The notes under the pieces: generated by a model
Database searches by the model: none
What the model saw: the letters and a program-made list of their open reading frames with translations, nothing else
What the model was told of the DNA's origin: nothing
Shown here: in pieces, positions 1-64,000 of the stretch
Position numbering within the stretch: position 1 is the stretch's first letter
Layout: every line of letters starts with the position of its first letter
Made by a program: the position numbers and the translations under genes
Virus record (IMG/VR): IMGVR_UViG_3300022700_000208
Location: 1 to 64,000 of that record
From: a virus
Length of the DNA: 64,000 nucleotides
Strand: one strand, 5' to 3'

Positions 1-2480
1 TCATACATCCAAATTGTATGGATTATCTTAACCTTCATATAAGAAGAAAACTTGGAATGATGATTGTAGATGAGATAGTGAATCCATTGTTTGAGATGAG
101 GATATTGAGTATCAATAACCTCTCTTAATTTTTTCACTCCTTGAAATTTAGCAGTTTCCCAATTAATACTTTTGGGTTTTTCTCCACTTTTAGGAGGACC
201 TTGAACTTCTTTTGGAAATTTAATATTGATCCAGCCAGCACCTTTGGTTTCACATAGTCCATTATTTTTTAAATAGCGCAGGCAAGTTCCAAGGTAGTCA
301 ATTCCTGTCTCACCTCTCATGTCAATCATGGCAACTTGACTCGGAAGAGTAAGCTTGTTTTTTACCATGGAGATCTGAGAGACAATCCCATTAACTTGTT
401 CATCCCCAGTTTTCTTGTTTATTTCTTTTATTTTTCCCGTGGCCTGAATTTTAGCTCTTACTGAAGAATGAAATTTAATTCCTCCACCGCCACTAGATTC
501 ATCACCTCCAACAGGAGATCCAATCTTTTTCCCAAGCTGGTTAACAAAAATCATACTGGAATTGGTTTTTCCGAGTTTGTTTACTATTCTTCTGAGAGCT
601 GCTCGTATTATTCTTGCTTTTTCAGCAATACCTCCAGAAAAATCACCATTTTCAAACTCATTTTTAGTTGGAGCCGCTGCAACAGTATCCCAGCAGGCAA
701 GCATTTTAATGCCTTTTTCTTCACATCTTTTCAAAGTTGACTCAATGATATCGAAACCATCTTCAACATTATCCACTTCTGAAATAATGAATTTGTCGAT
801 AGGAGCCCCAACATTGAAAGCTCTTGCTTTATCGAGAGCTGATTCAGTTTCAATCCAAAGAATAAGCCATCTATTATCATTTTTTGCTTGCCAATACCTA
901 GCAAATGCTTGAGTGGAAGCTAATGCTAATGTTGATTTTCCTTGGGATTCCCACCCCATAAATTCATAGATCTTACCCGAATTATGTATGATATTTCCAG
1001 CTTCGGTTAAAAAATTATGATATTTATCTACTGTAATATCATAAACAGGAATTTTTTCTTCATAGCTTATAGTCTTCACAGACTTCACTTTGTGATTAGT
1101 ACAGTATTTAAGATGATTATTATAAATACTTCTTTTCATTTTTCCTAAGAAAGCATTACATTTACCACAATGAGCTTCTATAATTTCATTGTTTTTCTTT
1201 TTCATTCTTCTTGAAACTATCTTTTTTACTTCTGGCTTTTGGAAATTATGTTTACCGATAGAGGATAGATACAATTCTCTTTCCCTTCGGAATTCAACCA
1301 TGTGATTTCTAAATTCTTCTTCAAGCCATTTATTTTTCATGTTTTTGGAAACAATATTCTTTTGTCTTTCTCTCATTTCTTTATATTCTGGAGAGTAATG
1401 TAGTTTATAATTAAACCTTCTAATATTATCTGAAGTTACTTCGGACATTAAATTTATAAACCACTGTTCCTTCCAAAGTCTTTTTAAATTTTTTGATGCC
1501 TTGTCTCTAAACTCTTTGCTATTGGTAACTTCCTTTAGGATTTTGGAAGTTAAATTAGACATTTTTCCCCTGTACTCGGGATCTTGCCAATTTTCATAAT
1601 TTCTTTTTGAAGTTAGGTTGGATTGCATTTTTCTGAATTCAGGATCTTGCCATAACTTCTTTAAGTTTTTAGAGGAAACTTTAGACATTAAGTCTATAAA
1701 CCATTTCTCTTGCCAGAGTTTCTTTAATCTTTCACTGGCATCTTTTGAATGTAACTCAAAATGTTCTTCCTTATCCATTATTTTAAGATTAGAAGGATCA
1801 TTATTATTTGGGTTAAAATCTATGTGATGGCAAACTTGTTTTCCTCTATACCCCCCTAAAACTTCTTTAGCTACTAACTGATGAACTAACTCTGATTTAC
1901 CAGTTTTATTGTTTAAAACACTTGGATATGTATTCCATCTTTTTGAAATATATCCAGAGTAAACTGGCATCAAGCTATCATTTTCTTTTAGATATTGAGC
2001 CTCCTTATAAGATCCATCTCTCATCATAAAACGATGGTTAGGAGTGCATCGTATGCTCTTATCATTGTCTAAGGTTATTTCTAATAGTTTATCAACCCAT
2101 CCTGTAATTTGAGCATTACTACCTTTAGCAGGTTTAATTTCTCCTTCAGGTGTTGAAGAATAAACCCAAAATTCTTTTTCATTAACTAATTCTTTTATTG
2201 GAATTAATCTTCCATCTAATAACGGAATTTTTGTATTTCCTTCAAGGCAATAAATACCTCCACCAAAAGGAATATCTAATGGAGGACAATCAAAAGTATA
2301 AATATCAGAAACATCAGATCCTAAAGTATCAACTACTGTCTTAAGCCTTTTATCTTCATTAGCAATTTCTTCAATAGAAAAATCTGAACTTGATGAAGGT
2401 TCTTCTTTGGCTTTGCTTTCTGTAGTCTTTGAAGTTTTTTTCTTGGTTGTTTTCTTTTTAGTGGCTTGTTTCTTGGCCAT
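1..2480 (-). CDS. uvsX: UvsX/RecA-family recombinase interrupted by an intein (3' end outside window)
   Basis: Strand-exchange recombinase of phage recombination and replication. The frame is open from ATG at 2480 (RBS AGGAGG) through position 1, so the C-terminus is missing. The first ~30 residues are Lys/Thr/Ser-rich. Residue 78 starts a 423-residue intein. After splicing, GGGIY joins SGKIYEF and Walker A GWESQGKST, followed by Walker B MLACWDT and a RecA-type loop region with FVNQLGKKIG and GGGGIKFHSSVR. These motifs in this order are characteristic of RecA/UvsX. The gene is last of a leftward run and its start overlaps the preceding small gene by 23 bp, suggesting coupled translation. It fits the nearby SSB and UvsW-like helicase as a recombination module. 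Whether it is closer to bacterial RecA or T4 UvsX cannot be decided by eye. Confidence 0.92.
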   Translation of the reverse strand, partial: MAKKQATKKKTTKKKTSKTTESKAKEEPSSSSDFSIEEIANEDKRLKTVVDTLGSDVSDIYTFDCPPLDIPFGGGIYCLEGNTKIPLLDGRLIPIKELVNEKEFWVYSSTPEGEIKPAKGSNAQITGWVDKLLEITLDNDKSIRCTPNHRFMMRDGSYKEAQYLKENDSLMPVYSGYISKRWNTYPSVLNNKTGKSELVHQLVAKEVLGGYRGKQVCHHIDFNPNNNDPSNLKIMDKEEHFELHSKDASERLKKLWQEKWFIDLMSKVSSKNLKKLWQDPEFRKMQSNLTSKRNYENWQDPEYRGKMSNLTSKILKEVTNSKEFRDKASKNLKRLWKEQWFINLMSEVTSDNIRRFNYKLHYSPEYKEMRERQKNIVSKNMKNKWLEEEFRNHMVEFRRERELYLSSIGKHNFQKPEVKKIVSRRMKKKNNEIIEAHCGKCNAFLGKMKRSIYNNHLKYCTNHKVKSVKTISYEEKIPVYDITVDKYHNFLTEAGNIIHNSGKIYEFMGWESQGKSTLALASTQAFARYWQAKNDNRWLILWIETESALDKARAFNVGAPIDKFIISEVDNVEDGFDIIESTLKRCEEKGIKMLACWDTVAAAPTKNEFENGDFSGGIAEKARIIRAALRRIVNKLGKTNSSMIFVNQLGKKIGSPVGGDESSGGGGIKFHSSVRAKIQATGKIKEINKKTGDEQVNGIVSQISMVKNKLTLPSQVAMIDMRGETGIDYLGTCLRYLKNNGLCETKGAGWINIKFPKEVQGPPKSGEKPKSINWETAKFQGVKKLREVIDTQYPHLKQWIHYLIYNHHSKFSSYMKVKIIHTIWMY
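981..2249 (-). mobile_element. Intein with HNH homing endonuclease inside the UvsX/RecA gene
   Basis: A 423-residue in-frame intein. Block A starts with Cys (CLEGNTKIPLLDGR), a splicing block-B-like CTPNHRFMM follows, and the C-terminal end is VYDITVDKYHNFLTEAG then NIIHN, followed by Ser as first extein residue. The inserted nuclease has an HNH core, VCHHIDFNPNNNDPSNL. It is followed by several copies of a short repeat of the type LKKLWQDPEFR (five or more variants), resembling the helical DNA-binding repeats of phage homing enzymes, and by a Cys-Cys-His-Cys cluster (AHCGKCN, then HLKYC) that could bind zinc. The insertion point is just upstream of the P-loop strand, not inside the P-loop itself. 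This nuclease type differs from the LAGLIDADG nucleases of the other two inteins in the window. Confidence 0.93.
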
Positions 2481-2838
2481 TTTCTCCTCCTGACAAAACA
2501 TTGATGAGGCCAGCTAGTGATTGATCCATAGGAAGTCCCTTATCGTTGCAAACAAAAAAATCAAATAAAGCTGAAAGAACAAATTTCAGATTAGAAAAGT
2601 TGATGTACATAACTCCATTTTCATCAACATAACTTGACTTAACTTTTGATACATAAAACAAAGTTTCATCCTCAATGTAAAAGTCTGAGGAAAATCCCTT
2701 TAGTTGGGGGTTTTTCCTCAAAACGTCTGAAAAGGAATAAAATTTAGGATCAAAACAAAGAACTCGGACATTATCCGATTTCATTATCTGCTTGGATGCG
2801 TTCTGAAGTCTGGCAACAGTTTCAGTATCAAACTTCAT
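2458..2838 (-). CDS. Unknown protein upstream of uvsX
   Basis: 126 residues, no family recognised. The N-terminus (MKFDTETVARLQNASKQIMK) looks helical and the middle alternates hydrophobic and charged residues as in a small alpha/beta fold. A motif FSNLKFVLSALFDFF resembles the interior of a sliding-clamp-like or regulatory domain, but that is too weak to name. The end overlaps the start of uvsX by 23 bp and the start overlaps the preceding gene by 11 bp, so it is co-translated with the recombination genes. A role in replication or recombination is inferred only from position. Confidence 0.75.
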   Translation of the reverse strand: MKFDTETVARLQNASKQIMKSDNVRVLCFDPKFYSFSDVLRKNPQLKGFSSDFYIEDETLFYVSKVKSSYVDENGVMYINFSNLKFVLSALFDFFVCNDKGLPMDQSLAGLINVLSGGENGQETSH

Positions 2839-3022
2839 AATTATTCTCTTGCTTTGAATAGGGTTTTTTCAAAACTTCTACATGAAAACCGTCTTTTTCC
2901 TTGTCCTCTTCAACTTTTTCAACTGAATATCCTGCTTCTTTAAAAACAGAATTATTGAAATAATACTGAAGAGCCATAGCCATTGTTTGACGGTTTATGA
3001 TTAGTAAATTGTTTCCTTCCAT
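2828..3022 (-). CDS. Unknown small protein
   Basis: 64 residues, beginning MEGNNLLIINRQTMAMALQY, with an acidic and lysine-rich second half. Good RBS (GGAGGATAAAT) before the ATG, two bases after the stop of the SSB gene. No recognisable domain. It sits between SSB and uvsX in a tightly packed run, so it is probably expressed with them. Confidence 0.7.
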   Translation of the reverse strand: MEGNNLLIINRQTMAMALQYYFNNSVFKEAGYSVEKVEEDKEKDGFHVEVLKKPYSKQENNYEV

Positions 3023-3024
3023 AT

Positions 3025-4197
3025 TTATCCTCCAGATGAGTTGACTGTTTGTTCACAGTTGTATTCATAAGGACACATCAAACAGTCAGTATTCTCTGGA
3101 CTGTAGACATTGGGATCACCAAAGCAATCAGGTGCATTTGGGGGCTTATTGGAATTTTCCGAAGAGGAAGGAGCCTGAGCAGACTGCCCCGATTGTGGAG
3201 AAGGCGATGATGCAGGAGCTTGCTGACTTGCTTGCTGAGCTGGAGCAGCCTGCTGAGGCTGTGTTTGTGGTTGTGGCTGTTGAGCTTGCTGCTGTTGTGG
3301 AGGTGCAGAAGGCCCAACAGATTGGGTAGGTTGAGGAGCAGCTTGAGGTGGGGCTCCCTGGTTAGCCCCAGGTGAGGTTTCCATGCTGTTTGCTGTTTCT
3401 CCAGGATGTTGAGGTCCAGGGGTTGCATTGCCTGATGTGAGCCCCCCAAGCCGCTTTTTAAAACTTTCTCTTGTAGCTTCTGTGATCTGATGGATCTTTT
3501 TCATTCCATTATCATCAGGTGGAAGCCATGCGTTAATTTTGTCTAGATCATACATTTGTCCCAGAATTTGTTCGATTTCCTCATCCGTGGGAGCAATAGG
3601 ACTCTGGCCCCGAGCCACAGTCTTCTCAAAGGCTCCCCCATCACTTTTTCTCTTAAGGATTACATTGGCTCCCGTCTTGGGATCGGTTATATCGCCTATA
3701 TCCTCATCTATGAGGCTTTGATAAAGCCAGTCCTTCATATTCCCCGAGAAACCCATAATGCGGGGCTCTTTCGGGTTGAGGGCTTCATTTGTATGTCTCT
3801 TGGCAAATGCCTGGTCCTCAATCACAAGAACATTGGCAAAAGCTTTTCTTGAGGCTGCCCATTTGTCTAGATCCATTCGGCCATCAAATTCCTTAAGCAT
3901 CTCACAGAACGGACATTCCATTCCAAATGGAACAAGGCATAAAATCTTACTTGGGGGATACTGACTGGCCTGAGCTAGCTCATCAGGACAAATGATTGAG
4001 TAGTGGTAAGATATTTCTTTAGCTGGCTCACCTTTTTCATTGTACGGGGGCAAAAAGCGTACTTTAAATTGCTGTGTGTCCTTTGGAACTCTATAAAATT
4101 TCCTGTTTCCTCCAGATCCACTGCTTGCCCCAACTGGCTTGTGTTCTTTGCTCTTTTCGAGAGTCTGCTTGATCTTGCTGAAATCGAGTTTATGCAT
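3025..4197 (-). CDS. Single-stranded DNA-binding protein, T4 gp32-like, with a Cys-rich C-terminus
   Basis: 390 residues. The N-terminal ~260 residues match a gp32-type OB-fold core: basic lead, FKVRFLPPYN, then a candidate zinc site formed by His65, Cys70/Cys87, Cys95 and Cys98 (ECPFCEML), and a WLPPDDNG segment. T4 gp32 is known to carry a His-Cys3 zinc site here. Residues ~265-350 are a Gln/Pro/Ala/Ser-rich disordered linker. Unlike gp32, the tail is not a plain acidic peptide: it carries four cysteines at 358, 372, 375 and 381 (DCLMCPYEYNC), a probable second metal site. Function is to coat ssDNA and recruit replication and recombination partners. A conserved upstream element (4231-4273) lies 34 nt before the start. 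Confidence 0.9.
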   Translation of the reverse strand: MHKLDFSKIKQTLEKSKEHKPVGASSGSGGNRKFYRVPKDTQQFKVRFLPPYNEKGEPAKEISYHYSIICPDELAQASQYPPSKILCLVPFGMECPFCEMLKEFDGRMDLDKWAASRKAFANVLVIEDQAFAKRHTNEALNPKEPRIMGFSGNMKDWLYQSLIDEDIGDITDPKTGANVILKRKSDGGAFEKTVARGQSPIAPTDEEIEQILGQMYDLDKINAWLPPDDNGMKKIHQITEATRESFKKRLGGLTSGNATPGPQHPGETANSMETSPGANQGAPPQAAPQPTQSVGPSAPPQQQQAQQPQPQTQPQQAAPAQQASQQAPASSPSPQSGQSAQAPSSSENSNKPPNAPDCFGDPNVYSPENTDCLMCPYEYNCEQTVNSSGG

Positions 4198-4230
4198 GGC
4201 AATCTCCTGTATCTTTATTTGTTCCTTTTG

Positions 4231-4273
4231 CCCTCACTATCCCATAACGATAAAAAGGGAGCTGGTTCTCAGA
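4231..4273 (-). promoter_or_regulatory. Conserved upstream element, class 1 (before SSB)
   Basis: On the minus strand this reads TGAGAACCAGCTC, a short spacer, then TTTTTATCGTTATGGGATAG and TGAGGG. Two other copies lie at 5981-6021 (minus) and 17620-17661 (plus), each 20-60 nt upstream of a start codon with the same orientation relative to the gene. The SSB and sbcD copies are nearly identical over ~43 nt although the genes are unrelated, so it is best read as a phage promoter or activator site. It is not a clear sigma-70 promoter. Confidence 0.65.
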
Positions 4274-4312
4274 TACAGGAGAAAAAATTTGAAAAAAGTT
4301 TAATGCACTGAG

Positions 4313-4783
4313 TTAATCACTCAGCGCATCATACTTTGTATAAGAAAGAGCTGATTTATTGGCTTTAACCTTAATATAATCAAATGGAATAGCCGAAACT
4401 TGATCCACTTTAAGGTTTTCCCTCTCAAAGGATTTAAAAACATCTCGATTGGAAGAAAAATAATGATCTGTGATTCCGACAGATCCCCATTTTGGTTTTA
4501 CGACATACCGATAAGCAAAAACAGTCTCAACTACCTTTCTAGGACTGTATAGCCAAATGGATCTAAAGATGGAAGGATTAATATGCCCTGATCCATTTTC
4601 ATTTCTTAAATAAACTGGAATGTGCTTATTGTTTCCTTCTTCATCTGAGCAAACTGTCCATGTATTAGATCCATCTGTTATTTTATCTCCAATTAAGATC
4701 TCACTTCCAAAGATACATTTTGTGGAGATAAAGTTTTCCAGATTGACTAATTTTCCTGTGTGTTTTTCTTCTTTCCAACTCAT
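4313..4783 (-). CDS. Unknown protein
   Basis: 156 residues starting MSWKEEKHTGKLVNLENF. The sequence is aromatic-rich with mixed charge and no transmembrane segment; no family is recognised. The segment GDKITDGSNTWTVCSDEEGN looks like a beta-barrel or SH3-like strand pair. RBS GAGGTAGAAC precedes ATG. It ends just before the class 1 element that drives SSB, so it is the last gene of its own transcription unit or continues into the SSB unit. Confidence 0.7.
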   Translation of the reverse strand: MSWKEEKHTGKLVNLENFISTKCIFGSEILIGDKITDGSNTWTVCSDEEGNNKHIPVYLRNENGSGHINPSIFRSIWLYSPRKVVETVFAYRYVVKPKWGSVGITDHYFSSNRDVFKSFERENLKVDQVSAIPFDYIKVKANKSALSYTKYDALSD

Positions 4784-4796
4784 GTTCTACCTCATC

Positions 4797-5195
4797 CTAT
4801 GGAATAACAGTCTTAGTTGATTGTTCTTGATCCTTAGATGATTTCTTTTCATCACCCATCCCATAAACATTTATGGAAAGACCGACAATTTCACCTTCAT
4901 AATTAGTATTGAAATCCTCAAGGAATACCTCAACTTTATCCAATCCATACTGAAGGACACCTTCATTGTGGGTTCTAGGAATAAACCCAACCCAATAAAA
5001 CTCATCATCTTGTCCAGCAAAAACTTTAACAGCATTTTTATCATGAGGGTTGTCGGGTTGATGTTGAAGGCTTATCTGGGGGTTTAAAGTCCCTTCTTCT
5101 TTTTTCCTTGCCATCAATTCCACAAAAGACTGCAAGTTGTCTCTTTGGGGTTTAAAGCTAACTCCGACTACTGATCCTGTGTAGAGTAACCGCAT
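4797..5195 (-). CDS. HIRAN-domain protein
   Basis: 132 residues. The N-terminus TGSVVGVSFKPQRDNLQSF, the PDNPHDKNAVKVF motif and VGFIPR match the order of conserved blocks in HIRAN domains. HIRAN is known from HLTF/Rad5-type helicases, where it binds 3' ends of ssDNA at stalled forks, and also occurs as a stand-alone domain in phages and bacteria. The C-terminal ~30 residues are Lys/Ser/Glu-rich and probably disordered. Lying among recombination genes, it could recognise DNA ends or forks; that is inference. The start overlaps the upstream gene by 28 bp. Confidence 0.82.
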   Translation of the reverse strand: MRLLYTGSVVGVSFKPQRDNLQSFVELMARKKEEGTLNPQISLQHQPDNPHDKNAVKVFAGQDDEFYWVGFIPRTHNEGVLQYGLDKVEVFLEDFNTNYEGEIVGLSINVYGMGDEKKSSKDQEQSTKTVIP

Positions 5196-5362
5196 GATTT
5201 TCCACCTTTCTGTTTGGATTTAAAATTTTGTATGGACTCAAGTAACCCACTTTCAGTTAGTTTATCAACCAATAGTTGGGCATAATCTCTTATCTGTTTT
5301 AACTCCTCTGGAGTTCCAAGTTTTCTATACTCCTCCAGTTCTTTCTTGTCCTTCTCATCCAT
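5168..5362 (-). CDS. Small protein with an LGTPEE helix motif
   Basis: 64 residues: a charged helix containing EEYRKLGTPEELKQIRDYAQ, then a Lys/Gly-rich tail. The motif YRKLGTPEEI also occurs in the scaffold half of the prohead protease protein (49541-51025), where it repeats about four times, so this short protein looks like a single free copy of that helical unit. Function unknown. The end overlaps the HIRAN gene by 28 bp. Confidence 0.7.
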   Translation of the reverse strand: MDEKDKKELEEYRKLGTPEELKQIRDYAQLLVDKLTESGLLESIQNFKSKQKGGKSCGYSTQDQ

Positions 5363-5619
5363 TAGTCAACCCACCATGTTTGAACTATTTCCTCAGCGGA
5401 AATATTCTCCTTTTTGCTTTCACTTATAATTCTTCCATCTGTGTTCGTCTTCCAAACAGTAAAACTTTCCCCGTTAAAGTTCATAACACAAACACCAAAA
5501 TTAACTGGCCTGTGTCCTTTTGTTTCTCGGCTTTTGAGGTAACACAGCTCTCCAGGATTAAGTCTATTGAGAAAGGCAATGTCTTCATTTTCTCTTTTTT
5601 CAATTTTACCTTCGCTCAT
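5362..5619 (-). CDS. Unknown protein
   Basis: 85 residues starting MSEGKIEKRENEDIAFLNRL. The middle (FGVCVMNFNGESFTVWKTN) looks like a small beta-sheet domain. No family recognised. It overlaps the next start by one base and the previous stop by four, typical of a co-translated run. Confidence 0.65.
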   Translation of the reverse strand: MSEGKIEKRENEDIAFLNRLNPGELCYLKSRETKGHRPVNFGVCVMNFNGESFTVWKTNTDGRIISESKKENISAEEIVQTWWVD

Positions 5620-5837
5620 GTATCCACCATTTGGTTAGGACCTTCAAGAATTTCAGAGCTTTTATCTGTTCTGTCCTTTAATACAATTTGTTCTCTTCTA
5701 GAGGACACAAAAATAACAAGATCAGACATGCAAATTTTTTTAAAGATCTCATCTTTAAAATCAACTATTGTGGGATTTTCTGTATCCTTTTTTTGTTCCG
5801 TTAAGTCTTTTGGACTTAGATAAAGTGGTTTCATCAT
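5616..5837 (-). CDS. Unknown small protein
   Basis: 73 residues starting MMKPLYLSPKDLTEQKKDTE, with RBS AGGGGAA. A hydrophobic strand LVIFVSSRREQIVL suggests a small alpha/beta fold. It overlaps the preceding gene by 77 bp in another frame, an unusually long overlap; both have good ribosome-binding sites. Confidence 0.55.
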   Translation of the reverse strand: MMKPLYLSPKDLTEQKKDTENPTIVDFKDEIFKKICMSDLVIFVSSRREQIVLKDRTDKSSEILEGPNQMVDT

Positions 5838-5964
5838 TTCCCCTTTTAATAAGTTGTCTAGACAATTCTCTTACTTTTTCTCTAAGCCACTCATTTTCTT
5901 CTAGAACTTGACGCTTGCTCTTCCAGGTAAAAAACTGCTTAATGCCTTTCATGCGTAGTCCCAT
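5761..5964 (-). CDS. Unknown basic coiled-coil protein
   Basis: 67 residues with a probable coiled coil (VLEENEWLREKVRELSRQLI, heptad leucines) and a very basic tail. A strong RBS (AGGAGGAG) precedes ATG, and the second copy of the class 1 element (5981-6021) lies just upstream, which supports this as the first gene of a transcription unit. The last ~25 codons overlap the next gene. A DNA-binding or adaptor role is possible but unproven. Confidence 0.6.
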   Translation of the reverse strand: MGLRMKGIKQFFTWKSKRQVLEENEWLREKVRELSRQLIKRGNDETTLSKSKRLNGTKKGYRKSHNS

Positions 5965-5980
5965 AAACTCCTCCTAGTTT

Positions 5981-6021
5981 CCCTGCCCTCCATAACGAAA
6001 AACTAGGAGCTGATTCTCAGA
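5981..6021 (-). promoter_or_regulatory. Conserved upstream element, class 1 (before the 5964 gene)
   Basis: Minus-strand reading: TGAGAATCAGCTC, spacer, then GTTTTTCGTTATGG and AGGGCAGGG. It shares the TGAGAA..AGCTC and TCGTTATGG blocks with the copies before SSB and sbcD; the 3' part has diverged. It lies about 17 nt before a start codon with a strong RBS. Confidence 0.6.
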
Positions 6022-6050
6022 AAAAGGTAAATTTTTTTAGACACTGAGCA

Positions 6051-6374
6051 TCACTTTTTAAAGAGATGCTCCATAATCTCTGGGGGAACTGGAGGAGATT
6101 CAGGCTCTCCTCTGTAGACAATATCTTTTGAGAAGCTAAACCCTATGTTCTCCTGGTCTGCTTTAAAATCTTTACCCACAAGACCTTTTTCCTTCAGGTA
6201 AGTTTCAATCTCTTCCCAAATAGAATCAGTCTGCTCATTGTACTCTTCTTGTATTTTTTCAGCTTGCTGCTTTAAGGCATCTAGCTTTCTTTGAGCAAAC
6301 TTTTCCTGCTCATCAATTTTACAGCAAAGATCATAAAGAGTTTTATCCTGAGAGAGTATTGCTAAAGCCTTCAT
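6051..6374 (-). CDS. Unknown coiled-coil protein
   Basis: 107 residues. Residues ~20-65 form a long charged helix (EQEKFAQRKLDALKQQAEKI and onwards), followed by a strand-like part and a Pro-rich tail (ESPPVPPEIMEHLFKK). No family recognised. It is followed by the class 1 element of the next unit. Confidence 0.7.
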   Translation of the reverse strand: MKALAILSQDKTLYDLCCKIDEQEKFAQRKLDALKQQAEKIQEEYNEQTDSIWEEIETYLKEKGLVGKDFKADQENIGFSFSKDIVYRGEPESPPVPPEIMEHLFKK

Positions 6375-6377
6375 TTT

Positions 6378-6680
6378 TCACTCCTCCTCAATTTCTCTTT
6401 GGACTTTATCACGTATTTTGGTGAGAGTCTCATATCCTTCTTGATCTCCCATCTCATGAAGAATATCTTCTTGACTGACAAATCCCATGTCAAAAAGCAT
6501 TGCCTTTATTTCATTATCACTAGGAATTCTATGATCTTTTTCCTTGGCTCCAAGAAGGATGGTTATAAATTCTCTATTTCTTTCGGTCCCAAACTCAAAG
6601 CGGCCATTTTCTGACACAGCTTGAAACTTCTTTTGGACACCAATCATTCCCTTTTTGGCTTCTGGAAACCCGTCACTCAT
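6378..6680 (-). CDS. Unknown protein
   Basis: 100 residues starting MSDGFPEAKKGMIGVQKKFQ; acidic helical C-terminus (IRDKVQREIEEE). No domain recognised. It overlaps the helicase stop by 4 bp (ATGA type), so translation is probably coupled to the helicase. Confidence 0.7.
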   Translation of the reverse strand: MSDGFPEAKKGMIGVQKKFQAVSENGRFEFGTERNREFITILLGAKEKDHRIPSDNEIKAMLFDMGFVSQEDILHEMGDQEGYETLTKIRDKVQREIEEE

Positions 6681-8911
6681 TTTCTTCTCCTTTGTTTCTT
6701 TGATTTTATATATTCCATTTTATCTATTAACTTTATTCTTTCTCTTTTATTATTTTTTATTTTCATATAAAAGGATTTTACTTTTGACACTGGTATTTTC
6801 ATTTCTTCAGGAAATACAACTAAGTCTATCTTGTTCTGTGTTATTAGTTTGTTTATTTCTGTTGAGCTTATTTTTCCCTCAGGATAAATAACTTCCTTGA
6901 AAAAGTTTACCCAAGGAAAGTAAAATTCCTCACTTAAATATAATTTGTCTAATTCCTTATTGCTTCTTACAATAAGTACGTTTAAGTTTTTACCTTTAGA
7001 ATTTATTTTTTTCCTCTCCATTTTGTTTTTCATCTTTTTTATGTCTTTTCTGAACTCATGGAAGTGAGAAATTATATTTTTAACAAAATCTCTCTTTTTC
7101 TTATATTCCTTTTCAGATTTTATATATGAATGTAGTCTTTCTTCGATATCTTTATCTTTTAAACGACCTGTATATAAAAGATCAAAAAGATTAAAAATTG
7201 CTCTTTTAGAACAATAAATGCTTTCATAGTAATATACTTGCTTTTTCTGTTCCTTCATGTCACTTATGTTTCTTTCTTCTATTGTTCTATGTATTTTTGA
7301 CACTTTTATCCCAGAAAAGTGAGAAATAAAAGATTTATGGAAAATAGGTAAATATTTTTCTATTAAATCCCCCTCTTCCTTTTCTACAGAAATGGTATTT
7401 AGTTTGCAAAAATTATTAAGTTTTATATATTTCCTAAGGAAATCTCTGTCTTCAAAATTAAGACATTCCTCAAAAAATCTTAAGTTTTCAGGAATATGAT
7501 TAATCTTTTTTGTTTTCTCTTTATATTCTTTGGGAACATAATAATTGCCTATTTTTATTATTCTCTCTACATCACCATAAGTTACTTTTTCTTGTTTCTT
7601 AGATATACGATTACCTACATAAGGATTAAAGAAACTAAAATTGTATTTTATAAATTTCTTTTGTTCTTCATTTAACTCTCGATTAACTATTGTTTTTCTG
7701 TATCTATCTTTTTCAAATTTAAGAGCATTTTCCATCACATCTTCTATTTTTCTTTCTTTTTCCACAGGATCATCAACATCTAGGTATTCAGTTACAATAT
7801 CTTTTCGTTGTGGAGAATAACCGTATAACTTACAAAAATTATATGAATAAAATCTTGAGGAAACAGCATCCCTATAATCTAAAACTATAGCTTTTTTCTT
7901 ATTTCCTTCTTTCCTTACAACTCTCCCTATTCTTTGGACATATTTTATTTGAGATCTAGTAGGTTTGGTTAGTATTGCACAGCAAGCTGAAGGGATATCA
8001 ACACCTTCATTTAATATGTCTACCACACACAAAACTTCAATTTCATCACTATTATTGAATTTATTTATTATGTTATTTCTATAATACTTTTCTGTTTTGT
8101 GAGTTAAAGTTTTAGCTGAAACCCCATTTCTGTTAAAAAGACGTTCCATTCTTTTGGCATGGTCAATGTTAATACAAAAACATATTGTTTTGTATTTCAC
8201 ATTTTGTTTATCCATTGATCTTCTTCCATACTTTTTATAAGAGTTGACTATTATTTTATTTCTTTGTTTGGATTCAACTAAAACATCAACTTGGGAAGGT
8301 TTATAATCATACTTTCCAGAAATTCCTTCGATAACTGAATTAGTTAATACTAACCATCCCTCTATATCCAATATCATATTATTTTCTTTAGCTTCATTGA
8401 AATCTAGAGAGATTGAAGGGTTTCCCAAAAAATCAATAACTGACTTATCATCTGGCCTGAATATAGTGGCTGACATTCCCAATTTCTTACTTTTAGGGAA
8501 AGCACTATAAAGTCTTTTCCAACTAGGTGCAGGGATATGGTGTACTTCATCAAAAACAATCAAATCCCAATTCCTGGGGAAATTATGTAAATTTTCCTTT
8601 CTAGCTATACAAGGAATAGAAGCTATAACCAATTGACAGTTTTTTTGTTTTGCATAGGAGGTATATACTCCAATCTCTTTATTCAAAAAACATTCAAGTT
8701 CTTCTTTGCTGTTCGTCAAAAGCTCTTTCCTATGAGTTAGCCACAAACAGGTAAAGTTTGATTTTTTCTTTAGAAACTTATTTATAACCTTAACAGCTAG
8801 TCTTGTTTTACCTGTTCCACAAAATTGATGAACCAAAGATTTTTTATTTTCATTGAGGGACTTAACTATTTTATATGTGGCTTTATTTTGGAATTTTTCA
8901 ATTTCCTTCAT
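6677..8911 (-). CDS. Superfamily 2 DNA helicase, UvsW/RadD-like
   Basis: 744 residues from ATG at 8911, chosen because TTTTGGGGAATAAT gives an RBS and the upstream gene stops at 8913; an in-frame start at 8974 would overlap that gene by 62 bp. Motifs in order: Walker A CGTGKTRLAV (~31-40), DEVHH (121-125), SAT (147-149), a helicase C domain with ILNEGVDIPS (motif V) and QRIGRVVR (motif VI). The C-terminal ~350 residues are Lys/Tyr/Asn-rich and unassigned. T4 UvsW is a known SF2 helicase that remodels recombination intermediates and R-loops; equivalence is inferred from motifs and neighbours. Codon use is noticeably more AT-rich than in adjacent genes, which may mark a recent acquisition. Confidence 0.88.
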   Translation of the reverse strand: MKEIEKFQNKATYKIVKSLNENKKSLVHQFCGTGKTRLAVKVINKFLKKKSNFTCLWLTHRKELLTNSKEELECFLNKEIGVYTSYAKQKNCQLVIASIPCIARKENLHNFPRNWDLIVFDEVHHIPAPSWKRLYSAFPKSKKLGMSATIFRPDDKSVIDFLGNPSISLDFNEAKENNMILDIEGWLVLTNSVIEGISGKYDYKPSQVDVLVESKQRNKIIVNSYKKYGRRSMDKQNVKYKTICFCINIDHAKRMERLFNRNGVSAKTLTHKTEKYYRNNIINKFNNSDEIEVLCVVDILNEGVDIPSACCAILTKPTRSQIKYVQRIGRVVRKEGNKKKAIVLDYRDAVSSRFYSYNFCKLYGYSPQRKDIVTEYLDVDDPVEKERKIEDVMENALKFEKDRYRKTIVNRELNEEQKKFIKYNFSFFNPYVGNRISKKQEKVTYGDVERIIKIGNYYVPKEYKEKTKKINHIPENLRFFEECLNFEDRDFLRKYIKLNNFCKLNTISVEKEEGDLIEKYLPIFHKSFISHFSGIKVSKIHRTIEERNISDMKEQKKQVYYYESIYCSKRAIFNLFDLLYTGRLKDKDIEERLHSYIKSEKEYKKKRDFVKNIISHFHEFRKDIKKMKNKMERKKINSKGKNLNVLIVRSNKELDKLYLSEEFYFPWVNFFKEVIYPEGKISSTEINKLITQNKIDLVVFPEEMKIPVSKVKSFYMKIKNNKRERIKLIDKMEYIKSKKQRRRK

Positions 8912-8912
8912 A

Positions 8913-9221
8913 TTATTCCCCAAAACACTCATGAAGAACTTTGGGTTTAAACCCAAATATGTCTTTGAAAGCAAACTTAGCTGTCTCTTTAAAAGGCTCT
9001 AAGTGAGAAGCATCTCCAGGTCCTCTAAAATAATCATCCCCTCTATTTTTCAGAAGGGTTCGGATGCGCTCTTGGACATTAGTTGTGGTAACACTCTCAC
9101 CTTCTTTAAGCATCCAACATATAATAAGATGAACATCTCCTTCACTGAGATGATGTTTAATTAAAGGCTCAATGAAAGATCCCTCATTCTGAGATTCAAT
9201 CCATTCATACTTCCTAGCCAT
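8913..9221 (-). CDS. Unknown protein
   Basis: 102 residues from ATG at 9221 (RBS AAGGAG, 7 nt spacing), preferred over an in-frame start at 9254. Starts MARKYEWIESQNEGSF. A helical segment SVTTTNVQERIRTLLKNRGD resembles a winged-helix-like region, but no family is certain. One base separates its stop from the helicase start region. Confidence 0.7.
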   Translation of the reverse strand: MARKYEWIESQNEGSFIEPLIKHHLSEGDVHLIICWMLKEGESVTTTNVQERIRTLLKNRGDDYFRGPGDASHLEPFKETAKFAFKDIFGFKPKVLHECFGE

Positions 9222-9723
9222 TGTTTTCTCCTTCAAGATTATAAGAGCAATCAAAAGAAATTGTGTGATGTGGGTAGGATATTTTAACCTTTCTTATTCT
9301 CACGCTTTTGCATCCGCAATTAACTACTTTTAAATTTACGGAGCCAAGATCATTGACAGAAACAGAATTTTTTATTTGAGCTTCATATTCCTTTTTGCAA
9401 CAAGCATGATATAGCCAAACAACATTTTCTTCTGGAGAAATTGAACTTCCATTTAGATTGATGGAAATATCCTCCGAAAGAAAATGGTGTATTTTTTTGT
9501 TTGGAAACTCAGGAATATATTCCTCTATTTTCTTTTTCATTTCTTTCTCATACAATTCCCTGTTTTTGTCACAAATGTCGCAAATTTCATTTACATCACC
9601 CAGACGGTGGATTTCTACTTCTGTTTTAATGTCAATTCCAGAAAAAGCTAAAAGGGTTGCATGTTTAAAACAAATATTCTTATATTCCTCTGAATAATAC
9701 CTAATGCTGAAATTGATCTCCAT
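9214..9723 (-). CDS. Unknown Cys-rich protein
   Basis: 169 residues. It contains CDICDKN near residue 50, an ACCKKE pair near 110 and NCGCKS near 135, so metal binding is likely, though no named zinc-finger pattern fits. The start abuts the upstream gene stop. Function unknown. Confidence 0.7.
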   Translation of the reverse strand: MEINFSIRYYSEEYKNICFKHATLLAFSGIDIKTEVEIHRLGDVNEICDICDKNRELYEKEMKKKIEEYIPEFPNKKIHHFLSEDISINLNGSSISPEENVVWLYHACCKKEYEAQIKNSVSVNDLGSVNLKVVNCGCKSVRIRKVKISYPHHTISFDCSYNLEGENNG

Positions 9724-10061
9724 TATCCAATCTCCCCCCTCATAAACTTCAATACATCCTCAAAATCCTTAAAGTCTCTTTTTAACTGTTCATTTGATCT
9801 ATAGGGCCATCTGATTCGGAATTTGTCCCTTTTTTTAAAATAAGTGATGCTATGCCATTTATTATTTTTCAAAGCCAAGACGTGGGGAACACCTTTTCGA
9901 GAATACCTCATTCCTGACCTGGGGAGTTTTCTTATAATCATCAGACAGTAAATCTCAGCATCAGTTAAGAAAGTAGAGGTTTCAGTATTATCATCAGACA
10001 CAGAAACAATATTGGGAAACTTATCTTCTGTGCTAAACTTGTTACGTATAAAATCAAACAT
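9723..10061 (-). CDS. Unknown basic protein
   Basis: 112 residues from ATG at 10061 (RBS GGGAG), rather than an in-frame GTG 12 nt upstream. The C-terminal half is Lys/Arg/aromatic-rich (WHSITYFKKRDKFRIRWPYR), suggesting nucleic-acid binding. A helix TDAEIYCLMIIRKLP precedes it. No family recognised. Confidence 0.65.
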   Translation of the reverse strand: MFDFIRNKFSTEDKFPNIVSVSDDNTETSTFLTDAEIYCLMIIRKLPRSGMRYSRKGVPHVLALKNNKWHSITYFKKRDKFRIRWPYRSNEQLKRDFKDFEDVLKFMRGEIG

Positions 10062-10063
10062 AT

Positions 10064-10270
10064 TTACTCCCACTCATAATCACTATAAGGAGCCACAGGG
10101 AAACTGATAGCTACAAGTTGGTTGCAATTCCAGCAATTCAAGTCTTTTTCCGTATTCCCAAACTCATCCAAATCTTGAATATTTTTGGGAAGACATAGAT
10201 TTGGTTGTCCGCAATCGGGACAAAACCAAATCCATGCCCTCATCAAATTGGCTCTTTTTACATCAGCCAT
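10064..10270 (-). CDS. Small zinc-ribbon protein
   Basis: 68 residues with two CxxC knuckles, FCPDCGQPN and NCWNCNQ, about 29 residues apart: a zinc-ribbon arrangement. Such small ribbons in phages often bind nucleic acid or RNA polymerase, but nothing here identifies the partner. It overlaps the HTH gene by 8 bp and is followed directly by the basic 112-residue gene. Confidence 0.75.
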   Translation of the reverse strand: MADVKRANLMRAWIWFCPDCGQPNLCLPKNIQDLDEFGNTEKDLNCWNCNQLVAISFPVAPYSDYEWE

Positions 10271-10538
10271 TCTTCTTTTTCTTTGAAAATCCTTTGAGTT
10301 TGGACTTTAGCTTTTTCTTTTCCATTTCAAGCTTCATGTTGATAACTTCATCAGTGTTGAGCTTATAGATTCCAATAAGCTTTTTTAGGTTTTCCAAAGG
10401 AGGCTCACAAAGACCTCTCTCAAAATTAGAAACAAATTGAGGAGTTGAGTATCCCAATTTTTCAGCTACTTTAGCCTGAGTTAGTTTAGAATTAACTCTG
10501 GATTTCTTTAAATATTGTCCAAATTTTTTCCTATCCAT
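10263..10538 (-). CDS. XRE-family helix-turn-helix protein
   Basis: 91 residues. Residues ~5-60 fit a Cro/CI-type HTH: FGQYLKKSRVNSKLTQAKVA, EKLGYSTPQFVSNFERG and PPLENLKKLIGIY. The C-terminus is a Lys-rich tail. It has no partner repressor or operator pair nearby, so it is more likely a regulator of phage or host transcription than a lysogeny switch. RBS AAGGAGAAGG precedes ATG. Confidence 0.88.
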   Translation of the reverse strand: MDRKKFGQYLKKSRVNSKLTQAKVAEKLGYSTPQFVSNFERGLCEPPLENLKKLIGIYKLNTDEVINMKLEMEKKKLKSKLKGFSKKKKNG

Positions 10539-10565
10539 TTTCCTTCTCCTTAAACATTCTAATTC

Positions 10566-10787
10566 CTACATTTTTATTATTTCTCTTATGTTCTCCATGT
10601 GGGAATCAATGGCATTTCTGATGATTCTCACAGCTTCTTCCTTGCAGTCTTCTTTTTCTCTAGAAACAAAAAGAACATTTTCATCTTTCTCAATAATGTA
10701 TTTGGGTTCTCTTTTCTCGTGATAAAGGAAGATCCCAAACCCGCCATATTGTTTTTCCTTAAGAACCCAGAATCCATTAGAGGCCAT
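10566..10787 (-). CDS. Unknown small protein
   Basis: 73 residues, starting MASNGFWVLKEKQYGGFGIF, with beta-type N-terminus and an acidic helix CKEEAVRIIRNAIDSHMENI. No domain recognised. It overlaps the upstream stop by one base. Confidence 0.65.
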   Translation of the reverse strand: MASNGFWVLKEKQYGGFGIFLYHEKREPKYIIEKDENVLFVSREKEDCKEEAVRIIRNAIDSHMENIREIIKM

Positions 10788-11086
10788 TATTTATCTCCCT
10801 TAACTTTATTCATTGCTCCTTTTATTTTCATAAGAACCTCACCATCATCAGGGGAGGAAAATTCACCAAGATTGTCTTCAATAAATTCATAGGCAATCTC
10901 TAAAGCTTCATATAAATCTGGAGAAGAAGCCATCAACCTTGCATGGACTTCAGCATCTCCCTCAGTTCCCAAGACATGAGCAATTCTCCTCTTGGGGTTA
11001 GAGGAGAAAATATCAATGCGAGTTTTTTCAGGGTTCTTTTTACATACCCAAGGTTTAGATGCTGATTTATTCTTTAAATTATGCAT
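10787..11086 (-). CDS. Small phage protein with a SPDLYEAL-type helix motif
   Basis: 99 residues. The segment GDAEVHARLMASSPDLYEAL is a variant of the widespread phage pattern (N)ARLIAAAPDLLEAL found in many uncharacterised small phage proteins. The basic N-terminus (NLKNKSASKPWVCKKN) precedes it. Function of the family is not known to me. RBS GAGGTAAAT. Confidence 0.72.
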   Translation of the reverse strand: MHNLKNKSASKPWVCKKNPEKTRIDIFSSNPKRRIAHVLGTEGDAEVHARLMASSPDLYEALEIAYEFIEDNLGEFSSPDDGEVLMKIKGAMNKVKGDK

Positions 11087-11100
11087 ATTTACCTCAAATA

Positions 11101-11124
11101 TAAAAGGGAGGCCCGAAGGCCCCC
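11101..11124 (-). terminator. Rho-independent terminator after the DUF932 gene
   Basis: Minus strand: GGGGGCC, loop TTCG, GGCCTCCC, then TTTTA. It lies 10 nt past the stop codon of the DUF932 gene and would end that transcript before the small genes to its left. Confidence 0.75.
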
Positions 11125-11134
11125 GCTTTAATAG

Positions 11135-12241
11135 TTATGCAGATTTTTCAGCAATTTCTTTCCACTGAGACTTATTAAGATCCAGGATCATTCCACCTGC
11201 TCTTTCCATCTCAATAGAATCCTCATAGGAAATTTCCTCAACTTGGTGAGCCGCTTTGGTGAATGAGTTGACAAGTCCGTATTTGGTGAGTCCTGCACCC
11301 TCATTTCCTGAGGCCAATGCAGCAAGGATTCCTTCCTTCTTATTTTCACCTTGGACTTTTGTAGCCTTCATGGCCTTATCGACAACCTTATCCAACTTAG
11401 TATTTTCAATGGGGATCTCAGTAGCTTCTTTTAGACGCTCTACTTCTCTTTCAAAATTGACTTGCTCCATGCTAGCTTTCAGGATGTCTTGCACCTTATC
11501 CCAAAACACAGCATCATCTTTTTGCAAAGTCTCATCTGATAGAACCTCAAAGACCTCTCTTTCCACCTGATTGCGTCCAGTATGAAACCGCTTCATAGCA
11601 GTATTGCTGATCATTCCATTGTCACAAACCAAACGATAGATCATGGGCTCAATTCTAAGGGAGCCTGATCCCACATCAGAATTTGAAATTGTGAGTCCAT
11701 ATTGAACGGTATCACCTTTTTGAATTTCCGTTTTTAGTTTGGGGGAAAGAGCTTTCACAAAAAGCCTACGCTCAGTGTTCTCACTGGATACCACTTCCAT
11801 TCCGTTTTCAAAGATCACAGGAAGGGCTGTCTCAAGTAACTTGTGGGAATCCAGGGGACGGTAGTAGGAAGAGAGAAAACCTCTCAAATACCCATCCAGA
11901 GACCTGATCATTCGACCTTCTGGCTTATTCCCTCTTTTGACTATTTGCCCTTTGTTTTCTAGACCATGGTTGATGTTGTCAGTGAGAAGAATTGGGTTCT
12001 CTTGCTGTAGCTTATGAAAATACCGAACGGGGATATCCAGATAAGAGGCTACTTGCTGAGAAGAATGAGAATTGAGACCGAAGGAATGCTCACCCTCATT
12101 GGTTTCAAAGGCAATGTTGACCTGTTGGTTATCCCCAACCTTTGCCTCCAATTCTTTAGTCGGAACAATAAAGTCTTGCTTTTGTTCCTGGATTCTCTCT
12201 AGCTCCTTTGCCATGTCTGTGAGAGATTTTCCTGTTAACAT
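11135..12241 (-). CDS. DUF932 family protein
   Basis: 368 residues. The pattern of LGLNSHSSQQ-like strand, YLDIPVRYFHKL, RMIRSLDGYLRGFLSSYYR (the YRPLDSH region), then GSGSLRIEPMIYRLVCDNGM and a later Arg-containing helical half is that of DUF932 (DUF945-like), common on plasmids and phages. The molecular function of the family is unknown; links to DNA metabolism and anti-restriction islands have been suggested. Strong RBS AAGGAGGTACATT. The 130 nt leader contains a hammerhead ribozyme, so its mRNA may carry a processed 5' end. Confidence 0.85.
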   Translation of the reverse strand: MLTGKSLTDMAKELERIQEQKQDFIVPTKELEAKVGDNQQVNIAFETNEGEHSFGLNSHSSQQVASYLDIPVRYFHKLQQENPILLTDNINHGLENKGQIVKRGNKPEGRMIRSLDGYLRGFLSSYYRPLDSHKLLETALPVIFENGMEVVSSENTERRLFVKALSPKLKTEIQKGDTVQYGLTISNSDVGSGSLRIEPMIYRLVCDNGMISNTAMKRFHTGRNQVEREVFEVLSDETLQKDDAVFWDKVQDILKASMEQVNFEREVERLKEATEIPIENTKLDKVVDKAMKATKVQGENKKEGILAALASGNEGAGLTKYGLVNSFTKAAHQVEEISYEDSIEMERAGGMILDLNKSQWKEIAEKSA

Positions 12242-12313
12242 AATGTACCTCCTTAGTGCCTATCCCTCTTTGGGGCTCATTCCCCTAGGGAGTCGGATAT
12301 GGGTTTATGGCCT

Positions 12314-12370
12314 ATCTCATCAGTGTCGGGAGGCCATCCCCGATCAGACGGGCATATTGCCCGTTTCGAT
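12314..12370 (-). ncRNA. Hammerhead ribozyme, type II topology
   Basis: Minus strand, reading 12370 to 12314. ATC (5' half of stem II) is followed by GAAA (12367-12364), then stem III CGGGC/GCCCG with loop AATAT, then cleavage triplet GUC. Cleavage is predicted between 12347 and 12346. Stem I is UG(A)UCGGG/CCCGACA with one bulged A and an 8-nt loop, followed by CUGAUGA (12323-12317) and GAT, closing stem II by 3 bp. All invariant core elements, CUGAUGA, GAAA and UH, are present with the A15.1-U16.1 pair. The order stem II-III-I is the open-stem-II (type II) permutation known from bacterial and phage metagenomes. It begins immediately after the stop of the gene at 12371. Confidence 0.88.
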
Positions 12371-12652
12371 TTATTTCTTTTTGACTTTGGGAAACTCAAC
12401 CTTCGTCTCGTAGAGCAGTCCCTTGTCGATCAGCTTTTGCTCCCCAATTGCATTTGCAACGTCTTTCCAGTTGGCCAGTGTGGTTCTGTTTTGATTAACA
12501 ATCTTGAGTGAATAGTCCTTGGTTTCAGTGGCACCCATTTCTATGAGGTGCTTTTTAAGTTCATCTTTTTGCTTTTTGATCTCATTTTCCTGGTCAGTTA
12601 GTTCTTTGTATTTGGCTAGTTTTTGGTTTGGTGTGAGTTTGGAAAAGCTCAT
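12371..12652 (-). CDS. Unknown coiled-coil protein
   Basis: 93 residues from ATG at 12652 (RBS GGGGGAT), preferred over an in-frame ATG at 12664 that lacks one. The N-terminal half is a charged helix (YKELTDQENEIKKQKDELKK), then TKDYSLKIVNQNRTTL and a Lys-rich tail. The layout, a helix pair followed by a short beta segment, resembles small phage proteins found next to nucleases, but no name is justified. Its stop codon directly precedes the hammerhead ribozyme. Confidence 0.7.
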   Translation of the reverse strand: MSFSKLTPNQKLAKYKELTDQENEIKKQKDELKKHLIEMGATETKDYSLKIVNQNRTTLANWKDVANAIGEQKLIDKGLLYETKVEFPKVKKK

Positions 12653-12663
12653 TTTATCCCCCA

Positions 12664-13524
12664 TTAGGCTATCTGGTCGTTTTTAAGTTCAATTCCCTGC
12701 TCTTCTAGAATGTCTTGAATGGATTGGGATTGTTTTTTGGAAGAGTCGTAACGGAATTTGTGGTTTATTTGCTTTTCAGCTTCTAGATAGCGGTTAACAA
12801 GCTTGGGATTGTGTTGGGCAGCAATGGCAATTTCTTTCTTTGAGGAATAAATGCAGATAGCGCATGAAGCTCTTGATACTCCCAATGCATAGCAAGGGTG
12901 CTTTGGCATTTCATAGAAATTGTTTTCAGCCCAAACCTTGCCTTCAGTCCAGTCTACAATAGGACTGGCTTTAATCATCATAGTGCCTTTTCTCTTATAA
13001 ACCTTCTCATTAAAGACATGCTTTCTAGCGCGGCGAGTTGATTCTTCAGCGCGTTCTCCGCAAAGAACCAAGACGTTTCCCCCAAGTTGGGAGCAAAACT
13101 TATCGCAAGGCTGAGTCTTGACCTGAGCCGTACACCATTGCTGGTTAGGGCCAGGCCACTTCTTTTGCTTTTTCTCTCCAGTTTTGCGATCAACCTGACC
13201 AGCCAATAGAAGATCAAGAACGCCTTTCTCATCCTCACGTTTCACGATGTGGAGCTTTACCCCAAGATTTTCACATTGGGCTTTTACAGTAGGCAGTGTT
13301 TCGTCCCAATCGGTATCAAGTTCAGCATGGAGAGCTATGATGCGATCAGCACCAAAAGTTCGAGTGGCCCAACAAAGAAGAGCCCCTGAATCCTTCCCTC
13401 CAGAAGTAGAGACCACAATATGATCAAAAGAGCCTTCAGCATCCATTCGCTGGAGCCTGTTCCTTAAAGCCTGCCCTCTGTGGTTGATTTTAGTCTTGTT
13501 TGGTGTGTATGTATTCTTAGCCAT
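12664..13524 (-). CDS. PAPS-reductase / DndC-like PP-loop protein
   Basis: 286 residues from ATG at 13524 (RBS TTGGGGG), not the in-frame TTG at 13536. The PP-loop VVSTSGGKDSGALLCW lies near residue 40, followed by IIALHAELDTDWDET, QQWCTAQVKTQP, LCGERAEESTRRA and, near the C-terminus, CYALGVSRASCAICIYSSK, a cysteine cluster. The family activates substrates with ATP or transfers sulfur; members include PAPS reductase and DndC of phosphorothioate DNA modification. In phages such proteins are often annotated without known role; DNA or tRNA thiolation are possibilities. It is the first gene of the leftward block beside the noncoding region. Confidence 0.85.
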   Translation of the reverse strand: MAKNTYTPNKTKINHRGQALRNRLQRMDAEGSFDHIVVSTSGGKDSGALLCWATRTFGADRIIALHAELDTDWDETLPTVKAQCENLGVKLHIVKREDEKGVLDLLLAGQVDRKTGEKKQKKWPGPNQQWCTAQVKTQPCDKFCSQLGGNVLVLCGERAEESTRRARKHVFNEKVYKRKGTMMIKASPIVDWTEGKVWAENNFYEMPKHPCYALGVSRASCAICIYSSKKEIAIAAQHNPKLVNRYLEAEKQINHKFRYDSSKKQSQSIQDILEEQGIELKNDQIA

Positions 13525-13635
13525 TTTTACCCCCAAGTTTTTAATAACCTTAACTATCTATATTCATTCTACGTCCTAACTTAATGAAAAGCAAGGAATT
13601 AATTATAATTAATTCTAAAATCCCACAAAATGAGG

Positions 13636-13650
13636 GATTTCAGTGACTTA
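13636..13650 (+). repeat. 15-mer repeat, copy 1
   Basis: GATTTCAGTGACTTA, followed by CCGCG. Direct copy of the motif at 13984 and inverted relative to 14043. Thirteen of fifteen positions are shared by all three. Confidence 0.6.
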
Positions 13651-13983
13651 CCGCGTCTCAAATTATTAATAATTCGATTTTTGTGATGCTCTGCATGAGA
13701 GAAGATGTGTGATGGGAAGGATTACCTGGTAGCAGAGCCTGAAATTGCCGTCAATCACCAAGGCAATGAGAGCTTCTGTGAGCCCTACAGGGGCTATTAT
13801 GGTCAATCATAGGGACCTGAGCCCAAAAGCCAAACACAATCAAAATATGTGGCTCTCTGAGGCTTCTGGATATATCCCATGCCTGAGATATATCTCAAAC
13901 CGATTTGGGCATCCAATACAGCCGACACAGGGCTCCGACAGGGGGAGGAGGCCCCCGTAGTAGGGGCCTTTCCAAAACAAAGT

Positions 13984-13998
13984 GATTTCAGATACTTA
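13984..13998 (+). repeat. 15-mer repeat, copy 2
   Basis: GATTTCAGATACTTA, followed by ACTCGC. With copy 3 it forms the arms of a long imperfect hairpin (13983-14058) that encloses a second stem GTGG/CCAC. Confidence 0.6.
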
Positions 13999-14042
13999 AC
14001 TCGCTGTGGACCAGGTAAACAACCACAATATTAGCCGCTTTG

Positions 14043-14057
14043 TAAGTTACTGAAATC
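14043..14057 (-). repeat. 15-mer repeat, copy 3 (inverted)
   Basis: Minus strand GATTTCAGTAACTTA. It can pair with copy 2 over 13 of 15 positions. Confidence 0.6.
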
Positions 14058-14432
14058 AGGGCTTGTTATTTCCGTGAGCGGCGTTTCAAGCCGTTCAAAT
14101 TGGGGGGGTTTCGACCTACGCGCTCTGTGTCACCAAAATTCCATAGAAATTCCAATAACTTAAATTATTTTTATTTAAGAAAAGAAGAGTTCAAAAAAGG
14201 CTCAAAAAAGGGCCAAAAAGCCTTCTGAAGCCACAAAATAAAATATGTTTTTGCTATATTCAGCGCATTAGACGCATAGTACCGAACAACGTGCTCACTT
14301 TGTAAGAAAATTTAAGACAGAAAATTTCTGAGAGAAATCAATGAGTTATGATATTAACAAAAATTTAACTGAACACTAGGTCGGGTGCTGTCGTTAAAGA
14401 AAGAAAGTACCAAAGAAAGAAACCTCAATCGA

Positions 14433-14456
14433 ATAATTGATCTAGCGATCAATTAT
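14433..14456. other. Perfect 10-bp inverted repeat
   Basis: ATAATTGATC, loop TAGC, GATCAATTAT. Not followed by a T-run in either direction; immediately precedes a second hairpin at 14467. Confidence 0.55.
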
Positions 14457-14466
14457 ATTGTTTACC

Positions 14467-14503
14467 CTTGATTGTTCATTCGCTTCGCTCATTCACAATC
14501 AAG
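14467..14503 (+). terminator. Hairpin, possible terminator
   Basis: CTTGATTGT and ACAATCAAG pair around a loop that itself contains CG..CG, followed by TATATTTTTCTT. It could end a plus-strand transcript initiated in the noncoding region, or be part of the origin structure. Confidence 0.4.
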
Positions 14504-14627
14504 TATATTTTTCTTAGCCCCTATATTCTTTTTTAAAAAGAAACACTGAGTCAGAAGTGATCAATACTATTAAAACTGAAGAAAAAATCAATCCAAACAA
14601 AATATAACACAAAGTATTATATGTGTA

Positions 14628-14661
14628 GGGGATCTGAGGTCTGAGAGGACCTCAGATCCCC
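14628..14661. other. Perfect 14-bp hairpin
   Basis: GGGGATCTGAGGTC, loop TGAGAG, GACCTCAGATCCCC. No T-run on either side, so not a standard terminator; a cruciform, protein-binding site or stable RNA hairpin is more likely. Confidence 0.6.
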
Positions 14662-14782
14662 AAACCAAGAATTTCACAAAAGTTACATAAGAATTTTACG
14701 TAATATTTTGTATATTCCTTCAGTAAATCCTCTTTTTTCTTCATCCCCAATAAATACGATGAATTATTTTGGGGGTGACACT

Positions 14783-14851
14783 ATGCATAAAAATAATACC
14801 TGTTTACTTTTTGATTGGATTAATCTTGATCCTAGGGGTTTTTTAGTTTAA
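14783..14851 (+). CDS. Possible 22-residue leader peptide
   Basis: ATG with RBS GGGGGTG at 6 nt spacing, then 22 codons (MHKNNTCLLFDWINLDPRGF and two more) and TAA. It lies 54 nt before the next gene. The good RBS is the only support; it could be a leader or a chance frame. Confidence 0.3.
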   Translation: MHKNNTCLLFDWINLDPRGFLV

Positions 14852-14905
14852 GCGCATGTTTACCCAGTTAATTGCTCTTTTTGTTAAGTTGCAGGAGGTT
14901 TTTTA

Positions 14906-15283
14906 ATGAATAAGCCAGAAGTTTTATTTAAAGATGGGGAATATAGAGTGGTCAGGAAGACAGAAAAAGAGCCAGCGGATAACATCTATCTCAACTTTAT
15001 TGTGGAAAAGAGAGTTGGAGAGGATTCTTTGGGCAATGAGAGTTGGATTCCAGAATTTTCATTTCATGATTTGGTTATAAAATCGAAACATGAAGAGCGT
15101 TTCTTTGTTAAGGGGGAAAGTATCATTTTTCTTTTCAATGCTATTGATACCTTTTATAGAAAACTAAGAACAGCAGAAAATAGGCTGAATGAATATAGAG
15201 ATGCCTTTCCAGAAGGCAAATCCAATCTGCAAGAGATAACAGAAAAAACGGAATTGGGTGGAGATTCAGGAGAATTGTGTTGA
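14906..15283 (+). CDS. Unknown protein, first of the rightward run
   Basis: 125 residues starting MNKPEVLFKDGEYRVVRKTE, preceded by a strong RBS GCAGGAGG. The N-terminal half alternates strands (NIYLNFIVEKRVGED) and the C-terminal half is helical and acidic. No family recognised. Its end overlaps the next gene by 7 bp. Confidence 0.72.
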   Translation: MNKPEVLFKDGEYRVVRKTEKEPADNIYLNFIVEKRVGEDSLGNESWIPEFSFHDLVIKSKHEERFFVKGESIIFLFNAIDTFYRKLRTAENRLNEYRDAFPEGKSNLQEITEKTELGGDSGELC

Positions 15284-15489
15284 CTTATAAATTGGATGGG
15301 CATGATTTCACTTTAAATCTTAATGAGCGTCAACTTGAACTTCTCATTCAAACCTGTGAGTCAATGGCTGATTATGATCAAAATGCTGATCCCAGTGAGG
15401 TTCCCCCGTATGCCTCAAAGGATTGGGATGTGATTTTAAACCAATTGAAAGATATGAAAGAGGTGTTTGATGAACAAAATAAAAATTGA
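15277..15489 (+). CDS. Unknown small protein, GTG start
   Basis: 70 residues. RBS TTCAGGAGAATT precedes GTG at 15277, overlapping the upstream stop. A short beta start (LTYKLDGHDFTLNLN) is followed by an acidic helix (LELLIQTCESMADYD). Function unknown. Confidence 0.65.
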   Translation: MLTYKLDGHDFTLNLNERQLELLIQTCESMADYDQNADPSEVPPYASKDWDVILNQLKDMKEVFDEQNKN

Positions 15490-15616
15490 GTTCTTATTTA
15501 AGACTATGTACAACCCAGGGGAAGATGCACCTCCTCAGTTTCAAACCGAAGGTGGAATTATATTCACTAAACAATATATCCCTATCTTACAAGAAAAGTT
15601 GGAATTGAAAAGATAG
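15470..15616 (+). CDS. Unknown 48-residue protein
   Basis: ATG at 15470 overlaps the previous gene by 20 bp and has AGAGGTG as RBS. The protein begins MNKIKIEFLFKTMYNPGEDA and ends QEKLELKR. Its length and tight spacing fit a real small gene in this run; no homology is recognised. Confidence 0.55.
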   Translation: MNKIKIEFLFKTMYNPGEDAPPQFQTEGGIIFTKQYIPILQEKLELKR

Positions 15617-15631
15617 TTGATTGAGGGGTTT

Positions 15632-15958
15632 ATGAGTCACTATAGCAATGATCCACAGAATGTGAGAGTTGATTTCTTTAAGCCATCGGGAAAGTGGTAT
15701 GCCACTGAGCAAGTAACAATGGTGGGTTGGAGGGGAGATGAAGTTCTCATTCATGATTCTTTAGTTGATGCTCTAGATAATTTGGAGAGAAAGGATGGAG
15801 GGCCTCTATTTAGGGGGATGCAAGTTATTTGCCTTGAGCCTTATCATGAGTTTTCTCATCCCATTTCAATAAAAGAATGGAATGGAAAAGAGGAGTGGTT
15901 AAAAGAGAAGGCTGAAATTAAAAGGAAAATTGGGATGGACCAGGGACTTGAACCCTAA
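15632..15958 (+). CDS. Unknown protein
   Basis: 108 residues from ATG at 15632 (RBS GAGGGG); an in-frame TTG at 15617 is less likely. Starts MSHYSNDPQNVRVDFFKPSG, followed by KWYATEQVTMVGWRGDEVLI, a beta-rich pattern. The last codons overlap a sequence that resembles a tRNA T-arm on the minus strand (15930-15956), probably by chance or as a relic. Confidence 0.68.
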   Translation: MSHYSNDPQNVRVDFFKPSGKWYATEQVTMVGWRGDEVLIHDSLVDALDNLERKDGGPLFRGMQVICLEPYHEFSHPISIKEWNGKEEWLKEKAEIKRKIGMDQGLEP

Positions 15959-16118
15959 CCTGAAATATATTTCAAAAATTTCTTGATCTTGAAATATATT
16001 TAACCGATCCTGAATTCTATGAAGTTTTTAAACCGAGCCCGCACAACCTGGACAGAGGGAGGCTACAGTATGATGTAGTTTGGGGCTTGGTGCGATCAAA
16101 ACCGAATTGAAGAAATAG
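15959..16118 (+). other. Spacer before the tRNA cluster with inverted AT-rich repeat and a terminated transcript
   Basis: Holds two copies of the palindrome GAAATATATTT(C/A) at 15963 and 16000, then a hairpin CTACA/TGTAG at 16063-16078 and a terminator at 16119. A 19-codon frame (ATG at 16018, MKFLNRARTTWTEGGYSMM) is present but has no good RBS. A small RNA ending at the terminator is possible. Confidence 0.35.
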
Positions 16119-16148
16119 AACCCAAGCCCAAAGAGCTTGGGTTTTTTA
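16119..16148 (+). terminator. Rho-independent terminator before the tRNA cluster
   Basis: AACCCAAGC, loop CCAAAGA, GCTTGGGTT, then TTTT. It ends the transcript of the small-gene run just 5 nt before the first tRNA. Confidence 0.8.
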
Positions 16149-16152
16149 TTTT

Positions 16153-16228
16153 GCGGCTATCGTCTAATGGTTAAGGATACCAGACTTTCTATCTGGGGAT
16201 GGGGGTTCAAATCCCCCTGGCCGCGCCA
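16153..16228 (+). tRNA. tRNA-Glu (anticodon TTC)
   Basis: Acceptor GCGGCTA/TGGCCGC, D-arm TCGTCTAATGGTTA typical of Glu tRNAs, anticodon stem CCAGA/TCTGG with loop CTTTCTA, T-arm GGTTCAAATCC, encoded CCA. Position 37 is a pyrimidine, which is unusual. Confidence 0.9.
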
Positions 16229-16231
16229 TAT

Positions 16232-16308
16232 CCGTTAGTAGCTCAATTGGCTAGAGCGCCTGACTTCCAATCAGGAGGCTGTGGGTTCGAGCCCCACCTA
16301 GCGGTCCA
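16232..16308 (+). tRNA. tRNA-Gly (anticodon TCC)
   Basis: Acceptor CCGTTAG/CTAGCGG, anticodon stem CCTGA/TCAGG with loop CTTCCAA, T-arm GGTTCGAGCC, discriminator T, encoded CCA. Confidence 0.9.
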
Positions 16309-16309
16309 T

Positions 16310-16383
16310 AGGAGGGTGATCTAATGGTAAGAGCACAGACTCCAAATCTGTGAATGTTGGTTCAAGTCCAGCCCTTCCTGCCA
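16310..16383 (+). tRNA. tRNA-Trp (anticodon CCA)
   Basis: Acceptor AGGAGGG/CCTTCCT, anticodon stem ACAGA/TCTGT with loop CTCCAAA, T-arm GGTTCAAGTCC, discriminator G, encoded CCA. Confidence 0.92.
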
Positions 16384-16384
16384 T

Positions 16385-16461
16385 GCCTCTGTAGCTCAAT
16401 TGGCTAGAGCAGCGGTCTTGTAAACCGAAGGTTGGGTGTTCGAGTCACCCCAGGGGCTCCA
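16385..16461 (+). tRNA. tRNA-Thr (anticodon TGT)
   Basis: Acceptor GCCTCTG/CAGGGGC, anticodon loop CTTGTAA on stem GCGGT/ACCGA (one mismatch at the base), T-arm GTTCGAGTC, encoded CCA. Confidence 0.9.
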
Positions 16462-16565
16462 TTTTTCAAAAAATGCAGACTAGAATTGGGGATTTTTGAT
16501 TTTCAAATTTCTACTTGAGATTTTTTAAGGCTTGTCCGATTATAGAAGGGACTTAAGAGGAGATT

Positions 16566-16643
16566 ATGCAAACACTACGCATAGCCATGATTTTTAATGT
16601 GGATAGAGCGGATAGAGTCCTAGGTAAGGAGGGCATGGCGTAG
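16566..16643 (+). CDS. 25-residue micro-ORF inside the tRNA cluster
   Basis: ATG at 16566 preceded by AAGAGGAGATT, a strong RBS at close spacing; the peptide begins MQTLRIAMIFNVDRADRVLG and ends TAG at 16643. It is followed 35 nt later by a terminator, so it forms its own short transcript between tRNA genes. The same bases can fold (CTACGC pairs with GCGTAG across the frame), so a structured RNA is an alternative. Confidence 0.4.
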   Translation: MQTLRIAMIFNVDRADRVLGKEGMA

Positions 16644-16678
16644 GTTTGTATTAAGTTACAGTTTGATTTTGGAAACCT

Positions 16679-16709
16679 AACCCAGGCCCTAAAAAGCCTG
16701 GGTTTTTTT
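16679..16709 (+). terminator. Terminator inside the tRNA cluster
   Basis: AACCCAGGC, loop CCTAAAAA, GCCTGGGTT, then a T-run. It follows a further stem TAGGTTT/AAACCTA and is 3 nt before the next tRNA. Confidence 0.8.
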
Positions 16710-16711
16710 AT

Positions 16712-16787
16712 TCCTGGGTATCTTAATTGGCAAAGAACCCGCCTCATAAGCGGGGGTATGCTGGTTCAAGTCCAGCCCCAGGAACCA
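16712..16787 (+). tRNA. tRNA with anticodon CAT (Met or Ile2)
   Basis: Acceptor TCCTGGG/CCCAGGA, anticodon stem CCCGC/GCGGG with loop CTCATAA, T-arm GGTTCAAGTCC, discriminator A, encoded CCA. A second CAT tRNA lies at 16980; one of the two is probably the lysidine-modified Ile tRNA for AUA codons. Confidence 0.9.
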
Positions 16788-16788
16788 T

Positions 16789-16860
16789 AGCTGGATAGCT
16801 CAAGGGTAGAGCATCTGACCGATAATCAGAAGGTTGCAGGTTCAAATCCTGCTCCAGCTA
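16789..16860 (+). tRNA. tRNA-Ile (anticodon GAT)
   Basis: Acceptor AGCTGGA/TCCAGCT, anticodon stem TCTGA/TCAGA with loop CCGATAA, T-arm GGTTCAAATCC, discriminator A. Unlike its neighbours the next bases are TCA, so CCA is not encoded and must be added by the host enzyme. Confidence 0.9.
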
Positions 16861-16901
16861 TCATTTTAAAAGGAGAATTATTTATAATTAAAAAGTTATA
16901 T

Positions 16902-16977
16902 TCAGGGGTAGTTCAATTGGAAGAACGCGTGACTGTTAATCACGTAGTTGCTGGTTCGAGTCCAGCCCTCTGAGCCA
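16902..16977 (+). tRNA. tRNA-Asn (anticodon GTT)
   Basis: Acceptor TCAGGGG/CCTCTGA, anticodon stem CGTGA/TCACG with loop CTGTTAA, T-arm GGTTCGAGTCC, discriminator G, encoded CCA. Confidence 0.9.
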
Positions 16978-16979
16978 AT

Positions 16980-17053
16980 TGCGGGATAGTGTAAAGGCAA
17001 CATGCAGGTCTCATAAGCCTGAGCTGGGTGTTCGAGTCACCCTCCCGCAACCA
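16980..17053 (+). tRNA. tRNA with anticodon CAT (Met or Ile2)
   Basis: Acceptor TGCGGGA/TCCCGCA, short D-arm AGTGTAAAGGCAACA, anticodon stem CAGGT/GCCTG with loop CTCATAA, T-arm GTTCGAGTC, encoded CCA. Confidence 0.88.
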
Positions 17054-17055
17054 AT

Positions 17056-17132
17056 CTGAGAGTAGTTCAATTGGAGAGAACATTGCCCTTCTAAGGCAAA
17101 TGCTGAAGGTTCGAGTCCTTCCTCTCAGGCCA
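17056..17132 (+). tRNA. tRNA-Arg (anticodon TCT)
   Basis: Acceptor CTGAGAG/CTCTCAG, anticodon stem TTGCC/GGCAA with loop CTTCTAA, T-arm GGTTCGAGTCC, discriminator G, encoded CCA. Reads AGA, a codon common in the phage genes here. Confidence 0.9.
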
Positions 17133-17133
17133 T

Positions 17134-17209
17134 GCAGGGATAGCTCAGATGGTAGAGCACTGGATTGAAAATCCAGGTGTCAGTGGTTCAATTCCACTTC
17201 CCTGCACCA
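17134..17209 (+). tRNA. tRNA-Phe (anticodon GAA)
   Basis: Acceptor GCAGGGA/TCCCTGC, anticodon stem CTGGA/TCCAG with loop TTGAAAA, T-arm GGTTCAATTCC, discriminator A, encoded CCA. Confidence 0.92.
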
Positions 17210-17213
17210 ATTG

Positions 17214-17288
17214 GGGGCTGTGATGTAATGGCTAACATATCGGACTGTCTATCCGAAACTAGGGGTTCGATTCCCCTCAGCCCCGCCA
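17214..17288 (+). tRNA. tRNA-Asp (anticodon GTC)
   Basis: Acceptor GGGGCTG/CAGCCCC, anticodon stem TCGGA/TCCGA with loop CTGTCTA, T-arm GGTTCGATTCC, discriminator G, encoded CCA. Last tRNA of the cluster. Confidence 0.9.
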
Positions 17289-17527
17289 TCTTTGCCCCAA
17301 AGTTGCCCCATTCTTGCCCCAATTTCTTCCCTATTCCTGGAGTTGCCTACTGGAAAATTTCCAGAAGGTAACTTGATTGTATTATGCATTGCATATATCT
17401 TTGAAAAATATACTTGACGAAAACCTGGGCCTTGCATACATTGAAAATCTATTGGCTACAGGGCCAATATCAAAAACAGAGCATGGAGCTTTGGTTCGGA
17501 GCCTTAGCAAAATGTTCTAGTTTTTGG
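17289..17527 (+). other. Noncoding tail of the tRNA transcript
   Basis: Directly after tRNA-Asp comes a short tandem of TTGCCCCA (three copies, 17293-17322, 11-12 nt period), then a palindrome TGGAAAATTTCCA at 17350 and no convincing gene up to the terminator at 17528. Confidence 0.4.
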
Positions 17528-17556
17528 AGCCAGGTATCTATCCTGGCTATTTTTTT
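17528..17556 (+). terminator. Terminator of the tRNA transcript
   Basis: AGCCAGG, loop TATCTAT, CCTGGCT, A, then seven T residues. Confidence 0.85.
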
Positions 17557-17619
17557 GCCTTCCTTTGACGCTTTGCATCCTTACAACTAGCCCTTTTTTA
17601 AAAATTTTTCGGGTTTTTT

Positions 17620-17661
17620 TGAGAACTAGCTCGGGTTTTATCGTTATGGGATAGTGAAGGG
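17620..17661 (+). promoter_or_regulatory. Conserved upstream element, class 1 (before sbcD)
   Basis: TGAGAACTAGCTC, spacer GGG, then TTTTATCGTTATGGGATAG and TGAAGGGG; nearly identical to the copy before SSB. It starts the transcription unit that encodes the SbcCD pair, 26 nt before the start codon. Confidence 0.65.
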
Positions 17662-17686
17662 GAAGTACATCTTGAGAGGAAACAAC

Positions 17687-18727
17687 ATGGAGATAAACAA
17701 CAGGATTGGCATTTTCACGGACCAGCATTTAAGAAGCACTGGATCATTTCCACCTTTCAATAAGCTTTCCGAGTCAGGTCTTTCCAAGGAACTCGATAAC
17801 ATCATCAGAGGTTTTTACTTTGTTGCTGACCAAATAAGATCTTATAAGCCCAGGGCTGTATTCTCTTTGGGGGATGCCTTTCACAACCCTGAGGTGATAG
17901 ATGTCCCAACTCTTGAGGGAGCTTCAAGGGCCTTTGGGGTTGTTAAGAAGGCTTGTGATGAAGTAGGGGCTGATTTTTACATACTGGTTGGCAACCATGA
18001 TGTGGTCTCAGAGAATCCAACTCTTATCACTTCTGTTTCAGTTCTTGAGGGGTTTGGGCAAGTAATTAAAGAGCCCTACTTTATCGACATTGATGAGTTT
18101 ACTGTCTCAATGGTTCCTTATTCATCTAATCCCTCAAAGATGTATTCTCAGCTCAAGGAAGCTGAGGTTCAGTCAGATCTTATATTAACTCATATTGATG
18201 TAGCTGGATGCAGGTATGAAAACAATCATCTTTCTGAATCAGAGATAGATCCCACTTTTAAGGTGCCTGTTATTTCGGGGGATATTCACTTTAGTCAGCA
18301 TGTAGGAAGCGTTATATATCCAGGCTCTCTTGTACAAAACAAATTCACTAGATCTGATCTCAGTGGGATTGGTGGGGCTGCTTTCTATGATCTTGAAACA
18401 AAGGAATATCAGCTTGAGAGAAATATTTATTCAAAGCATTATGTCAAAGCCCATTCCATAGAGGAAGCCAAGAAGCATGATCCCAATCAAGTTATTATTC
18501 AACTTGTTACAGATGTTCCCAAGGAAGAGGCAGAAATTGAGCTTGAAGACTATGAATTTAATTATCTTCCTGCTCCAAAAGTTGATGATAATCTTGAAGT
18601 TGAGTATGAGAATGTTGGGATTGAATCTCCCGAAGTAGTCTTGAGAACTTATATCAATCAAGACCGTCCTAGTGCCCTTAAAAATTTTGATGAGACTTTG
18701 AAAAGTAGGAGTGAATCTAATGCATAA
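17687..18727 (+). CDS. sbcD: Mre11/SbcD-like nuclease (T4 gp47-like)
   Basis: 346 residues from ATG at 17687 (RBS GAGAGG); an in-frame GTG at 17654 lies inside the conserved upstream element and is rejected. Metallophosphoesterase motifs in order: TDQH (11-14), LGD (61-63), GNHD (102-105), ILTHID (166-171) and SGDIHF (197-202). This is the Mn-dependent nuclease partner of the Rad50-like ATPase encoded one gene downstream; in T4 the gp46/gp47 complex resects DNA ends for recombination-dependent replication. The C-terminal ~100 residues are acidic and divergent, and would carry the Rad50-binding part. Confidence 0.92.
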   Translation: MEINNRIGIFTDQHLRSTGSFPPFNKLSESGLSKELDNIIRGFYFVADQIRSYKPRAVFSLGDAFHNPEVIDVPTLEGASRAFGVVKKACDEVGADFYILVGNHDVVSENPTLITSVSVLEGFGQVIKEPYFIDIDEFTVSMVPYSSNPSKMYSQLKEAEVQSDLILTHIDVAGCRYENNHLSESEIDPTFKVPVISGDIHFSQHVGSVIYPGSLVQNKFTRSDLSGIGGAAFYDLETKEYQLERNIYSKHYVKAHSIEEAKKHDPNQVIIQLVTDVPKEEAEIELEDYEFNYLPAPKVDDNLEVEYENVGIESPEVVLRTYINQDRPSALKNFDETLKSRSESNA

Positions 18728-19169
18728 GAGCTTGTTGATACAGACTGTTTATTCTTCCCAGCAAAGGTTGGTTTTCTTTCCTTCAAGCCAGGTAGTGAAT
18801 AAATTTATAAACCGCATAAAATCTTCAGAAATGGATGAGGACTTTGCTGACATTTATTTTGAAGATGAAAAATTCACGACAAAGTACAAAAATGTGAAAA
18901 GCATTGTTCATCCAGCTAATAAATTAAGGGGGGCTGAAGATTCACCTCTTTTTGATATAGAGGTTATTTTTGAGAATGGTTTTTCTATTAATATCCCTGC
19001 TTCGGGTAGAAAAAGAGCTGATTATTCATTCAAAAAACTTAAAAATCTTCAAAATGTTGATCCAACTGATTCTTATATACAAATCAAGCAGGATCTTAAA
19101 TTTTTGGCCACTATAAGATGGGAATCCAGAATTGCTGAGATTTATTGTACTGAAAAAGAGGAAGTATAA
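18720..19169 (+). CDS. Unknown protein between sbcD and sbcC
   Basis: 149 residues from ATG at 18720 overlapping the sbcD stop (RBS TAGGAG). Beta-rich with charged loops (DFADIYFEDEKFTTKYKNVK). Its last base is shared with the sbcC start, so the three genes are translationally coupled. T4 also has small genes between 46 and 47, but no sequence match is claimed. Confidence 0.75.
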   Translation: MHKSLLIQTVYSSQQRLVFFPSSQVVNKFINRIKSSEMDEDFADIYFEDEKFTTKYKNVKSIVHPANKLRGAEDSPLFDIEVIFENGFSINIPASGRKRADYSFKKLKNLQNVDPTDSYIQIKQDLKFLATIRWESRIAEIYCTEKEEV

Positions 19170-20932
19170 TGAGTAGTGGTATCAAATACAAAAGTTTTTG
19201 GGCTGAAAATTTTAGAAGTTTTGAGAAGCTTAATTTTACTATTGAGCCTGGTAAGCATCTTGTAGTGGGTGAGAACCAGGATTCGAGTTCAGCCACAAGT
19301 AATGGATCTGGAAAAAGCAATACCTTTCTTGCTCCTGTGTTTGCTCAGTTTAAAAAGTTAAGAAAAATCAAAGATCCATCTTTTAAGCATGGCGGGGGTG
19401 TTAAAACAGGAGTTGAGTTTGAAAGAGATGGCGTCAATTATGTGATTGAGCGCCACTATAAGCATAAGAGCGGTAAAAATTCTCTAAATCTTTATATTGA
19501 TGGTGAGGATGTCAGCAAAAGGCTCAAAAAAGGCTCTGAAGAAGAGATAAAAAATATCATTGGAATGTCTTTTGATCTTTTTACTTCTACCATAATTATT
19601 GAGCAAGGTCTTCCCACTAATTTTAGTCAACTTACTGAGGTAGGAAGGAAATCAGTTGTAGAAGAGCTTCTTGGTTTTTCTGTTTTTACTGAGTATTATA
19701 AGCCTTTGTTTGATAACAGCAAGAAAAGGATTCAGCAGGACCAGGAGAGGGTAAAAGAGAAATATAATGAGTCCAGAGATGAGATGGTTAGGCTTAATTC
19801 AAAGATTGAGGCTCAGGAGAGCGCTGAAGAATCCAAAAAAGCTGAAATAAGATCCCAGGTAAAAGAAGTTAAGAAGAAAATTAAAGATCTTGAAGACAAT
19901 ATTCAGTCCAAGATGGATGAGAAGAAAAGAATTCTTGATGGTCAAGACAGCCAACATCTTCAGGCTTCCCTCAATAAGATGTCTAACACTCTTACTACTT
20001 TAAGAAATAGGAAGTCTGATCTTGACCAGATAGTTCAGCAGCAACATTGCCCTACTTGTGGTCAATCTTTTCCAGAGGAAAAAATTTCTAACGCTCAGGA
20101 TGAGTTATCTAAAATTCAGAATAAAATTCCAAAAATAGAGTCCATGTATCAGGATATTGGAAACAAGCTCAACCAAATAAATAGTATATCCCAGGAAGTT
20201 CTCAACTCTGAAGGGCAGAAAAATAGTTTTCAGTATCAGCTTGATAGTTTATTTGCTCAATTAAAGTCTGATAGTTCTAATGTGGATTTAGATAATCTCA
20301 AAGAGAAATTGGATGAAGTTGCAGATCAAGTTAATGCTTTAAATGAGGAACTCAATTCTATAAATGAAGATGTGGATAATCTGGAGTACATTTCCAAGCT
20401 TTTGTTACCCTCTTCCCCTTTCAGATCTTTTGTTCTTGAGAGATATCTTATTCATATAAACAAGATCATTTCTCATATTTCTCCTCTTTTGTTTGAAGAA
20501 GTAAAGGTTGAATTGAGTGTTACTGAAAACAATAAGGGCATTCAAATTAACATTGAGAAAAATGGTGAGGTTTATGATTATGATGAGCTTTCTGGGGGAG
20601 AGAAAAAACGATTAGATATAATTTTTATTTTGGCTTTCCAAAGATTTCTTATAGAGTCCAGTGGAATTAGATCTAATCTTCTTGTTTTTGATGAGATTTT
20701 TGATTCTTTGGATGATAGGGGTATTGAACTTGTCCTTAGCTGCATAGATTCTTTGTTTCCAGAAAGTTCTTCTATCTACATAATAACCCATAATAAGTCT
20801 GTTAAATCCATGTTCAATTCGGTCAAGAAAGTTATTAAGAAAAATGGAGTTTCTGTTCTTGAAGGATCAAAAGAGCATGAAGAATTGGCTAACTCTGAGG
20901 AGGTTGTAGAGCAAGTAGTAGCCATGGATTAA
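19169..20932 (+). CDS. sbcC: Rad50/SbcC-like ATPase (T4 gp46-like)
   Basis: 587 residues. The N-terminal ATPase half ends in Walker A GSGKS (46-50) after an unusual Ser-rich loop (VVGENQDSSSATSN). Two coiled-coil arms (~180-270 and ~310-400) flank a zinc hook CPTCGQSF (Cys294, Cys297). The C-terminal half has signature LSGGEKKRLD (~474) and Walker B LLVFDEIFDSLDD (~503), then a switch His in IITHNKS. It is short for a Rad50, as in T4 gp46 (560 residues). With SbcD it forms the end-processing complex. Confidence 0.93.
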   Translation: MSSGIKYKSFWAENFRSFEKLNFTIEPGKHLVVGENQDSSSATSNGSGKSNTFLAPVFAQFKKLRKIKDPSFKHGGGVKTGVEFERDGVNYVIERHYKHKSGKNSLNLYIDGEDVSKRLKKGSEEEIKNIIGMSFDLFTSTIIIEQGLPTNFSQLTEVGRKSVVEELLGFSVFTEYYKPLFDNSKKRIQQDQERVKEKYNESRDEMVRLNSKIEAQESAEESKKAEIRSQVKEVKKKIKDLEDNIQSKMDEKKRILDGQDSQHLQASLNKMSNTLTTLRNRKSDLDQIVQQQHCPTCGQSFPEEKISNAQDELSKIQNKIPKIESMYQDIGNKLNQINSISQEVLNSEGQKNSFQYQLDSLFAQLKSDSSNVDLDNLKEKLDEVADQVNALNEELNSINEDVDNLEYISKLLLPSSPFRSFVLERYLIHINKIISHISPLLFEEVKVELSVTENNKGIQINIEKNGEVYDYDELSGGEKKRLDIIFILAFQRFLIESSGIRSNLLVFDEIFDSLDDRGIELVLSCIDSLFPESSSIYIITHNKSVKSMFNSVKKVIKKNGVSVLEGSKEHEELANSEEVVEQVVAMD

Positions 20933-20956
20933 AGCAACAGGGGAAAGACATCATAG

Positions 20957-21493
20957 ATGAATATTGCAGAATTGATACTCAAAACAATGGATGAAAGTGG
21001 GGCCGAAGACACAGGGATGGTTGGCCAGCAGATGCTTAATAAAGCTAAAAAGGCCCTACTGCCTGAAGAAGATGAGGACATGGATGATGAGCTTAAGCAA
21101 AAGATTCAGGAGCTTAAGCAATATGAAGCCAATGAAGATCTTGGCTGGATGGATTTTGCTTCCTGGAGATCTCTAAAAACCCCTGTACATACAGTCTTTT
21201 CTAAAGAATTGGAGCCTCTTTTTTGGAGTGGTGTTTATTTTAGTTATTCTCAGTTTATGGAGAAAAAAGAAATCATCTTAAAGGATATGGATGTTGGGAC
21301 TACAATCAATATACAAAAGCATGGATCTAATTTTCAGTTTATTTGTCTTAACTCCCGATCCAGTATTTATGATTATTTTGGTTCTGTTGAACTTGAAAAG
21401 TTAAAGAAGTGGTATGTGTCCACAAGATATAAGTCCATAGGAAAGACAATCACACAGGGACTAATAGTTAAAGATTTCAAGGAGGACAAATGA
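20957..21493 (+). CDS. Unknown protein
   Basis: 178 residues. An acidic helical N-terminus (residues ~30-60, DEDMDDELKQKIQELKQYEA) is followed by an aromatic-rich domain (ANEDLGWMDFASWRSLKTPV). No family recognised. It overlaps the next gene by 4 bp and is probably cotranscribed with sbcCD. Confidence 0.72.
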   Translation: MNIAELILKTMDESGAEDTGMVGQQMLNKAKKALLPEEDEDMDDELKQKIQELKQYEANEDLGWMDFASWRSLKTPVHTVFSKELEPLFWSGVYFSYSQFMEKKEIILKDMDVGTTINIQKHGSNFQFICLNSRSSIYDYFGSVELEKLKKWYVSTRYKSIGKTITQGLIVKDFKEDK

Positions 21494-21756
21494 GTAAAAA
21501 GGAAGAAGTGAAAAGAGTTGTTCACCCTCAGGAACTATTTGCCATGCTCAATATTAAGGATTTTGATTCAGCAAGAAAAGCCTTAATAACTGGATTTGAT
21601 TTCTTGATTTATATGAACCCTGGGGATCAATTGGTGATGAATAATGCTACATTCCACAAGCTAGATAATGATCTTTTTCAAGTTGAAAGCAATATCAATT
21701 CTGAGAATGTAGTTGATTCTCTAGAGAAAAGAAAAATAGTGAGGATTCCAGGATAA
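21490..21756 (+). CDS. Unknown protein
   Basis: 88 residues starting MSKKEEVKRVVHPQELFAML. RBS AAGGAGGAC. Compact alpha/beta composition with no recognised family. Lies two bases before the next gene. Confidence 0.7.
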   Translation: MSKKEEVKRVVHPQELFAMLNIKDFDSARKALITGFDFLIYMNPGDQLVMNNATFHKLDNDLFQVESNINSENVVDSLEKRKIVRIPG

Positions 21757-21757
21757 T

Positions 21758-22981
21758 ATGGCTAGTAAAAAATCCTTTGATCTCAAAAAATTAGAAACTC
21801 AGGCTCTTGATTCCTATGATAGGTGGAAGTCAGAGGATTGCACTGAAACAAGAACTGATCTTTTTTATAAAGTGAGAGACTTGGCTCATGCAATTCTTAG
21901 TGTTGGGGATTGGGAGAAATACAATATAGATATAGAAGAAACTGCTTATGATTATGCTATCTATCTTTTTGAGAGAATATTAACTGGATTTAGGCTTGAG
22001 CCAAAAGAGAATGGAACAAGATTCCCTCTTCAGCATTATATGAACCTCAATATTAGGCACGTTATTATAACTCTGGGGGATGATGAGCTTTTCAAAAGTC
22101 TGGTTGAGGACATGGAATATTTACTGGATACTACTGAATCGAGTGAGATTGAAGAGGAAATCCAGCTTGAGAACCAATTTGAACTTAAAGATCTTAAACT
22201 CACCCTCTATAAGTCTCTCAGGGTATTTTATTCTGAGGAGGAAATAAGAAGGCTTTTGCCCATAAGCTTGGAATTTATATCAGAGGTAAGCAGGAAGAAT
22301 ATACCTAATACAGCTCCTGATGATGTTGCTGATTTCAGTTTAGTTCTTATTGCTTTAGCTAAAAGAGTTATCAAGGACAATAATGTTACTTATCCCTACA
22401 ATGGATCAAAAACAGAGCTTAGGCAGATTTTAAATTCTTCTGTTAGAAGTTCTGTGTTTTTGGCTTCGGTAGTTAATACAGATTTTTTCCCCAAGGAACT
22501 TTTATTGTCAGTGGATACAGATTCCCTTAGTCGTATTGTTAGTCTTATGGGTGGAAAGACAGTAAGAATACCCACACAAAGAGAGCTTGATACTTTGCTT
22601 GGGACAGTTATAACTCTTTCCAAAAATATAATTGAGGGAAAAACTACTAAAAAGGCTTTGGCTGAATCCAAGTCTGATTTTGATCTTGTTTTTTGTAATC
22701 AAATAAACATACAGAACTTTGTGTCTAAGTCCATGGAAAGTTATAAGTATTTTGGGAAAGATCAGGAGACTAAGCCCTTAATACATGCTTTGCTGAGTTC
22801 TATAAAGTCCATTGAGTCTATGATAGATGATTTGGTTAAAGAGAATAAGGAAAACATATCTGAAGAGGAAATAGAAACTTATTCAGAACTTAGTAAGAAA
22901 TTTTCTCATTTTGCTGAGTCTTTGGATTCGATGATTAAACCCAAAAAGGATTGGAGGAATTATGAAGACCTATACAGTTAA
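21758..22981 (+). CDS. Unknown protein, possible sigma-like factor
   Basis: 407 residues, mostly helical and acidic. A segment at ~70-110 (TAYDYAIYLFERILTGFRLE then TRFPLQHYMNLNIRHVI) resembles the spacing of sigma-70 region 2, and a later segment MGGKTVRIPTQRELDTLL resembles phage transcription-factor ends in which a GG-x-(I/V)-x-(I/V)-P strand precedes a helix. T4 encodes its late sigma factor gp55 near genes 46/47, so a late-transcription role is conceivable. The similarity is weak; unknown helical protein is the safe call. Confidence 0.35.
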   Translation: MASKKSFDLKKLETQALDSYDRWKSEDCTETRTDLFYKVRDLAHAILSVGDWEKYNIDIEETAYDYAIYLFERILTGFRLEPKENGTRFPLQHYMNLNIRHVIITLGDDELFKSLVEDMEYLLDTTESSEIEEEIQLENQFELKDLKLTLYKSLRVFYSEEEIRRLLPISLEFISEVSRKNIPNTAPDDVADFSLVLIALAKRVIKDNNVTYPYNGSKTELRQILNSSVRSSVFLASVVNTDFFPKELLLSVDTDSLSRIVSLMGGKTVRIPTQRELDTLLGTVITLSKNIIEGKTTKKALAESKSDFDLVFCNQINIQNFVSKSMESYKYFGKDQETKPLIHALLSSIKSIESMIDDLVKENKENISEEEIETYSELSKKFSHFAESLDSMIKPKKDWRNYEDLYS

Positions 22982-23168
22982 GGTTTGGCTAACTGAGGGA
23001 GGGGAAAAGACCTATTCCAATGTTATGGAGTATAGGAATCAGGATAATATTTTGGTTCTTACTCTTAGGGATGGATCAACTGTCAAATATGAACCCCAGG
23101 ATTATAGTCAGTCTGAAGTATCAGAGAATAAAATGGATGAACAGAAGTTAGGAGAAATGAATGAGTAG
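22962..23168 (+). CDS. Unknown small beta-type protein
   Basis: 68 residues; MKTYTVKVWLTEGGEKTYSN and ILVLTLRDGSTVKYEPQDY suggest a small beta-sandwich or SH3-like fold with an acidic tail. RBS TTGGAGGAATT; overlaps the previous gene by 20 bp. Confidence 0.7.
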   Translation: MKTYTVKVWLTEGGEKTYSNVMEYRNQDNILVLTLRDGSTVKYEPQDYSQSEVSENKMDEQKLGEMNE

Positions 23169-23177
23169 GAGTTTGGA

Positions 23178-23384
23178 ATGTTAGTAAAAGATCTTTTTGG
23201 GGTGGATGAGGAGGAGATTGAAGAAAAGGCAGAGAATGAAGAAAGGGGTGATTTTTGGACTAATTCCCTTTCTTTTTACAATCAGGTCAAAGACCGCGAT
23301 ATTCAAACATTAAGTAAAAAACAAACCAATTGGTTGGAAAAAATAGATGATCTAATACAACAGGAGGAAAACAATGGAGACTGA
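23178..23384 (+). CDS. Unknown small acidic protein
   Basis: 68 residues starting MLVKDLFGVDEEEIEEKAEN. The segment SLSFYNQVKDRDIQTLSKKQ followed by NWLEKIDDLI recalls a short motif often seen at the ends of phage primase or recombination accessory proteins, but no assignment is made. RBS TAGGAGTTTGG. Confidence 0.65.
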   Translation: MLVKDLFGVDEEEIEEKAENEERGDFWTNSLSFYNQVKDRDIQTLSKKQTNWLEKIDDLIQQEENNGD

Positions 23385-23829
23385 AGTCAACACAGAAAAC
23401 AACGTAACCAATATGAAAAAAGAGAGTGAAAAGGAAACTCTCACTCTTACTGCTTGGGAGGCTATAAATATTGAAAGAATTATAGCTTCCCAATCTTCAA
23501 AAGGTTCTGGAATTAAAGACCTTAGAATGATTAAGAGGGTTAGAGACAAACTCAATTCAAAAATTCCTGAAAGGCCCACTCAGCAAAAACCTGAGTATAA
23601 AGATCCTCAAAATCCTACAGAAGAGGAAAAGAAAAGGACTGTAGAGCTTCAACAGCAATTCCAAAAGGATGTTGAAGAGTATATCAATCAGGAGTTTGAG
23701 TTTGATTTTTCTTGGCAAGAAATGGCTCTTATCAAAGAGAGGCTTAAAAATTTCAATGGGTATCCTGAAGATTCTCAAAATGTGGATAGGTTTGTTCAGC
23801 TTTTTGATAAATTAGGGATTGAGGGATAA
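23374..23829 (+). CDS. Unknown acidic helical protein
   Basis: 151 residues. A Glu/Asn/Thr-rich start is followed by WEAINIERIIASQSSKG and a Pro/Gln linker (ERPTQQKPEYKDPQNPTEEE), then a helical half. No family recognised. RBS CAGGAGGAAAAC. Confidence 0.65.
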   Translation: METEVNTENNVTNMKKESEKETLTLTAWEAINIERIIASQSSKGSGIKDLRMIKRVRDKLNSKIPERPTQQKPEYKDPQNPTEEEKKRTVELQQQFQKDVEEYINQEFEFDFSWQEMALIKERLKNFNGYPEDSQNVDRFVQLFDKLGIEG

Positions 23830-23831
23830 TT

Positions 23832-24053
23832 ATGGCTGTAAGAGCAAGCAGAAAGAATTTTCCTGATAGAGTGAAAGCAAGAAGAGAGTCAGCCAAAAAA
23901 CGTCTTGAGGAGCGGCTGGCTCTCTCAGACTCTGATCTCATATCTAGCTCTAAGAGATTTAAAGGTAAAAAAGAATTCCCTGCTGAAGAGGTTAATGAGT
24001 TCAGGTCTGAGCTGAAGGAACAATTATCAATTCTTGAGGAAAGGATTAAGTGA
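23832..24053 (+). CDS. Unknown basic helical protein
   Basis: 73 residues, Arg/Lys-rich N-terminal half (VRASRKNFPDRVKARRESAK) and acidic helical C-terminus. Two bases after the previous stop. Function unknown; nucleic-acid contact is possible from the charge. Confidence 0.65.
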   Translation: MAVRASRKNFPDRVKARRESAKKRLEERLALSDSDLISSSKRFKGKKEFPAEEVNEFRSELKEQLSILEERIK

Positions 24054-24220
24054 TGGAATGGGAATGGGGCTTTAAATTTAAGATTGGAAATATAGCTCTT
24101 TTGAGAAAGAAAGATAAATATGGTGGGGCCAAATGGGCTATTGGACTATATACAGATTCTTTAGGAGATGGTGACAAGTCTTGGAAAGTGACCAGATTTG
24201 AATGGGGTTCAATAAAATGA
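24053..24220 (+). CDS. Unknown 55-residue protein
   Basis: ATG at 24053 shares its A with the previous stop (TGATG). The protein starts MEWEWGFKFKIGNIALLRKK and ends RFEWGSIK; a Trp-rich beta pattern. The next gene starts at the ATGA overlap with its stop, supporting real translation. Confidence 0.65.
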   Translation: MEWEWGFKFKIGNIALLRKKDKYGGAKWAIGLYTDSLGDGDKSWKVTRFEWGSIK

Positions 24221-24375
24221 AAGAAGGAGATCCTCAAGGTCCATTAGGAGCTTTTTTTGGATTTGTCTTTTTTATGATTCTCCTGGGAGTTTTCATGTGG
24301 ATAACTCTCTGGTCTCTTCAGACCTCCTGTGATGTCCTCCCTTGGGTTCCAGAAATATGTGGGGTTTCTCAATGA
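24217..24375 (+). CDS. Unknown 52-residue membrane protein
   Basis: ATGA overlap with the previous gene and ATGA-type overlap with the next. A single strong transmembrane segment (GAFFGFVFFMILLGVFMWIT) is followed by two cysteines (SCDVLPWVPEICG) that would lie on the far side. Small phage inner-membrane proteins include lysis-timing and host-takeover factors; no assignment is possible. Confidence 0.65.
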   Translation: MKEGDPQGPLGAFFGFVFFMILLGVFMWITLWSLQTSCDVLPWVPEICGVSQ

Positions 24376-24644
24376 GTGAGAAAAGGCTCATAATTTATGG
24401 AAATCCCATTTTATTTAGTGAGTGGATGGAATGTAAGAAAAAGGCTGAATCTTTGGGACATCAAGTACAGAACATGGCTTCTATTATTCAGAATGAGATG
24501 AATATTCCAAAGAGCCAACTTACCGAATATAAGAAGCAATTGATGGATTTTCACTCTGACCTTGATCAGTTGAGAAAAGATGTTGATAATTTGTTTTCAA
24601 AGACACTTGAGGAAATAGTTTATTCTAATGAGTTCCCGTTTTGA
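24372..24644 (+). CDS. Unknown helical protein
   Basis: 90 residues from ATG at 24372, overlapping the membrane-protein stop. Heptad-rich helix LTEYKKQLMDFHSDLDQLRK and onwards. No family recognised. Confidence 0.65.
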   Translation: MSEKRLIIYGNPILFSEWMECKKKAESLGHQVQNMASIIQNEMNIPKSQLTEYKKQLMDFHSDLDQLRKDVDNLFSKTLEEIVYSNEFPF

Positions 24645-24943
24645 GCAAGAAGCAAGAGGTATTGTACAGAATTCAGTTTCGTCACGACAAGCTTGGCATT
24701 ATCCAGTTTTTTGCCAAGAGTCTGGACCTGTATTCAATACCCCTTATTCATGCTGAGGAAATTTGCCAAGATCCAACGGTGATCTCTAAATTTTTAAGAA
24801 AGGGTGAGTCTGTGAGGTTTAGCAATTTCTCAGGAACAAAAAAAGTGACTTTCCCTTATTATCAGCTTGTTTTGGCTGAGGAGCTTGAGCCTGTTCCCAA
24901 TAATAATCTCAAGCCTATCAAGAAAGAAGAGGAGAATGGGTAG
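24641..24943 (+). CDS. Unknown protein, TTG start
   Basis: 100 residues. TTG at 24641 overlaps the previous TGA; there is no strong RBS, so re-initiation after the upstream gene is likely. Starts (M)SKKQEVLYRIQFRHDKLGI. The FSNFSGTKKVTFPYYQLVLA segment looks like a beta-barrel. Function unknown. Confidence 0.6.
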   Translation: MSKKQEVLYRIQFRHDKLGIIQFFAKSLDLYSIPLIHAEEICQDPTVISKFLRKGESVRFSNFSGTKKVTFPYYQLVLAEELEPVPNNNLKPIKKEEENG

Positions 24944-25126
24944 ATGGATATAAGCCAATACATCTTTATTTTTGTTCTTAGTGTTTCGGGGCTTTATCTT
25001 ATTTGCCTTCCTATAAAACATCGTTTAGGACTAATACCTAGTCCAGAATCCTTCCTTACCTTTCTGTTTCTCCTGCTCATCTTTTTTCTGTCAGCTCTTT
25101 TGCTTTTTCCGATCCGTAAAATTTAA
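24944..25126 (+). CDS. Unknown membrane protein, two TM segments
   Basis: 60 residues with two hydrophobic segments, YIFIFVLSVSGLYLICLPI and FLTFLFLLLIFFLSALLLF, separated by a short charged loop. A holin-like hairpin topology is possible, but no lysis gene neighbours it. Last gene before a conserved promoter-like element. Confidence 0.65.
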   Translation: MDISQYIFIFVLSVSGLYLICLPIKHRLGLIPSPESFLTFLFLLLIFFLSALLLFPIRKI

Positions 25127-25149
25127 AATTTCCGTTTTCCTAGTAGAGG
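25115..25149 (+). promoter_or_regulatory. Conserved upstream element, class 2
   Basis: CGTAAAATTTAAA then ATTTCCGTTTTCCTAGTAG and AGG. A second copy lies at 49463-49497, 44 nt before the prohead protease gene. The shared 22-nt 3' block differs at one base. It is followed here by CATATAAAG and TATTATAAT. Read as a phage (probably late) promoter or activator site. Confidence 0.6.
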
Positions 25150-25207
25150 GACTTTTCATATAAAGTCAGATTTTCTTGATATTATAATGCACTGCATAGG
25201 AATTGAT

Positions 25208-25438
25208 ATGAAAGCACCGAGTCTAAAAAACCTTGTTTTGGAGGCCAAGATCCCTGAGGAGGATTTAGATCAGATCCATACTATGGCTCAGGACGGTGCC
25301 GATCCTTCAGGAGCTATATCTCACCTTGGCAAGAAATTTAAAGTAAACCCACAGGAAGTTGAGAGCGCTTTTAAGAAGCGTTTTGGGAAGTCCCCTGGGG
25401 ATATGGCCAAGGAAAACCAACCAGACGGTGATGATTGA
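25208..25438 (+). CDS. Unknown small helical protein
   Basis: 76 residues from ATG at 25208 (RBS TAGGA), preferred to an in-frame ATG at 25187 without RBS. Starts MKAPSLKNLVLEAKIPEEDL, reminiscent of the shared MKAKxLKxLV leader of the later genes. The middle IHTMAQDGADPSGAISHLGK resembles a small helical bundle. First gene after the class 2 element. Confidence 0.6.
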   Translation: MKAPSLKNLVLEAKIPEEDLDQIHTMAQDGADPSGAISHLGKKFKVNPQEVESAFKKRFGKSPGDMAKENQPDGDD

Positions 25439-25537
25439 TTTTGAAGGGCTCATCCCTTGCTGAAGGTCAGTTGCTGCTGCCCCATTCTGAGGGCGCTGAG
25501 CCCTTTAAATTATGCCTAGCGTTATTAGGAGTTGTTA

Positions 25538-25690
25538 GTGTCAGACGCTAATAAGTCAGAACAATCTGTTAATGCCTTGGGGGCCATCCCCAAGGCAGGA
25601 ATAGCTGTAGTTAAGGCAAAAAATGTCCAAAGGTCTCGAAGAAGGGCCAAGGAACTCCTTAAAAAGATGAGGAATGTAGGGGTTGAATGA
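25538..25690 (+). CDS. Unknown 50-residue basic protein, GTG start
   Basis: GTG at 25538 with AGGAG 7 nt upstream. The peptide begins (M)SDANKSEQSVNALGAIPK and ends in a basic helix (RSRRRAKELLKKMRN). The RBS and start lie inside a possible hairpin formed by TAGCGT (25517-25522) and ACGCTA (25545-25550), which could repress initiation. Confidence 0.55.
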   Translation: MSDANKSEQSVNALGAIPKAGIAVVKAKNVQRSRRRAKELLKKMRNVGVE

Positions 25691-25958
25691 ATGCCAGGTA
25701 TCAGGCTGCCATGAACATGGAGATTATTTCCCCGTACTTTTACTCAGAGAACTCGACGATGATCCCAATTCTAAGCATGTTGAAGAAACTGTCCTCTTTC
25801 AATTCTATTGCGTTCACCATATTAAAGACCTGACCTGGGAAGACATAGTAGATCCCCTGGTTTGGGAGGATATAAACAATGAAAGGCTCAGACACGACCT
25901 TGAGGTTTTCGACTCTAGCATTTGTGATTTTCAGTGGCGTAGTTCTCTTGATGAGTAG
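25683..25958 (+). CDS. Small zinc-binding protein, TTG start
   Basis: 91 residues from TTG at 25683, overlapping the previous gene by 8 bp. CQVSGCHEHGDYFPVLLL followed by QFYCVHHIKD gives a C-x4-C-x2-H ... C-x2-H arrangement, typical of small phage zinc-binding proteins of unknown role. The last 80 bp overlap the lipoprotein gene in another frame; the zinc motif supports this frame being real at least in its first two thirds. Confidence 0.55.
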   Translation: MNECQVSGCHEHGDYFPVLLLRELDDDPNSKHVEETVLFQFYCVHHIKDLTWEDIVDPLVWEDINNERLRHDLEVFDSSICDFQWRSSLDE

Positions 25959-27084
25959 CGGGTGCGCATCAAAAAGGTTTGTGGTGGAGCCTATAGATGC
26001 CAAAATTCCTGAACTTAAGTTTGAGTATTGGAAGGATGGTTCCTGGCATCCAGCTCATGGCCATGCTGGGGCCTATTTCTCGGAATCTGATAAGAAAAAA
26101 TTCCGAATTAAAACCCACAAAGAGGGTGGGGATTGCCAATTTGTCTATGTAGATGGGGATACCCATTTCACTAGGGAATGTGATGAAAAGAGTGAAATAA
26201 CCCTGAATTTGGGCAAGTACAGGCAAAACAGTCCTGAGGTTATTGGTTTTTCAGTGACTATGGAAAATTCAGGAACTCAGCAGGGATACTTTTATCCTCT
26301 GATGAGAAATCAATATGAGCCCTTGCCAGTTAGTTTTAAATGCCCTTATTCTAAGAAAAATGGATCAATATCGGTATGTAGCAGACCTGCAACATATCGG
26401 TTTCTTTTTGATGTTAGTATAAAGTCTCAGGGGGAGGGGGATCTTCTCTTTACCAGGAAATGCAATGGTGAGGAGAAGATTTCTGAAACCCTTAATGTGA
26501 GTGGTCCAGAAACAAAAACCCTTTCCATTTCTTCAGATAAAGCTAATTTTTGTGTAGTTGGGCTGGCTTTAAGGCAAGGATCAACCCGAAAATCACAAAG
26601 GATCTATGTAAGATTTTATGATCCTGAGTACATTCCTCTTTCATCTCCAGAGATAACCAAGAAGGATGATGGGTTTAAGATATGCGCACCTGAGGATTAT
26701 GAGCTTCTTAGTATTAACGGAAAGGATTATTCCAATTCTTTCTTTTCAGATTCTTGCAAGACAGTAGAGAGCAGCCATGTTGAGGTTCTTGTTTGGGATG
26801 ATGTAGGGCGGCTCAGTCGGGTTGTGTCTTCCTTGAATGGCCGTAAAACTTCCTTGTACCTGAGCCGCATAAATAAGAATAGCACAACCAACTATTTCAC
26901 TAAGTCCAGATATAGTTGGGGTTTTTATGAGGACTTATACAAATGGGGTTATCCTAAGCTGAGGGATTATTGTCCTAAAGAAAAGACGGAATGCATGAGA
27001 GATAAAGCTAAAGCTCTCATGGATAGTCCCACGGTTATTTCAGCCGTTGAGAGTTGGGATGGCTCCCTTTTAAAGGGGGACTAA
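25879..27084 (+). CDS. Predicted lipoprotein, unknown function
   Basis: 401 residues with strong RBS GGGAGGATATAAACA. The N-terminus has a basic start, a hydrophobic core (LAFVIFSGVVLLM) and a relaxed lipobox SSGC with Cys29, so export and lipidation are likely. The mature part is beta-rich with about ten cysteines in spaced pairs (GGDCQFVYVDGDTHFTREC; SFKCPYS/SVCSRP), suggesting disulfides in the periplasm. No family is recognised. Phage-encoded lipoproteins are known to cause superinfection exclusion by blocking receptors, and others act in lysis; either could apply. It is much longer than typical exclusion lipoproteins (under 150 residues). Confidence 0.75.
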   Translation: MKGSDTTLRFSTLAFVIFSGVVLLMSSGCASKRFVVEPIDAKIPELKFEYWKDGSWHPAHGHAGAYFSESDKKKFRIKTHKEGGDCQFVYVDGDTHFTRECDEKSEITLNLGKYRQNSPEVIGFSVTMENSGTQQGYFYPLMRNQYEPLPVSFKCPYSKKNGSISVCSRPATYRFLFDVSIKSQGEGDLLFTRKCNGEEKISETLNVSGPETKTLSISSDKANFCVVGLALRQGSTRKSQRIYVRFYDPEYIPLSSPEITKKDDGFKICAPEDYELLSINGKDYSNSFFSDSCKTVESSHVEVLVWDDVGRLSRVVSSLNGRKTSLYLSRINKNSTTNYFTKSRYSWGFYEDLYKWGYPKLRDYCPKEKTECMRDKAKALMDSPTVISAVESWDGSLLKGD

Positions 27085-27085
27085 A

Positions 27086-27415
27086 ATGGAAATAAGAAAT
27101 CTTGCAAGTCACTTAGCTTCCTACGGAGTAACTGTACGGGAGGCTGAAATTATTTTGGAGGTATCCAAGGGATTCACTAACAAGGAAGTTGCAAGCAAGC
27201 TTTTTGTCACAGAAAAAACCATCAAATTCCATCTGACAAATATATTTAAGAAGCTCTCTGTAAAAAGCAGAAGCCAATTGATTGTGGCTGTGAATCCTTT
27301 AATAAATAAGATTCAACAGTCTCAACCCCAGGAAAAAGAGGAAAAACCCAAAGAAGATCCAAGTTTTCCTTCAAACGTGCCAACTCTTCCAGGAGGGCAT
27401 GAGGTTGATGTTTAG
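27086..27415 (+). CDS. LuxR-type helix-turn-helix protein
   Basis: 109 residues. Residues ~14-70 fit the GerE/LuxR DNA-binding domain: VTVREAEIILEVSKGFTNKE, VASKLFVTEKTIKFHLTNI and FKKLSVKSRSQLI. There is no receiver or ligand domain, and the C-terminal 40 residues are a Pro/Glu/Lys-rich linker. A stand-alone LuxR domain would bind DNA as a dimer; it may control phage or host genes. RBS GGGGGAC one base after the lipoprotein stop, so the two are one operon. Confidence 0.9.
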   Translation: MEIRNLASHLASYGVTVREAEIILEVSKGFTNKEVASKLFVTEKTIKFHLTNIFKKLSVKSRSQLIVAVNPLINKIQQSQPQEKEEKPKEDPSFPSNVPTLPGGHEVDV

Positions 27416-27424
27416 GGAGCCATT

Positions 27425-27709
27425 ATGGGTGAAGCATTTTCTGAGATTATCAAAGAGCATGGGGTGGACATTGTTACATTTGGTGGGAACATACACCCTT
27501 ATCTGGGGGCAGCTTTGGCTGTTTTACTTAGTATCGCTCTTGCTTATCTTGGCATTAGGGCCAAAAATAATAAGTTAAGAAAAGACATGGCCAAGGCAGC
27601 TAAGGATGTTCAAAAACAGACCTCAAAGGACCAGGACACGGCCAATTCAGTCAATAATGAGGTCGATAATTTCCTAGAAAAAGAGGAGAAAAATAAAAAT
27701 GGACAGTAG
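27425..27709 (+). CDS. Small membrane protein
   Basis: 94 residues: short extracytoplasmic start, one TM segment (YLGAALAVLLSIALAYLGIR) and a charged, probably coiled-coil cytoplasmic tail. Holin-like or scaffold-tether roles are possible; no lysin is adjacent. RBS TTAGGGAGCC. Confidence 0.65.
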   Translation: MGEAFSEIIKEHGVDIVTFGGNIHPYLGAALAVLLSIALAYLGIRAKNNKLRKDMAKAAKDVQKQTSKDQDTANSVNNEVDNFLEKEEKNKNGQ

Positions 27710-27947
27710 GAAATGTCCTGTCTGTGGTGTCCTTGAGCGCCATGCCAGCAATTGCAGGCTTAAAAAAGCAATAGAATCTCATCAAGGAAAGCCACGGGAG
27801 CAAAGAAAACAAGCTCATTATCAGAGAGTTTTATCTTCCACGGGAAAGAACAAAAGAAAGAATACGCTCAAACAATTAAAAATCCAAAAGGAAAAGGAGA
27901 AGCGAAATGAACTCAAAGGCGAGCAACCTACTCAGCAAGATCAGTGA
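27699..27947 (+). CDS. Small basic zinc-finger protein
   Basis: 82 residues with a CPVCGVLERHASNC start (C-x2-C-x6-H-x3-C), then a long Lys/Arg/Gln-rich tail. Likely nucleic-acid binding. Overlaps both neighbours (11 and 41 bp). RBS AGAGGAGA. Confidence 0.65.
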   Translation: MDSRKCPVCGVLERHASNCRLKKAIESHQGKPREQRKQAHYQRVLSSTGKNKRKNTLKQLKIQKEKEKRNELKGEQPTQQDQ

Positions 27948-28167
27948 TTCCAAGAATGAGCAAGATGAGCCCCCAGAGGTCACTCAACTGGCCAAGGATC
28001 TGATTGATACTCCCAGCTCGGACAGCAATGATGATCAGGGCCAATTTGTCCAGCTCTTAAAGGGCATGGCTTTTTCCAAAGATTCTAATTCTGATGAATT
28101 TATGAAGCGTCTCATGGACATGGTAAACCAGAAGAACTTTGGAGACCTTACTAAGAAGAGTCAATGA
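27907..28167 (+). CDS. Leader-family protein 1 (MNSKASNLLSKI)
   Basis: 86 residues, first member of the set that shares an N-terminal leader of the form M-x-K-A-x-x-L-x-x-x. Here MNSKASNLLSKISDSKNE. The rest is acidic and low-complexity with a helix DEFMKRLMDMVNQKNF. RBS AAAGGAG. If the leader is a head-targeting propeptide, the mature protein would start after about residue 15-20; this is inference. Confidence 0.7.
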   Translation: MNSKASNLLSKISDSKNEQDEPPEVTQLAKDLIDTPSSDSNDDQGQFVQLLKGMAFSKDSNSDEFMKRLMDMVNQKNFGDLTKKSQ

Positions 28168-28367
28168 GGTATAGCTGCCCAAATTGCAAGGCTCTCAGGA
28201 AAGAGGAGAAGTTCCATAAGGAGATCAAAGTTCGGGATGTGATTTACGAGTGTGGGACTTACCTTAGGCTCTTTCTTTGGGAGAACAATCGCTACAAATG
28301 GAATATCAATTGCCAACCAATAGGAGAGGAAAATGAAAGCAAAAGATCTAAAAAACCTGGTCGATGA
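28164..28367 (+). CDS. Small zinc-finger protein
   Basis: 67 residues. RYSCPNCKALRKEE near the start and YECGTYLR further on give three to four cysteines (with NINCQP) in a zinc-ribbon-like spacing. ATGA overlap with the previous gene. Confidence 0.6.
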   Translation: MRYSCPNCKALRKEEKFHKEIKVRDVIYECGTYLRLFLWENNRYKWNINCQPIGEENESKRSKKPGR

Positions 28368-28545
28368 AGTCAAAACAGATGAGCAAGAATCTGGAGATAT
28401 CATGAAGTTTAAGCAGGGAACTGAGTTTGAAGGCTTGGTTGCTCGTGTCTTGAAACGCAATGAAGACGGCACTGTGGATGTGTACGTAGGAAGCTCCTAC
28501 AGGCAGGGTGTGTCTGCTGATGATCTTGAGCCAGCTAATGATTAA
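28333..28545 (+). CDS. Leader-family protein 2 (MKAKDLKNLVDEV)
   Basis: 70 residues. Leader MKAKDLKNLVDEVKTDEQ; then a small beta domain GTEFEGLVARVLKRNEDG with VDVYVGSSYRQGV, like an SH3/translation-protein-type barrel. RBS TAGGAGAGG. Last gene before a terminator. Confidence 0.7.
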   Translation: MKAKDLKNLVDEVKTDEQESGDIMKFKQGTEFEGLVARVLKRNEDGTVDVYVGSSYRQGVSADDLEPAND

Positions 28546-28555
28546 TCTCCTGGAT

Positions 28556-28576
28556 GGCCGAAATCACTCAGGAATT
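28556..28576 (+). repeat. Direct repeat, copy 1
   Basis: GGCCGAAAT-C-ACTCAGGAATT. Copy 2 at 28657-28677 differs at one base. The pair brackets the terminator and a short hairpin just upstream of the homing endonuclease genes. Confidence 0.55.
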
Positions 28577-28585
28577 TTAAAAGTT

Positions 28586-28618
28586 AAAGCCCATTTTTGT
28601 TAACTTATGGGCTTTTTC
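28586..28618 (+). terminator. Rho-independent terminator
   Basis: AAAGCCCAT, loop, ATGGGCTTT then TTCTG; a flanking AAGTTAA/TTAACTT pair extends the stem region. Ends the accessory transcript before the HNH genes. Confidence 0.75.
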
Positions 28619-28640
28619 TGTGGACTTGAAGGCTAGAAAT

Positions 28641-28677
28641 AGGGACTTTTCTAGCAGGCCGAAATTACTCAGGAATT
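28641..28677 (+). repeat. Hairpin and direct repeat, copy 2
   Basis: GCTAGAAA/TTTCTAGC hairpin around TAGGGACT at about 28632-28655, followed by GGCCGAAAT-T-ACTCAGGAATT at 28657-28677. Confidence 0.5.
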
Positions 28678-28691
28678 GAGGAGATCCAGGG

Positions 28692-29063
28692 ATGGGATCA
28701 AAATCAAAGAGAATTCTGGAGATTCTGTCAGACAGAATTAAAGGGAAAGCTCCTAAGGGGGCTAGAAGGCATAAGGATTGGAAAAAGGTTAAAAAGAAGC
28801 ATCTTAAGGAAAATCCTGAATGCGTTGTATGTGCTTCCAGGAAAAAGCTAACGGTTCATCACATAGTTCCTTTTCATTTGGCTCCAGACTTAGAATTAGA
28901 ACCTTCCAATCTTATAACTCTTTGTGAGAAGGGACGTTATGGTTCTAGAAACTGTCACCTTCTTTGGGGACACAGAGGAGCTTGGCAAAGAACTAATCAT
29001 ACAGTAAGAGAAGATGTTTATCTTTGGAGGAGAAGGTTACAAGGATGGGAAGACCAAGATTAG
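28692..29063 (+). CDS. HNH endonuclease
   Basis: 123 residues. HNH core with zinc-binding cysteines: ECVVCASRKKLTVHHIVPFH (Cys44, Cys47, His56, His57), then EPSNLITLCE and NCHLLWGHRG. This is the small HNH type found as free-standing homing or packaging-associated nuclease in phages. It lies two genes upstream of the terminase small subunit, the location of HNH nucleases that help cos cleavage in some phages, but the adjacent AP2-type homing enzyme makes homing at least as likely. RBS GAGGAGATCC. Confidence 0.88.
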   Translation: MGSKSKRILEILSDRIKGKAPKGARRHKDWKKVKKKHLKENPECVVCASRKKLTVHHIVPFHLAPDLELEPSNLITLCEKGRYGSRNCHLLWGHRGAWQRTNHTVREDVYLWRRRLQGWEDQD

Positions 29064-29710
29064 ATCTTAAAGGTAAAAAATTTAACAAGCTGATTGTTTT
29101 GGAATTTTCTCATTATAAGAACCGTTCTGCTTATTGGGATTGTTTATGTGATTGTGGAAATAAGAAAAAATTAAGAGGTGACAGAGTTAAAAAAGGGGAG
29201 GTCAAATCATGTGGCTGCCTTCCTTATGAATCATTTAAGCATGGACATGCAAAAAGGTCTTTAAAGAATAAATCATCCAGAACCTATTTATCCTGGTTAC
29301 ACATGAGAAGACGATGTTTGTCGAAAAATAATCCAGCTTTCGGTCAGTATGGGGGTCGTGGAATAAAAATCTGTGATCGCTGGAACAGTTTTGAGAATTT
29401 TGTGGAAGATATGGGTGAATGTCCTCCAGGAAAAACTCTTGATAGAATTGACACTAATAGTGATTACAAACCGTTGAATTGTCGATGGGCAACATCTAAT
29501 CAGCAAGCAAGGAATAGACGTGGAAAAATTAAATCGACTTCTAGATTCAAGGGAGTAGTCAGGTGCAATGATAAATGGCGCTCCAGGATTAGAGTTAATA
29601 ATAAGGAAATTCATCTTGGAGTCTATTCTGATGAGGTTCAGGCAGCCCGAGTTTATAATGAGAAGGCTTTTGAGGTTTGGGGGGAAGATGCCTATCAAAA
29701 TCCAGTTTAA
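29045..29710 (+). CDS. HNH-AP2 homing endonuclease
   Basis: 221 residues from ATG at 29045 (RBS in GGAGAAGG; overlaps the HNH gene by 19 bp). Three parts are visible: an N-terminal zinc-ribbon (WDCLCDCGN, SCGCL; residues 31-58), the HNH-type nuclease with YGGRGIKICDRWNSFENF, TLDRIDTNSDY and NCRWAT (~100-150), and a C-terminal AP2 DNA-binding domain (SRFKGVVRCNDKWRSRIRV ... AARVYNEKAFEVWGE, ~165-215). This architecture is the classical free-standing phage homing endonuclease. Confidence 0.92.
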   Translation: MGRPRLDLKGKKFNKLIVLEFSHYKNRSAYWDCLCDCGNKKKLRGDRVKKGEVKSCGCLPYESFKHGHAKRSLKNKSSRTYLSWLHMRRRCLSKNNPAFGQYGGRGIKICDRWNSFENFVEDMGECPPGKTLDRIDTNSDYKPLNCRWATSNQQARNRRGKIKSTSRFKGVVRCNDKWRSRIRVNNKEIHLGVYSDEVQAARVYNEKAFEVWGEDAYQNPV

Positions 29711-29725
29711 AAGGCTCAAGGATAA

Positions 29726-29914
29726 ATGGAAACACAAGAACAAAGACAGTTAAGCAATACTTATAGAAAGTTAAAGACAATTTTCAAACAGGAAGAAAGG
29801 GAGTTTTGCCAACCACACTCCCTTCAAACGGATACAAACCACAACTGGCATCCCACGGAAACCGCATTCATAGAGGAATGCACTGATTGCAAAAGAAGAA
29901 GGTTTATTGACTAA
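29726..29914 (+). CDS. Small Cys-containing protein
   Basis: 62 residues. Ends with EECTDCKRRRFID and has Cys and His residues earlier (EFCQPHSLQTDTNHNWHPTE), consistent with a small metal-binding fold. Overlaps the start of terS by one base. Confidence 0.6.
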   Translation: METQEQRQLSNTYRKLKTIFKQEEREFCQPHSLQTDTNHNWHPTETAFIEECTDCKRRRFID

Positions 29915-30858
29915 TGGCAAAGAAGAAACAACTCACTCCAGAACAGATAAGACCTCATCTTCCTGACTGTAGGGAATGCGGGGAGAATGAGTGGAATATC
30001 CAGGGTAAGAAAGCCTTTAAAATCACCTGTGAGTGGTGTGAGTATAAGCTCACCCAGCATGAAAGAAATAAGATCTATAAGGCCATAGAGGACCATGAGG
30101 AGTTCCAAGATCCAAACCCCAAGTCGCCTCAGGAAACCAAGGAAAAAGAGCAGGAAAGGGGCCTAGAGAACTCACAAGGCCCTGATCAGTCCACAGAAGA
30201 GGACACAGATAAAGAAAATCCCCATGATCTTGCTGATGAGGTGGAAAAGAAAATTAAGGGAAATTTCTTCAATACCCAAGCAACAGGAGAGATACCTGAA
30301 GAGGAGGATGAGGAGAAATTCCAGAACCTGTCCGAAAAGCAAAAAATGTTCTGCCAGGAGTACATCAAGGATTTCAACGGAACCAGGGCAGCCAAGGAAG
30401 CAGGATATTCAGAAGATACAGCGCGTCAGACAGCCTCAGAGAACCTGACAAAACCTGACATTATTCTCTACCTCCAGCACCTCAAAGAACAAAGAATGAA
30501 TAGGCTCCAGCTTGAGCAAGATGATGTGATCCGTGATCTCCAAATCGTAAAGAACCGATCCATGCAAGCCTATCCTGTAAGAGATAGAGAGGGAGTCCCC
30601 ACTGGACTGTGGACCTATGATGCCAATGCAGCCATCAAGGCAACAGAACTACTCGGAAAACACCTTGGGATGTTCATAACAAACAAGGTGGAGCATTCTG
30701 GAGAGAATGGTAAGCCCATCAGCATAACCAGTGATATTGAGGTTGAGGCATTATCCACCCAGCAATTGGAATCCCTCAAGGATATCCTGGAGACCTCGGA
30801 AAAATATCGTAAAGAGCAGGAAGAAAAAGAAGAAGATGAGAACACACCACTTCAGTAA
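29914..30858 (+). CDS. terS: Terminase small subunit with N-terminal zinc finger
   Basis: 314 residues. Residues ~125-200 contain LSEKQKMFCQEYIKDFNGTR and AAKEAGYSEDTARQTASENL, the HTH of the Terminase_2 family that recognises packaging sites. The N-terminus has two CxxC pairs (DCRECGENEW and ITCEWCEYKL, ~19-42), an added zinc ribbon, followed by an acidic disordered linker (~65-120). The C-terminal helical part would form the oligomer and contact TerL, which is encoded 3 kb downstream rather than adjacent. This gap is filled by small leader-family genes. Confidence 0.85.
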   Translation: MAKKKQLTPEQIRPHLPDCRECGENEWNIQGKKAFKITCEWCEYKLTQHERNKIYKAIEDHEEFQDPNPKSPQETKEKEQERGLENSQGPDQSTEEDTDKENPHDLADEVEKKIKGNFFNTQATGEIPEEEDEEKFQNLSEKQKMFCQEYIKDFNGTRAAKEAGYSEDTARQTASENLTKPDIILYLQHLKEQRMNRLQLEQDDVIRDLQIVKNRSMQAYPVRDREGVPTGLWTYDANAAIKATELLGKHLGMFITNKVEHSGENGKPISITSDIEVEALSTQQLESLKDILETSEKYRKEQEEKEEDENTPLQ

Positions 30859-30870
30859 GGGAGAAGAGCA

Positions 30871-31257
30871 ATGCGTGTAAGGATAGCTAACAAATACAGG
30901 CAGGAAGTAAGAGACGTTCTTTCAGGGAACATGGATGATACCATTACCCGAGTAAAAAGAGATGGCCAGGGCCGTCCCCTCAAGGAAGAAAGTGGAAAGC
31001 CTATTGGGGAAAAAGTATCCCTGAACAATGGTCTAGGTTTTACTGAGGGCAAGGATTATTCCCTGGTTGAGCCTAAAGAAGAAGATGGCAATCACTTCTA
31101 TCTCGATCTCCATAATGAGAGCATGTATAACGTCAAAGAGGTTTATGATCTCATTCGTCGGGGATCACGTGAGGCTAATGTGAGTGTTCAGTCCAGAAAG
31201 GACAGGGCTAAGGAGCAATTGGCTCAGCAACGCAAAGAAATGGGCATTGAGGAATAA
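30871..31257 (+). CDS. Unknown protein, paralogue of the next gene
   Basis: 128 residues. The C-terminal half (HFYLDLHNESMYNVKEVYDL then a basic helical tail RKDRAKEQLAQQRKEMG) resembles the corresponding half of the next gene (HYKVSLYNMGLLHVHQIGDI and a basic tail), suggesting duplication. RBS AAGGGAGAAG. Function unknown. Confidence 0.7.
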   Translation: MRVRIANKYRQEVRDVLSGNMDDTITRVKRDGQGRPLKEESGKPIGEKVSLNNGLGFTEGKDYSLVEPKEEDGNHFYLDLHNESMYNVKEVYDLIRRGSREANVSVQSRKDRAKEQLAQQRKEMGIEE

Positions 31258-31274
31258 CAACCTAGGAGGAAAGC

Positions 31275-31661
31275 ATGAGTGAGGAAGAATTGGAAGGCGA
31301 GCTTCAGGGCCAAGCTGAGGATCAGGATCTGGAAGAGGAGTCCCAGGATCAGCAAGAGTTAGAACAAGAGCAGGAGTCTCAGGAAGAAAATAAGGCTCCT
31401 CATTCTCGTGGTAAGAAGGATCAGTGCCTTGTTTACCTGGTCCCTAAATCCTACCTCCCCCAGATGAGGCATTGGAATGATCTTGGTGTTACCCATGAGG
31501 ACATGGAACTCCAAGAAAAGGAAGATCACTATAAGGTGAGCCTGTACAACATGGGCCTTCTCCATGTTCATCAGATTGGGGACATCCTTCAGCGTGGTCA
31601 CTCTCAGCAACTTGAGCAGGAAGCACGTAAGGAGCGTGAGGCAGAGAGAAAGAAGAAGTAG
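31275..31661 (+). CDS. Unknown protein with acidic Gln/Glu-rich start
   Basis: 128 residues. The first ~45 residues are Glu/Gln-rich and disordered; the rest resembles the preceding gene product. RBS CTAGGAGGAAAGC. Followed by a terminator. Confidence 0.7.
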   Translation: MSEEELEGELQGQAEDQDLEEESQDQQELEQEQESQEENKAPHSRGKKDQCLVYLVPKSYLPQMRHWNDLGVTHEDMELQEKEDHYKVSLYNMGLLHVHQIGDILQRGHSQQLEQEARKEREAERKKK

Positions 31662-31666
31662 TGTGG

Positions 31667-31697
31667 TAGGGGAGTATATACTCCCCTATTCTCATTT
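31667..31697 (+). terminator. Palindromic terminator
   Basis: TAGGGGAGTATATACTCCCC plus TA, followed by a weak T-rich run. The same style of palindrome (GGGGAG..CTCCCC) ends the capsid gene at 52575. Confidence 0.65.
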
Positions 31698-31803
31698 TAC
31701 CTCTTATGTATGAATAATCTATTCTCTTTCTGGACGTAAGTATCTGAAATCAGGAGGGGAATGGAATATACATACACAACCAGATGTATAGAATAAGATA
31801 TAC

Positions 31804-32064
31804 ATGTCTAAGAATACGTGCAGAAAATGTAAGCATTTTAGAAAACACCGATTATCCTCTATGGATGGGTTCTGTCTGAACAGTGTGGGCAATAAACCAG
31901 TGAATTATTCTTTTTACTGTCCAATGTTCACTCATACTTTAGGTGCTACCGAAGGGAAGAAACATGGGAAGAGCCAAAAACCTAGTGCAGGAAATAAGTG
32001 GCAAGACCTCGATTTCCCAGATAATCCTGGACTTCCGAAAGGCTATCAAAGGGAAATTCAATAA
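31804..32064 (+). CDS. Small zinc-binding protein
   Basis: 86 residues. CRKCKHFRKH, GFCLN and FYCPMFTH give four cysteines with the spacing of a small phage zinc domain of the type C-x2-C-K-H-(F/Y). No RBS better than AAGATATAC is visible. Its last third overlaps the next gene. Confidence 0.65.
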   Translation: MSKNTCRKCKHFRKHRLSSMDGFCLNSVGNKPVNYSFYCPMFTHTLGATEGKKHGKSQKPSAGNKWQDLDFPDNPGLPKGYQREIQ

Positions 32065-32173
32065 GAGAACATCCAAGACAAATTTCACTGCTAAGGGTGC
32101 TGTTTTTGAATTTGATTATGAGGATGGTGTTCGCTACCGAGTAACTGTGGAGTCCCTGGAGAAAAAGAAATGA
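31964..32173 (+). CDS. Leader-family protein 3 (MGRAKNLVQEI)
   Basis: 69 residues from ATG at 31964 (RBS AAGGGAAG), chosen because this start exposes the family leader MGRAKNLVQEISGKT at the N-terminus; an in-frame start at 31943 would bury it. The body has a beta-rich end (GAVFEFDYEDGVRYRVTVES). Overlaps the zinc protein by 101 bp. Confidence 0.65.
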   Translation: MGRAKNLVQEISGKTSISQIILDFRKAIKGKFNKRTSKTNFTAKGAVFEFDYEDGVRYRVTVESLEKKK

Positions 32174-32412
32174 GTGATAAGTCAGATAATGTAAGACATC
32201 TCCCCTCTCTAGGAGATAATCCTAAAGGACTCATCCATAATGTCCAGCAGGAAGTGGATGATCTTGATGATGTGTTGGTGATTGGAAGGAAAAAGGATGG
32301 TGGGGTTAGTGTCTGGTCTACCCGTTCAGAGGCTTATTATTTTGGGGCCTGTCAGGCCATAATCCAAGACCTGACCTTGGCATCCTTTAATGGGGATATC
32401 GTCGATGAGTAA
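32170..32412 (+). CDS. Unknown protein
   Basis: 80 residues. DDVLVIGRKKDGGVSVWSTR followed by a helix SEAYYFGACQAIIQDLTL is a pattern common in small phage proteins of unknown role. ATGA overlap with the previous gene. Confidence 0.65.
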   Translation: MSDKSDNVRHLPSLGDNPKGLIHNVQQEVDDLDDVLVIGRKKDGGVSVWSTRSEAYYFGACQAIIQDLTLASFNGDIVDE

Positions 32413-32659
32413 GGCTGACAGGCTTCTACAGCTTTGTGAGGTCCTAAGCCAGGAGGAGGTTGAGGACCAGGCTCAGGTTCTCATTTCCCTGCTCCGCAAA
32501 AGTGAGGACAAACTGGAGACAGCGGCTGAGTGGCTTAACTCCAAGGATTTCCAGGACAAGGACCGAAAGAAGATTGGCCAGGAGTATAAGAGTCTGGCCA
32601 AAAATCTTAGAGATCTGCCCAGTTGGGAAGACATTTTGAAAGAGGTAGCTAAGAAATGA
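32405..32659 (+). CDS. Leader-family protein 4 (MSKADRLLQLCEVL)
   Basis: 84 residues from ATG at 32405, overlapping the preceding stop. Leader MSKADRLLQLCEVLSQEE; the rest is a helical bundle (EDKLETAAEWLNSKDFQDKD). The acidic SQEE after the leader may be a processing region. Confidence 0.68.
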   Translation: MSKADRLLQLCEVLSQEEVEDQAQVLISLLRKSEDKLETAAEWLNSKDFQDKDRKKIGQEYKSLAKNLRDLPSWEDILKEVAKK

Positions 32660-33123
32660 AAAAGGCAGAAAAACTTTTAGGTCTGGTCAATGAATTGGCT
32701 GACAAGACTCTCCAGGATATAGCTAGCAAGGCTGGGGTATCTGTTGATCAAGTAAAGGACAAGGCTGATGAAATTGAAAAGGGCCTAAAGAAGAATATTG
32801 ATCCAGATTCTGAGCCAAGGAAATTCTTTGCCATTCTCACATCTACTCTCAAGAAAGCCTTTAATGTGGGGGAATCTTTCTCTGAGGCTTATGGTTCTTA
32901 TGAAGAGTTCAAAATGATTGAGGTCTCAGAGGGTGTTTTTCTCTCAGAAAAGGATCTAAGGAAAAAAGTCACTAAGGCAGTCAGGAATCTTAAGCTCAAA
33001 GCAGATCTTGGTGTTGTCAGACTCACAGAGATTATAACCAAAGAGCTTGGAATTAAAAAGCCAGCAGCCGAGAGAGCGGTGAAGATTATAATAGGGCAGC
33101 TTATACAACAAGGAGTATTGTAA
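32656..33123 (+). CDS. Leader-family protein 5 (MKKAEKLLGLVNEL)
   Basis: 155 residues. Leader MKKAEKLLGLVNELADKT with an NEL site, then helical regions. Two helix-turn-helix-like segments are visible: TLQDIASKAGVSVDQVKDKA near the start and LTEIITKELGIKKPAAERAV near the end. The protein could bind DNA if it ends up in the head. RBS AGAGGTAG. Confidence 0.7.
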   Translation: MKKAEKLLGLVNELADKTLQDIASKAGVSVDQVKDKADEIEKGLKKNIDPDSEPRKFFAILTSTLKKAFNVGESFSEAYGSYEEFKMIEVSEGVFLSEKDLRKKVTKAVRNLKLKADLGVVRLTEIITKELGIKKPAAERAVKIIIGQLIQQGVL

Positions 33124-33447
33124 ATGAATAAGGCGCAGAAACTTAAGAGTTTGGTTAAAGAAAGATTCAAACATATAAAAGGGAAGTTTCCTGGAATGAG
33201 AAAGGAAGTTGAGTGGACCATTACTCCTGTCTCTAATACGGAAGATCATATAGTTACAATTCAGTCTGATAAAAGAATTGCTCGAATTGATTTAAAGAGT
33301 GGCAAGGCTATGCTTTCTAAAAGCGGAAGAACTACTTTTGTAGATTTGAACCCTGCCAGGGGAGCTAAGGAAGTCGATGTTCCCAAAGATATGATCAAAG
33401 AACTAGAAAAGATAGGTCCTCAAAAAGGCCCTACGAGACTTGTCTAA
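33124..33447 (+). CDS. Leader-family protein 6 (MNKAQKLKSLVKER)
   Basis: 107 residues. Leader MNKAQKLKSLVKERFKHI, then a beta-rich domain (EVEWTITPVSNTEDHIVTIQ) with a basic end. It starts directly after the previous stop with RBS CAAGGAG. Confidence 0.7.
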   Translation: MNKAQKLKSLVKERFKHIKGKFPGMRKEVEWTITPVSNTEDHIVTIQSDKRIARIDLKSGKAMLSKSGRTTFVDLNPARGAKEVDVPKDMIKELEKIGPQKGPTRLV

Positions 33448-33459
33448 GGAGGTAATAAA

Positions 33460-33732
33460 ATGAATAAGGCCAGTGTTCTAAAGGAAAAAGTCAATAAATT
33501 ATCTGAGGCAAAGAAATTTGAGTTCTACGTGAACAAGGATGAGCGTGGAGAGTTTGAAGCAGATGTTCGCGATCAAAAAGGAAAAACAGTATGGGAAGGT
33601 GATACTGAGATGTTCAATGAGCTTATTGAAGATGGATTCATGAAAAATAAGGAGGATCTTGATGGTCTTGCTGAATATCTTATAGATAATAAGATCCTTC
33701 CCAAAGGTGCAGAATTAGTAAAAGCAAATTAA
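33460..33732 (+). CDS. Leader-family protein 7 (MNKASVLKEKVNKLSEA)
   Basis: 90 residues. Leader MNKASVLKEKVNKLSEAKKF includes LSEA, matching the site seen in members 15 and 20 and the IAEA end of the T4 capsid-targeting sequence. The mature part looks like a small alpha/beta domain. RBS TAAGGAGG. Confidence 0.72.
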   Translation: MNKASVLKEKVNKLSEAKKFEFYVNKDERGEFEADVRDQKGKTVWEGDTEMFNELIEDGFMKNKEDLDGLAEYLIDNKILPKGAELVKAN

Positions 33733-33742
33733 GGAGAACATT

Positions 33743-33961
33743 ATGAGCAAGGCAAAACAATTGACAGAAAAGTTGGATGTGGATGAGAAGGTCAAAGAAG
33801 GTGATACTTTTAAAAAAGGGAATATGGAACTGTCTGTCCAGGAAGTATCAGCCAGTGGAGTGACCTTTGTGATCACGCAAGGCAAGACAACATCAAAGCC
33901 TCTTCAAATGGACAGTATTAAAGATTTTCAGGCTTTCCTTAAAGCCAATGATTTTAAGTAA
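33743..33961 (+). CDS. Leader-family protein 8 (MSKAKQLTEKLDVDE)
   Basis: 72 residues. Leader MSKAKQLTEKLDVDEKVK; then a small beta domain (GNMELSVQEVSASGVTFVIT). RBS TAAGGAG. Ends 13 nt before the large terminase gene. Confidence 0.72.
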   Translation: MSKAKQLTEKLDVDEKVKEGDTFKKGNMELSVQEVSASGVTFVITQGKTTSKPLQMDSIKDFQAFLKANDFK

Positions 33962-33974
33962 TCATTATTAACTT

Positions 33975-36542
33975 TTGGCATCTAAGAGTAACTGGCAATG
34001 GCAAAAAATGGAAAAACGAGATTCGTTCGATATAATAAGGAAGTCTCTAGCCAAGAGAAGGCTATTAGATTTTACCCAGCACACAAAGCCAAATTACAAA
34101 GCAAATTGGCACCATAAACTGATATGTGACAAGCTTGATAAGTTTATAGAAGGTAAGATCAAAAGACTGATGATCCTAATGCCTCCTAGGCACGGTAAAC
34201 AAGTTTCTTTTGATACTCCTGTTTTTACTCCTTCGGGTTGGACAATCCATGGAGATCTTCAAGTTGGTGATGAGGTGTTTGGCCCTGATGGGAATCCTAC
34301 TAAAGTGATAGCTTTAAGTGAGGAGTCTTATCAAGATATTGAGGTAGAATTATCTAATGGTCAGATTATTGAGTGCCATGAAAATCATGAGTGGTCCTTT
34401 TATGATAGGTCTCGTAGGGTTTGGAGAACTAAAGAGACAAATTGGTTTTTAAATAGGAAAGTTGTAAGTTCAGGAAGATGTATATTTCAACTTCCTAATA
34501 TCAATCCTCTTTATTTTGCTGAAAAAAATCTTGAGGTTGATCCTTATTTTCTTGGAGTGTGGTTAGGAGATGGAACATCAATTAAGCCTACTCTGAATTT
34601 GTGCTCTGATGATGAGGGTTATATATTATCTGGAATCCCCTATAATTTTAGCTCTAGGGCTGTCCATAAAGATACAAAGGTCCCAAGTATAAATTATTAT
34701 GGGGAAGTCAAAGATAATATTGAAAAATTAGGTCTTTTCGGGAATAAGCATATTCCAAAAGATTATTTATACTCATCTTTAGAACAGAGAGTTCAACTTT
34801 TGGCAGGTCTTATTGATTCAGATGGGCATGTTGAAAAAGAAGGAAGAGTTAGGTTTGTTAATACAAATAAGGATTTGATTGATGGAGTTTATGAGCTTCT
34901 CAGAACACTCGGACAAAGACCTTATCTTACTTCTCAGGAAGCTCATAGCAGTACAACTCTTCCTATAAATTCTGACAAAAAATGTTATGCAGTAGGTTTT
35001 CAGCCTACAATTGATATACCTACTAGGGTTCCAAGAAAAAAGATAAAGAGGATTGTAACTCAGAGAAGAGTTGGGATTAAAGATGTAAGGAGAGTTGATA
35101 AAAAGACTAAAGGAAATTGCATTCAAGTTGATAGGGAGGATGGTCTTTATTTAGTTGGGGAGAGTCTTATCCCCACACACAATTCAGAATTAGTTAGTAG
35201 GAGACTTCCTGCTTACATATTTGGGAAAAATCCAGATGCTCAGGTGATCTCAGCCACGTATGGAGCTGAGCTATCACAGAGATTGAATAGGGATGTTCAG
35301 AGGATTATTGATTCTGATCCTTATAGAGATTTGTTCCCAGAAACACAGCTTTCTTCCAAGAATGTAAAGACAACCTCAAAGATGAGTTATTTAAGAAACT
35401 CAGATATCTTTGAGATAGTAGGAAGAAAGGGAGTTTATCAGTGCGCTGGAGTTGGAGGCGCATTGACTGGTATGGGAGCCAATTATGTGTTGATTGATGA
35501 TCCCTTTAAGAACCAGGAAGAGGCAGACTCCCCGACGATAAGAGAAAAAGTTTGGGATTTTTATTCCTCTGTTCTTTATACCAGGCTTGAAACCCAGCTC
35601 AGTGATGGAAGCGTAGTCAATAGTGATGGGGGAATTCTTCTTACTACAACCAGATGGCATGAGGATGATTTAGCTGGAAGGCTAATCACTCAAATGCATG
35701 AAGATCCTGAGAATGCTGATCAATGGGAGATCATCAATCTCCCAGCAATTATTGAAACTCAGGAGGAGGAAGAAAATTCTATTGATCCCAGGGTAATGGG
35801 AGAGGCTCTTTGGCCTGATAAATTTGATGAGAAAAAGCTTCACGTTATTAAGTCCACTCTTGGTTCCAGAAAGTGGGCTGCTCTTTATGAGGGAAGACCT
35901 GCTCCTGATAAGGGAGACATTGTAGAAAGAGAGTGGTGGCAATACTATACAGATCTTCCTGAAGAGCTTGATTTCAAGCTTATTTCTGTGGACTGTGCTT
36001 TTAAGGGAACCAAGAAATCAGACTTTGTAGCTATACAGGTCTGGGGCAAAAAAGGAGTTCACAAATATCTGATCCATCAGGTTCGAGCCAAGATGGGTTT
36101 CAATGCAACTGTGGAGGCTATCAGGCAAGTTAAATACAAATATCCTGATGCTATGGAAGTTCTTATTGAGGAAAAAGCCAACGGGGCGGCTGTTATAGAA
36201 AGTCTTAAGAGTGAGATTGAGGGAGTAACTGCCTTCAATCCTAAAGATTCTAAAGAGTCCAGGGCCAAGGCTAATGCTGTGGCTCCCCAGATTGAGGCTG
36301 GAAATGTTCATATTCCCGATCCCTCAGTTGCTTCTTGGGTTGGTGATTATGTTGAAGAGTGGGCTGTGTTCCCGAACAGTCAGAATGATGATCAGGTGGA
36401 TGCCACATCTCAAGCTCTTATCAAGATGCATCAGACAGCCTATGAATGGGTTGATGTGGTTGATCATCTTGAGCAGGGAAAAGGCATTGAAGGTCTTCCT
36501 CCAGAAGTGGCTGAGCAACTTTGGCCTAATCATGCTGGATAA
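33975..36542 (+). CDS. terL: Terminase large subunit interrupted by an intein
   Basis: 855 residues including a 328-residue intein; the spliced protein is 527. Before the intein: LMILMPPRHGK (Walker A, residues 65-75); after it: SELVSRRLPAYIFGK, so splicing restores the terminase P-loop PPRHGKSE. Walker B is NYVLIDDPFKN (~500). The RNase H-like nuclease follows: LISVDCAFKGTKKSDFVAI (~670), VLIEEKANGAAVIESL (~730) and NDDQVDATSQAL (~803). It pumps and cuts DNA at the portal. The start is uncertain: TTG at 33975 without RBS, or ATG at 34008. Confidence 0.93.
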   Translation: MASKSNWQWQKMEKRDSFDIIRKSLAKRRLLDFTQHTKPNYKANWHHKLICDKLDKFIEGKIKRLMILMPPRHGKQVSFDTPVFTPSGWTIHGDLQVGDEVFGPDGNPTKVIALSEESYQDIEVELSNGQIIECHENHEWSFYDRSRRVWRTKETNWFLNRKVVSSGRCIFQLPNINPLYFAEKNLEVDPYFLGVWLGDGTSIKPTLNLCSDDEGYILSGIPYNFSSRAVHKDTKVPSINYYGEVKDNIEKLGLFGNKHIPKDYLYSSLEQRVQLLAGLIDSDGHVEKEGRVRFVNTNKDLIDGVYELLRTLGQRPYLTSQEAHSSTTLPINSDKKCYAVGFQPTIDIPTRVPRKKIKRIVTQRRVGIKDVRRVDKKTKGNCIQVDREDGLYLVGESLIPTHNSELVSRRLPAYIFGKNPDAQVISATYGAELSQRLNRDVQRIIDSDPYRDLFPETQLSSKNVKTTSKMSYLRNSDIFEIVGRKGVYQCAGVGGALTGMGANYVLIDDPFKNQEEADSPTIREKVWDFYSSVLYTRLETQLSDGSVVNSDGGILLTTTRWHEDDLAGRLITQMHEDPENADQWEIINLPAIIETQEEEENSIDPRVMGEALWPDKFDEKKLHVIKSTLGSRKWAALYEGRPAPDKGDIVEREWWQYYTDLPEELDFKLISVDCAFKGTKKSDFVAIQVWGKKGVHKYLIHQVRAKMGFNATVEAIRQVKYKYPDAMEVLIEEKANGAAVIESLKSEIEGVTAFNPKDSKESRAKANAVAPQIEAGNVHIPDPSVASWVGDYVEEWAVFPNSQNDDQVDATSQALIKMHQTAYEWVDVVDHLEQGKGIEGLPPEVAEQLWPNHAG
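34200..35183 (+). mobile_element. Intein with LAGLIDADG endonuclease in the TerL P-loop
   Basis: 328 residues inserted between Lys and Ser of the Walker A motif. Block A reads QVSFDTPVFTPSGW: the first residue is Gln, not the usual Cys or Ser. Block B-like ECHENHEWSF follows. The two LAGLIDADG motifs are DPYFLGVWLGDGTS and QLLAGLIDSDGHV. The C-terminal end is YLVGESLIPTHN followed by Ser+1. Block-level resemblance to the AAA+ protein intein (DPYYLGIWLGDG, NNKHIP, LLAGLLDTDG) indicates common origin. Confidence 0.93.
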
Positions 36543-36544
36543 TC

Positions 36545-36766
36545 ATGAGCAATACTAGGTTTGAGCCGACAAATAAACTCAGAGTAGCTAAGTGGACAGA
36601 GCGGGTGAAAAGCAATGTTGATCCCATGAAACATCCAGTTGGCAAACCTATTCCTACAAAAATTGTGGAAAGACAGGCCATTCAGCAACTCTGGTATTGT
36701 GTGAAAACAGGCAAAGAAGAGTGGAGATTCCTGGAAGAAGTTAATCTAGAGGCATCAGAGGTTTGA
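36545..36766 (+). CDS. Unknown protein
   Basis: 73 residues starting MSNTRFEPTNKLRVAKWTER. A conserved-looking helix ERQAIQQLWYCVKTGKEEWR suggests a small helical fold. No family recognised. Directly after terL. Confidence 0.65.
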   Translation: MSNTRFEPTNKLRVAKWTERVKSNVDPMKHPVGKPIPTKIVERQAIQQLWYCVKTGKEEWRFLEEVNLEASEV

Positions 36767-36952
36767 ATGAAGGTAAGAGTGGGAAACGAGATATATGATT
36801 CTGAGTACACGTATATTGCTATTCTCCTAAGTGATAAGGACAAAGATAATATATCAAGAATGCCTGAGGAAAATAATGTCTATTCTTCATTTCCAGAGGA
36901 CATGGACTTGGATGAGGTAAGAAAGAGAAATAAAGAGCTGAAGAATGAATAG
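36767..36952 (+). CDS. Unknown small protein
   Basis: 61 residues starting MKVRVGNEIYDSEYTYIAIL; beta start and an acidic helical end. Starts immediately after the previous stop (RBS AGAGG) and overlaps the next by 8 bp. Confidence 0.6.
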   Translation: MKVRVGNEIYDSEYTYIAILLSDKDKDNISRMPEENNVYSSFPEDMDLDEVRKRNKELKNE

Positions 36953-37697
36953 AGATTCCTATGGAATTATAGGCCAGATCAAAGGCCCCAATAATCCAAT
37001 AGAGGTAGAAGGTGGAGATTCCGTCAATTGGGAAGGTCACTGGATCTATCTCAATAATGGCCGAGATCCAGGAGGTAAAATAGTCAAGACTACTTCCAGG
37101 TATGTGAGTTTTTTTGAGGTGGGCTTTGGGGCTTATGCAAGGCATCCCAAGAAAAGCCAAACCAAGCATGGTTTTGGGGCCTATTATAAAAATCCATGGC
37201 AGGGATGTATCTCCAGGGACCAGCTAAGAGGAATTCTGGCTGCCCTTATCTCAGGTGGGGAGTATTTGGCTATGCTGAGGCTTATTCTTCACCATGCCCT
37301 GAGAGGCTTCATATTTGCCTACAACACGATTGAAAATGGGGATGATCCCGACACAGCCCCCTGGAAGCTACCAGATCTCACAGGGCCTGACATTTGGGCT
37401 ATGGAGCTACGGGGGTTTGGCCTGGCCAGTTGGCTCTTCTGGCCGATACTGTGTCTGCTCGATATCTACATGCTTTTTAATGCAGTGTTCCATAATCATA
37501 AGGAAACCCAGCATGTGATCAGTTTTTCTATCACCCTGCTTGTTTGTGTTGAGAATGTTCCCACCCCCACGAGCTTATTGGCTAAATATGTGATCGACAG
37601 GGATGAGCTATTATCAGAGCTTTATAAGTATTGGTGCAATTGGAGAGAAAGCTGTGAAATCTATCATGCTTATGAAAAGAGGTTGAATGCCCTATGA
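36945..37697 (+). CDS. Unknown protein with a membrane-type segment
   Basis: 250 residues. Trp/Gly-rich N-terminal domain (EVEGGDSVNWEGHWIYLNNG), then CISRDQLRGILAALISGG, and a hydrophobic stretch WLFWPILCLLDIYMLFNAVF that may cross a membrane. The W..N..DP..RDQ..L order recurs in uncharacterised phage proteins near structural genes, but no role is known to me. It overlaps both neighbours. Confidence 0.65.
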   Translation: MNRDSYGIIGQIKGPNNPIEVEGGDSVNWEGHWIYLNNGRDPGGKIVKTTSRYVSFFEVGFGAYARHPKKSQTKHGFGAYYKNPWQGCISRDQLRGILAALISGGEYLAMLRLILHHALRGFIFAYNTIENGDDPDTAPWKLPDLTGPDIWAMELRGFGLASWLFWPILCLLDIYMLFNAVFHNHKETQHVISFSITLLVCVENVPTPTSLLAKYVIDRDELLSELYKYWCNWRESCEIYHAYEKRLNAL

Positions 37698-37987
37698 GCA
37701 AAGCTAATGATCTTAAGAACAAGGTAAAAGACATCAAGATGAAAGAAAAATCCACTGGGACCACTGGGGTTGGTGGATCGGAAGTCTCCCATACCCATGG
37801 GTATGTGATTGATGAAAATGGTAATGGGAAGACCACATCTACCTCAGAGGGAGAGGATCATATTCATCAGATCACTGAGTATGAGGTTCAGCCTGCACCT
37901 CCAGGCAATCATGTTCATCCTTTGGAGAAAAAGGATGATAATGGGGATGCAGGAAAGCCTATAAATCAGAGAGGTAAAAAGAAATGA
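37694..37987 (+). CDS. Leader-family protein 9 with His-rich repeats
   Basis: 97 residues. Leader MSKANDLKNKVKDIKMKE. The body carries three HxH sites, SHTHGYVIDENGNGKTTS, EGEDHIHQITEYEVQPA and GNHVHPLE. Such spaced His pairs coordinate iron or zinc in phage tail-tip and fibre proteins and also occur in small virion proteins of marine phages. Lys-rich tail. A metal-binding virion component is a reasonable guess. Confidence 0.72.
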   Translation: MSKANDLKNKVKDIKMKEKSTGTTGVGGSEVSHTHGYVIDENGNGKTTSTSEGEDHIHQITEYEVQPAPPGNHVHPLEKKDDNGDAGKPINQRGKKK

Positions 37988-38193
37988 TCTCCCCGTGGTA
38001 TCTTAGCATGGGCATTGCCACTCTTATGCTTGTGATGATGGATGCCTACACAAAGAAAAGTCCTGATGTGACAAATATTAGAGATCCATTTACTTTGATG
38101 AGGCTTGTTCCTTTTGCTCTTATCCTTGCCATTCTTGGTTGGCCTCTTATTTTAATGGAGATGGTAGTCAAGCATGTTGTCAGAAAACATTAA
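37984..38193 (+). CDS. Membrane protein, two TM segments
   Basis: 69 residues with hydrophobic segments WYLSMGIATLMLVMMDAY and LMRLVPFALILAILGWPLIL. ATGA overlap with the previous gene; RBS GAGGTAAAAAG. No lysis partner identified. Confidence 0.62.
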   Translation: MISPWYLSMGIATLMLVMMDAYTKKSPDVTNIRDPFTLMRLVPFALILAILGWPLILMEMVVKHVVRKH

Positions 38194-38602
38194 GACAGAA
38201 GAGGAAGACACATTCTATGATGTGGATGGCAAACTGGCCAAGAAATTGGATGGTCCCCCTAAGAATATGAAAAAATCCAAGGAGAAAAAGTTTGCCATGA
38301 TCATTGGGGGAGATACAGCCGTTGTATTCACCTCCCCTTCGGATAAGGAAGCCAAGCAGGACACCAAGAATAGAGTTGAAAAGGATGATCTCAAGAATGC
38401 TGTCCTGGCTAGAAAGGTGGGAGATCTTCCTGATAGTGGTGAGGAGATTTTCCAAGCATTTATTTCTTTTGCAGATAAAGACAAAGAGGAAACCAAATCA
38501 GCTAAGCTAAAGAACCTAGTTCAAAACACAAGGAATCCTCTTCAGAATACTCCTTATCCATTTGATAAGAAGAAAAAGAGGAAGCGTTATGAAGAAAGCT
38601 AA
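38174..38602 (+). CDS. Unknown protein
   Basis: 142 residues, Lys/Asp-rich. A strand AMIIGGDTAVVFTSPSDKEA sits near residue 45. Near the C-terminus is ETKSAKLKNLVQNTRN, an internal copy of the leader pattern of the surrounding family, then a basic tail. Overlaps the previous gene by 20 bp and the next by 14. Confidence 0.62.
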   Translation: MLSENIKTEEEDTFYDVDGKLAKKLDGPPKNMKKSKEKKFAMIIGGDTAVVFTSPSDKEAKQDTKNRVEKDDLKNAVLARKVGDLPDSGEEIFQAFISFADKDKEETKSAKLKNLVQNTRNPLQNTPYPFDKKKKRKRYEES

Positions 38603-38879
38603 AAAGCTCAAACAATCAGTTGAGAAAGCCTATGGGCCTGATTTTGATAATCTTAAGAAAAATCGTGTTGATCTCACCAATGCTGAGAGGGAAAAGATTA
38701 TGAGATCTCATGCTTATTGGCATCACGGTAGAAAAGGAAGGGCAACTCCAGCTATATTCAAAGCAATGATTGGTGGGTGTCCCTATTATGTTCCCCATAC
38801 TCACAGGGCTTACAGATGCCTTAGAACCTTAGATGGGGCTATCAACCAATTCCACAAATACATTAAACAGACAGCATAG
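38589..38879 (+). CDS. Leader-family protein 10 (MKKAKKLKQSVEKAY)
   Basis: 96 residues from ATG at 38589, chosen to expose leader MKKAKKLKQSVEKAYGPD. A helical segment EREKIMRSHAYWHHGRKGRA with aromatic and basic residues follows, then CPYYVPHTHRAYRC. Function unknown. Confidence 0.66.
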   Translation: MKKAKKLKQSVEKAYGPDFDNLKKNRVDLTNAEREKIMRSHAYWHHGRKGRATPAIFKAMIGGCPYYVPHTHRAYRCLRTLDGAINQFHKYIKQTA

Positions 38880-38887
38880 GGATTGAT

Positions 38888-39157
38888 ATGATCTCTGAAT
38901 ACCATGAATATGCATTCAGTTACATTGAAAAGACAGCTCAATTGTACCCTCAAGTGAATTCTATTACTCTTTTGGACAGAGTTAGAAAGGCAGCCAAATG
39001 GGCTAATAAAAAGCATGGGGAAAGAAGAACTCCCTGTAGTGAGTGTGGAAAGAAAAAATACACTATAAGTGATCGGGTGGATCATCATATCTGTTTCGAT
39101 TGCTATGTGGGACATGATACCCAGGAAATTATGATGCAAAATTGGGGAAGTCGGTAA
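38888..39157 (+). CDS. Small zinc-finger protein
   Basis: 89 residues. PCSECGKKKYTISDRVDHHI followed by CFDCYVGH forms a CxxC...CxxC knuckle in the C-terminal half; the N-terminal half is helical. Function unknown. Confidence 0.68.
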   Translation: MISEYHEYAFSYIEKTAQLYPQVNSITLLDRVRKAAKWANKKHGERRTPCSECGKKKYTISDRVDHHICFDCYVGHDTQEIMMQNWGSR

Positions 39158-39187
39158 ATTTAAAATACAAACAAAAGGAGAATTAAA

Positions 39188-39871
39188 ATGAGCCGAGCTG
39201 AGAAGCTTTTAAATGAAATGAAAATGGTTGAAAAGAAGTTAAAGGACAAGGATTTTCGCAATCCTCGTGATGCAGTTGAGATGGATGATTTCCAGAAGTT
39301 TGCCAAAGACAAGCTCAAGGATAAGCCTGAGGATCTTATCAGGAAAGGATTCTTTGAGAAAACCAAAGATGGTGAAATCATTCCTTCTAAGAAACTTGCT
39401 AAGGAAATGGCTAGTACAGGCAATTCTTTTGATGAGAAGGAAATTGATGGTTTGACTGATCAGTTAGAGTCAATGATCAGGGATGTTGCTAATAGTGTTA
39501 TTAAGAAAGTTGCCAAGAAAAGAAATGTCAAACCTAAGGGGATAGAGGCTGAGGTCAAATTAAATGTTGATCCCAATTCCTTCCAGTCTCCTGCCAAAGT
39601 TGAGATTTATTATAAAGGGGAGGAAGAAGAGGTAGAAATTGGATTTGGTGCTCCTCCTTCTATGGATTTTGATGCAAAGGTTGATGAGTTTGAGGATATG
39701 GAATGGACTCTTCTTCTTGATTTTGAATCCCCATGGCATGAATCTGACGTGAGAGACAATTGGGAGCAGGTTGAGTTACTGAGAACATTGAATGAGCTTG
39801 GGGTTGATGATGATTCTGAAGAAAAGCTCAAGAAAGCTGTTAATGAGCTGATTGATTCTGCTGAGGAGTAA
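39188..39871 (+). CDS. Leader-family protein 11 (MSRAEKLLNEMKMVE)
   Basis: 227 residues, one of the longest in the family. Leader MSRAEKLLNEMKMVEKKL closely matches member 12 (MSKAKRILSEMDMVEQRL). Middle helical region, then a beta domain (GIEAEVKLNVDPNSFQSPAK, VEIYYKGEEEEVEIGF) and an acidic end. RBS AAAGGAG. Confidence 0.72.
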   Translation: MSRAEKLLNEMKMVEKKLKDKDFRNPRDAVEMDDFQKFAKDKLKDKPEDLIRKGFFEKTKDGEIIPSKKLAKEMASTGNSFDEKEIDGLTDQLESMIRDVANSVIKKVAKKRNVKPKGIEAEVKLNVDPNSFQSPAKVEIYYKGEEEEVEIGFGAPPSMDFDAKVDEFEDMEWTLLLDFESPWHESDVRDNWEQVELLRTLNELGVDDDSEEKLKKAVNELIDSAEE

Positions 39872-39873
39872 TC

Positions 39874-40176
39874 ATGAGCAAAGCAAAAAGAATTCTTTCA
39901 GAAATGGACATGGTGGAGCAGAGGCTGGAGAAGGAACTTCAGCCTCTCTTTGATGAGCTTGAGAATCAAAGCTTTGTTAAAGACATTGATAAGACTGATG
40001 GGACAGAGCTTGATGTGACTGTTGTCGATAAGCGGGGTAAAGCTGATGTTCTTACTCTGGCCTGGGATGATAAGAACAATGAATATGTCTGGTCAGATTT
40101 CAGCAAGGATACTCCTATCGGTAAGAAACCTGAAGATGCCATCAAGTGGCTCAAGAAAAAATTGAAGGTTAGGTAA
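39874..40176 (+). CDS. Leader-family protein 12 (MSKAKRILSEMDMVE)
   Basis: 100 residues. Leader MSKAKRILSEMDMVEQRL. Body: TELDVTVVDKRGKADVLTLA, then SDFSKDTPIGKKPEDAIKWL. The DTPIGK element followed by a helix with W also occurs in the C-terminal domain of the AAA+ protein (43584-46430), suggesting that domain is a fused member of the same subgroup. RBS GAGGAG. Confidence 0.72.
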   Translation: MSKAKRILSEMDMVEQRLEKELQPLFDELENQSFVKDIDKTDGTELDVTVVDKRGKADVLTLAWDDKNNEYVWSDFSKDTPIGKKPEDAIKWLKKKLKVR

Positions 40177-40431
40177 ATGTCTAAGGCAAAGAAGCTATTG
40201 GACAAAGTGGAAAACAATAATGAGGCTGTGGTCAAGGATGCTCTCAAAGTTATTAAGAAAGCCACTCCTGAGGAGCTTCTCCAGATCATGAGCCAATTAG
40301 AAAGAAGATTTGAGGATGATAAGGAACTTAATGGCCTTTCCAAGGTTATGAGTCAGATAATCAAAAAAGTTTCTAAGGCCAAGTTTGGATCAGTCAAGAA
40401 AGTATCGAATAAGTCCCTCATGGTTAAGTAA
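40177..40431 (+). CDS. Leader-family protein 13 (MSKAKKLLDKVENNNE)
   Basis: 84 residues, all-helical. Leader MSKAKKLLDKVENNNEAV; basic C-terminus. It starts directly after the previous stop. Confidence 0.7.
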   Translation: MSKAKKLLDKVENNNEAVVKDALKVIKKATPEELLQIMSQLERRFEDDKELNGLSKVMSQIIKKVSKAKFGSVKKVSNKSLMVK

Positions 40432-40441
40432 GGAGAGTGAA

Positions 40442-40762
40442 ATGAGCAAAGCGAAAAGATTAATTGAGAAACTGGATATTGGTGAAAAGAAGCTTAAGGA
40501 TTTTGTCAGTGATCTTGAGAAAAACATCAGAGATGTTAAAGAGTTTATCCCTCCTACAGAAGGTAAAAGAAAAGATGCCATCAGGTCCTTATCCAAATTG
40601 GCTGTAGATTCTGTTTTTGTTTTAGCTGAGGAATCGAATAAGTTGAGAAGTGATGATTTGGGAGATGATTCAGATAGATTTTTGGATAATCTGGAGGATT
40701 CTTTAAAGAGTATGGAATCCCAAATGAAACGAGTCAGAAGTAACTTGAAAAAGTTAAAGTAA
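40442..40762 (+). CDS. Leader-family protein 14 (MSKAKRLIEKLDIGE)
   Basis: 106 residues from ATG at 40442 (RBS TAAGGAGAG). Leader MSKAKRLIEKLDIGEKKL; the body is helical with a coiled-coil end (LEDSLKSMESQMKRVRSNLK). Confidence 0.72.
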   Translation: MSKAKRLIEKLDIGEKKLKDFVSDLEKNIRDVKEFIPPTEGKRKDAIRSLSKLAVDSVFVLAEESNKLRSDDLGDDSDRFLDNLEDSLKSMESQMKRVRSNLKKLK

Positions 40763-40772
40763 GGAGAGTGAA

Positions 40773-41132
40773 ATGAATAAAGCTAGACAAGTTTTGGAAA
40801 AAGCAAAGAAGTTTTCTGAGGCTGTGGATAAGCAAGCGGTCAAAGAACTCATTCTGTATGCAGATAATGATGGGGATCTTCATAAAAGACAGTTTGTTCC
40901 CATTCTTAAAAATCTCAAGAAGAAATGGGATAAAGGCCAATTTGATGAGAAGAAAGCAGTCAAAGCCTTTTTGAATTTTGCGGATGAGGCAGCCAAGAAA
41001 TATGTCAAGGAACATGGTGCTCCTGGGGACAAGGTAAAAGATATCTTCCCCAAGAAGGTAAGAGAGGCTGCTGCTGAGGAATGGGCAGAGCGTTTTAAAG
41101 AACAAGTTGAAAACGACGATCTTCCTCTTTGA
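40773..41132 (+). CDS. Leader-family protein 15, conserved phage helical protein
   Basis: 119 residues. Leader MNKARQVLEKAKKFSEAVDK with the FSEA site. The body, AVKELILYADNDGDLHKRQF then PILKNLKKKWDKGQFDEKKA and FLNFADEAAKKYVKEH, matches a small helical protein that I recognise as recurrent in phage genomes, of unknown function. There it often occurs without this leader, which would support the leader being a separate targeting element. RBS TAAGGAGAG. Confidence 0.75.
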   Translation: MNKARQVLEKAKKFSEAVDKQAVKELILYADNDGDLHKRQFVPILKNLKKKWDKGQFDEKKAVKAFLNFADEAAKKYVKEHGAPGDKVKDIFPKKVREAAAEEWAERFKEQVENDDLPL

Positions 41133-41140
41133 GGTCAGGC

Positions 41141-41404
41141 ATGAATTTTAAAAAGATAACTCCAGATTTCATTCTTATTGGGGTAGCCATTCTGGCTCTT
41201 GTGATCACTGTATATGATCTCATGGCTCTTAATAATGGAGGGACAGAGGCTACCATTAGCCATGTGATTATGGTGTGGTCTTACAAATATCCTTTATTCA
41301 CTTGGTTTGCTGGATTCATTCCAGGTGTATTGGTGGGGCATTTGTTTTGGAGAATTAGGGATAGTAAGAAAACAGACAAGTTAGGAAGGGAGATTCCGAA
41401 ATGA
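41141..41404 (+). CDS. Membrane protein, two TM segments
   Basis: 87 residues from ATG at 41141 (RBS GAGGTCAGG). Hydrophobic segments FILIGVAILALVITVYDLMA and FTWFAGFIPGVLVGHLFW, basic end. One of several small two-TM proteins scattered in the window. Overlaps the next gene by 4 bp. Confidence 0.66.
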   Translation: MNFKKITPDFILIGVAILALVITVYDLMALNNGGTEATISHVIMVWSYKYPLFTWFAGFIPGVLVGHLFWRIRDSKKTDKLGREIPK

Positions 41405-41748
41405 GTAAGGCAAAGAAATTCCTTGAGAAAGTCAGTACAAACAAATCTGTCAATGAGGGTTCAATCCTTGAGTTCCCAGACATGGCTAAGGAAAATAAAG
41501 AGTTTAAGAAGCTCTTTAAAAAAGAAGAGGAAATTCAGAAAAAGAGAGAAGAGATATCTGACTCTCTTTTAAAAATGGAAGATCTTCTCAATGATGCCCA
41601 GAAGCAAGCAAATAAAATGAAAGAATCTGATTTTCCAGAAGGGCCTAAATCCGCTGAAGGTAAAGAGGGTTATATAGACAGAATTAAGTTTAAACTGAGA
41701 GACCTGGACAAAGCTATGGATTATCTCAGAGAGCAAGGATTGATGTAA
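41401..41748 (+). CDS. Leader-family protein 16 (MSKAKKFLEKVSTNK)
   Basis: 115 residues. Leader MSKAKKFLEKVSTNKSVNEG, then a long coiled coil (KKEEEIQKKREEISDSLLKM). The segment FPEGPKSAEGKEGYIDRIK near the end is echoed by FPAGPKSVEKMQTAKEK in member 21, so the two are paralogous beyond the leader. Confidence 0.72.
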   Translation: MSKAKKFLEKVSTNKSVNEGSILEFPDMAKENKEFKKLFKKEEEIQKKREEISDSLLKMEDLLNDAQKQANKMKESDFPEGPKSAEGKEGYIDRIKFKLRDLDKAMDYLREQGLM

Positions 41749-41779
41749 GCAAACTCCAAAATAAGTTAAAGGATAAACA

Positions 41780-43573
41780 ATGGCAAACACCGAAGAGCAA
41801 ACTCAAAATCAATCATCAGGAGAGCAGGGAAATAGGATAGCTCTCAATGAAGAGCAGTTAAGGGTTCTTGAGCGTGTATTCCCTGGATTCTCTAATGATG
41901 ATGCTAATGCTGACAGTATCCTGGAGAATCTTATTGTCGGCTTTAATGATCCCAACACTCTTTCTAATATGAGTGCTTCCAGTAGGAATTTTGATTCCTA
42001 TCAGGTAGCGGCTGCCTATGCTGCTATCTACACCAAGTCTACTCGCTCTCGTTATGAGCTTATAAGGAAGGTGGAAGAGGCTAGAGATTTCTATTTGGTT
42101 GAGACCATTACTCAGCAATTCACTGAGGATGCTCTGAACCCAGAGACAGGAACTGGCAATATTCTCAATGTCAGTTCTAAAAATAAAAAGATTCAGCAGG
42201 AAATTGATCTGTTGGATGAGCGCTTTGATTTTGATCAGATGGCCCAGACCATCACTCCTGATATGATCCTTTACGGAGAGTACACTCTCAAGACTGAGGT
42301 CAACACTTATGATAAGGACAAGGGATCAGTAAAAAATAATCAGGATGGTCAGGAAAGAAAGCTCAGTGAAAAAAGCATTCATGAGCAGCAGATAGATAAG
42401 CTTAATAAGCAAAAGTCTGTTGATGAAAAAGAAGAGTCTAATGCTGGCCTGGTTAATATTCTTGATAATGTTGAGCAGGGATCAGTTATTGCTCTTGAAA
42501 AGGATGGCGGTATTGATGGTTATCTTGTGATCAATCATAAGGGAAGGCTTCAAAAAGCTGAGCCTGCTGATTTCATCAAGTTTGCTCTTCCCAGGACCAG
42601 AATACGTATTGATCTTCAGAATGAGGTCAGTGGTGTTGTTAGACATTTTGGGGGAAATCCTCAAAGAGAGTCTGTCAAAAAAGAACTTGCTAATGTCCCA
42701 AGATTTATTCGGGTTGGACGTTCTATTATTGCTCCCTTTCTATCTAAGATTAAAGAGCTTCAACTTCTAGAATCTCTTATCCCAGCAACCAAGATATCCA
42801 AGTTATCCAATGGAAATATAGTTGGTGTACAGCTTCCTGAGAATACTAAAGTTGAACAGGGGATGAATGTTGCCAATCGCCTTGAGCAGGTGATCAATAA
42901 AAAAGTCGGTGTTGATAAGGAAAAGGGTGAGCTTAATATTGAAAATATTATGGCAACTTCAGGCAGGACTAAATGTATTCCCATGTTTGGGGAGAAGGGC
43001 CGCCTTGAGAAACTCGATTTCAAATCTGAGGAGCCTGATGATCTGTTGAATGCTGTCAAGGAAATGAGAGAGACCATTCTTGACAGTGCAGGTATTCCTC
43101 ATGAATTGGTTTTTAAATCTGAGGGGGATACTAAGAGTGAGATCCTTAAGCGTTATGCCAGATATCTAAGAAGGCTCAAGCAAATCCAAAAAGGTATTTG
43201 TGATGGTATCAAGCAAATGATCTATATCCACCTGGCCAATAAGGGAATTGAATTTGATCCAGAAGAAATCAGTGTTGAGTTTGAGAATAAGATTGTCGAG
43301 ATCGACAACCTGGACACTCTTGAGTTCATGGATACCACGGTGGGAATGCTTGATAATCTCAAGAATTTCCTTGGGGAACTCAATGAGGAAGGATCTCCCT
43401 TAGAGGGCCGAGTGAATTCTGAATCCTTGGCTGATTTCCTTGAAGAGCAGCTTAGAATTGTGGGGCTCAATAAAGTTATTCTTCCCAGACAAAAACAAAA
43501 GGAAAATCCTCCTGATTATGAACCAGAATCCAAAAAAGAAAATGATCCATTAGGTCCAGAACCTGAAATATAA
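41780..43573 (+). CDS. Portal protein (T4 gp20-like)
   Basis: 597 residues. It sits between terminase and prohead protease/capsid. An RTRIRIDL segment, then RVGRSIIAPFLSKIKELQLL and a long helical C-terminal half with FMDTTVGMLDNLKNFLGELN fit portal proteins of T4-like phages, which have a wing, stem helices and crown. The C-terminal tail is Pro/Lys/Glu-rich. The dodecamer would form the vertex for packaging and tail attachment. No sequence-specific motif exists for portals, so the call rests on length, composition and position. Confidence 0.8.
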   Translation: MANTEEQTQNQSSGEQGNRIALNEEQLRVLERVFPGFSNDDANADSILENLIVGFNDPNTLSNMSASSRNFDSYQVAAAYAAIYTKSTRSRYELIRKVEEARDFYLVETITQQFTEDALNPETGTGNILNVSSKNKKIQQEIDLLDERFDFDQMAQTITPDMILYGEYTLKTEVNTYDKDKGSVKNNQDGQERKLSEKSIHEQQIDKLNKQKSVDEKEESNAGLVNILDNVEQGSVIALEKDGGIDGYLVINHKGRLQKAEPADFIKFALPRTRIRIDLQNEVSGVVRHFGGNPQRESVKKELANVPRFIRVGRSIIAPFLSKIKELQLLESLIPATKISKLSNGNIVGVQLPENTKVEQGMNVANRLEQVINKKVGVDKEKGELNIENIMATSGRTKCIPMFGEKGRLEKLDFKSEEPDDLLNAVKEMRETILDSAGIPHELVFKSEGDTKSEILKRYARYLRRLKQIQKGICDGIKQMIYIHLANKGIEFDPEEISVEFENKIVEIDNLDTLEFMDTTVGMLDNLKNFLGELNEEGSPLEGRVNSESLADFLEEQLRIVGLNKVILPRQKQKENPPDYEPESKKENDPLGPEPEI

Positions 43574-43583
43574 GGAGAGTAAA

Positions 43584-46430
43584 ATGAGTCGAGCAAAGTC
43601 ACTCCTGAATACATTCAATGAAGCCAGAATTGGTGACGATAAAACTCAGCATAATGATCGGTTTGCTGTCCTTGGGGGAGGTAATGCCTATCTTCCAACA
43701 GGAAAAAGGCAGACAGCCGAGAAGTTAACTGCTGGGGCTTACGTTCCTAAAATGAGCCCTCAAGGTGTTGTGTTTGAAAAGGCTCAGATCAACACTGATG
43801 AGATCCTTCGCTTTGAGGATGAAAGACAAAAGAAGGTTGTCAAAAGAGTAGAGAAGTTTTGGGAGCAGGGCCAACGCTATAATCAGTTTGGCTTTACTCA
43901 TTCCTTCGGTCTTCTCATGGAAGGTCCCCCAGGCAGTGGAAAATGTCTGGGTAGAGGGACTCCTGTTCTCATGTACGATGGATCTACCAAGAAAGTAGAG
44001 GATGTAGTTGTAGGGGATAAATTGATGGGAGATGATTCTACTCCTAGAACTGTTAAATCAACTACTAGTGGATATGAGCAGATGTACAGGGTTGTTCCTG
44101 TAAAAGGTGATCCTTATGTAGTTAATGAATCTCATATCCTTAGCCTTAAGATGTCCTGCGCAGCAGGAGGAAAAGAAAAAGGTGAGAAGGTAGATATCTC
44201 TGTAAGAGAGTATATGGAAAGAAGTAATCATTTTAAGCATTATGCTAAAGGATATCGAGTAGGAGTCGACTTTGAAGAAAAAGAGGTTCCTCTAGATCCT
44301 TATTATCTTGGGATATGGCTAGGAGATGGAAACAATAAGGATCAGAGTATTTCCAACCCAGAGGAAGAAATTCTTGAGTATCTTTATTCTTTGGGTGAAG
44401 AAAGAGGGCTTCATGTATATGCTGATACTCAAGAAGGAAAATGTCCTTTAATAAAGCTAGTGAAAAAAGAAGGATTATATAATAACCTTCTTGATTCTTT
44501 GAGAGAACTTGAGCTTATTAACAATAAGCATATCCCCCATATTTATAAAGCCAATTCAAAAGAGAATAGACTTCAGCTTTTGGCTGGTTTATTGGACACA
44601 GATGGTTATTATTGTAATGGTTATTATGAAATAATGAGCAATAACTCAGTCTTGAAGGATGATATTCTTTATCTTGCAAAATCTCTTGGTTTTGCTGCCT
44701 ACTATAAAGAAAAAGAGGCTAAGTTAGAAAATTGGGATGAGCCAAGGACCTATTATAGGATATCTATTTCAGGGCATGTTGATGAGATTCCATGTAAAGT
44801 GGAAAGGAAGCAAGCAGAGCCAAGAAAACAAAAGAAAGATGTTCTTTCTACGGGAATCACTTTAGAGAAGTTGGAAGTTGATGAGTATTTTGGTTTTGAG
44901 ATTGATGGTAATAGGAGATTTCTCCTGGGGGATTTTACTGTTACTCACAATACCGTGATAGTAAAACAAGTTCTTGAGGATGCTATCAATCAAGATCATA
45001 TTGCTCTCATTTGCAGGAATGTGGATGATTTGGCTGAAGGTCTTAATGCTCTAAGAGAGGTTGAGCCTGATCGCAAGATCCTTTGTGTGATGGAAGATAT
45101 TGAAAACCTCATCAAGTTTGGGGATCAATCTCTCATTCAGCTCATGGATGGGGACAATAAGCAAGAGGGTGTGTTCTACCTGGGAACTACAAACCATCCT
45201 GAGAAGATCCATCCCCGTGTTAAAAGAAAAGGCAGGTTCTCAGAGACCATTCATGTTCCGTTTCCTCCCAAAGAGGGAAGACAAGCCTATCTCAAGAAAA
45301 AGCTTGGCCAGCATGAGGATGCCAAGGAAATCAATCGCATTGTGAAAGCCACAGAGGGCCTTAGTTTTGCCCACCTCAGGGACTACATCATTGGGACCTA
45401 TTGTGAGGAGAGAAACTCGGATGAGGTTCTCAGCGAAATTAAGGACGTGTCAGTGGAGGAGCTTAAATCCCAGGGCCTTACCTATGATGAGTTTAAAGAA
45501 AAGCTTGAGGAGGCTCTTGGAGTCCAGAGCACCGCTTCATATAACCAGTCCTTGAATGAGGATACAGTCCGTACTCCTAGCGATAAAGCCAAGAGCAAAT
45601 CTCAGCGCCGCCGAATGGAGAGAATGAAGAGCAAATATAAGAAGCAAAAGAGCGAGTCCAGGGCTTCTAAGCTCTTAGAGGAGATGGATGATTCTGGGTT
45701 CAGTCTGATTGATCCTGAAGAGATCAAAAAGGAATTCAGGCAGAAGATCAAGAACTTTGGCATTGAGGGAGTCAATGTTGAGGATGTCACTGTAGACATG
45801 GAAAATGATATCATTGTCAATTTCTCTGATGATGAGGGAGATGAACTCCTGGCCATTTTCCAACACAATGAAGAGGAAGCCTGGGTTCTTATTGTCGATG
45901 ATGAGGAGGAAGCTGAAAATGAAGAGGGAGAAGCCATTATTGTGGATCTTAGTCCTCTTCCATTTGCCCTTAGGGATACCCCAATCGGTAAATATTTAGA
46001 GCTTGCCACTCTTGAATGGATGAATAAGTCCACTCTTGTTTCCATCCTAAGAGCTGGGGAGATCGGATATGATAAGCAGATCAAAGACTATAGCAATAGC
46101 TATGATGCTTATGGGAACCGAGTTGTAGCTCCAGCCGAAGCCAAAGTCAGTGAGGAAGATCTTAAGAAACATCTTCAGGAAAGTGGTGTTGATGAGCTTA
46201 AGAGAACAGTTGTCAGAGGAGGAAAGAGAGTCAAACTCCCTGTGGTGATAAAGAAGAAAAAGAAAAAGCTCACTGGTAAACAAAAGGCAGGCATCAGAAA
46301 AGGTGCAAGGAAAAGAAAAGCCAAGAAGGCTCAGATCCAGAGGAAGAGAAAGAAATCCCTGAAGAAAAGAAAGCAAATGGGCCTTAAAAAGGGAGGTCTT
46401 GGGACTCGAAGAAAGCTCAAAGGAAGATAA
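43584..46430 (+). CDS. AAA+ ATPase with leader, intein and fused C-terminal domain
   Basis: 948 residues, 612 after splicing. Leader-family start MSRAKSLLNTFNEARIGDD. AAA+ core: Walker A GPPGSGK (114-120) completed by Thr457 after the intein, Walker B ILCVMEDIEN, sensor-1 LGTTNHPEKI, and RKGRFSETIHVPF with the Arg finger. After ~residue 660 comes an internal leader copy SRASKLLEEMDDSGFSL and a domain like member 12 (DTPIGKYLELATLEWM), then a very basic tail (LTGKQKAGIRKGARKRKAKK and onwards). It looks like an ATPase fused to a whole leader-family protein. Role in head assembly or DNA remodelling is inferred from position between portal and protease. Confidence 0.85.
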   Translation: MSRAKSLLNTFNEARIGDDKTQHNDRFAVLGGGNAYLPTGKRQTAEKLTAGAYVPKMSPQGVVFEKAQINTDEILRFEDERQKKVVKRVEKFWEQGQRYNQFGFTHSFGLLMEGPPGSGKCLGRGTPVLMYDGSTKKVEDVVVGDKLMGDDSTPRTVKSTTSGYEQMYRVVPVKGDPYVVNESHILSLKMSCAAGGKEKGEKVDISVREYMERSNHFKHYAKGYRVGVDFEEKEVPLDPYYLGIWLGDGNNKDQSISNPEEEILEYLYSLGEERGLHVYADTQEGKCPLIKLVKKEGLYNNLLDSLRELELINNKHIPHIYKANSKENRLQLLAGLLDTDGYYCNGYYEIMSNNSVLKDDILYLAKSLGFAAYYKEKEAKLENWDEPRTYYRISISGHVDEIPCKVERKQAEPRKQKKDVLSTGITLEKLEVDEYFGFEIDGNRRFLLGDFTVTHNTVIVKQVLEDAINQDHIALICRNVDDLAEGLNALREVEPDRKILCVMEDIENLIKFGDQSLIQLMDGDNKQEGVFYLGTTNHPEKIHPRVKRKGRFSETIHVPFPPKEGRQAYLKKKLGQHEDAKEINRIVKATEGLSFAHLRDYIIGTYCEERNSDEVLSEIKDVSVEELKSQGLTYDEFKEKLEEALGVQSTASYNQSLNEDTVRTPSDKAKSKSQRRRMERMKSKYKKQKSESRASKLLEEMDDSGFSLIDPEEIKKEFRQKIKNFGIEGVNVEDVTVDMENDIIVNFSDDEGDELLAIFQHNEEEAWVLIVDDEEEAENEEGEAIIVDLSPLPFALRDTPIGKYLELATLEWMNKSTLVSILRAGEIGYDKQIKDYSNSYDAYGNRVVAPAEAKVSEEDLKKHLQESGVDELKRTVVRGGKRVKLPVVIKKKKKKLTGKQKAGIRKGARKRKAKKAQIQRKRKKSLKKRKQMGLKKGGLGTRRKLKGR
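43944..44951 (+). mobile_element. Intein with LAGLIDADG endonuclease in the AAA+ P-loop
   Basis: 336 residues between Lys and Thr of GPPGSGKT. Block A CLGRGTPVLMYDGSTKKVE with Cys1; block B-like VVNESHILSL; LAGLIDADG motifs DPYYLGIWLGDGNN and LQLLAGLLDTDGYY; C-terminal GNRRFLLGDFTVTHN followed by Thr+1. The insertion point in the P-loop is the same as in TerL. Confidence 0.94.
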
Positions 46431-46527
46431 TATGAATTATGGCAAGTGGTATGCCCAGGAAATGGACCGATTGGGTGATGAAATTGAGGATCAAGAAAAC
46501 CATCGTAAGGATAGAGAGGAGACAGAC

Positions 46528-46866
46528 ATGAGTAAAGCCAAGGAACTGACAGAGAAATTCAATAAGGTAGATGAGAAGGACTTAAAGTCTGAGGATCTCA
46601 AGGAATTTGCTGATGCTATCAGTGAAACTATAGGCAAAGTTCAGAATTTTGTCGATGGGTATCAAAGAGTCAGAAAGAGACTCAATAAGGATATGCAGAA
46701 GGCAAAAGACAATGTTGATAATCTTGGCTCTGGAGAGTCTGATGAGAGTGTTCAGGAAGAGCTTCATGTTCTTGCCGATATGATGCAAGATTTCCTTGAA
46801 AGTATGGAGGAGCTTGCGAATGATAACAAAAAAGAAATGGAAAACGCTGTAAAGAAACTTAAATAG
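46528..46866 (+). CDS. Leader-family protein 18 (MSKAKELTEKFNKVD)
   Basis: 112 residues from ATG at 46528, with strong RBS AGAGGAGACAGAC and the leader MSKAKELTEKFNKVDEKD at the N-terminus. An in-frame ATG at 46432 (RBS GGAAGATAAT) would add 32 residues, MNYGKWYAQEMDRLGDEIED and so on; two products from one frame are possible. The body is helical with a long coiled coil. Confidence 0.68.
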   Translation: MSKAKELTEKFNKVDEKDLKSEDLKEFADAISETIGKVQNFVDGYQRVRKRLNKDMQKAKDNVDNLGSGESDESVQEELHVLADMMQDFLESMEELANDNKKEMENAVKKLK

Positions 46867-46881
46867 ATAGGAGTTTGTACT

Positions 46882-47214
46882 ATGTCAAAAGCAAAAGAAT
46901 TGAAAGAGAAATTCGATAAAACCAAACAAGGTCAGTCTGTATCTGAGCAAGGGACCAGCCCTAATAATGTTGCTAAGACAAGAGATCAAGTTGCAAAGAG
47001 ATTAGGTGCAGCTCAGAAAATTATGTCTAAGCCTGATCCTGAAAATTTAAAACAGATTGTACAGGGACATCTAGATGCTTTGGATGCTGTTAGGTCAGGT
47101 CTTGTTTCCATGTTTAAAAAAGAAGGAAATAAAGACATGCAAAAGGTAATAGATAAAGTTTCTGACTCAGAAAAAGAACTAAGAGACTTGGTTAAAAAAG
47201 AGGATTTTTTCTAA
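46882..47214 (+). CDS. Leader-family protein 19 (MSKAKELKEKFDKTK)
   Basis: 110 residues. Leader MSKAKELKEKFDKTKQGQ is nearly the same as member 18, so these are recent paralogues in tandem. Ser/Gly/Asn linker, then a helical body. RBS ATAGGAG. Confidence 0.72.
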   Translation: MSKAKELKEKFDKTKQGQSVSEQGTSPNNVAKTRDQVAKRLGAAQKIMSKPDPENLKQIVQGHLDALDAVRSGLVSMFKKEGNKDMQKVIDKVSDSEKELRDLVKKEDFF

Positions 47215-47215
47215 T

Positions 47216-47446
47216 ATGTCCAAGGCAAAAAACTTGCTTACTTTGGTCTCAGAGGCCAGTAAGCCAAAAATTGAAAAGCTCAAGTCCATTTGGGAGGGCT
47301 TAAGCTCTAGACAGAAAAAAGAGTTAATGGCCCTTTATGCTTTCTCCGAGTTCAATGAAGAGTTTGATCACCTATCTTCTTATCAGAAGGAAGTGATGAT
47401 CAATAACCTAGAAGTAGCAGAATCATTTTCATCGAAGGAACACTAA
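47216..47446 (+). CDS. Leader-family protein 20 (MSKAKNLLTLVSEAS)
   Basis: 76 residues. Leader MSKAKNLLTLVSEASKPK has the clearest resemblance to a T4-type cleavage site (V-S-E-A). The body is a compact helical domain LSSRQKKELMALYAFSEFNE. No good RBS; starts 1 nt after the previous stop. Confidence 0.7.
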   Translation: MSKAKNLLTLVSEASKPKIEKLKSIWEGLSSRQKKELMALYAFSEFNEEFDHLSSYQKEVMINNLEVAESFSSKEH

Positions 47447-48012
47447 TGCTTATCACTGAAGACTCAGACCGTTGTTTTGTGATCAAAGATGGAAAGGCCA
47501 TAGCCATATCCGAGACTCCAGAAGGTCTTGATAATGGGGGCCGTGATGATGTCTATGCCTATGTGGTGGATGATGAGGAAGAAACCTATGCTCGGATGTT
47601 TGAGGCAGATTCAGATGATCATGCCATAACAAAAGCCAAGCTCAGCATGTATGAGAATGGCAATCATCGAGCGTATGTTGGAAAATTCCTAGGTAAGACA
47701 GAAGCAGGACCTATATTCAGGGATATGAACCTGATATATGCTGACATGGATGAGGGAGTGAATGAAGAGCTTAAAGAGTCCACTTCCAGAAGGCTAGTTA
47801 GGCAGTCTGTCAGATATGGAACTCAGTTCATCACAGCCAATGAGCAAGAAAGACAAAATCTTATGGGGGCCATCACTCTCCTCAACCAAGCTCAGTCAGC
47901 TAATGAGGATTCTCAAGCCAAAAAGCTTCTCACTCTTTCCCGCCGCGTGGCCAAGGGATCAATTGATGAAAAATCTCTTAGGAAAATCACTGGGGAAAGT
48001 AAGGAGGAGTAG
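47446..48012 (+). CDS. Unknown protein
   Basis: 188 residues. Acidic beta-rich N-terminal half (YAYVVDDEEETYARMFEADS), then a helical half with SQAKKLLTLSRRV, an internal stretch resembling the leader. Overlaps the previous stop by one base. Confidence 0.65.
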   Translation: MLITEDSDRCFVIKDGKAIAISETPEGLDNGGRDDVYAYVVDDEEETYARMFEADSDDHAITKAKLSMYENGNHRAYVGKFLGKTEAGPIFRDMNLIYADMDEGVNEELKESTSRRLVRQSVRYGTQFITANEQERQNLMGAITLLNQAQSANEDSQAKKLLTLSRRVAKGSIDEKSLRKITGESKEE

Positions 48013-48558
48013 TTGGATTTATCCCTTGAGATGCTTTTCACAGTTTTGGCCCTATTTGTAGGGTTAGCTGGTCTTATTTGGAAGATGGTTGACTCCCTTA
48101 TCCAGAGACAGGAGTCTGCTAAAAAGCGGATTATTGAATCTGAAAAGCAATCTAAAAAGGAAGCCTTGGATAGGGAACTTGATGCCAATAAGAGACTTGA
48201 GGAAGAAAAGGCCCAGATCCAAAAGGAACTTGAAAAGCAAAAGCAGCGCCATGTTGATCAGCTCATTCAGGGAATAAGGGAAGAAATATCCAAGCTGGAC
48301 AAGAAACTAAGTCGTGTTCATGAGTCCTATATAGAGCTTAACACTAAGTTTGAGAGCAATGAGGACAAATATAATCAGGTCCTTACAGAGGTTCATGAGT
48401 TTTTTAAAACCACTAAAGCCAGATTCGACATGCTGGAAAAACAAGCCAGTAATCATGAGGCATCTATTGAAGACATAAAAACCAGGCTTATGGATATTGG
48501 AAATGATTTAGTGATTGTGAAAGATGCAGCCGATAAAGTGAGGTCAAGCAAAGGATGA
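48013..48558 (+). CDS. Membrane-anchored coiled-coil protein, TTG start
   Basis: 181 residues. TTG at 48013 follows AAGGAGGAGTAG closely; ATG at 48031 is the alternative. One TM segment (MLFTVLALFVGLAGLIWKMV) is followed by ~150 residues of highly charged coiled coil. Such architecture occurs in i-spanins and in tail or host-takeover proteins; no o-spanin is evident nearby. Confidence 0.66.
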   Translation: MDLSLEMLFTVLALFVGLAGLIWKMVDSLIQRQESAKKRIIESEKQSKKEALDRELDANKRLEEEKAQIQKELEKQKQRHVDQLIQGIREEISKLDKKLSRVHESYIELNTKFESNEDKYNQVLTEVHEFFKTTKARFDMLEKQASNHEASIEDIKTRLMDIGNDLVIVKDAADKVRSSKG

Positions 48559-49427
48559 AGTTTCACACCCTAGAAGATAAAAAAATGTTTCTCATTGAAT
48601 GTGGGAGGTCCGACCTCCTGGATAAGATTAATGAGTCCTACGAGCCCTCCCAGGAACTTCAGGAACTATTCCTTAAGAAAAGAAGAAAGAAGATCCCCAC
48701 TCTTAAGAACTTCAAAAAGTCTCAAGCCACATCCCAGCAGTGGAGGAAGAAACGCTTTAAGATGATGCGTGGCATTAAAGACTTTCATAAATCCACGTCG
48801 GGAAAGAGGTTTCACCGCGCCTTAGGTAGGTTCATTGCAACCAGGGATTTCAGAAGCAAGAGGTTTACCAGGGAGAACTATAATCTAGGAGAGGTGTGTG
48901 AGGTCCTCAAAGCCCTCTCAAGCGCTAAAACTCAATCCTACATAACCCTGGAGTATTATAAGCCAGCGGACAAACAAGCCGATTTTGAGCTTTTCATAGA
49001 GGAGATTGTTCCGATTATCGAACAGATTGAGAAAAGTCTAGTGGTCGGAAAGGAAATCAGTGAGGAGGAGCTTGATCTGCTGGTCAGGATAACTGATGAG
49101 AAGGTGATCCTAGACTACCTGGACAATAGTCAAGGAAGGTTCAATGCTCTTCATAGTTTCTGGGCTCACATGAATGAGATTGGTGATCCCAGTGAAATTG
49201 GTTTTTATCTTGATACTCTCAATTGCACCAAGCATTTGAATGAAGAGGGCAGGATTATATCCACGATTGCAGAAAGGACAGGCCACTCTTATCAGGAAGT
49301 GGAACGCTCTCATAACAGACATAAGGCCAATTTGGTTAAAGAGGGGATCAAAAAATACGAAAGTACGAATAATTCGTATTTTCCCCGATTATTTGACGGG
49401 ATCAAAAAGGACCTTAAACTAGACTAA
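48555..49427 (+). CDS. Unknown protein
   Basis: 290 residues. N-terminal half very basic (LKKRRKKIPTLKNFKKSQAT, then RGIKDFHKSTSGKRFHRALG), C-terminal half acidic helical. It resembles phage head-associated DNA-binding proteins in charge pattern only. Last gene before the class 2 element; ATGA overlap with the previous gene. Confidence 0.68.
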   Translation: MKFHTLEDKKMFLIECGRSDLLDKINESYEPSQELQELFLKKRRKKIPTLKNFKKSQATSQQWRKKRFKMMRGIKDFHKSTSGKRFHRALGRFIATRDFRSKRFTRENYNLGEVCEVLKALSSAKTQSYITLEYYKPADKQADFELFIEEIVPIIEQIEKSLVVGKEISEEELDLLVRITDEKVILDYLDNSQGRFNALHSFWAHMNEIGDPSEIGFYLDTLNCTKHLNEEGRIISTIAERTGHSYQEVERSHNRHKANLVKEGIKKYESTNNSYFPRLFDGIKKDLKLD

Positions 49428-49462
49428 ATTCCCGTTTAACTGTCTCAAAAATAGATTCAACT

Positions 49463-49497
49463 CGTAAAAATTTTTATTTCCGTTTTCCTAATAGAGG
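49463..49497 (+). promoter_or_regulatory. Conserved upstream element, class 2 (before prohead protease)
   Basis: CGTAAAAATTTTT then ATTTCCGTTTTCCTAATAG and AGG. Second copy of the element at 25115. It starts the capsid-assembly unit. Confidence 0.62.
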
Positions 49498-49540
49498 CAT
49501 CTGTCTTTTTTATTCGAGCAAGGTCTAAGGAGAAAAGCGC

Positions 49541-51025
49541 ATGGGTGATCCAGCTCAAGATTTAGGTCCTAATTCCAATGAGGTTTTGGGAGTATTTGAA
49601 CCTGATGCTGGCTTCAGACTTGAAGAAGCAAATGGTGAAGTTGGGGGAAAGCATGTCTTAGGTCGAGTTAAGGGAACTTTCTTTGTTCCAGAAGGGGTTT
49701 CCCGCAATAACCGATACTACCCCAAGGAGTTATGGGAGAGGGTTGTCCAAGATCCCATGATCAAAAAGCGTCTTGAGGAAAGGCGCATGTTTGGGACCAT
49801 CAGCCATGAGCAACCCTTGGATGATAAAGCTCTCCTTGATGGAAAGATCAGCCATATTATCACTGATCTTCAGATCAAGGAAGGAAAGCAGGGATACGGG
49901 GAAGCCTTAATACTCGACACCCCTGCTGGGAATATTCTCTATCGAGTTCTCCAGGCAGGAGCCAAGTTATTTGTCTCCTCTAGGGCCAATGGCCAATTCA
50001 AGGGAGAAGAAAGGGGAATACCTAAAGTTGATCCAGAAACATTTCAACTGAATACTTTTGATTTCGTTATGGACCCTGGTTTTGTTCAGGCTAATCCACA
50101 GATGGAAAGTCTTCAGGAAGCGTTGAATAAACTAAAGAAACTTGAGGAGACTATGGGACAGCAAAATAATAATCAACCAAATCAAGAAAACAATAAATCA
50201 CAAGGAGATGAGCAAATGGGCCAACAGAATAATCAGGATCTTTTAGAAAAGCTCTCCAAGCAAAACAGTGACCTGGAGCAGCAACTCGACACTGCCACAA
50301 AAGAGGTTGAGCGTCTTAAGGAAGAGAACACCACTCTTACGGATGAGAACAATAACCTCAAAGAGGAAATGAAAAACCACAAGCAACTTACAGAGGAAGT
50401 TGAAAAATATCGAAAGCTTGGAACTCCTGAAGAGATTGAAGAGGCTTTTGAGTCCGCTGAAAAACTCCATGAGGATAATAAAAAGATCACTGAGGAACTT
50501 GGCTCTGCTGAGGAAATTGAGGAATCAATTGATGCAGCTACAAGCCTCATCGAAGAATACAAAGAGCTTGGCTCTCCCAGTGAGGTCAGTGAAGCTCTTG
50601 ATGCAGCAGAAAAGACAATTGATGAGTATGCTGAATATGGAACTCCTGATGAAATCGGTCAGGTCTTTGAACGTGCTGAAAGCATGGTTGAAGAGAAAAA
50701 GCAAGAGAAGGAATCCAAAGAGGTTGCTCAGCTTGCTTCTGAAATTGGAGTTTCGGAAGAAAAAGTCCGAACTCTTTATGGAAAAGTCTCCAATGAAGAA
50801 ATCAAGAAAGTTCTTGGGGAAGGCAAGAAAGACTCAGAGAAACCAGGAAAATCTGAGTCTCTTACTGAGCGCTTCAAGAAAAAAGGAACAAGTGAAAACA
50901 AAGATTCCAGTGAAGGTGAAGATGAAGGTGAAAAGAAAACTCCCTTCAATGAATCTGGAGTCAATCGCTTGTTAAAACGAACAGGTCCTGTCCGCAAGGA
51001 AGATCCTGTTGAGAGTCCTCGATAA
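49541..51025 (+). CDS. Prohead protease fused to a scaffold domain
   Basis: 494 residues. Residues ~35-205 match the T4 gp21-type prohead protease: VKGTFFVPEGVSRNNRYYPK, MFGTISHEQP with catalytic His89, and LFVSSRANGQF with catalytic Ser146/147. After a Gln/Asn linker (~205-230) a long coiled coil follows, then four helix-turn repeats: YRKLGTPEEIEEAF (~290), LGSAEEIEESI (~320), LGSPSEVSEAL (~343) and YGTPDEIGQVF (~365). T4 has separate protease and scaffold genes; here one polypeptide seems to combine them. The protease degrades scaffold and trims head proteins, which fits the leader-family idea. Confidence 0.87.
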   Translation: MGDPAQDLGPNSNEVLGVFEPDAGFRLEEANGEVGGKHVLGRVKGTFFVPEGVSRNNRYYPKELWERVVQDPMIKKRLEERRMFGTISHEQPLDDKALLDGKISHIITDLQIKEGKQGYGEALILDTPAGNILYRVLQAGAKLFVSSRANGQFKGEERGIPKVDPETFQLNTFDFVMDPGFVQANPQMESLQEALNKLKKLEETMGQQNNNQPNQENNKSQGDEQMGQQNNQDLLEKLSKQNSDLEQQLDTATKEVERLKEENTTLTDENNNLKEEMKNHKQLTEEVEKYRKLGTPEEIEEAFESAEKLHEDNKKITEELGSAEEIEESIDAATSLIEEYKELGSPSEVSEALDAAEKTIDEYAEYGTPDEIGQVFERAESMVEEKKQEKESKEVAQLASEIGVSEEKVRTLYGKVSNEEIKKVLGEGKKDSEKPGKSESLTERFKKKGTSENKDSSEGEDEGEKKTPFNESGVNRLLKRTGPVRKEDPVESPR

Positions 51026-51114
51026 AGGATTTCTTAGTTAGTTTGTGGTCTGGACTTCAGGGGCAAACTACGGGGAAACAAAAACAAACCAAACTGACTA
51101 AGGAGATTGCGAAA

Positions 51115-52548
51115 ATGCAAGGTCAAATGAATGAAGATTCAAAATTACAGGCCATTGATAAAATGGCAGAACAATATTATGAGCGCTATCGAAACAACAT
51201 GGACGCTCTTGAGCAGTCCTTGAACTGCTCCATCAAAAAAGATGGCCTCGATGCAAATGATGTTTTTGCATTGGGAAGCCAGCTCGAAAAGTTTGAAAAC
51301 TTTGTCGAGATGTGTGAGGAAGTCGGTAACACAAACCTTCTTGGCACCCTTCCCAAAATCGGTATGGACGTGATCACAGCAGTACATGGTTCTTCCATTA
51401 TTCCTGTTGTGGCTTCTGTTCAGCCTATTGAGGAAGAGTCTGGCTTGGTTTGGTTCAAGACTGTTCGCAGTGAAAACACTCGTGGTTCTCAGACAGCAGG
51501 CGATGTTGTCCGTGATCCTCGAACAGGCACTGTCTATCCTCAAGGCTATGCTTCGGGCCGAATTCAGAATGAGCAGGAAGCTACATCAGGTGCTCAGTTC
51601 ACCTATAGTTTCACTCTCAGTTTTCCTCCGATCCGAAGTGAAAGTCTCCGTCTTGAGCTTTCTCAAAACTCAGATGTTTTTGCTCGTGATGTTGGCCCTC
51701 AGGGTGCTGACAAAAACATCGGGACATTGCTTGGAGCAGGTGTCAGCGGTACAGTGAATTACACAACTGGCCAAGTTGATGTTGAGTTCACTAGCGATCC
51801 TGGCGCTGGCAATATGGTTATGGAATATCAACAGAACTTTGAGCGTTCTTCTGATATTCCTCAGATCCAGAACTTCTTTGACTCAAAGCAAGTTCGCGCT
51901 CATCCGTACACATTGAAAGCCACATTCGGCATGATCCAAGACTTCACTATGAGAAAGCGTTTTGGCTTTTCTGCCCAAGACAGCTTGTCAGAAGATCTTG
52001 TCACTGAAATCAATAAGGAAGTTGGTGGAGATCTTATCCGCTTGATCGACGCGGTTAAGCTTGGCTCTGAGAACTTTGATGCCAGCGCACCTTCTGGTGT
52101 TTCCTTTTTCGAGCATAAGCAAACGTACAAAGACGTTCTTGCTCGGGCCACTACAAACCTCATTAACAATGCAGGTCGTGGTCAGATTTCAGTGCTCATT
52201 GCAGGCTTGGATCACACAGCCATTATCCAGACACTTCCTGGCTTCCAGCGTGTGTCTGATGGTTCTGCTCTTGGAACTCAAGTGATCGGAACCTTGGATG
52301 GTATGACAGTGGTTCAGGTGAAGGATACTAACCTTCTTGCAACCAATCGCGCATTGGCCATTTGGAAAGGTCCGACACCTTTTGAAGCACCTGCTGTCTG
52401 GTCTCCGTTTATGCCTCTTGCCACTACAGGAACTCTTCCTGAGTCTCCTAACCCGTTAGTTAGCATGAAAGCTGGAGCTGTTGTGGGTGCCGTTGAATCA
52501 CTGGTTCCTCAGTTTGCCACTGAGATCACTATCAGTAACGCACCTTAA
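51115..52548 (+). CDS. Major capsid protein (T4 gp23-like)
   Basis: 477 residues from ATG at 51115 (strong RBS AAGGAGATTGCG); an in-frame TTG at 51043 is rejected. It follows the protease/scaffold and is followed by a strong terminator, as expected for the most abundant virion protein. Motif GFSAQDSLSEDLVTEINKEV recalls the ELAQDL...EINREV region of gp23-type HK97-fold capsids, and the C-terminal half has GRGQISVLIAG and LDGMTVVQVKDTN strands. The helical, charged first ~60 residues may be a processed propeptide. Confidence 0.85.
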   Translation: MQGQMNEDSKLQAIDKMAEQYYERYRNNMDALEQSLNCSIKKDGLDANDVFALGSQLEKFENFVEMCEEVGNTNLLGTLPKIGMDVITAVHGSSIIPVVASVQPIEEESGLVWFKTVRSENTRGSQTAGDVVRDPRTGTVYPQGYASGRIQNEQEATSGAQFTYSFTLSFPPIRSESLRLELSQNSDVFARDVGPQGADKNIGTLLGAGVSGTVNYTTGQVDVEFTSDPGAGNMVMEYQQNFERSSDIPQIQNFFDSKQVRAHPYTLKATFGMIQDFTMRKRFGFSAQDSLSEDLVTEINKEVGGDLIRLIDAVKLGSENFDASAPSGVSFFEHKQTYKDVLARATTNLINNAGRGQISVLIAGLDHTAIIQTLPGFQRVSDGSALGTQVIGTLDGMTVVQVKDTNLLATNRALAIWKGPTPFEAPAVWSPFMPLATTGTLPESPNPLVSMKAGAVVGAVESLVPQFATEITISNAP

Positions 52549-52574
52549 GGCATTCTTAGTATAAACCAATAATA

Positions 52575-52606
52575 ATGGAGGGGAGATATCTCCCCTCCAT
52601 TTCTTT
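52575..52606 (+). terminator. Strong terminator after the capsid gene
   Basis: ATGGAGGGGAGAT/ATCTCCCCTCCAT, a perfect 13-bp palindrome, followed by TTCTTT. Confidence 0.88.
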
Positions 52607-52639
52607 GACTGAGCATCTAATAAACCTGGAGATTTTATT

Positions 52640-53425
52640 ATGGCTTTTGAAATTATCAATAATTTTAAAGGAAGAAAGACAATCAAGGTAAGAAACCAAG
52701 AACCTCTTGTTTTCCCAAATCCTGGGGATTCCCTCAAATTCAACTCTTTTAGTGAATATTTACCCTATCGTGACATGATCATTGCCGAGATTCAGAGGAA
52801 TCATCTGAAGTGGAAAGGTGAGCCTTTTGAAGAGGATACTCTTCCACCCAAGCAAGGCAAAATTAACAGCAAGGATGAAATATCCCCTAAAGGGGTTGAG
52901 TACAATTGGACATCTGTCCAAGAGACTCAAAAAGGAGAGGCTACAGTTCAAGAGCTTAATGGAGAGCAAAGAACTCTTATGGAGGAAGATTCTCCTCAAT
53001 CTCAGGAGCAGCAGCCACAACCTTCTGAGGCCATTCAGAAATTGGCTAATGCTCAGCCTAGTGAGGATGATGAGGTGGATACAACTCCTGTTCATGAAAA
53101 AGTGAAAGAGCTTACTGAAGAAGAGAAATCTTCTCAGCCTTCTGGAGAGGAAAAGGAAGCTAGTCAACCCCAGACAAAGAAGAAAAAGAAAAAGAAAGCA
53201 AAGGCATCCAAAAAGGCTTCTAAAAAGAAAACAGCTAAGAAAAAAGCCTCCACTAAACAATCATCGGATGAGGCTTCCTCTGGAGATTTAGGGGCTAAAA
53301 AAGAACAGTTGGCTCAATTGACTGAAAAGCTCAAGACCACTCCCAGAGATCAGATGGAAAGAAGGACAAAGCTTAAGAGCCAAATGAAAGAGATCAAAAA
53401 GGAAATTGCTCAGTTAGAAGGCTAA
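52640..53425 (+). CDS. Unknown head-region protein with histone-like Lys/Ala tract
   Basis: 261 residues. N-terminal ~60 residues form a small beta domain (KTIKVRNQEPLVFPNPGDSL), as in short head-decoration or neck proteins. The middle is acidic and Pro/Gln-rich, followed by a run of Lys with Ala/Ser/Thr (KKKKKKKAKASKKASKKKTA, ~175-205), like H1-type histone tails, and a helical end. It may contact packaged DNA. Confidence 0.7.
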   Translation: MAFEIINNFKGRKTIKVRNQEPLVFPNPGDSLKFNSFSEYLPYRDMIIAEIQRNHLKWKGEPFEEDTLPPKQGKINSKDEISPKGVEYNWTSVQETQKGEATVQELNGEQRTLMEEDSPQSQEQQPQPSEAIQKLANAQPSEDDEVDTTPVHEKVKELTEEEKSSQPSGEEKEASQPQTKKKKKKKAKASKKASKKKTAKKKASTKQSSDEASSGDLGAKKEQLAQLTEKLKTTPRDQMERRTKLKSQMKEIKKEIAQLEG

Positions 53426-53428
53426 TTC

Positions 53429-54121
53429 ATGGACATTAGGGAAATGTTTCAAAAGGTTCTGATCCAGTCAGGTCAGTTCCTTTTTACGACTGAAAACATT
53501 GAAATGAAGCCAGAGCAATTTGCTCATCTTGTAAGGCAGTGTGTTGCTACATACAATCGGTACAGTCCAGAAGTAAGAAAGCTATGGATTCCTCAGTTGG
53601 AATTGTCCAGGCAATACACCTTTCAGGATGCTCCAAGAAATGCTGATGGAACTCTTCAAAGTCTGGATGATCTTGGGGTTCCTGATTGGATCTCAGATGC
53701 AACACCTGTCAAATTCAGTGGGACGCTTCCTTTTCTTTTGAGGGAAGAATATCAAGTTAATCCTGAGCTTCAGATTAAGGAAACTCTTCCCTTTCAATAC
53801 AGGAAGCCCACACTCACTGTGTCTGTGTCGGCCAAGTATGAGGTCACTGCTGTTTATTATCATAAGGTTCTTAAGATCTCATCCACACAGACAACCCATG
53901 AGAAGTATGTGGTGGAGACTATTGATGATTCTGACGAGTTCTTTTTTGATCTCCTCACTGCCAGGTTTATGAAATCTACTGGAAGGTCCAGAAGAGCCTT
54001 CACGATTGAGGATCTTCCCATATCTGTTGAGGGTGATCTTTTTATTCAAGAGGGCAAAGACATGGAGGAGCAGGCTCTCATTGGAATGCAGGAGAACGCA
54101 TCCATAGAACTTGCAATGTAG
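53429..54121 (+). CDS. Probable head-tail connector or neck protein
   Basis: 230 residues. Helical start EMFQKVLIQSGQFLFTTENI and MKPEQFAHLVRQCVATYNRY, a Pro-rich loop, then beta segments (KPTLTVSVSAKYEVTAVYYH). Placement between capsid and sheath suggests a connector role; no specific family is certain. Confidence 0.6.
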   Translation: MDIREMFQKVLIQSGQFLFTTENIEMKPEQFAHLVRQCVATYNRYSPEVRKLWIPQLELSRQYTFQDAPRNADGTLQSLDDLGVPDWISDATPVKFSGTLPFLLREEYQVNPELQIKETLPFQYRKPTLTVSVSAKYEVTAVYYHKVLKISSTQTTHEKYVVETIDDSDEFFFDLLTARFMKSTGRSRRAFTIEDLPISVEGDLFIQEGKDMEEQALIGMQENASIELAM

Positions 54122-54128
54122 GTGATAA

Positions 54129-54671
54129 ATGCCAGTAAAACAGGGCTTAGTTTTAAGAGAACTCAAAAGATTCAGAAAGGGTGCCCCTGGCAAGTATCCC
54201 TCCAAGCTCAAACTTTCCAAATTTGAGGAGAGTAATGCCAGAGGTATTAACTCTGTCACCTTCAGAGGAGTTGTAACAGGAGAGGAAGCCAGAGAAGCAG
54301 GAGGCGGGGGAAAGAGAAAGCAAAAATACCGCGTTGCTGTTCAATTTTTTGAGGTCAAGTTTAGTGAATCCAAGTCTAAGTTCTTTTCTGTTCCAGCTAG
54401 GATTCAGGGAAATCTTTTTTACAGACAGGTTCCTGACCTCAAAGAAAATTCTGTGAAAATGAAGTGCAGTTGTCCAGATTTTAGGTTCCGCTTTGAAAAA
54501 GAACTATTTGATAATAAAGGATTAATTGGAAGATTCAGGAAATACACAAGAAAAACACCGCCTCCTCCAGAGGGTTTTCCTTATGCTAACCCAGAGGAAC
54601 TTATGGGTTATTGTAAACACATTCACTCTTTTTTAACTAGGCTTAAGAACACAAAACGAATTAAGGGATAG
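54129..54671 (+). CDS. SWIM-type zinc-finger protein
   Basis: 180 residues. KMKCSCPDFRFRFEKE followed by MGYCKHIHSFL gives the C-x-C-xn-C-x-H SWIM pattern (Cys and His near residues 116-160). SWIM fingers bind DNA or proteins; in phages of this group they occur within the structural operon. The N-terminal half is basic and beta-rich. Confidence 0.76.
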   Translation: MPVKQGLVLRELKRFRKGAPGKYPSKLKLSKFEESNARGINSVTFRGVVTGEEAREAGGGGKRKQKYRVAVQFFEVKFSESKSKFFSVPARIQGNLFYRQVPDLKENSVKMKCSCPDFRFRFEKELFDNKGLIGRFRKYTRKTPPPPEGFPYANPEELMGYCKHIHSFLTRLKNTKRIKG

Positions 54672-54683
54672 GGAGGAAACAAA

Positions 54684-54974
54684 ATGAGCCGAGCCAAACA
54701 ATTATGCGAAAAGCTTTCTGGAAAAGATGAAAGTCAGAATACTCTTGATGAGGGAATGCGCGAGACTATTAAGACCATGAATTCCAAGCAAATGGCTGAA
54801 GCTTCAAGAGTAATGCAAGAGCGCATTGATGAAATTCTTGATCCTAAGGGACAACCTCCTTTTCCTGCTGGTCCCAAGTCAGTAGAGAAGATGCAAACAG
54901 CTAAAGAAAAGCTGGACTATGCTGACAAAATGCTTCGCAAAGTCCGTGAAAGATACGACGGTAAGAAGAAATAA
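54684..54974 (+). CDS. Leader-family protein 21 (MSRAKQLCEKLSGKD)
   Basis: 96 residues. Leader MSRAKQLCEKLSGKDESQ, helical body, and FPAGPKSVEKMQTAKEKLDY as in member 16. It lies downstream of the capsid gene, so the family is not confined to one locus. RBS GGGAGGAAAC. Confidence 0.72.
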   Translation: MSRAKQLCEKLSGKDESQNTLDEGMRETIKTMNSKQMAEASRVMQERIDEILDPKGQPPFPAGPKSVEKMQTAKEKLDYADKMLRKVRERYDGKKK

Positions 54975-54976
54975 TT

Positions 54977-55402
54977 ATGTCTCGATCAATCCTGGAAGTA
55001 TTTGAAAAACAAGAACAAGATAATAATCGTCGTTATCTTGAATATTTGATGGCCTACTATTCTTCCAGGATTATGGTCTTCCAGAGGATTCAAAACCGAA
55101 ACAGCAAGGTTTATGGTGATGCTTCTGGATCAGTTTCTAGGGAGCCTCTTGAGGAGATAGAGGGTATTGTTCTTTCAGATGATATGGTCCCTGTTTCCAC
55201 ATTTTCGGCTGGTACATTTGAGGGAGGAGTAATCCTTACCAGGAATGAGCAGCCAAACTTAGTTGGGAATGATATTCAGATCATAAGGGATGATTCCAAA
55301 GAACGCTTTTTCCATGTTCATTCTAGAGAGGCTCATGGATTTACCACTGAAACTTTTGTGAAATACAGGATTGCTTCAACGGAACCACATGAAGGCTCGT
55401 AA
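54977..55402 (+). CDS. Unknown structural-region protein
   Basis: 141 residues starting MSRSILEVFEKQEQDNNRRY; a helix, then beta-rich part (IEGIVLSDDMVPVSTFSAGT). Position suggests a neck or tail-completion role. Overlaps the next gene by 14 bp. Confidence 0.6.
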   Translation: MSRSILEVFEKQEQDNNRRYLEYLMAYYSSRIMVFQRIQNRNSKVYGDASGSVSREPLEEIEGIVLSDDMVPVSTFSAGTFEGGVILTRNEQPNLVGNDIQIIRDDSKERFFHVHSREAHGFTTETFVKYRIASTEPHEGS

Positions 55403-55661
55403 ACTAAAAGAAACAGTGAAACAGGCAAGAAAAGCTCTTGATGAAATGAATCTTCAAGATGCAGCCGAAGTTATTAGTAGACAGATTAATAATTCTGGTA
55501 AATATGAGTCTATTGCCAGGAAGTCGAGAGTTTATCTTTCTATGCCTGTGGATACTAAAATGAGAGCCTTCATTAAGGAAATAGCTATGGATGTTGGTGT
55601 TGAGGTTGAATACCTGGACAAGGGGAAGATCATCGAAGTGAAACCTCCAGAGATCGCTTAA
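55389..55661 (+). CDS. Leader-family protein 22 (MKARKLKETVKQARK)
   Basis: 90 residues from ATG at 55389. Leader MKARKLKETVKQARKALDEM is a divergent member. Body: a helix and a beta hairpin DVGVEVEYLDKGKIIEVKPP. Weak RBS, so coupled to the previous gene. Confidence 0.6.
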   Translation: MKARKLKETVKQARKALDEMNLQDAAEVISRQINNSGKYESIARKSRVYLSMPVDTKMRAFIKEIAMDVGVEVEYLDKGKIIEVKPPEIA

Positions 55662-55662
55662 T

Positions 55663-56334
55663 ATGCCTGAGAATATTGCAGGGAGTCTCAAACAAGTTAA
55701 ATCCTCCGCTGTTTTTCCTCTGGAAATTCTTATGGAGGAATTTAAGAATGAGATTCCCTATGTACGTGTTGTCTATGATGAACAGCTTGAATATGAGTCT
55801 GTGATCACAAAACTGAGAAATGATGAGGCATTCACTACTCAAGGTCTCAGTCAGATTCCTGTAGTGGCATACAATCGGAGTGTTCTCAGACATGCCCAAG
55901 ATGCAGGGCCAGGAAGAAGGGCAGGAAGAATTCTGTCTAAAGGTCCAAAGCAGGGAGATCCCAATTCTCAGCTTATATATAGGTGGGTTCATGGGGAGTT
56001 TGATCTTAATTTTCGGTTTTTTACAACCAACATGGATCAATTGGAAAACTTTGAGATCTCTTATTTGGGTGAGGAAGGAATATCGGGGATTAGAAATTTA
56101 GACGTTAATATCCCAGATATTGGAGATTTTACTTGGTTTGTTCATCCCAGGGAATTGACAGAGAAAGTTATCCAAATTGAACAGGCTTACCATAAGGTAG
56201 TTGAGGGTAGCCTGGTTGTTAGAGGCAACTACTTTATTCTTAGGAATGAGGCTAAAAAGATTCTCACTGTTAATGCCAAGATTAACAATGAAGGTGGGAC
56301 AGTTACTCATTCTGATTTACAAGTAAATGCATAA
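55663..56334 (+). CDS. Probable neck or tail-completion protein
   Basis: 223 residues, beta-rich (DLNFRFFTTNMDQLENFEIS and TWFVHPRELTEKVIQIEQ). Located directly before the sheath region. No family is recognised; a tail terminator or neck role is inferred from location. Confidence 0.58.
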   Translation: MPENIAGSLKQVKSSAVFPLEILMEEFKNEIPYVRVVYDEQLEYESVITKLRNDEAFTTQGLSQIPVVAYNRSVLRHAQDAGPGRRAGRILSKGPKQGDPNSQLIYRWVHGEFDLNFRFFTTNMDQLENFEISYLGEEGISGIRNLDVNIPDIGDFTWFVHPRELTEKVIQIEQAYHKVVEGSLVVRGNYFILRNEAKKILTVNAKINNEGGTVTHSDLQVNA

Positions 56335-56353
56335 TATCCAAGGAGGCATTGAC

Positions 56354-56632
56354 ATGGCTAAAAACAAACGAATCAAAACCTATGAGCCAAAAGGTGAAAG
56401 AGTTGAGGTAAAAGACAGCAGACATCAATATGTTCAGTACAGTGGTGAGATGCCTAAGGTGGAAGAAAAGAGAAACCCAGCCACTGTTATTAACAGATTT
56501 CCACATCCAATGACTCTTAGTTATGAGGGAAATGCAATGATCTTGCCTCCTAGAAGCCGAAATAAAATTGCCGATTCAGAGAAATTAGGACACATCCCCA
56601 AGGGAATTATGCTTGTAAGGGACAAAAAGTAA
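56354..56632 (+). CDS. Unknown small structural-region protein
   Basis: 92 residues from ATG at 56354 (RBS AAGGAGG). Basic, Pro-rich (HPMTLSYEGNAMILPPRSRN). The ILPPR...K-x-A motif resembles short head-tail joining proteins, without certainty. Confidence 0.6.
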   Translation: MAKNKRIKTYEPKGERVEVKDSRHQYVQYSGEMPKVEEKRNPATVINRFPHPMTLSYEGNAMILPPRSRNKIADSEKLGHIPKGIMLVRDKK

Positions 56633-56664
56633 TCAAACTTCAAACTTAATTTAAGGAGATCATT

Positions 56665-58662
56665 ATGCCATCAGCAAACGCTAGTATTTCTGAAATTGAT
56701 CTGTCCACAAGAGTTCCCTCATTTCCTGGGGCTTTTGGTGGAATCGTTATCCCAGCGGTTAAAGGACCAGTCAATCAACCTGTACTCGTGACAAGTCAAT
56801 CTCAGCTATTATCCATTTTCACTCCTGATGAAAAAGTGGAAGTTGGATTTGATTTGGCCTATTTCTCAGCTATGGCTTATTTGGAAAAGTCAGATAAGCT
56901 TTGGGCTGTACGAGCAGCCAAGGATGCCATCTTTGGTGGAGCCCTCATAAGGGAAGAAGGATCATCCAATGATAATAGCCCTCTTCCCTCAAGTGCAGAT
57001 CTCACTGATCCTGAAGGGTTTACCTTTGACAGCTTACCTGATCAGCCAGGAGTTGCAGAGGTCACTGAGTATGATTGGACTGGTCTTTCTGGATCAGATT
57101 TCGATGTTTCTGGGAGCGGCCTATCATTCCAGTTTTGGGATGGTGGAGATAATCCGCATTATATCTGGGTGAATGTTACAGATGGTGCCAATTCACAGAG
57201 TGATCCAGGTCTCTCAGGTACAGCTCATCAGCTAGATGTACTGGCTGCTGATGCCGCTACGGATCTTGCATCCAAGCATCAGGCATTGGTTGATGGTCTT
57301 ACTGAGTTCAGTGCATCAGTATCTTCTACAGTGGTTACAGTCACTAATGCCACTGAAGGTGATGCCACAGATGCTACTGATGTGGACTCTGGAGTTTCTA
57401 TCACCATCACCACTCAGGGACAGGATGAGATTGATAACCAAGACGAACTCATCCTTATCCATGGAAGCTCTCCTGGGGCTTTTGCCAATGATATCAGAAT
57501 CACTATCACTAATTTCACCGATGATGAAACCAGGGTTGCTATTGAGGGATCATTCATCATTGATGTGTATAAGGCAAGCAACACCAATGATCCAATTGAG
57601 TCCCACAGGGTGAGCCGTATTCCTGGCCTACAGGATGGCCGTGGAAGAAATCTTTACATTGAGGATGTTCTCCAGGCATCTAATTACATCAGGGCTCAGG
57701 ATAATCAGGCTGTTGATGAGAATGTTCTTCCTCAATCACAGCAAACTCCTCTGGCTTTGGCTGACGGGGACAATGGAACGGCTGTTACAGATGCTGAATT
57801 CATCACAGCAGCTCAGGCTCTCAGCAATCCTGATGATATCTTTACCACTCTTCTTATGGATGGTGGACATGCTACATCAGCCTACGCATTGGAGTTGACC
57901 TCCATTGCAGAGAACAGGAAAGATTCTGTAGCTCTTCTTTCCACTCCATTTGCTGCTGAGGCATCATCTTCATACATCACTGACCTTTTGGAATACAGAA
58001 ACACTGATCTTAATATCAATTCATCCTATGCGGCTCTTTATACTCCGCACGTTAGGATTTTTGACCGCTTCAATAGCAGGAACTTGTTTGTTTCTCCAGA
58101 AGGTTATGCAGCAGGGGTTATCTCTGAAACAGCAGCTAATGAGGAGATCTGGTTTCCTCCCGCAGGATTCAAGAGAGGAATCCTCAATGTCCTGGATCTT
58201 AAGCGTAGGTTCACTAAGGGAGAAATGGACACGCTTTATGATAATGGCATCAACCCTCTCAGGTTTGCTCCTGGCCGTGGAATTGCCATTTGGGGACAGA
58301 AAACGCTTCTTTCTAGGCCCTCAGCATTGGATAGGCTTAATGTTCGCTTGATGCTTATCACAGTGGAGCCAGCCATTAAGGAAGCTATGGAAGATTTCCT
58401 TTTTGAGCTGAATGATTCTGCAACCAGAGGGCTTGCTGTAGCTGTTATTAGCGGTGCTTTGGATCGAATCCAAGCAAGACGTGGAATCACTGAGTATCGG
58501 GTTGTGTCTGATGCTTCTAACAACTCTCCTCAGGATATTGATAATCACATTATGAATGTGGATGTATTTGTAAGGCCAACACCTTCACTTGAGTTCATCC
58601 CAGTCAGAATGATTATCACTCCTCAAAGTCTTAGCTTTGAGCTTGCTGCTCAAGCTGTTTAA
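56665..58662 (+). CDS. Tail sheath protein
   Basis: 665 residues. N-terminus STRVPSFPGAFGGIVIPAVK, with GPVNQPVLVTSQSQLLSIF, is a typical contractile sheath start; a large inserted beta domain covers ~110-300. The conserved sheath C-terminal region has NPLRFAPGRGIAIWGQKTLL, RLNVRLMLITVEPAIKEAME and VDVFVRPTPSLEFIPVRMII. It polymerises around the tube and contracts on infection, which proves myovirus morphology. Confidence 0.95.
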   Translation: MPSANASISEIDLSTRVPSFPGAFGGIVIPAVKGPVNQPVLVTSQSQLLSIFTPDEKVEVGFDLAYFSAMAYLEKSDKLWAVRAAKDAIFGGALIREEGSSNDNSPLPSSADLTDPEGFTFDSLPDQPGVAEVTEYDWTGLSGSDFDVSGSGLSFQFWDGGDNPHYIWVNVTDGANSQSDPGLSGTAHQLDVLAADAATDLASKHQALVDGLTEFSASVSSTVVTVTNATEGDATDATDVDSGVSITITTQGQDEIDNQDELILIHGSSPGAFANDIRITITNFTDDETRVAIEGSFIIDVYKASNTNDPIESHRVSRIPGLQDGRGRNLYIEDVLQASNYIRAQDNQAVDENVLPQSQQTPLALADGDNGTAVTDAEFITAAQALSNPDDIFTTLLMDGGHATSAYALELTSIAENRKDSVALLSTPFAAEASSSYITDLLEYRNTDLNINSSYAALYTPHVRIFDRFNSRNLFVSPEGYAAGVISETAANEEIWFPPAGFKRGILNVLDLKRRFTKGEMDTLYDNGINPLRFAPGRGIAIWGQKTLLSRPSALDRLNVRLMLITVEPAIKEAMEDFLFELNDSATRGLAVAVISGALDRIQARRGITEYRVVSDASNNSPQDIDNHIMNVDVFVRPTPSLEFIPVRMIITPQSLSFELAAQAV

Positions 58663-58690
58663 TTGAACTGAATTTTAAGGGAGGAAAATA

Positions 58691-59224
58691 ATGCCAAAGC
58701 CTACGTTGGATCAGATTAGGGGAGTTGGGGACTTTCAACAGGTACACAGATGGAATTTGAGGTTTGCCTCATTTCCCGTTCTCGGGTTTGGGGCAGCCCC
58801 CATTGCTGAGGCCCTGAATGTTAGATGTGAGTCAGCCACTGTCCCCAAGCAAACAGTCCAGTCAATTGAGATTGATATCAGGGGCCATAAGGTCAAACAG
58901 CCAGGAATTTCCAATTATGATAATACCTGGACTTTAACTTTTGTCGAAACTGTCGATACACTGGTAAGAACCTTCTTTAAGGGATGGAGAGAATCCATCT
59001 GGCAGACCAGAACAGGCATATCGGCAAACAAAGAAGACCTGGAAGCTACAGTAATCCTGGAGCAGCTCAATAATCAAGATGATGCTATTTGGCAGTACAC
59101 TGTATTTGGTGTCTATCTTGAGGATTCAGACTTTGGGACATTGGATGGGGCAACATCAGACGCTCAAAGGCCCTCATTTACCCTAAGTTATGATTTCTTT
59201 GATGATGTTCCTTTAGGAGCTTAA
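58691..59224 (+). CDS. Tail tube protein (T4 gp19-like)
   Basis: 177 residues directly after the sheath. FASFPVLGFGAAPIAEALNV, a beta-barrel pattern, and GISNYDNTWTLTFVETVDTL fit tube proteins of the gp19/T4 class. Hexamer rings stack into the inner tail tube. Confidence 0.82.
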   Translation: MPKPTLDQIRGVGDFQQVHRWNLRFASFPVLGFGAAPIAEALNVRCESATVPKQTVQSIEIDIRGHKVKQPGISNYDNTWTLTFVETVDTLVRTFFKGWRESIWQTRTGISANKEDLEATVILEQLNNQDDAIWQYTVFGVYLEDSDFGTLDGATSDAQRPSFTLSYDFFDDVPLGA

Positions 59225-59893
59225 TTGGCTAAGTTTCTCGACCTGGACAGCACAATAGATAAGGCTCTTGGCCTTGATGAGTTTGGCATTGGCCAGCTCA
59301 GATCTATTGAATTTGGTAAAAAGTATCTGTGGGATATTAGGTTCAACACTGATGATCTTCCTGAGAGGATCAATCATAATCTGCCTAAAAAATTCCAGGG
59401 ATTTTTTCCTGCTTCCGATGTTGAGGAAAATAGAGCCAATCTTGAAAACTTCTCTTTTGAGGTTTTTATGAATTCCTACCAGGTTCCTAGAAAGAGCCAG
59501 GCTAAGGAAATAACAATCACTTTCTTTGATGATATTAAAAATGGTCTCCTTCAGTGGTTTGATGATTGGATTAATGTCCATATATTAAATAATGGGCAGT
59601 TCCTTTCCCCACTGGAGGATTGTGTAAGACTGGTAGACATACGCAAACTTAATAACAGACGCGAAATACAAACAAGAAACTCATACTGGGTTATCCCTCA
59701 AGGGCCAGTAACCTATGCAGGAACAAGTAGTTCCGAAGCTCAATCATATTCCCTCAGCTTTGTAGTTGTGGGAGAAGTAGATCAGGAAGGTCAGGGTAAT
59801 AATACCCGTGATCAACTAATAAAATCCTTTGGAAGACAAGCCATATCTGGAGGTGTGGGAACAGTCTTTAGGGGAGTTTCTTCAAATATTTGA
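59225..59893 (+). CDS. Second tail-tube-like or tube-initiator protein, TTG start
   Basis: 222 residues from TTG at 59225 with RBS AGGAGC; no ATG of equal merit. A tube-like core (LWDIRFNTDDLPERINHNLP, then EITITFFDDIKNGLLQWFDD and SLSFVVVGEVDQ) suggests a paralogue of the tube protein, as for T4 gp54 or gp48. It may cap or initiate the tube. Confidence 0.65.
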   Translation: MAKFLDLDSTIDKALGLDEFGIGQLRSIEFGKKYLWDIRFNTDDLPERINHNLPKKFQGFFPASDVEENRANLENFSFEVFMNSYQVPRKSQAKEITITFFDDIKNGLLQWFDDWINVHILNNGQFLSPLEDCVRLVDIRKLNNRREIQTRNSYWVIPQGPVTYAGTSSSEAQSYSLSFVVVGEVDQEGQGNNTRDQLIKSFGRQAISGGVGTVFRGVSSNI

Positions 59894-59917
59894 TGTGTCT
59901 GTTATTAAGGAGAGGCA

Positions 59918-60769
59918 ATGGCATTTTCACCTGAACAAGAGCAGTTAGAAAAAAACATACCTGATTATACCCCTCAAAAAACTGATCAAGAAAGCAAGAC
60001 TTCCCAATTCTCAGGATTCCTTCCTGAAATTTCCATGAAAATGGAAAACTTGCCTTCCCAGGGGAAAGCATATCCTCAGGGAGCTACGGTCAAATACCGT
60101 CCTTACCAGTACGGGGAAGTCAAAAAGATCAATCAATCCAACCTTACTCCCATTGAACAGTTTAAAGTGATCCTGGAAGGGATAGAGACAAATTTTGATA
60201 AGTATCAATTGTCTCTTGAGGACGCAATGTACATTGCCATCCTACGCAAGATATCCACTATTAATGATTCCAAAGTTCTTATTAAGTACAGATGCAATCA
60301 TTGTGATAAGGTTGGAGAATTTGAGATGCCCACAAAGGAGATTGAATTCTATGATCTCCAGGTTCCTTCTCTTCCTATGAAAGCTAACTTTAGTTTTGGA
60401 CAGTTGGATTTCTCACTATTTACTGTACAGGATTTTATAGATCTACAGGAAATGGGTGATGATTATGATAAGGACATGGCCTACATGGCAAAATGCTGTG
60501 TGAATAAGTCCTTTGATGCAGCCTACAATCTTATATATAAGATGCAGCAAAGACAGGACATAGCAATTCTTGAAAAAATTGATTCTTATCTTAGGCATGG
60601 GATCAAGCCTGTAGAGCATACTTGTCAGAATAAGTACACCGATAAGAAAGGTGAGGAAAAGACCTGTGGAAGAAAGGTCAGTGTTGGGCTTGATGGAGGG
60701 CAAGCCATCATACTTCCCTTTCGTAAAGATCAAGTCGATGTTGAAAGCAATATCAGCTTTGGCAATTAA
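59918..60769 (+). CDS. Baseplate hub-type protein (T4 gp26/gp51-like) with zinc knuckles
   Basis: 283 residues. MENLPSQGKAYPQGATVKYR, then PIEQFKVILEGIETNFDKYQ, SLEDAMYIAILRKISTINDS and YRCNHCDKVGEFEMPTK match the order of the T4 hub assembly proteins, in which LP...Y, a helical middle and a zinc-ribbon recur. A second cluster, HTCQNKYTDKK with KTCGRKVSV, could be another zinc site. Located immediately before the tape-measure gene. Confidence 0.68.
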   Translation: MAFSPEQEQLEKNIPDYTPQKTDQESKTSQFSGFLPEISMKMENLPSQGKAYPQGATVKYRPYQYGEVKKINQSNLTPIEQFKVILEGIETNFDKYQLSLEDAMYIAILRKISTINDSKVLIKYRCNHCDKVGEFEMPTKEIEFYDLQVPSLPMKANFSFGQLDFSLFTVQDFIDLQEMGDDYDKDMAYMAKCCVNKSFDAAYNLIYKMQQRQDIAILEKIDSYLRHGIKPVEHTCQNKYTDKKGEEKTCGRKVSVGLDGGQAIILPFRKDQVDVESNISFGN

Positions 60770-60899
60770 AGGTGTTGTCGATGCATGGAATGTCAATTTC
60801 ATGGATTTTGCTGAAGTCAAGATGATTATTGATGAGTATGAAAATTATGTTCAAAAAGCTCAGGAACAAGCTCAAAGAAATAGGATGAAAAAGAACTAA
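60738..60899 (+). CDS. Small overlapping protein before the tape measure
   Basis: 53 residues from ATG at 60738, overlapping the hub-like gene by 32 bp in the +1 frame. MLKAISALAIKGVVDAWNVN and an EYENYVQKAQEQAQRNRMKK helix. It has a weak RBS, and its position between hub/chaperone-like gene and tape measure is where many phages use a frameshifted chaperone pair. A coupled start is the simplest reading. Confidence 0.5.
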   Translation: MLKAISALAIKGVVDAWNVNFMDFAEVKMIIDEYENYVQKAQEQAQRNRMKKN

Positions 60900-63046
60900 T
60901 GGCCAATGGAAGAGCCCAGCTAAACAATTCACAGTCACTTAGGCAAAGAGCCTCTGGCTTCATAGGGGCAGGCAATCCCCATGGAGGAATGGATACCAGT
61001 GAATTGACTGATCAGCTATCCACTACCAGTACGCAATTGAAATTCCAGAGGAAGCTCATTAGCCAAAATACTGAGGCTTTGAAGTCTCTAGCTAATAGTA
61101 ACTCTGAGGTTTCTGAAGCTATTAAGGAAAATCTCAATGAGGAAACCTTTTCTCAGCTATCTAATGTAGCTGATAAGATTGTGGCTGGTCAGAGGGTGAC
61201 TGCTGAGCAGGGAGAATTCTTTGTTAATAACATCAAAGAAGTAACCAGCGCTCTTCAAAACAGTGGTGTGGAATTTGAAGCCAATCTCAGTGATGTTGTC
61301 GGCTCATTTAAGGAGATGATGAACAATGAGCAGGCAAGTCTTGAGACAAGAAATGAGGCCCTTCAGTCTCTAGTGTCAGGCTTAGATCAGCAATTTGCCG
61401 ATGGAGAGCAGCCAGAGGTTTTACAAGACCTCAAATCCCTTTCTGAAAAGGAATTGGAGTTCTCAGACAGGCAAACAGACAGACTTAACCAACTTCTTGA
61501 TGATCTGGCCGACAACACAACAGATGTAAAACTCTTAGGGACTCTCCAAAGACTGGAGAACCAGTTTGATATGCTGGTTACGACAAATCAGGAAATCGAG
61601 AGAGCCCTTGAATCCCAGGCAGGACCAGGCGGGGAAGAATTAGGGGAAAAGCTTCAAGAGGGCCTTGAGGAAGCTGTAGATCCAGGATTCTTTGAGACTA
61701 TGCTTGGTGGGGGAACTCTTCTCGGAGGACTCCTTGGAAGAGGACGTGGTGCAGGAGCAGCCGCTGGAACTGCTGCTAGAGCTGCTGGGGCTGCCCGTGG
61801 TGGAGGACTTCTCGGAGGACTCGGCGGGGCAGCCAGAACCCTTGGAAGGGGGGCCAAAATTGCAGGAAAGGCCAGTGGTGTTTTAGCCCTTGTTATGGGG
61901 GCTATTGATTTTGTCCAGGGATTTTCCAATGCAGCCGAGATTGCAGGAATTGAAGATCCCGATGATCTCAAGCTCAGTGACAAGATACAGGCTGGCTTTG
62001 CTTCAGCTATCTCAGGTCTTACTTTTGGGTTGGTTGATTCTCAGACAGTTTTTGAACAGATAGATAGGGGTATCAATTTTCTCTTTGGAGAAGGAGATGG
62101 ACTTCTTCCTAATAGTGCAGAGGCTCTCCAGAAAATACTCTCAGCCAATCCTATTGGATTTGTTATATCGAATTTTGACCGTCTTAAGGAGATGTTCTCT
62201 AAACTTTTTGGTGGAGAGGGAAGTTTTACTGAAAGACTTGGGACTTTTGCTGAAGATTTTGGTGTTCTTGTAGGAGAAGCCATTAAAGATTTATTTGAAG
62301 GTCTTCAGACACTCACCCAGGACTTATCTGATCTTGCTCCCAAAGTTGGACAGGCTCTTGGAAAAGGCATTCAAATGCTTGGAAGTCTTCTTATTGAGGG
62401 AGTTCAGAATCTTTTCACTGTGGAAAATATCAAGGCAGCTATAAGTGGGGTTCTCAGTATTGGTGACCTCATAACAGACATAGGATCAATTTTTACCAGA
62501 TTCCTTAGTGGTGTTTTTGAGGGAATACTGGGAGAAGGAAATATGGCTTCCATGGTTCTTGATATGCTTGCCAATGCCCAAGACAAAATATTTGAAGGTC
62601 TTCAGGCAAGCGTTGAAGATTTCAGTCTTGATAAAGCCAGAAAGGCCATGATTGGTGGATTGAAAGATGTAGTTCGGGGAGTTGTCCCTTCAATGGGGAT
62701 AGGTCTTGAAGACAAAGTTGTTAATGCCCTCTTTGGAGAAGAAACAGGAAGTGAGGGGGAGACAGTCCCTGGGGAAGAACAGCAAACTCCAACTCCTGTA
62801 GCAGGTGGGGCAGCAGGAGAAGCTACAGGAATTGGGGAATTAATACCTAATCTTTTTCAGCAGGAGACAACAGCCCAGACTGAGGCCACACAAAATCAAG
62901 CTGAGGGTGGAGGTCAGCAGCAACAGCCTGTAGCCATCCCCATGGCAGGCGGAGGACAGCAAAAACAAAAGACACCTCCAGCATCAAGAGAAACCAATGT
63001 GGATGATCTCTCCTTGTCTCTTCTTAACGTAGGAGCATTGGATTAA
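60899..63046 (+). CDS. Tail tape-measure / tail length protein (T4 gp29-like)
   Basis: 715 residues. Long helical N-terminal half (~1-240), a Gly/Ala-rich flexible hydrophobic stretch (GLLGRGRGAGAAAGTAARAA and onwards, ~260-330) and a helical C-terminal half with hydrophobic patches (VLALVMGAIDFVQGFSNA; GVQNLFTVENIKAAISGVL). This composition and the place between hub and tube-cap genes fit a gp29-like tape measure. It is short for an extended-tail tape measure, as is T4 gp29 (590). The Gln/Thr-rich tail is probably disordered. Confidence 0.72.
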   Translation: MANGRAQLNNSQSLRQRASGFIGAGNPHGGMDTSELTDQLSTTSTQLKFQRKLISQNTEALKSLANSNSEVSEAIKENLNEETFSQLSNVADKIVAGQRVTAEQGEFFVNNIKEVTSALQNSGVEFEANLSDVVGSFKEMMNNEQASLETRNEALQSLVSGLDQQFADGEQPEVLQDLKSLSEKELEFSDRQTDRLNQLLDDLADNTTDVKLLGTLQRLENQFDMLVTTNQEIERALESQAGPGGEELGEKLQEGLEEAVDPGFFETMLGGGTLLGGLLGRGRGAGAAAGTAARAAGAARGGGLLGGLGGAARTLGRGAKIAGKASGVLALVMGAIDFVQGFSNAAEIAGIEDPDDLKLSDKIQAGFASAISGLTFGLVDSQTVFEQIDRGINFLFGEGDGLLPNSAEALQKILSANPIGFVISNFDRLKEMFSKLFGGEGSFTERLGTFAEDFGVLVGEAIKDLFEGLQTLTQDLSDLAPKVGQALGKGIQMLGSLLIEGVQNLFTVENIKAAISGVLSIGDLITDIGSIFTRFLSGVFEGILGEGNMASMVLDMLANAQDKIFEGLQASVEDFSLDKARKAMIGGLKDVVRGVVPSMGIGLEDKVVNALFGEETGSEGETVPGEEQQTPTPVAGGAAGEATGIGELIPNLFQQETTAQTEATQNQAEGGGQQQQPVAIPMAGGGQQKQKTPPASRETNVDDLSLSLLNVGALD

Positions 63047-63849
63047 TGGGTAAGATTGATTTTGAGCAACTAATAAATAATCAAAATGCAAGAGTTGTTA
63101 TTGATATTGGCAGAGGAGGAGGAAGACCTATTGTAGGCTTCATGCAAAGTGAAATCTCTGTTAATGGAAGCAATGAGTTTAATACCTTATTTGATACTTC
63201 CACCCAGGAATCCATAACAACTCTTACAAATAAGGCAAGACAGATTGCCCAGTCTGGAAGAGTTCAGCAATTTATTCAGGACAGCCCTGCTCAGGTTGAA
63301 GACTTAAGAAACGTATCTCTTATTAACGTGGCTCAGACAATTCAGGAATGGACAGCCAGCACTAGGCCAACATTTAGCATAAATATTTTATTCATAGCTA
63401 TAAGAAATGGGGATGATGTAAGGGTTCCTGCTACAAAACTTCTAAGTACAGTTTATCCAAACAAAACAACAGGTGGGTTTCTCTCGGCTCCCAATAATTT
63501 AACTCCCACGGCTCCAAACAGACCTGGAGTAGGAGCCGTTGAGATAGGAAAATGGTTCAGAGCCCCTGGGATCATATTTAAAGAAGTCAATAATACCTTC
63601 TCTAATCAAGTTATAAGACTAGATTCTGAGGGATCTGATACAGCTCCTCTTTATTGTATATCAACTATTCAATTTCAGCCGTTCAGGCAACCAACATTCT
63701 CTGAGATTTCCAAATACCTTAAACAAACTCCTTCTAATGTATTTGGGAACAGTCTTTATGAAAAAGACAAGACAGGAGAAACAAGGGCTCAAAGGGCTGT
63801 CAATCAGGAAGCTGGTTCTGGTTCAGTTTCAGGAAACTTGACGGGATAA
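63046..63849 (+). CDS. Baseplate tail-tube cap-like protein (T4 gp48/gp54-type)
   Basis: 267 residues. RVVIDIGRGGGRPIVGFMQS with EISVNGSNEFNTLFDTSTQE at the start, and WFRAPGIIFKEVNNTFSNQV, then PLYCISTIQFQPFRQPTFSE, are patterns of beta-rich baseplate tube-interface proteins. Overlaps the tape-measure stop by 1 bp. Assignment rests on position and fold impression. Confidence 0.62.
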   Translation: MGKIDFEQLINNQNARVVIDIGRGGGRPIVGFMQSEISVNGSNEFNTLFDTSTQESITTLTNKARQIAQSGRVQQFIQDSPAQVEDLRNVSLINVAQTIQEWTASTRPTFSINILFIAIRNGDDVRVPATKLLSTVYPNKTTGGFLSAPNNLTPTAPNRPGVGAVEIGKWFRAPGIIFKEVNNTFSNQVIRLDSEGSDTAPLYCISTIQFQPFRQPTFSEISKYLKQTPSNVFGNSLYEKDKTGETRAQRAVNQEAGSGSVSGNLTG

Positions 63850-63852
63850 ATT

Positions 63853-64000
63853 ATGTCTCAGTTTTTTATCAATACAGACATTGATACAGAAAAAAGATAT
63901 GATCCAGCCAAGTTCATGAGGTTTGAGTTTAATGCGTATGATCCTCTTTCCTCAAATTTGTTTTTAGTTATAAAGAGTGTTCAGAAGAATGGAGAAATTG
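63853..64000 (+). CDS. Baseplate-region protein (3' end outside window)
   Basis: Only the first 49 codons are present, starting MSQFFINTDIDTEKRYDPAK. Starts 3 nt after the previous stop. Part of the baseplate operon by position; family not recognisable from the fragment. Confidence 0.7.
   Translation, partial: MSQFFINTDIDTEKRYDPAKFMRFEFNAYDPLSSNLFLVIKSVQKNGEI

Follow-up and report, generated by a model that had tools for sequence, protein, structure and literature searches.

A probable type II hammerhead ribozyme in a phage operon and the placement of its viral relatives at stop codons

The viral record IMGVR_UViG_3300022700_000208 carries a real type II hammerhead ribozyme, stabilised by a pseudoknot, which probably acts as punctuation in a phage operon. 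The ribozyme occupies positions 12307-12370 on the minus strand of the window, the stretch of 64,000 nucleotides (positions 1 to 64,000 of the record) that was analysed. Judged by its sequence, it is a well-formed, ordinary type II hammerhead with no difference of kind from the members of Rfam family RF02276. More interesting than the element itself are the stop-codon rule seen in its viral relatives and a viral contig that holds 24 such ribozymes. The type II fold and the proposal that it processes phage mRNA were already published in 2011 (PMC3088659); the addition made here is the genomic context.

The covariance model of RF02276 (Hammerhead_II) matches 12371-12306 of the minus strand over its full length (model positions 1-66 of 66). 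The score is 39.8 bits against a gathering cut-off of 37, a margin of only 2.8 bits. The first-pass annotation had called a type II hammerhead on this strand and proposed such a search; the score above threshold bears out the identification. With the 64-kb window searched against all 4227 Rfam families, the match has an E-value of 1.3e-4 and is the sole non-tRNA match above cut-off. No other credible ribozyme is present in the window, even at a permissive threshold, and the whole 81.6-kb virus record contains a single copy of the type II hammerhead. A loose in-house hammerhead descriptor yields about 0.37 chance matches per shuffled window; the weight therefore rests on the Rfam score, the pseudoknot, and the context.

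The conserved hammerhead core (CUGANGA, GAAA, and an NUH cleavage triplet) is complete, and three stems surround it. Stem II, of 3 bp and open, is formed by ATC (12368-12370) and GAT (12316-12314). The GAAA segment of the core (12364-12367) follows the ATC strand, and its last A pairs with U12348 according to the sequence and the Rfam alignment. Stem III is a 5-bp hairpin, CGGGC-AATAT-GCCCG (12349-12363), extended by this A-U pair. The GUC triplet (12349-12347) comes next, and the predicted cleavage site lies directly after it, between C17 (12347) and U (12346). Stem I (12324-12346), likewise closed by a loop, consists of 2 + 5 bp (TG-A-TCGGG/CCCGA-CA) with one bulged A (12344) and an 8-nt loop. 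It leads into the second core segment, CUGAUGA (12317-12323), and the GAT strand (12314-12316). All the elements that had been named beforehand were recovered base by base on the minus strand, and the cut site proposed at 12347/12346 agrees with the family consensus position. The element does not end at 12314 as first drawn, a boundary 7 nt too short, since the tail AGGCCAT (12307-12313) had been overlooked.

This tail pairs with the strand ATGGCCT (12331-12337) in the loop of stem I. The two segments, 12337-12331 and 12313-12307, are exact reverse complements and form a perfect 7-bp pseudoknot. We tested the pairing in 79 further viral type II hammerheads, all distinct and all with a stem II of 3 bp; the window sequence was left out. 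In the four central pseudoknot columns, Watson-Crick pairs are found in 57, 65, 67, and 60 of the 79 sequences, compared with shuffled means of 45, 39, 31, and 36. In each column none of 1000 shuffles reaches the observed pairing, and several pair types occur. The signal vanishes when the register is slid by one or two positions. The commonest run of pairs in this sample is five; the window has seven. A loop I-tail pseudoknot is found in most type II hammerheads, where its disruption abolishes fast cleavage, and mutation with compensation shows fast cleavage to depend on it (PMC3088659). Similar phage ribozymes, tandem sets included, cleave in vitro, and one set also cleaves in E. coli (PMC3088659).

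Stem II was correctly read as 3 bp long. The accompanying caution, that with so short a stem activity may depend on loop contacts, is resolved: 3-bp (and 2-bp) stems are normal in RF02276, and this one is backed by the overlooked pseudoknot. Among the relatives, the combination of a 23-nt stem I and a 3-bp stem II ranks second in frequency, and the bulged A of stem I (the TGA variant) recurs in loci L026, L064, and L114. The minimum-energy nested fold of the element is not the active fold; nested folding alone misses the latter, as expected with a pseudoknot. Stem III and the pseudoknot helix together amount to -22.3 kcal/mol, versus -17.5 kcal/mol for the three nested stems with the pseudoknot uncounted.

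The ribozyme occupies the sole large gap (129 nt) of a tightly packed minus-strand operon, in which most neighbouring genes overlap or nearly do. The upstream cistron is a 97-aa ORF (12371-12664) with no confident family match; it shares 1 nt with the end of the PAPS-reductase-like gene before it. Its UAA stop codon (12373-12371) abuts the ATC strand of stem II (12370-12368), as had been claimed. The downstream cistron (11135-12241) starts at 12241, encodes a 368-aa protein, and was rightly assigned to DUF932 (Pfam PF06067, 1.6e-9; phrog_1362, 3.8e-50). Its leader (12242-12306) contains a weak hairpin (12290-12264) and the strong Shine-Dalgarno (SD) sequence AAGGAGG (12254-12248). The ATG that follows lies 75 nt from CUGAUGA, at the long end of the family range. 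Just past the DUF932 stop codon is a terminator-like hairpin (11107-11124, minus strand) with a UUCG loop and a CTTTTATATT tail; it is a consensus match, and such sites are no commoner than in shuffled sequence. Given this hairpin, DUF932 may be a single-gene message with the ribozyme at one end and a terminator at the other. In a promoter and terminator scan of the ribozyme gap, matches were likewise no commoner than in shuffles.

The record is that of a tailed phage, with a capsid protein nearest to those of Rhizobium phages (43%). Single-sequence searches of viral contigs and phages with the DUF932, PAPS-reductase, and 97-aa proteins returned no close relative, and so none in which the ribozyme is conserved in place. 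The capsid protein yielded a single 55% relative. A type II hammerhead is absent both from the contig of that relative and from Rhizobium phage RHph_TM2_3B, whose capsid belongs to the same family (43%). Elsewhere in the window, 11 tRNA genes are clustered at 16153-17288. About 900 bases (about 13960-14905) between the minus-strand operon and plus-strand genes contain no ORF of 50 aa and are probably a divergent control region. A probable intein with a homing-endonuclease domain (LAGLIDADG_3, Hom_end) is found in the large terminase (33975-36542), and another probable intein (Pfam Hom_end_hint) is inserted after the Walker A motif GPPGSGK of an AAA ATPase (43584-46430).

Most likely, the ribozyme cuts its own mRNA at the predicted site. 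The minus-strand operon transcript, running from the PAPS-reductase-like gene through the 97-aa ORF and the ribozyme into DUF932 and beyond, would fold and self-cleave between 12347 and 12346. Its upstream product would then have the stem III hairpin and a 2',3'-cyclic phosphate at its 3' end, 24 nt past the stop codon. On the DUF932 message, a 5'-OH would be followed by the hairpin of stem I. A closed hairpin on each new end should slow exonucleases and 5'-monophosphate-dependent decay; with both products so protected, the neighbouring cistrons could have separate lifetimes. From the order of the parts, no permutation other than type II gives both sides of the cut a closed hairpin of their own, which may be a reason for the use of type II between cistrons. 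With the stop codon in direct contact with stem II, the core should be covered whenever a ribosome terminates at the UAA; usual footprints would extend over about the stem II strand, GAAA, and the first part of stem III. Cleavage would then be delayed during termination of the upstream gene and occur between ribosomes.

To place the window ribozyme among its relatives, we collected 120 stretches by a pattern scan of IMG/VR; after a structural filter they gave 164 distinct type II hammerheads, the window's included. A ribozyme was called stop-anchored when its GAAA starts no more than 12 nt from the stop codon of an upstream same-strand ORF of at least 60 codons. By this definition, 142 of the 161 ribozymes with enough upstream sequence (88%) are stop-anchored, compared with 6.1% of random same-strand positions. 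The offsets have sharp modes at -2 (mostly UAG, with its G within stem II) and at -3 (mostly UAA). The window ribozyme belongs to the second class: 3 nt separate its stop codon from GAAA. In new loci picked up by a second scan, for which another pattern was used, 21 of 24 ribozymes are stop-anchored. Among control regex matches without stems II and III, 3 of 11 lie near stops, too few to weigh against the 6% background. Downstream, an SD sequence and a start codon are present within 120 nt in 148 of 163 relatives; the median distance from CTGATGA to the start is 26 nt, and only 6 of the 148 have a distance of 70 nt or more. Stop-codon docking is mentioned neither in PMC3088659 nor in the other literature searched, a search whose scope took in few subscription papers.

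Many records hold several ribozymes. The extreme is a 57-kb viral contig (G008), which carries 24 type II hammerheads, all above the Rfam cut-off, within about 7.6 kb. There is mostly one per gene junction, lying directly past the stop codon and about 20 nt ahead of the next start codon. In locus L140 of this contig (G008:C1:8500-19000, minus strand; the record of L015), the order between two small genes is mostly stop codon, ribozyme, GAGGTGA-like SD sequence, and ATG. The tandem sets reported in 2011 are far smaller than this operon. Loci L009, L047 (G023), L070 (G033), L023 (G010), and L010 (G006) come from other viral contigs in which successive gene junctions carry type II hammerheads, 6 to 11 of them and all on the same strand.

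The idea that the window ribozyme processes phage mRNA fits well with this comparative evidence. We tentatively go one step further: docking on stop codons might let the terminating ribosome mask the core, so that cleavage is coupled to translation and yields translated, hairpin-capped single-gene mRNAs. Operons with some two dozen ribozymes would be the extreme of such an arrangement and the window a one-copy example. We regard this as possible, at somewhat less than even probability.

No DUF932 homologue was found in the 120 hammerhead-bearing viral loci. Seven phage records were checked in the reverse direction, and their DUF932 homologues have no hammerhead nearby. An alignment-based scan gave 80 further DUF932 loci, of which four are in viral records with a type II hammerhead above cut-off; a comparison set of 50 random viral records, similar in total length, has none (Fisher p = 0.30). 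By their coordinates, all four positive records have at least one hammerhead on the DUF932 strand and no more than 5 kb upstream. A fixed partnership between ribozyme and DUF932 is thus not established from either side. In one of these loci, L245, a small ORF ends in UAA, a hammerhead begins at the next base, and DUF932 starts 24 nt later behind AGGAGG. The window and L245 DUF932 proteins are only 28% identical, so the order of small ORF, stop codon, ribozyme, and DUF932 can, as far as these sequences indicate, recur in a divergent phage. Hammerheads flank the DUF932 gene region of L245 (2585-4345), the middle one being that which repeats the window order and a third, at 2585, having a CUGAAGA core. 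The L245 gene is a distant relative of that of a Pelagibacter phage.

The lack of a constant gene partner is what would be expected if the ribozyme, active in itself, did not serve its neighbours but had been carried along with, or left over from, a phage segment that is mobile or recombines. Cleavage would then be tolerated only in gaps, and purifying selection against insertion into genes would also leave ribozymes behind stop codons. In addition, associations of hammerheads with other ribozymes and with Mu-like phage genes have been reported, the reason not being given (PMC10085705). However, tolerance alone would not place 88% of the ribozymes within 12 nt of a stop codon with modes at -2 and -3, nor would it fill nearly all junctions of the 24-ribozyme array with differing sequences. 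We therefore consider the passenger explanation unlikely. It is improbable, too, that the main role is control of DUF932 translation, with the 65-nt leader between pseudoknot and start codon acting as a regulated, ribozyme-based or riboswitch-like element. The leader is indeed longer than in nearly all relatives, a hairpin can form ahead of the SD sequence, and the DUF932 gene of the divergent phage also has a ribozyme, 24 nt upstream. Nevertheless, the leader folds no more stably than shuffled sequence (z = 0.11), the SD sequence, over 50 nt away from the ribozyme, does not pair with it in the centroid fold, and the Rfam search finds no ligand-binding motif.

Two further explanations have little to recommend them. 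A terminator-like site called at 12346-12366 on the plus strand could mean that the stem III hairpin alone is functional, working either as an intrinsic terminator or to stabilise the 3' end, and that the hammerhead match is secondary. But the plus strand is the wrong one for the operon and no plus-strand gene ends there, terminator-like sites are equally frequent in shuffled sequence, and the intact core, stem I, stem II, and the 7-bp pseudoknot would be left unexplained; we consider this very improbable. Hammerheads in viroids and retrozymes serve to produce circular RNA (PMC4918200), and cleavage followed by ligation to a circular or excised RNA would be the corresponding role here. It would require two ribozymes or a repeat unit, whereas the 81.6-kb record has one type II hammerhead, and a search by Perreault et al. 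for products of this type, made with phage arrays, was negative (PMC3088659). This outcome is hardly to be expected.

Of the readings weighed, punctuation of the operon by a self-cleaving ribozyme is the one we retain, and it can be compared with known systems. RNase III sites between the early genes of T7 allow a polycistronic phage mRNA to be cut between cistrons, leaving hairpin ends. In T7 a host protein makes the cut, whereas in the window the RNA would cut itself; the two would otherwise work similarly. The window ribozyme resembles the RF02276 hammerheads described before in its core, permutation, short stem II, loop I-tail pseudoknot, and phage intergenic position (PMC3088659). It differs from most members in having a perfect 7-bp pseudoknot and, as in few others, a bulged A in stem I. 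Tandem hammerheads flank phage genes, and processing of long transcripts into gene-length mRNAs was proposed for them (Perreault et al. 2011, PMC3088659). As in the prophage arrays of the Agrobacterium ardA region, Azorhizobium, and Clostridium scindens, the window ribozyme lies between genes on the coding strand; unlike in those arrays, it is the only one in its record, and its neighbour is DUF932 rather than ardA (PMC3088659). In haloviruses HF1 and HF2, HHphage precedes a helicase gene by 13 nt (PMC3088659). It is similarly placed just upstream of one phage gene (an early gene in that case), but is a structural variant in an archaeal virus next to a different gene.

The biological role of phage hammerheads has been unsettled since their discovery, and the survey of relatives makes it easier to test. 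What emerges from it is a rule in plain numbers: close to nine in ten of these ribozymes begin at the stop codon of the ORF before them. Together with the 24-ribozyme contig, this rule makes translation-coupled mRNA processing directly testable.
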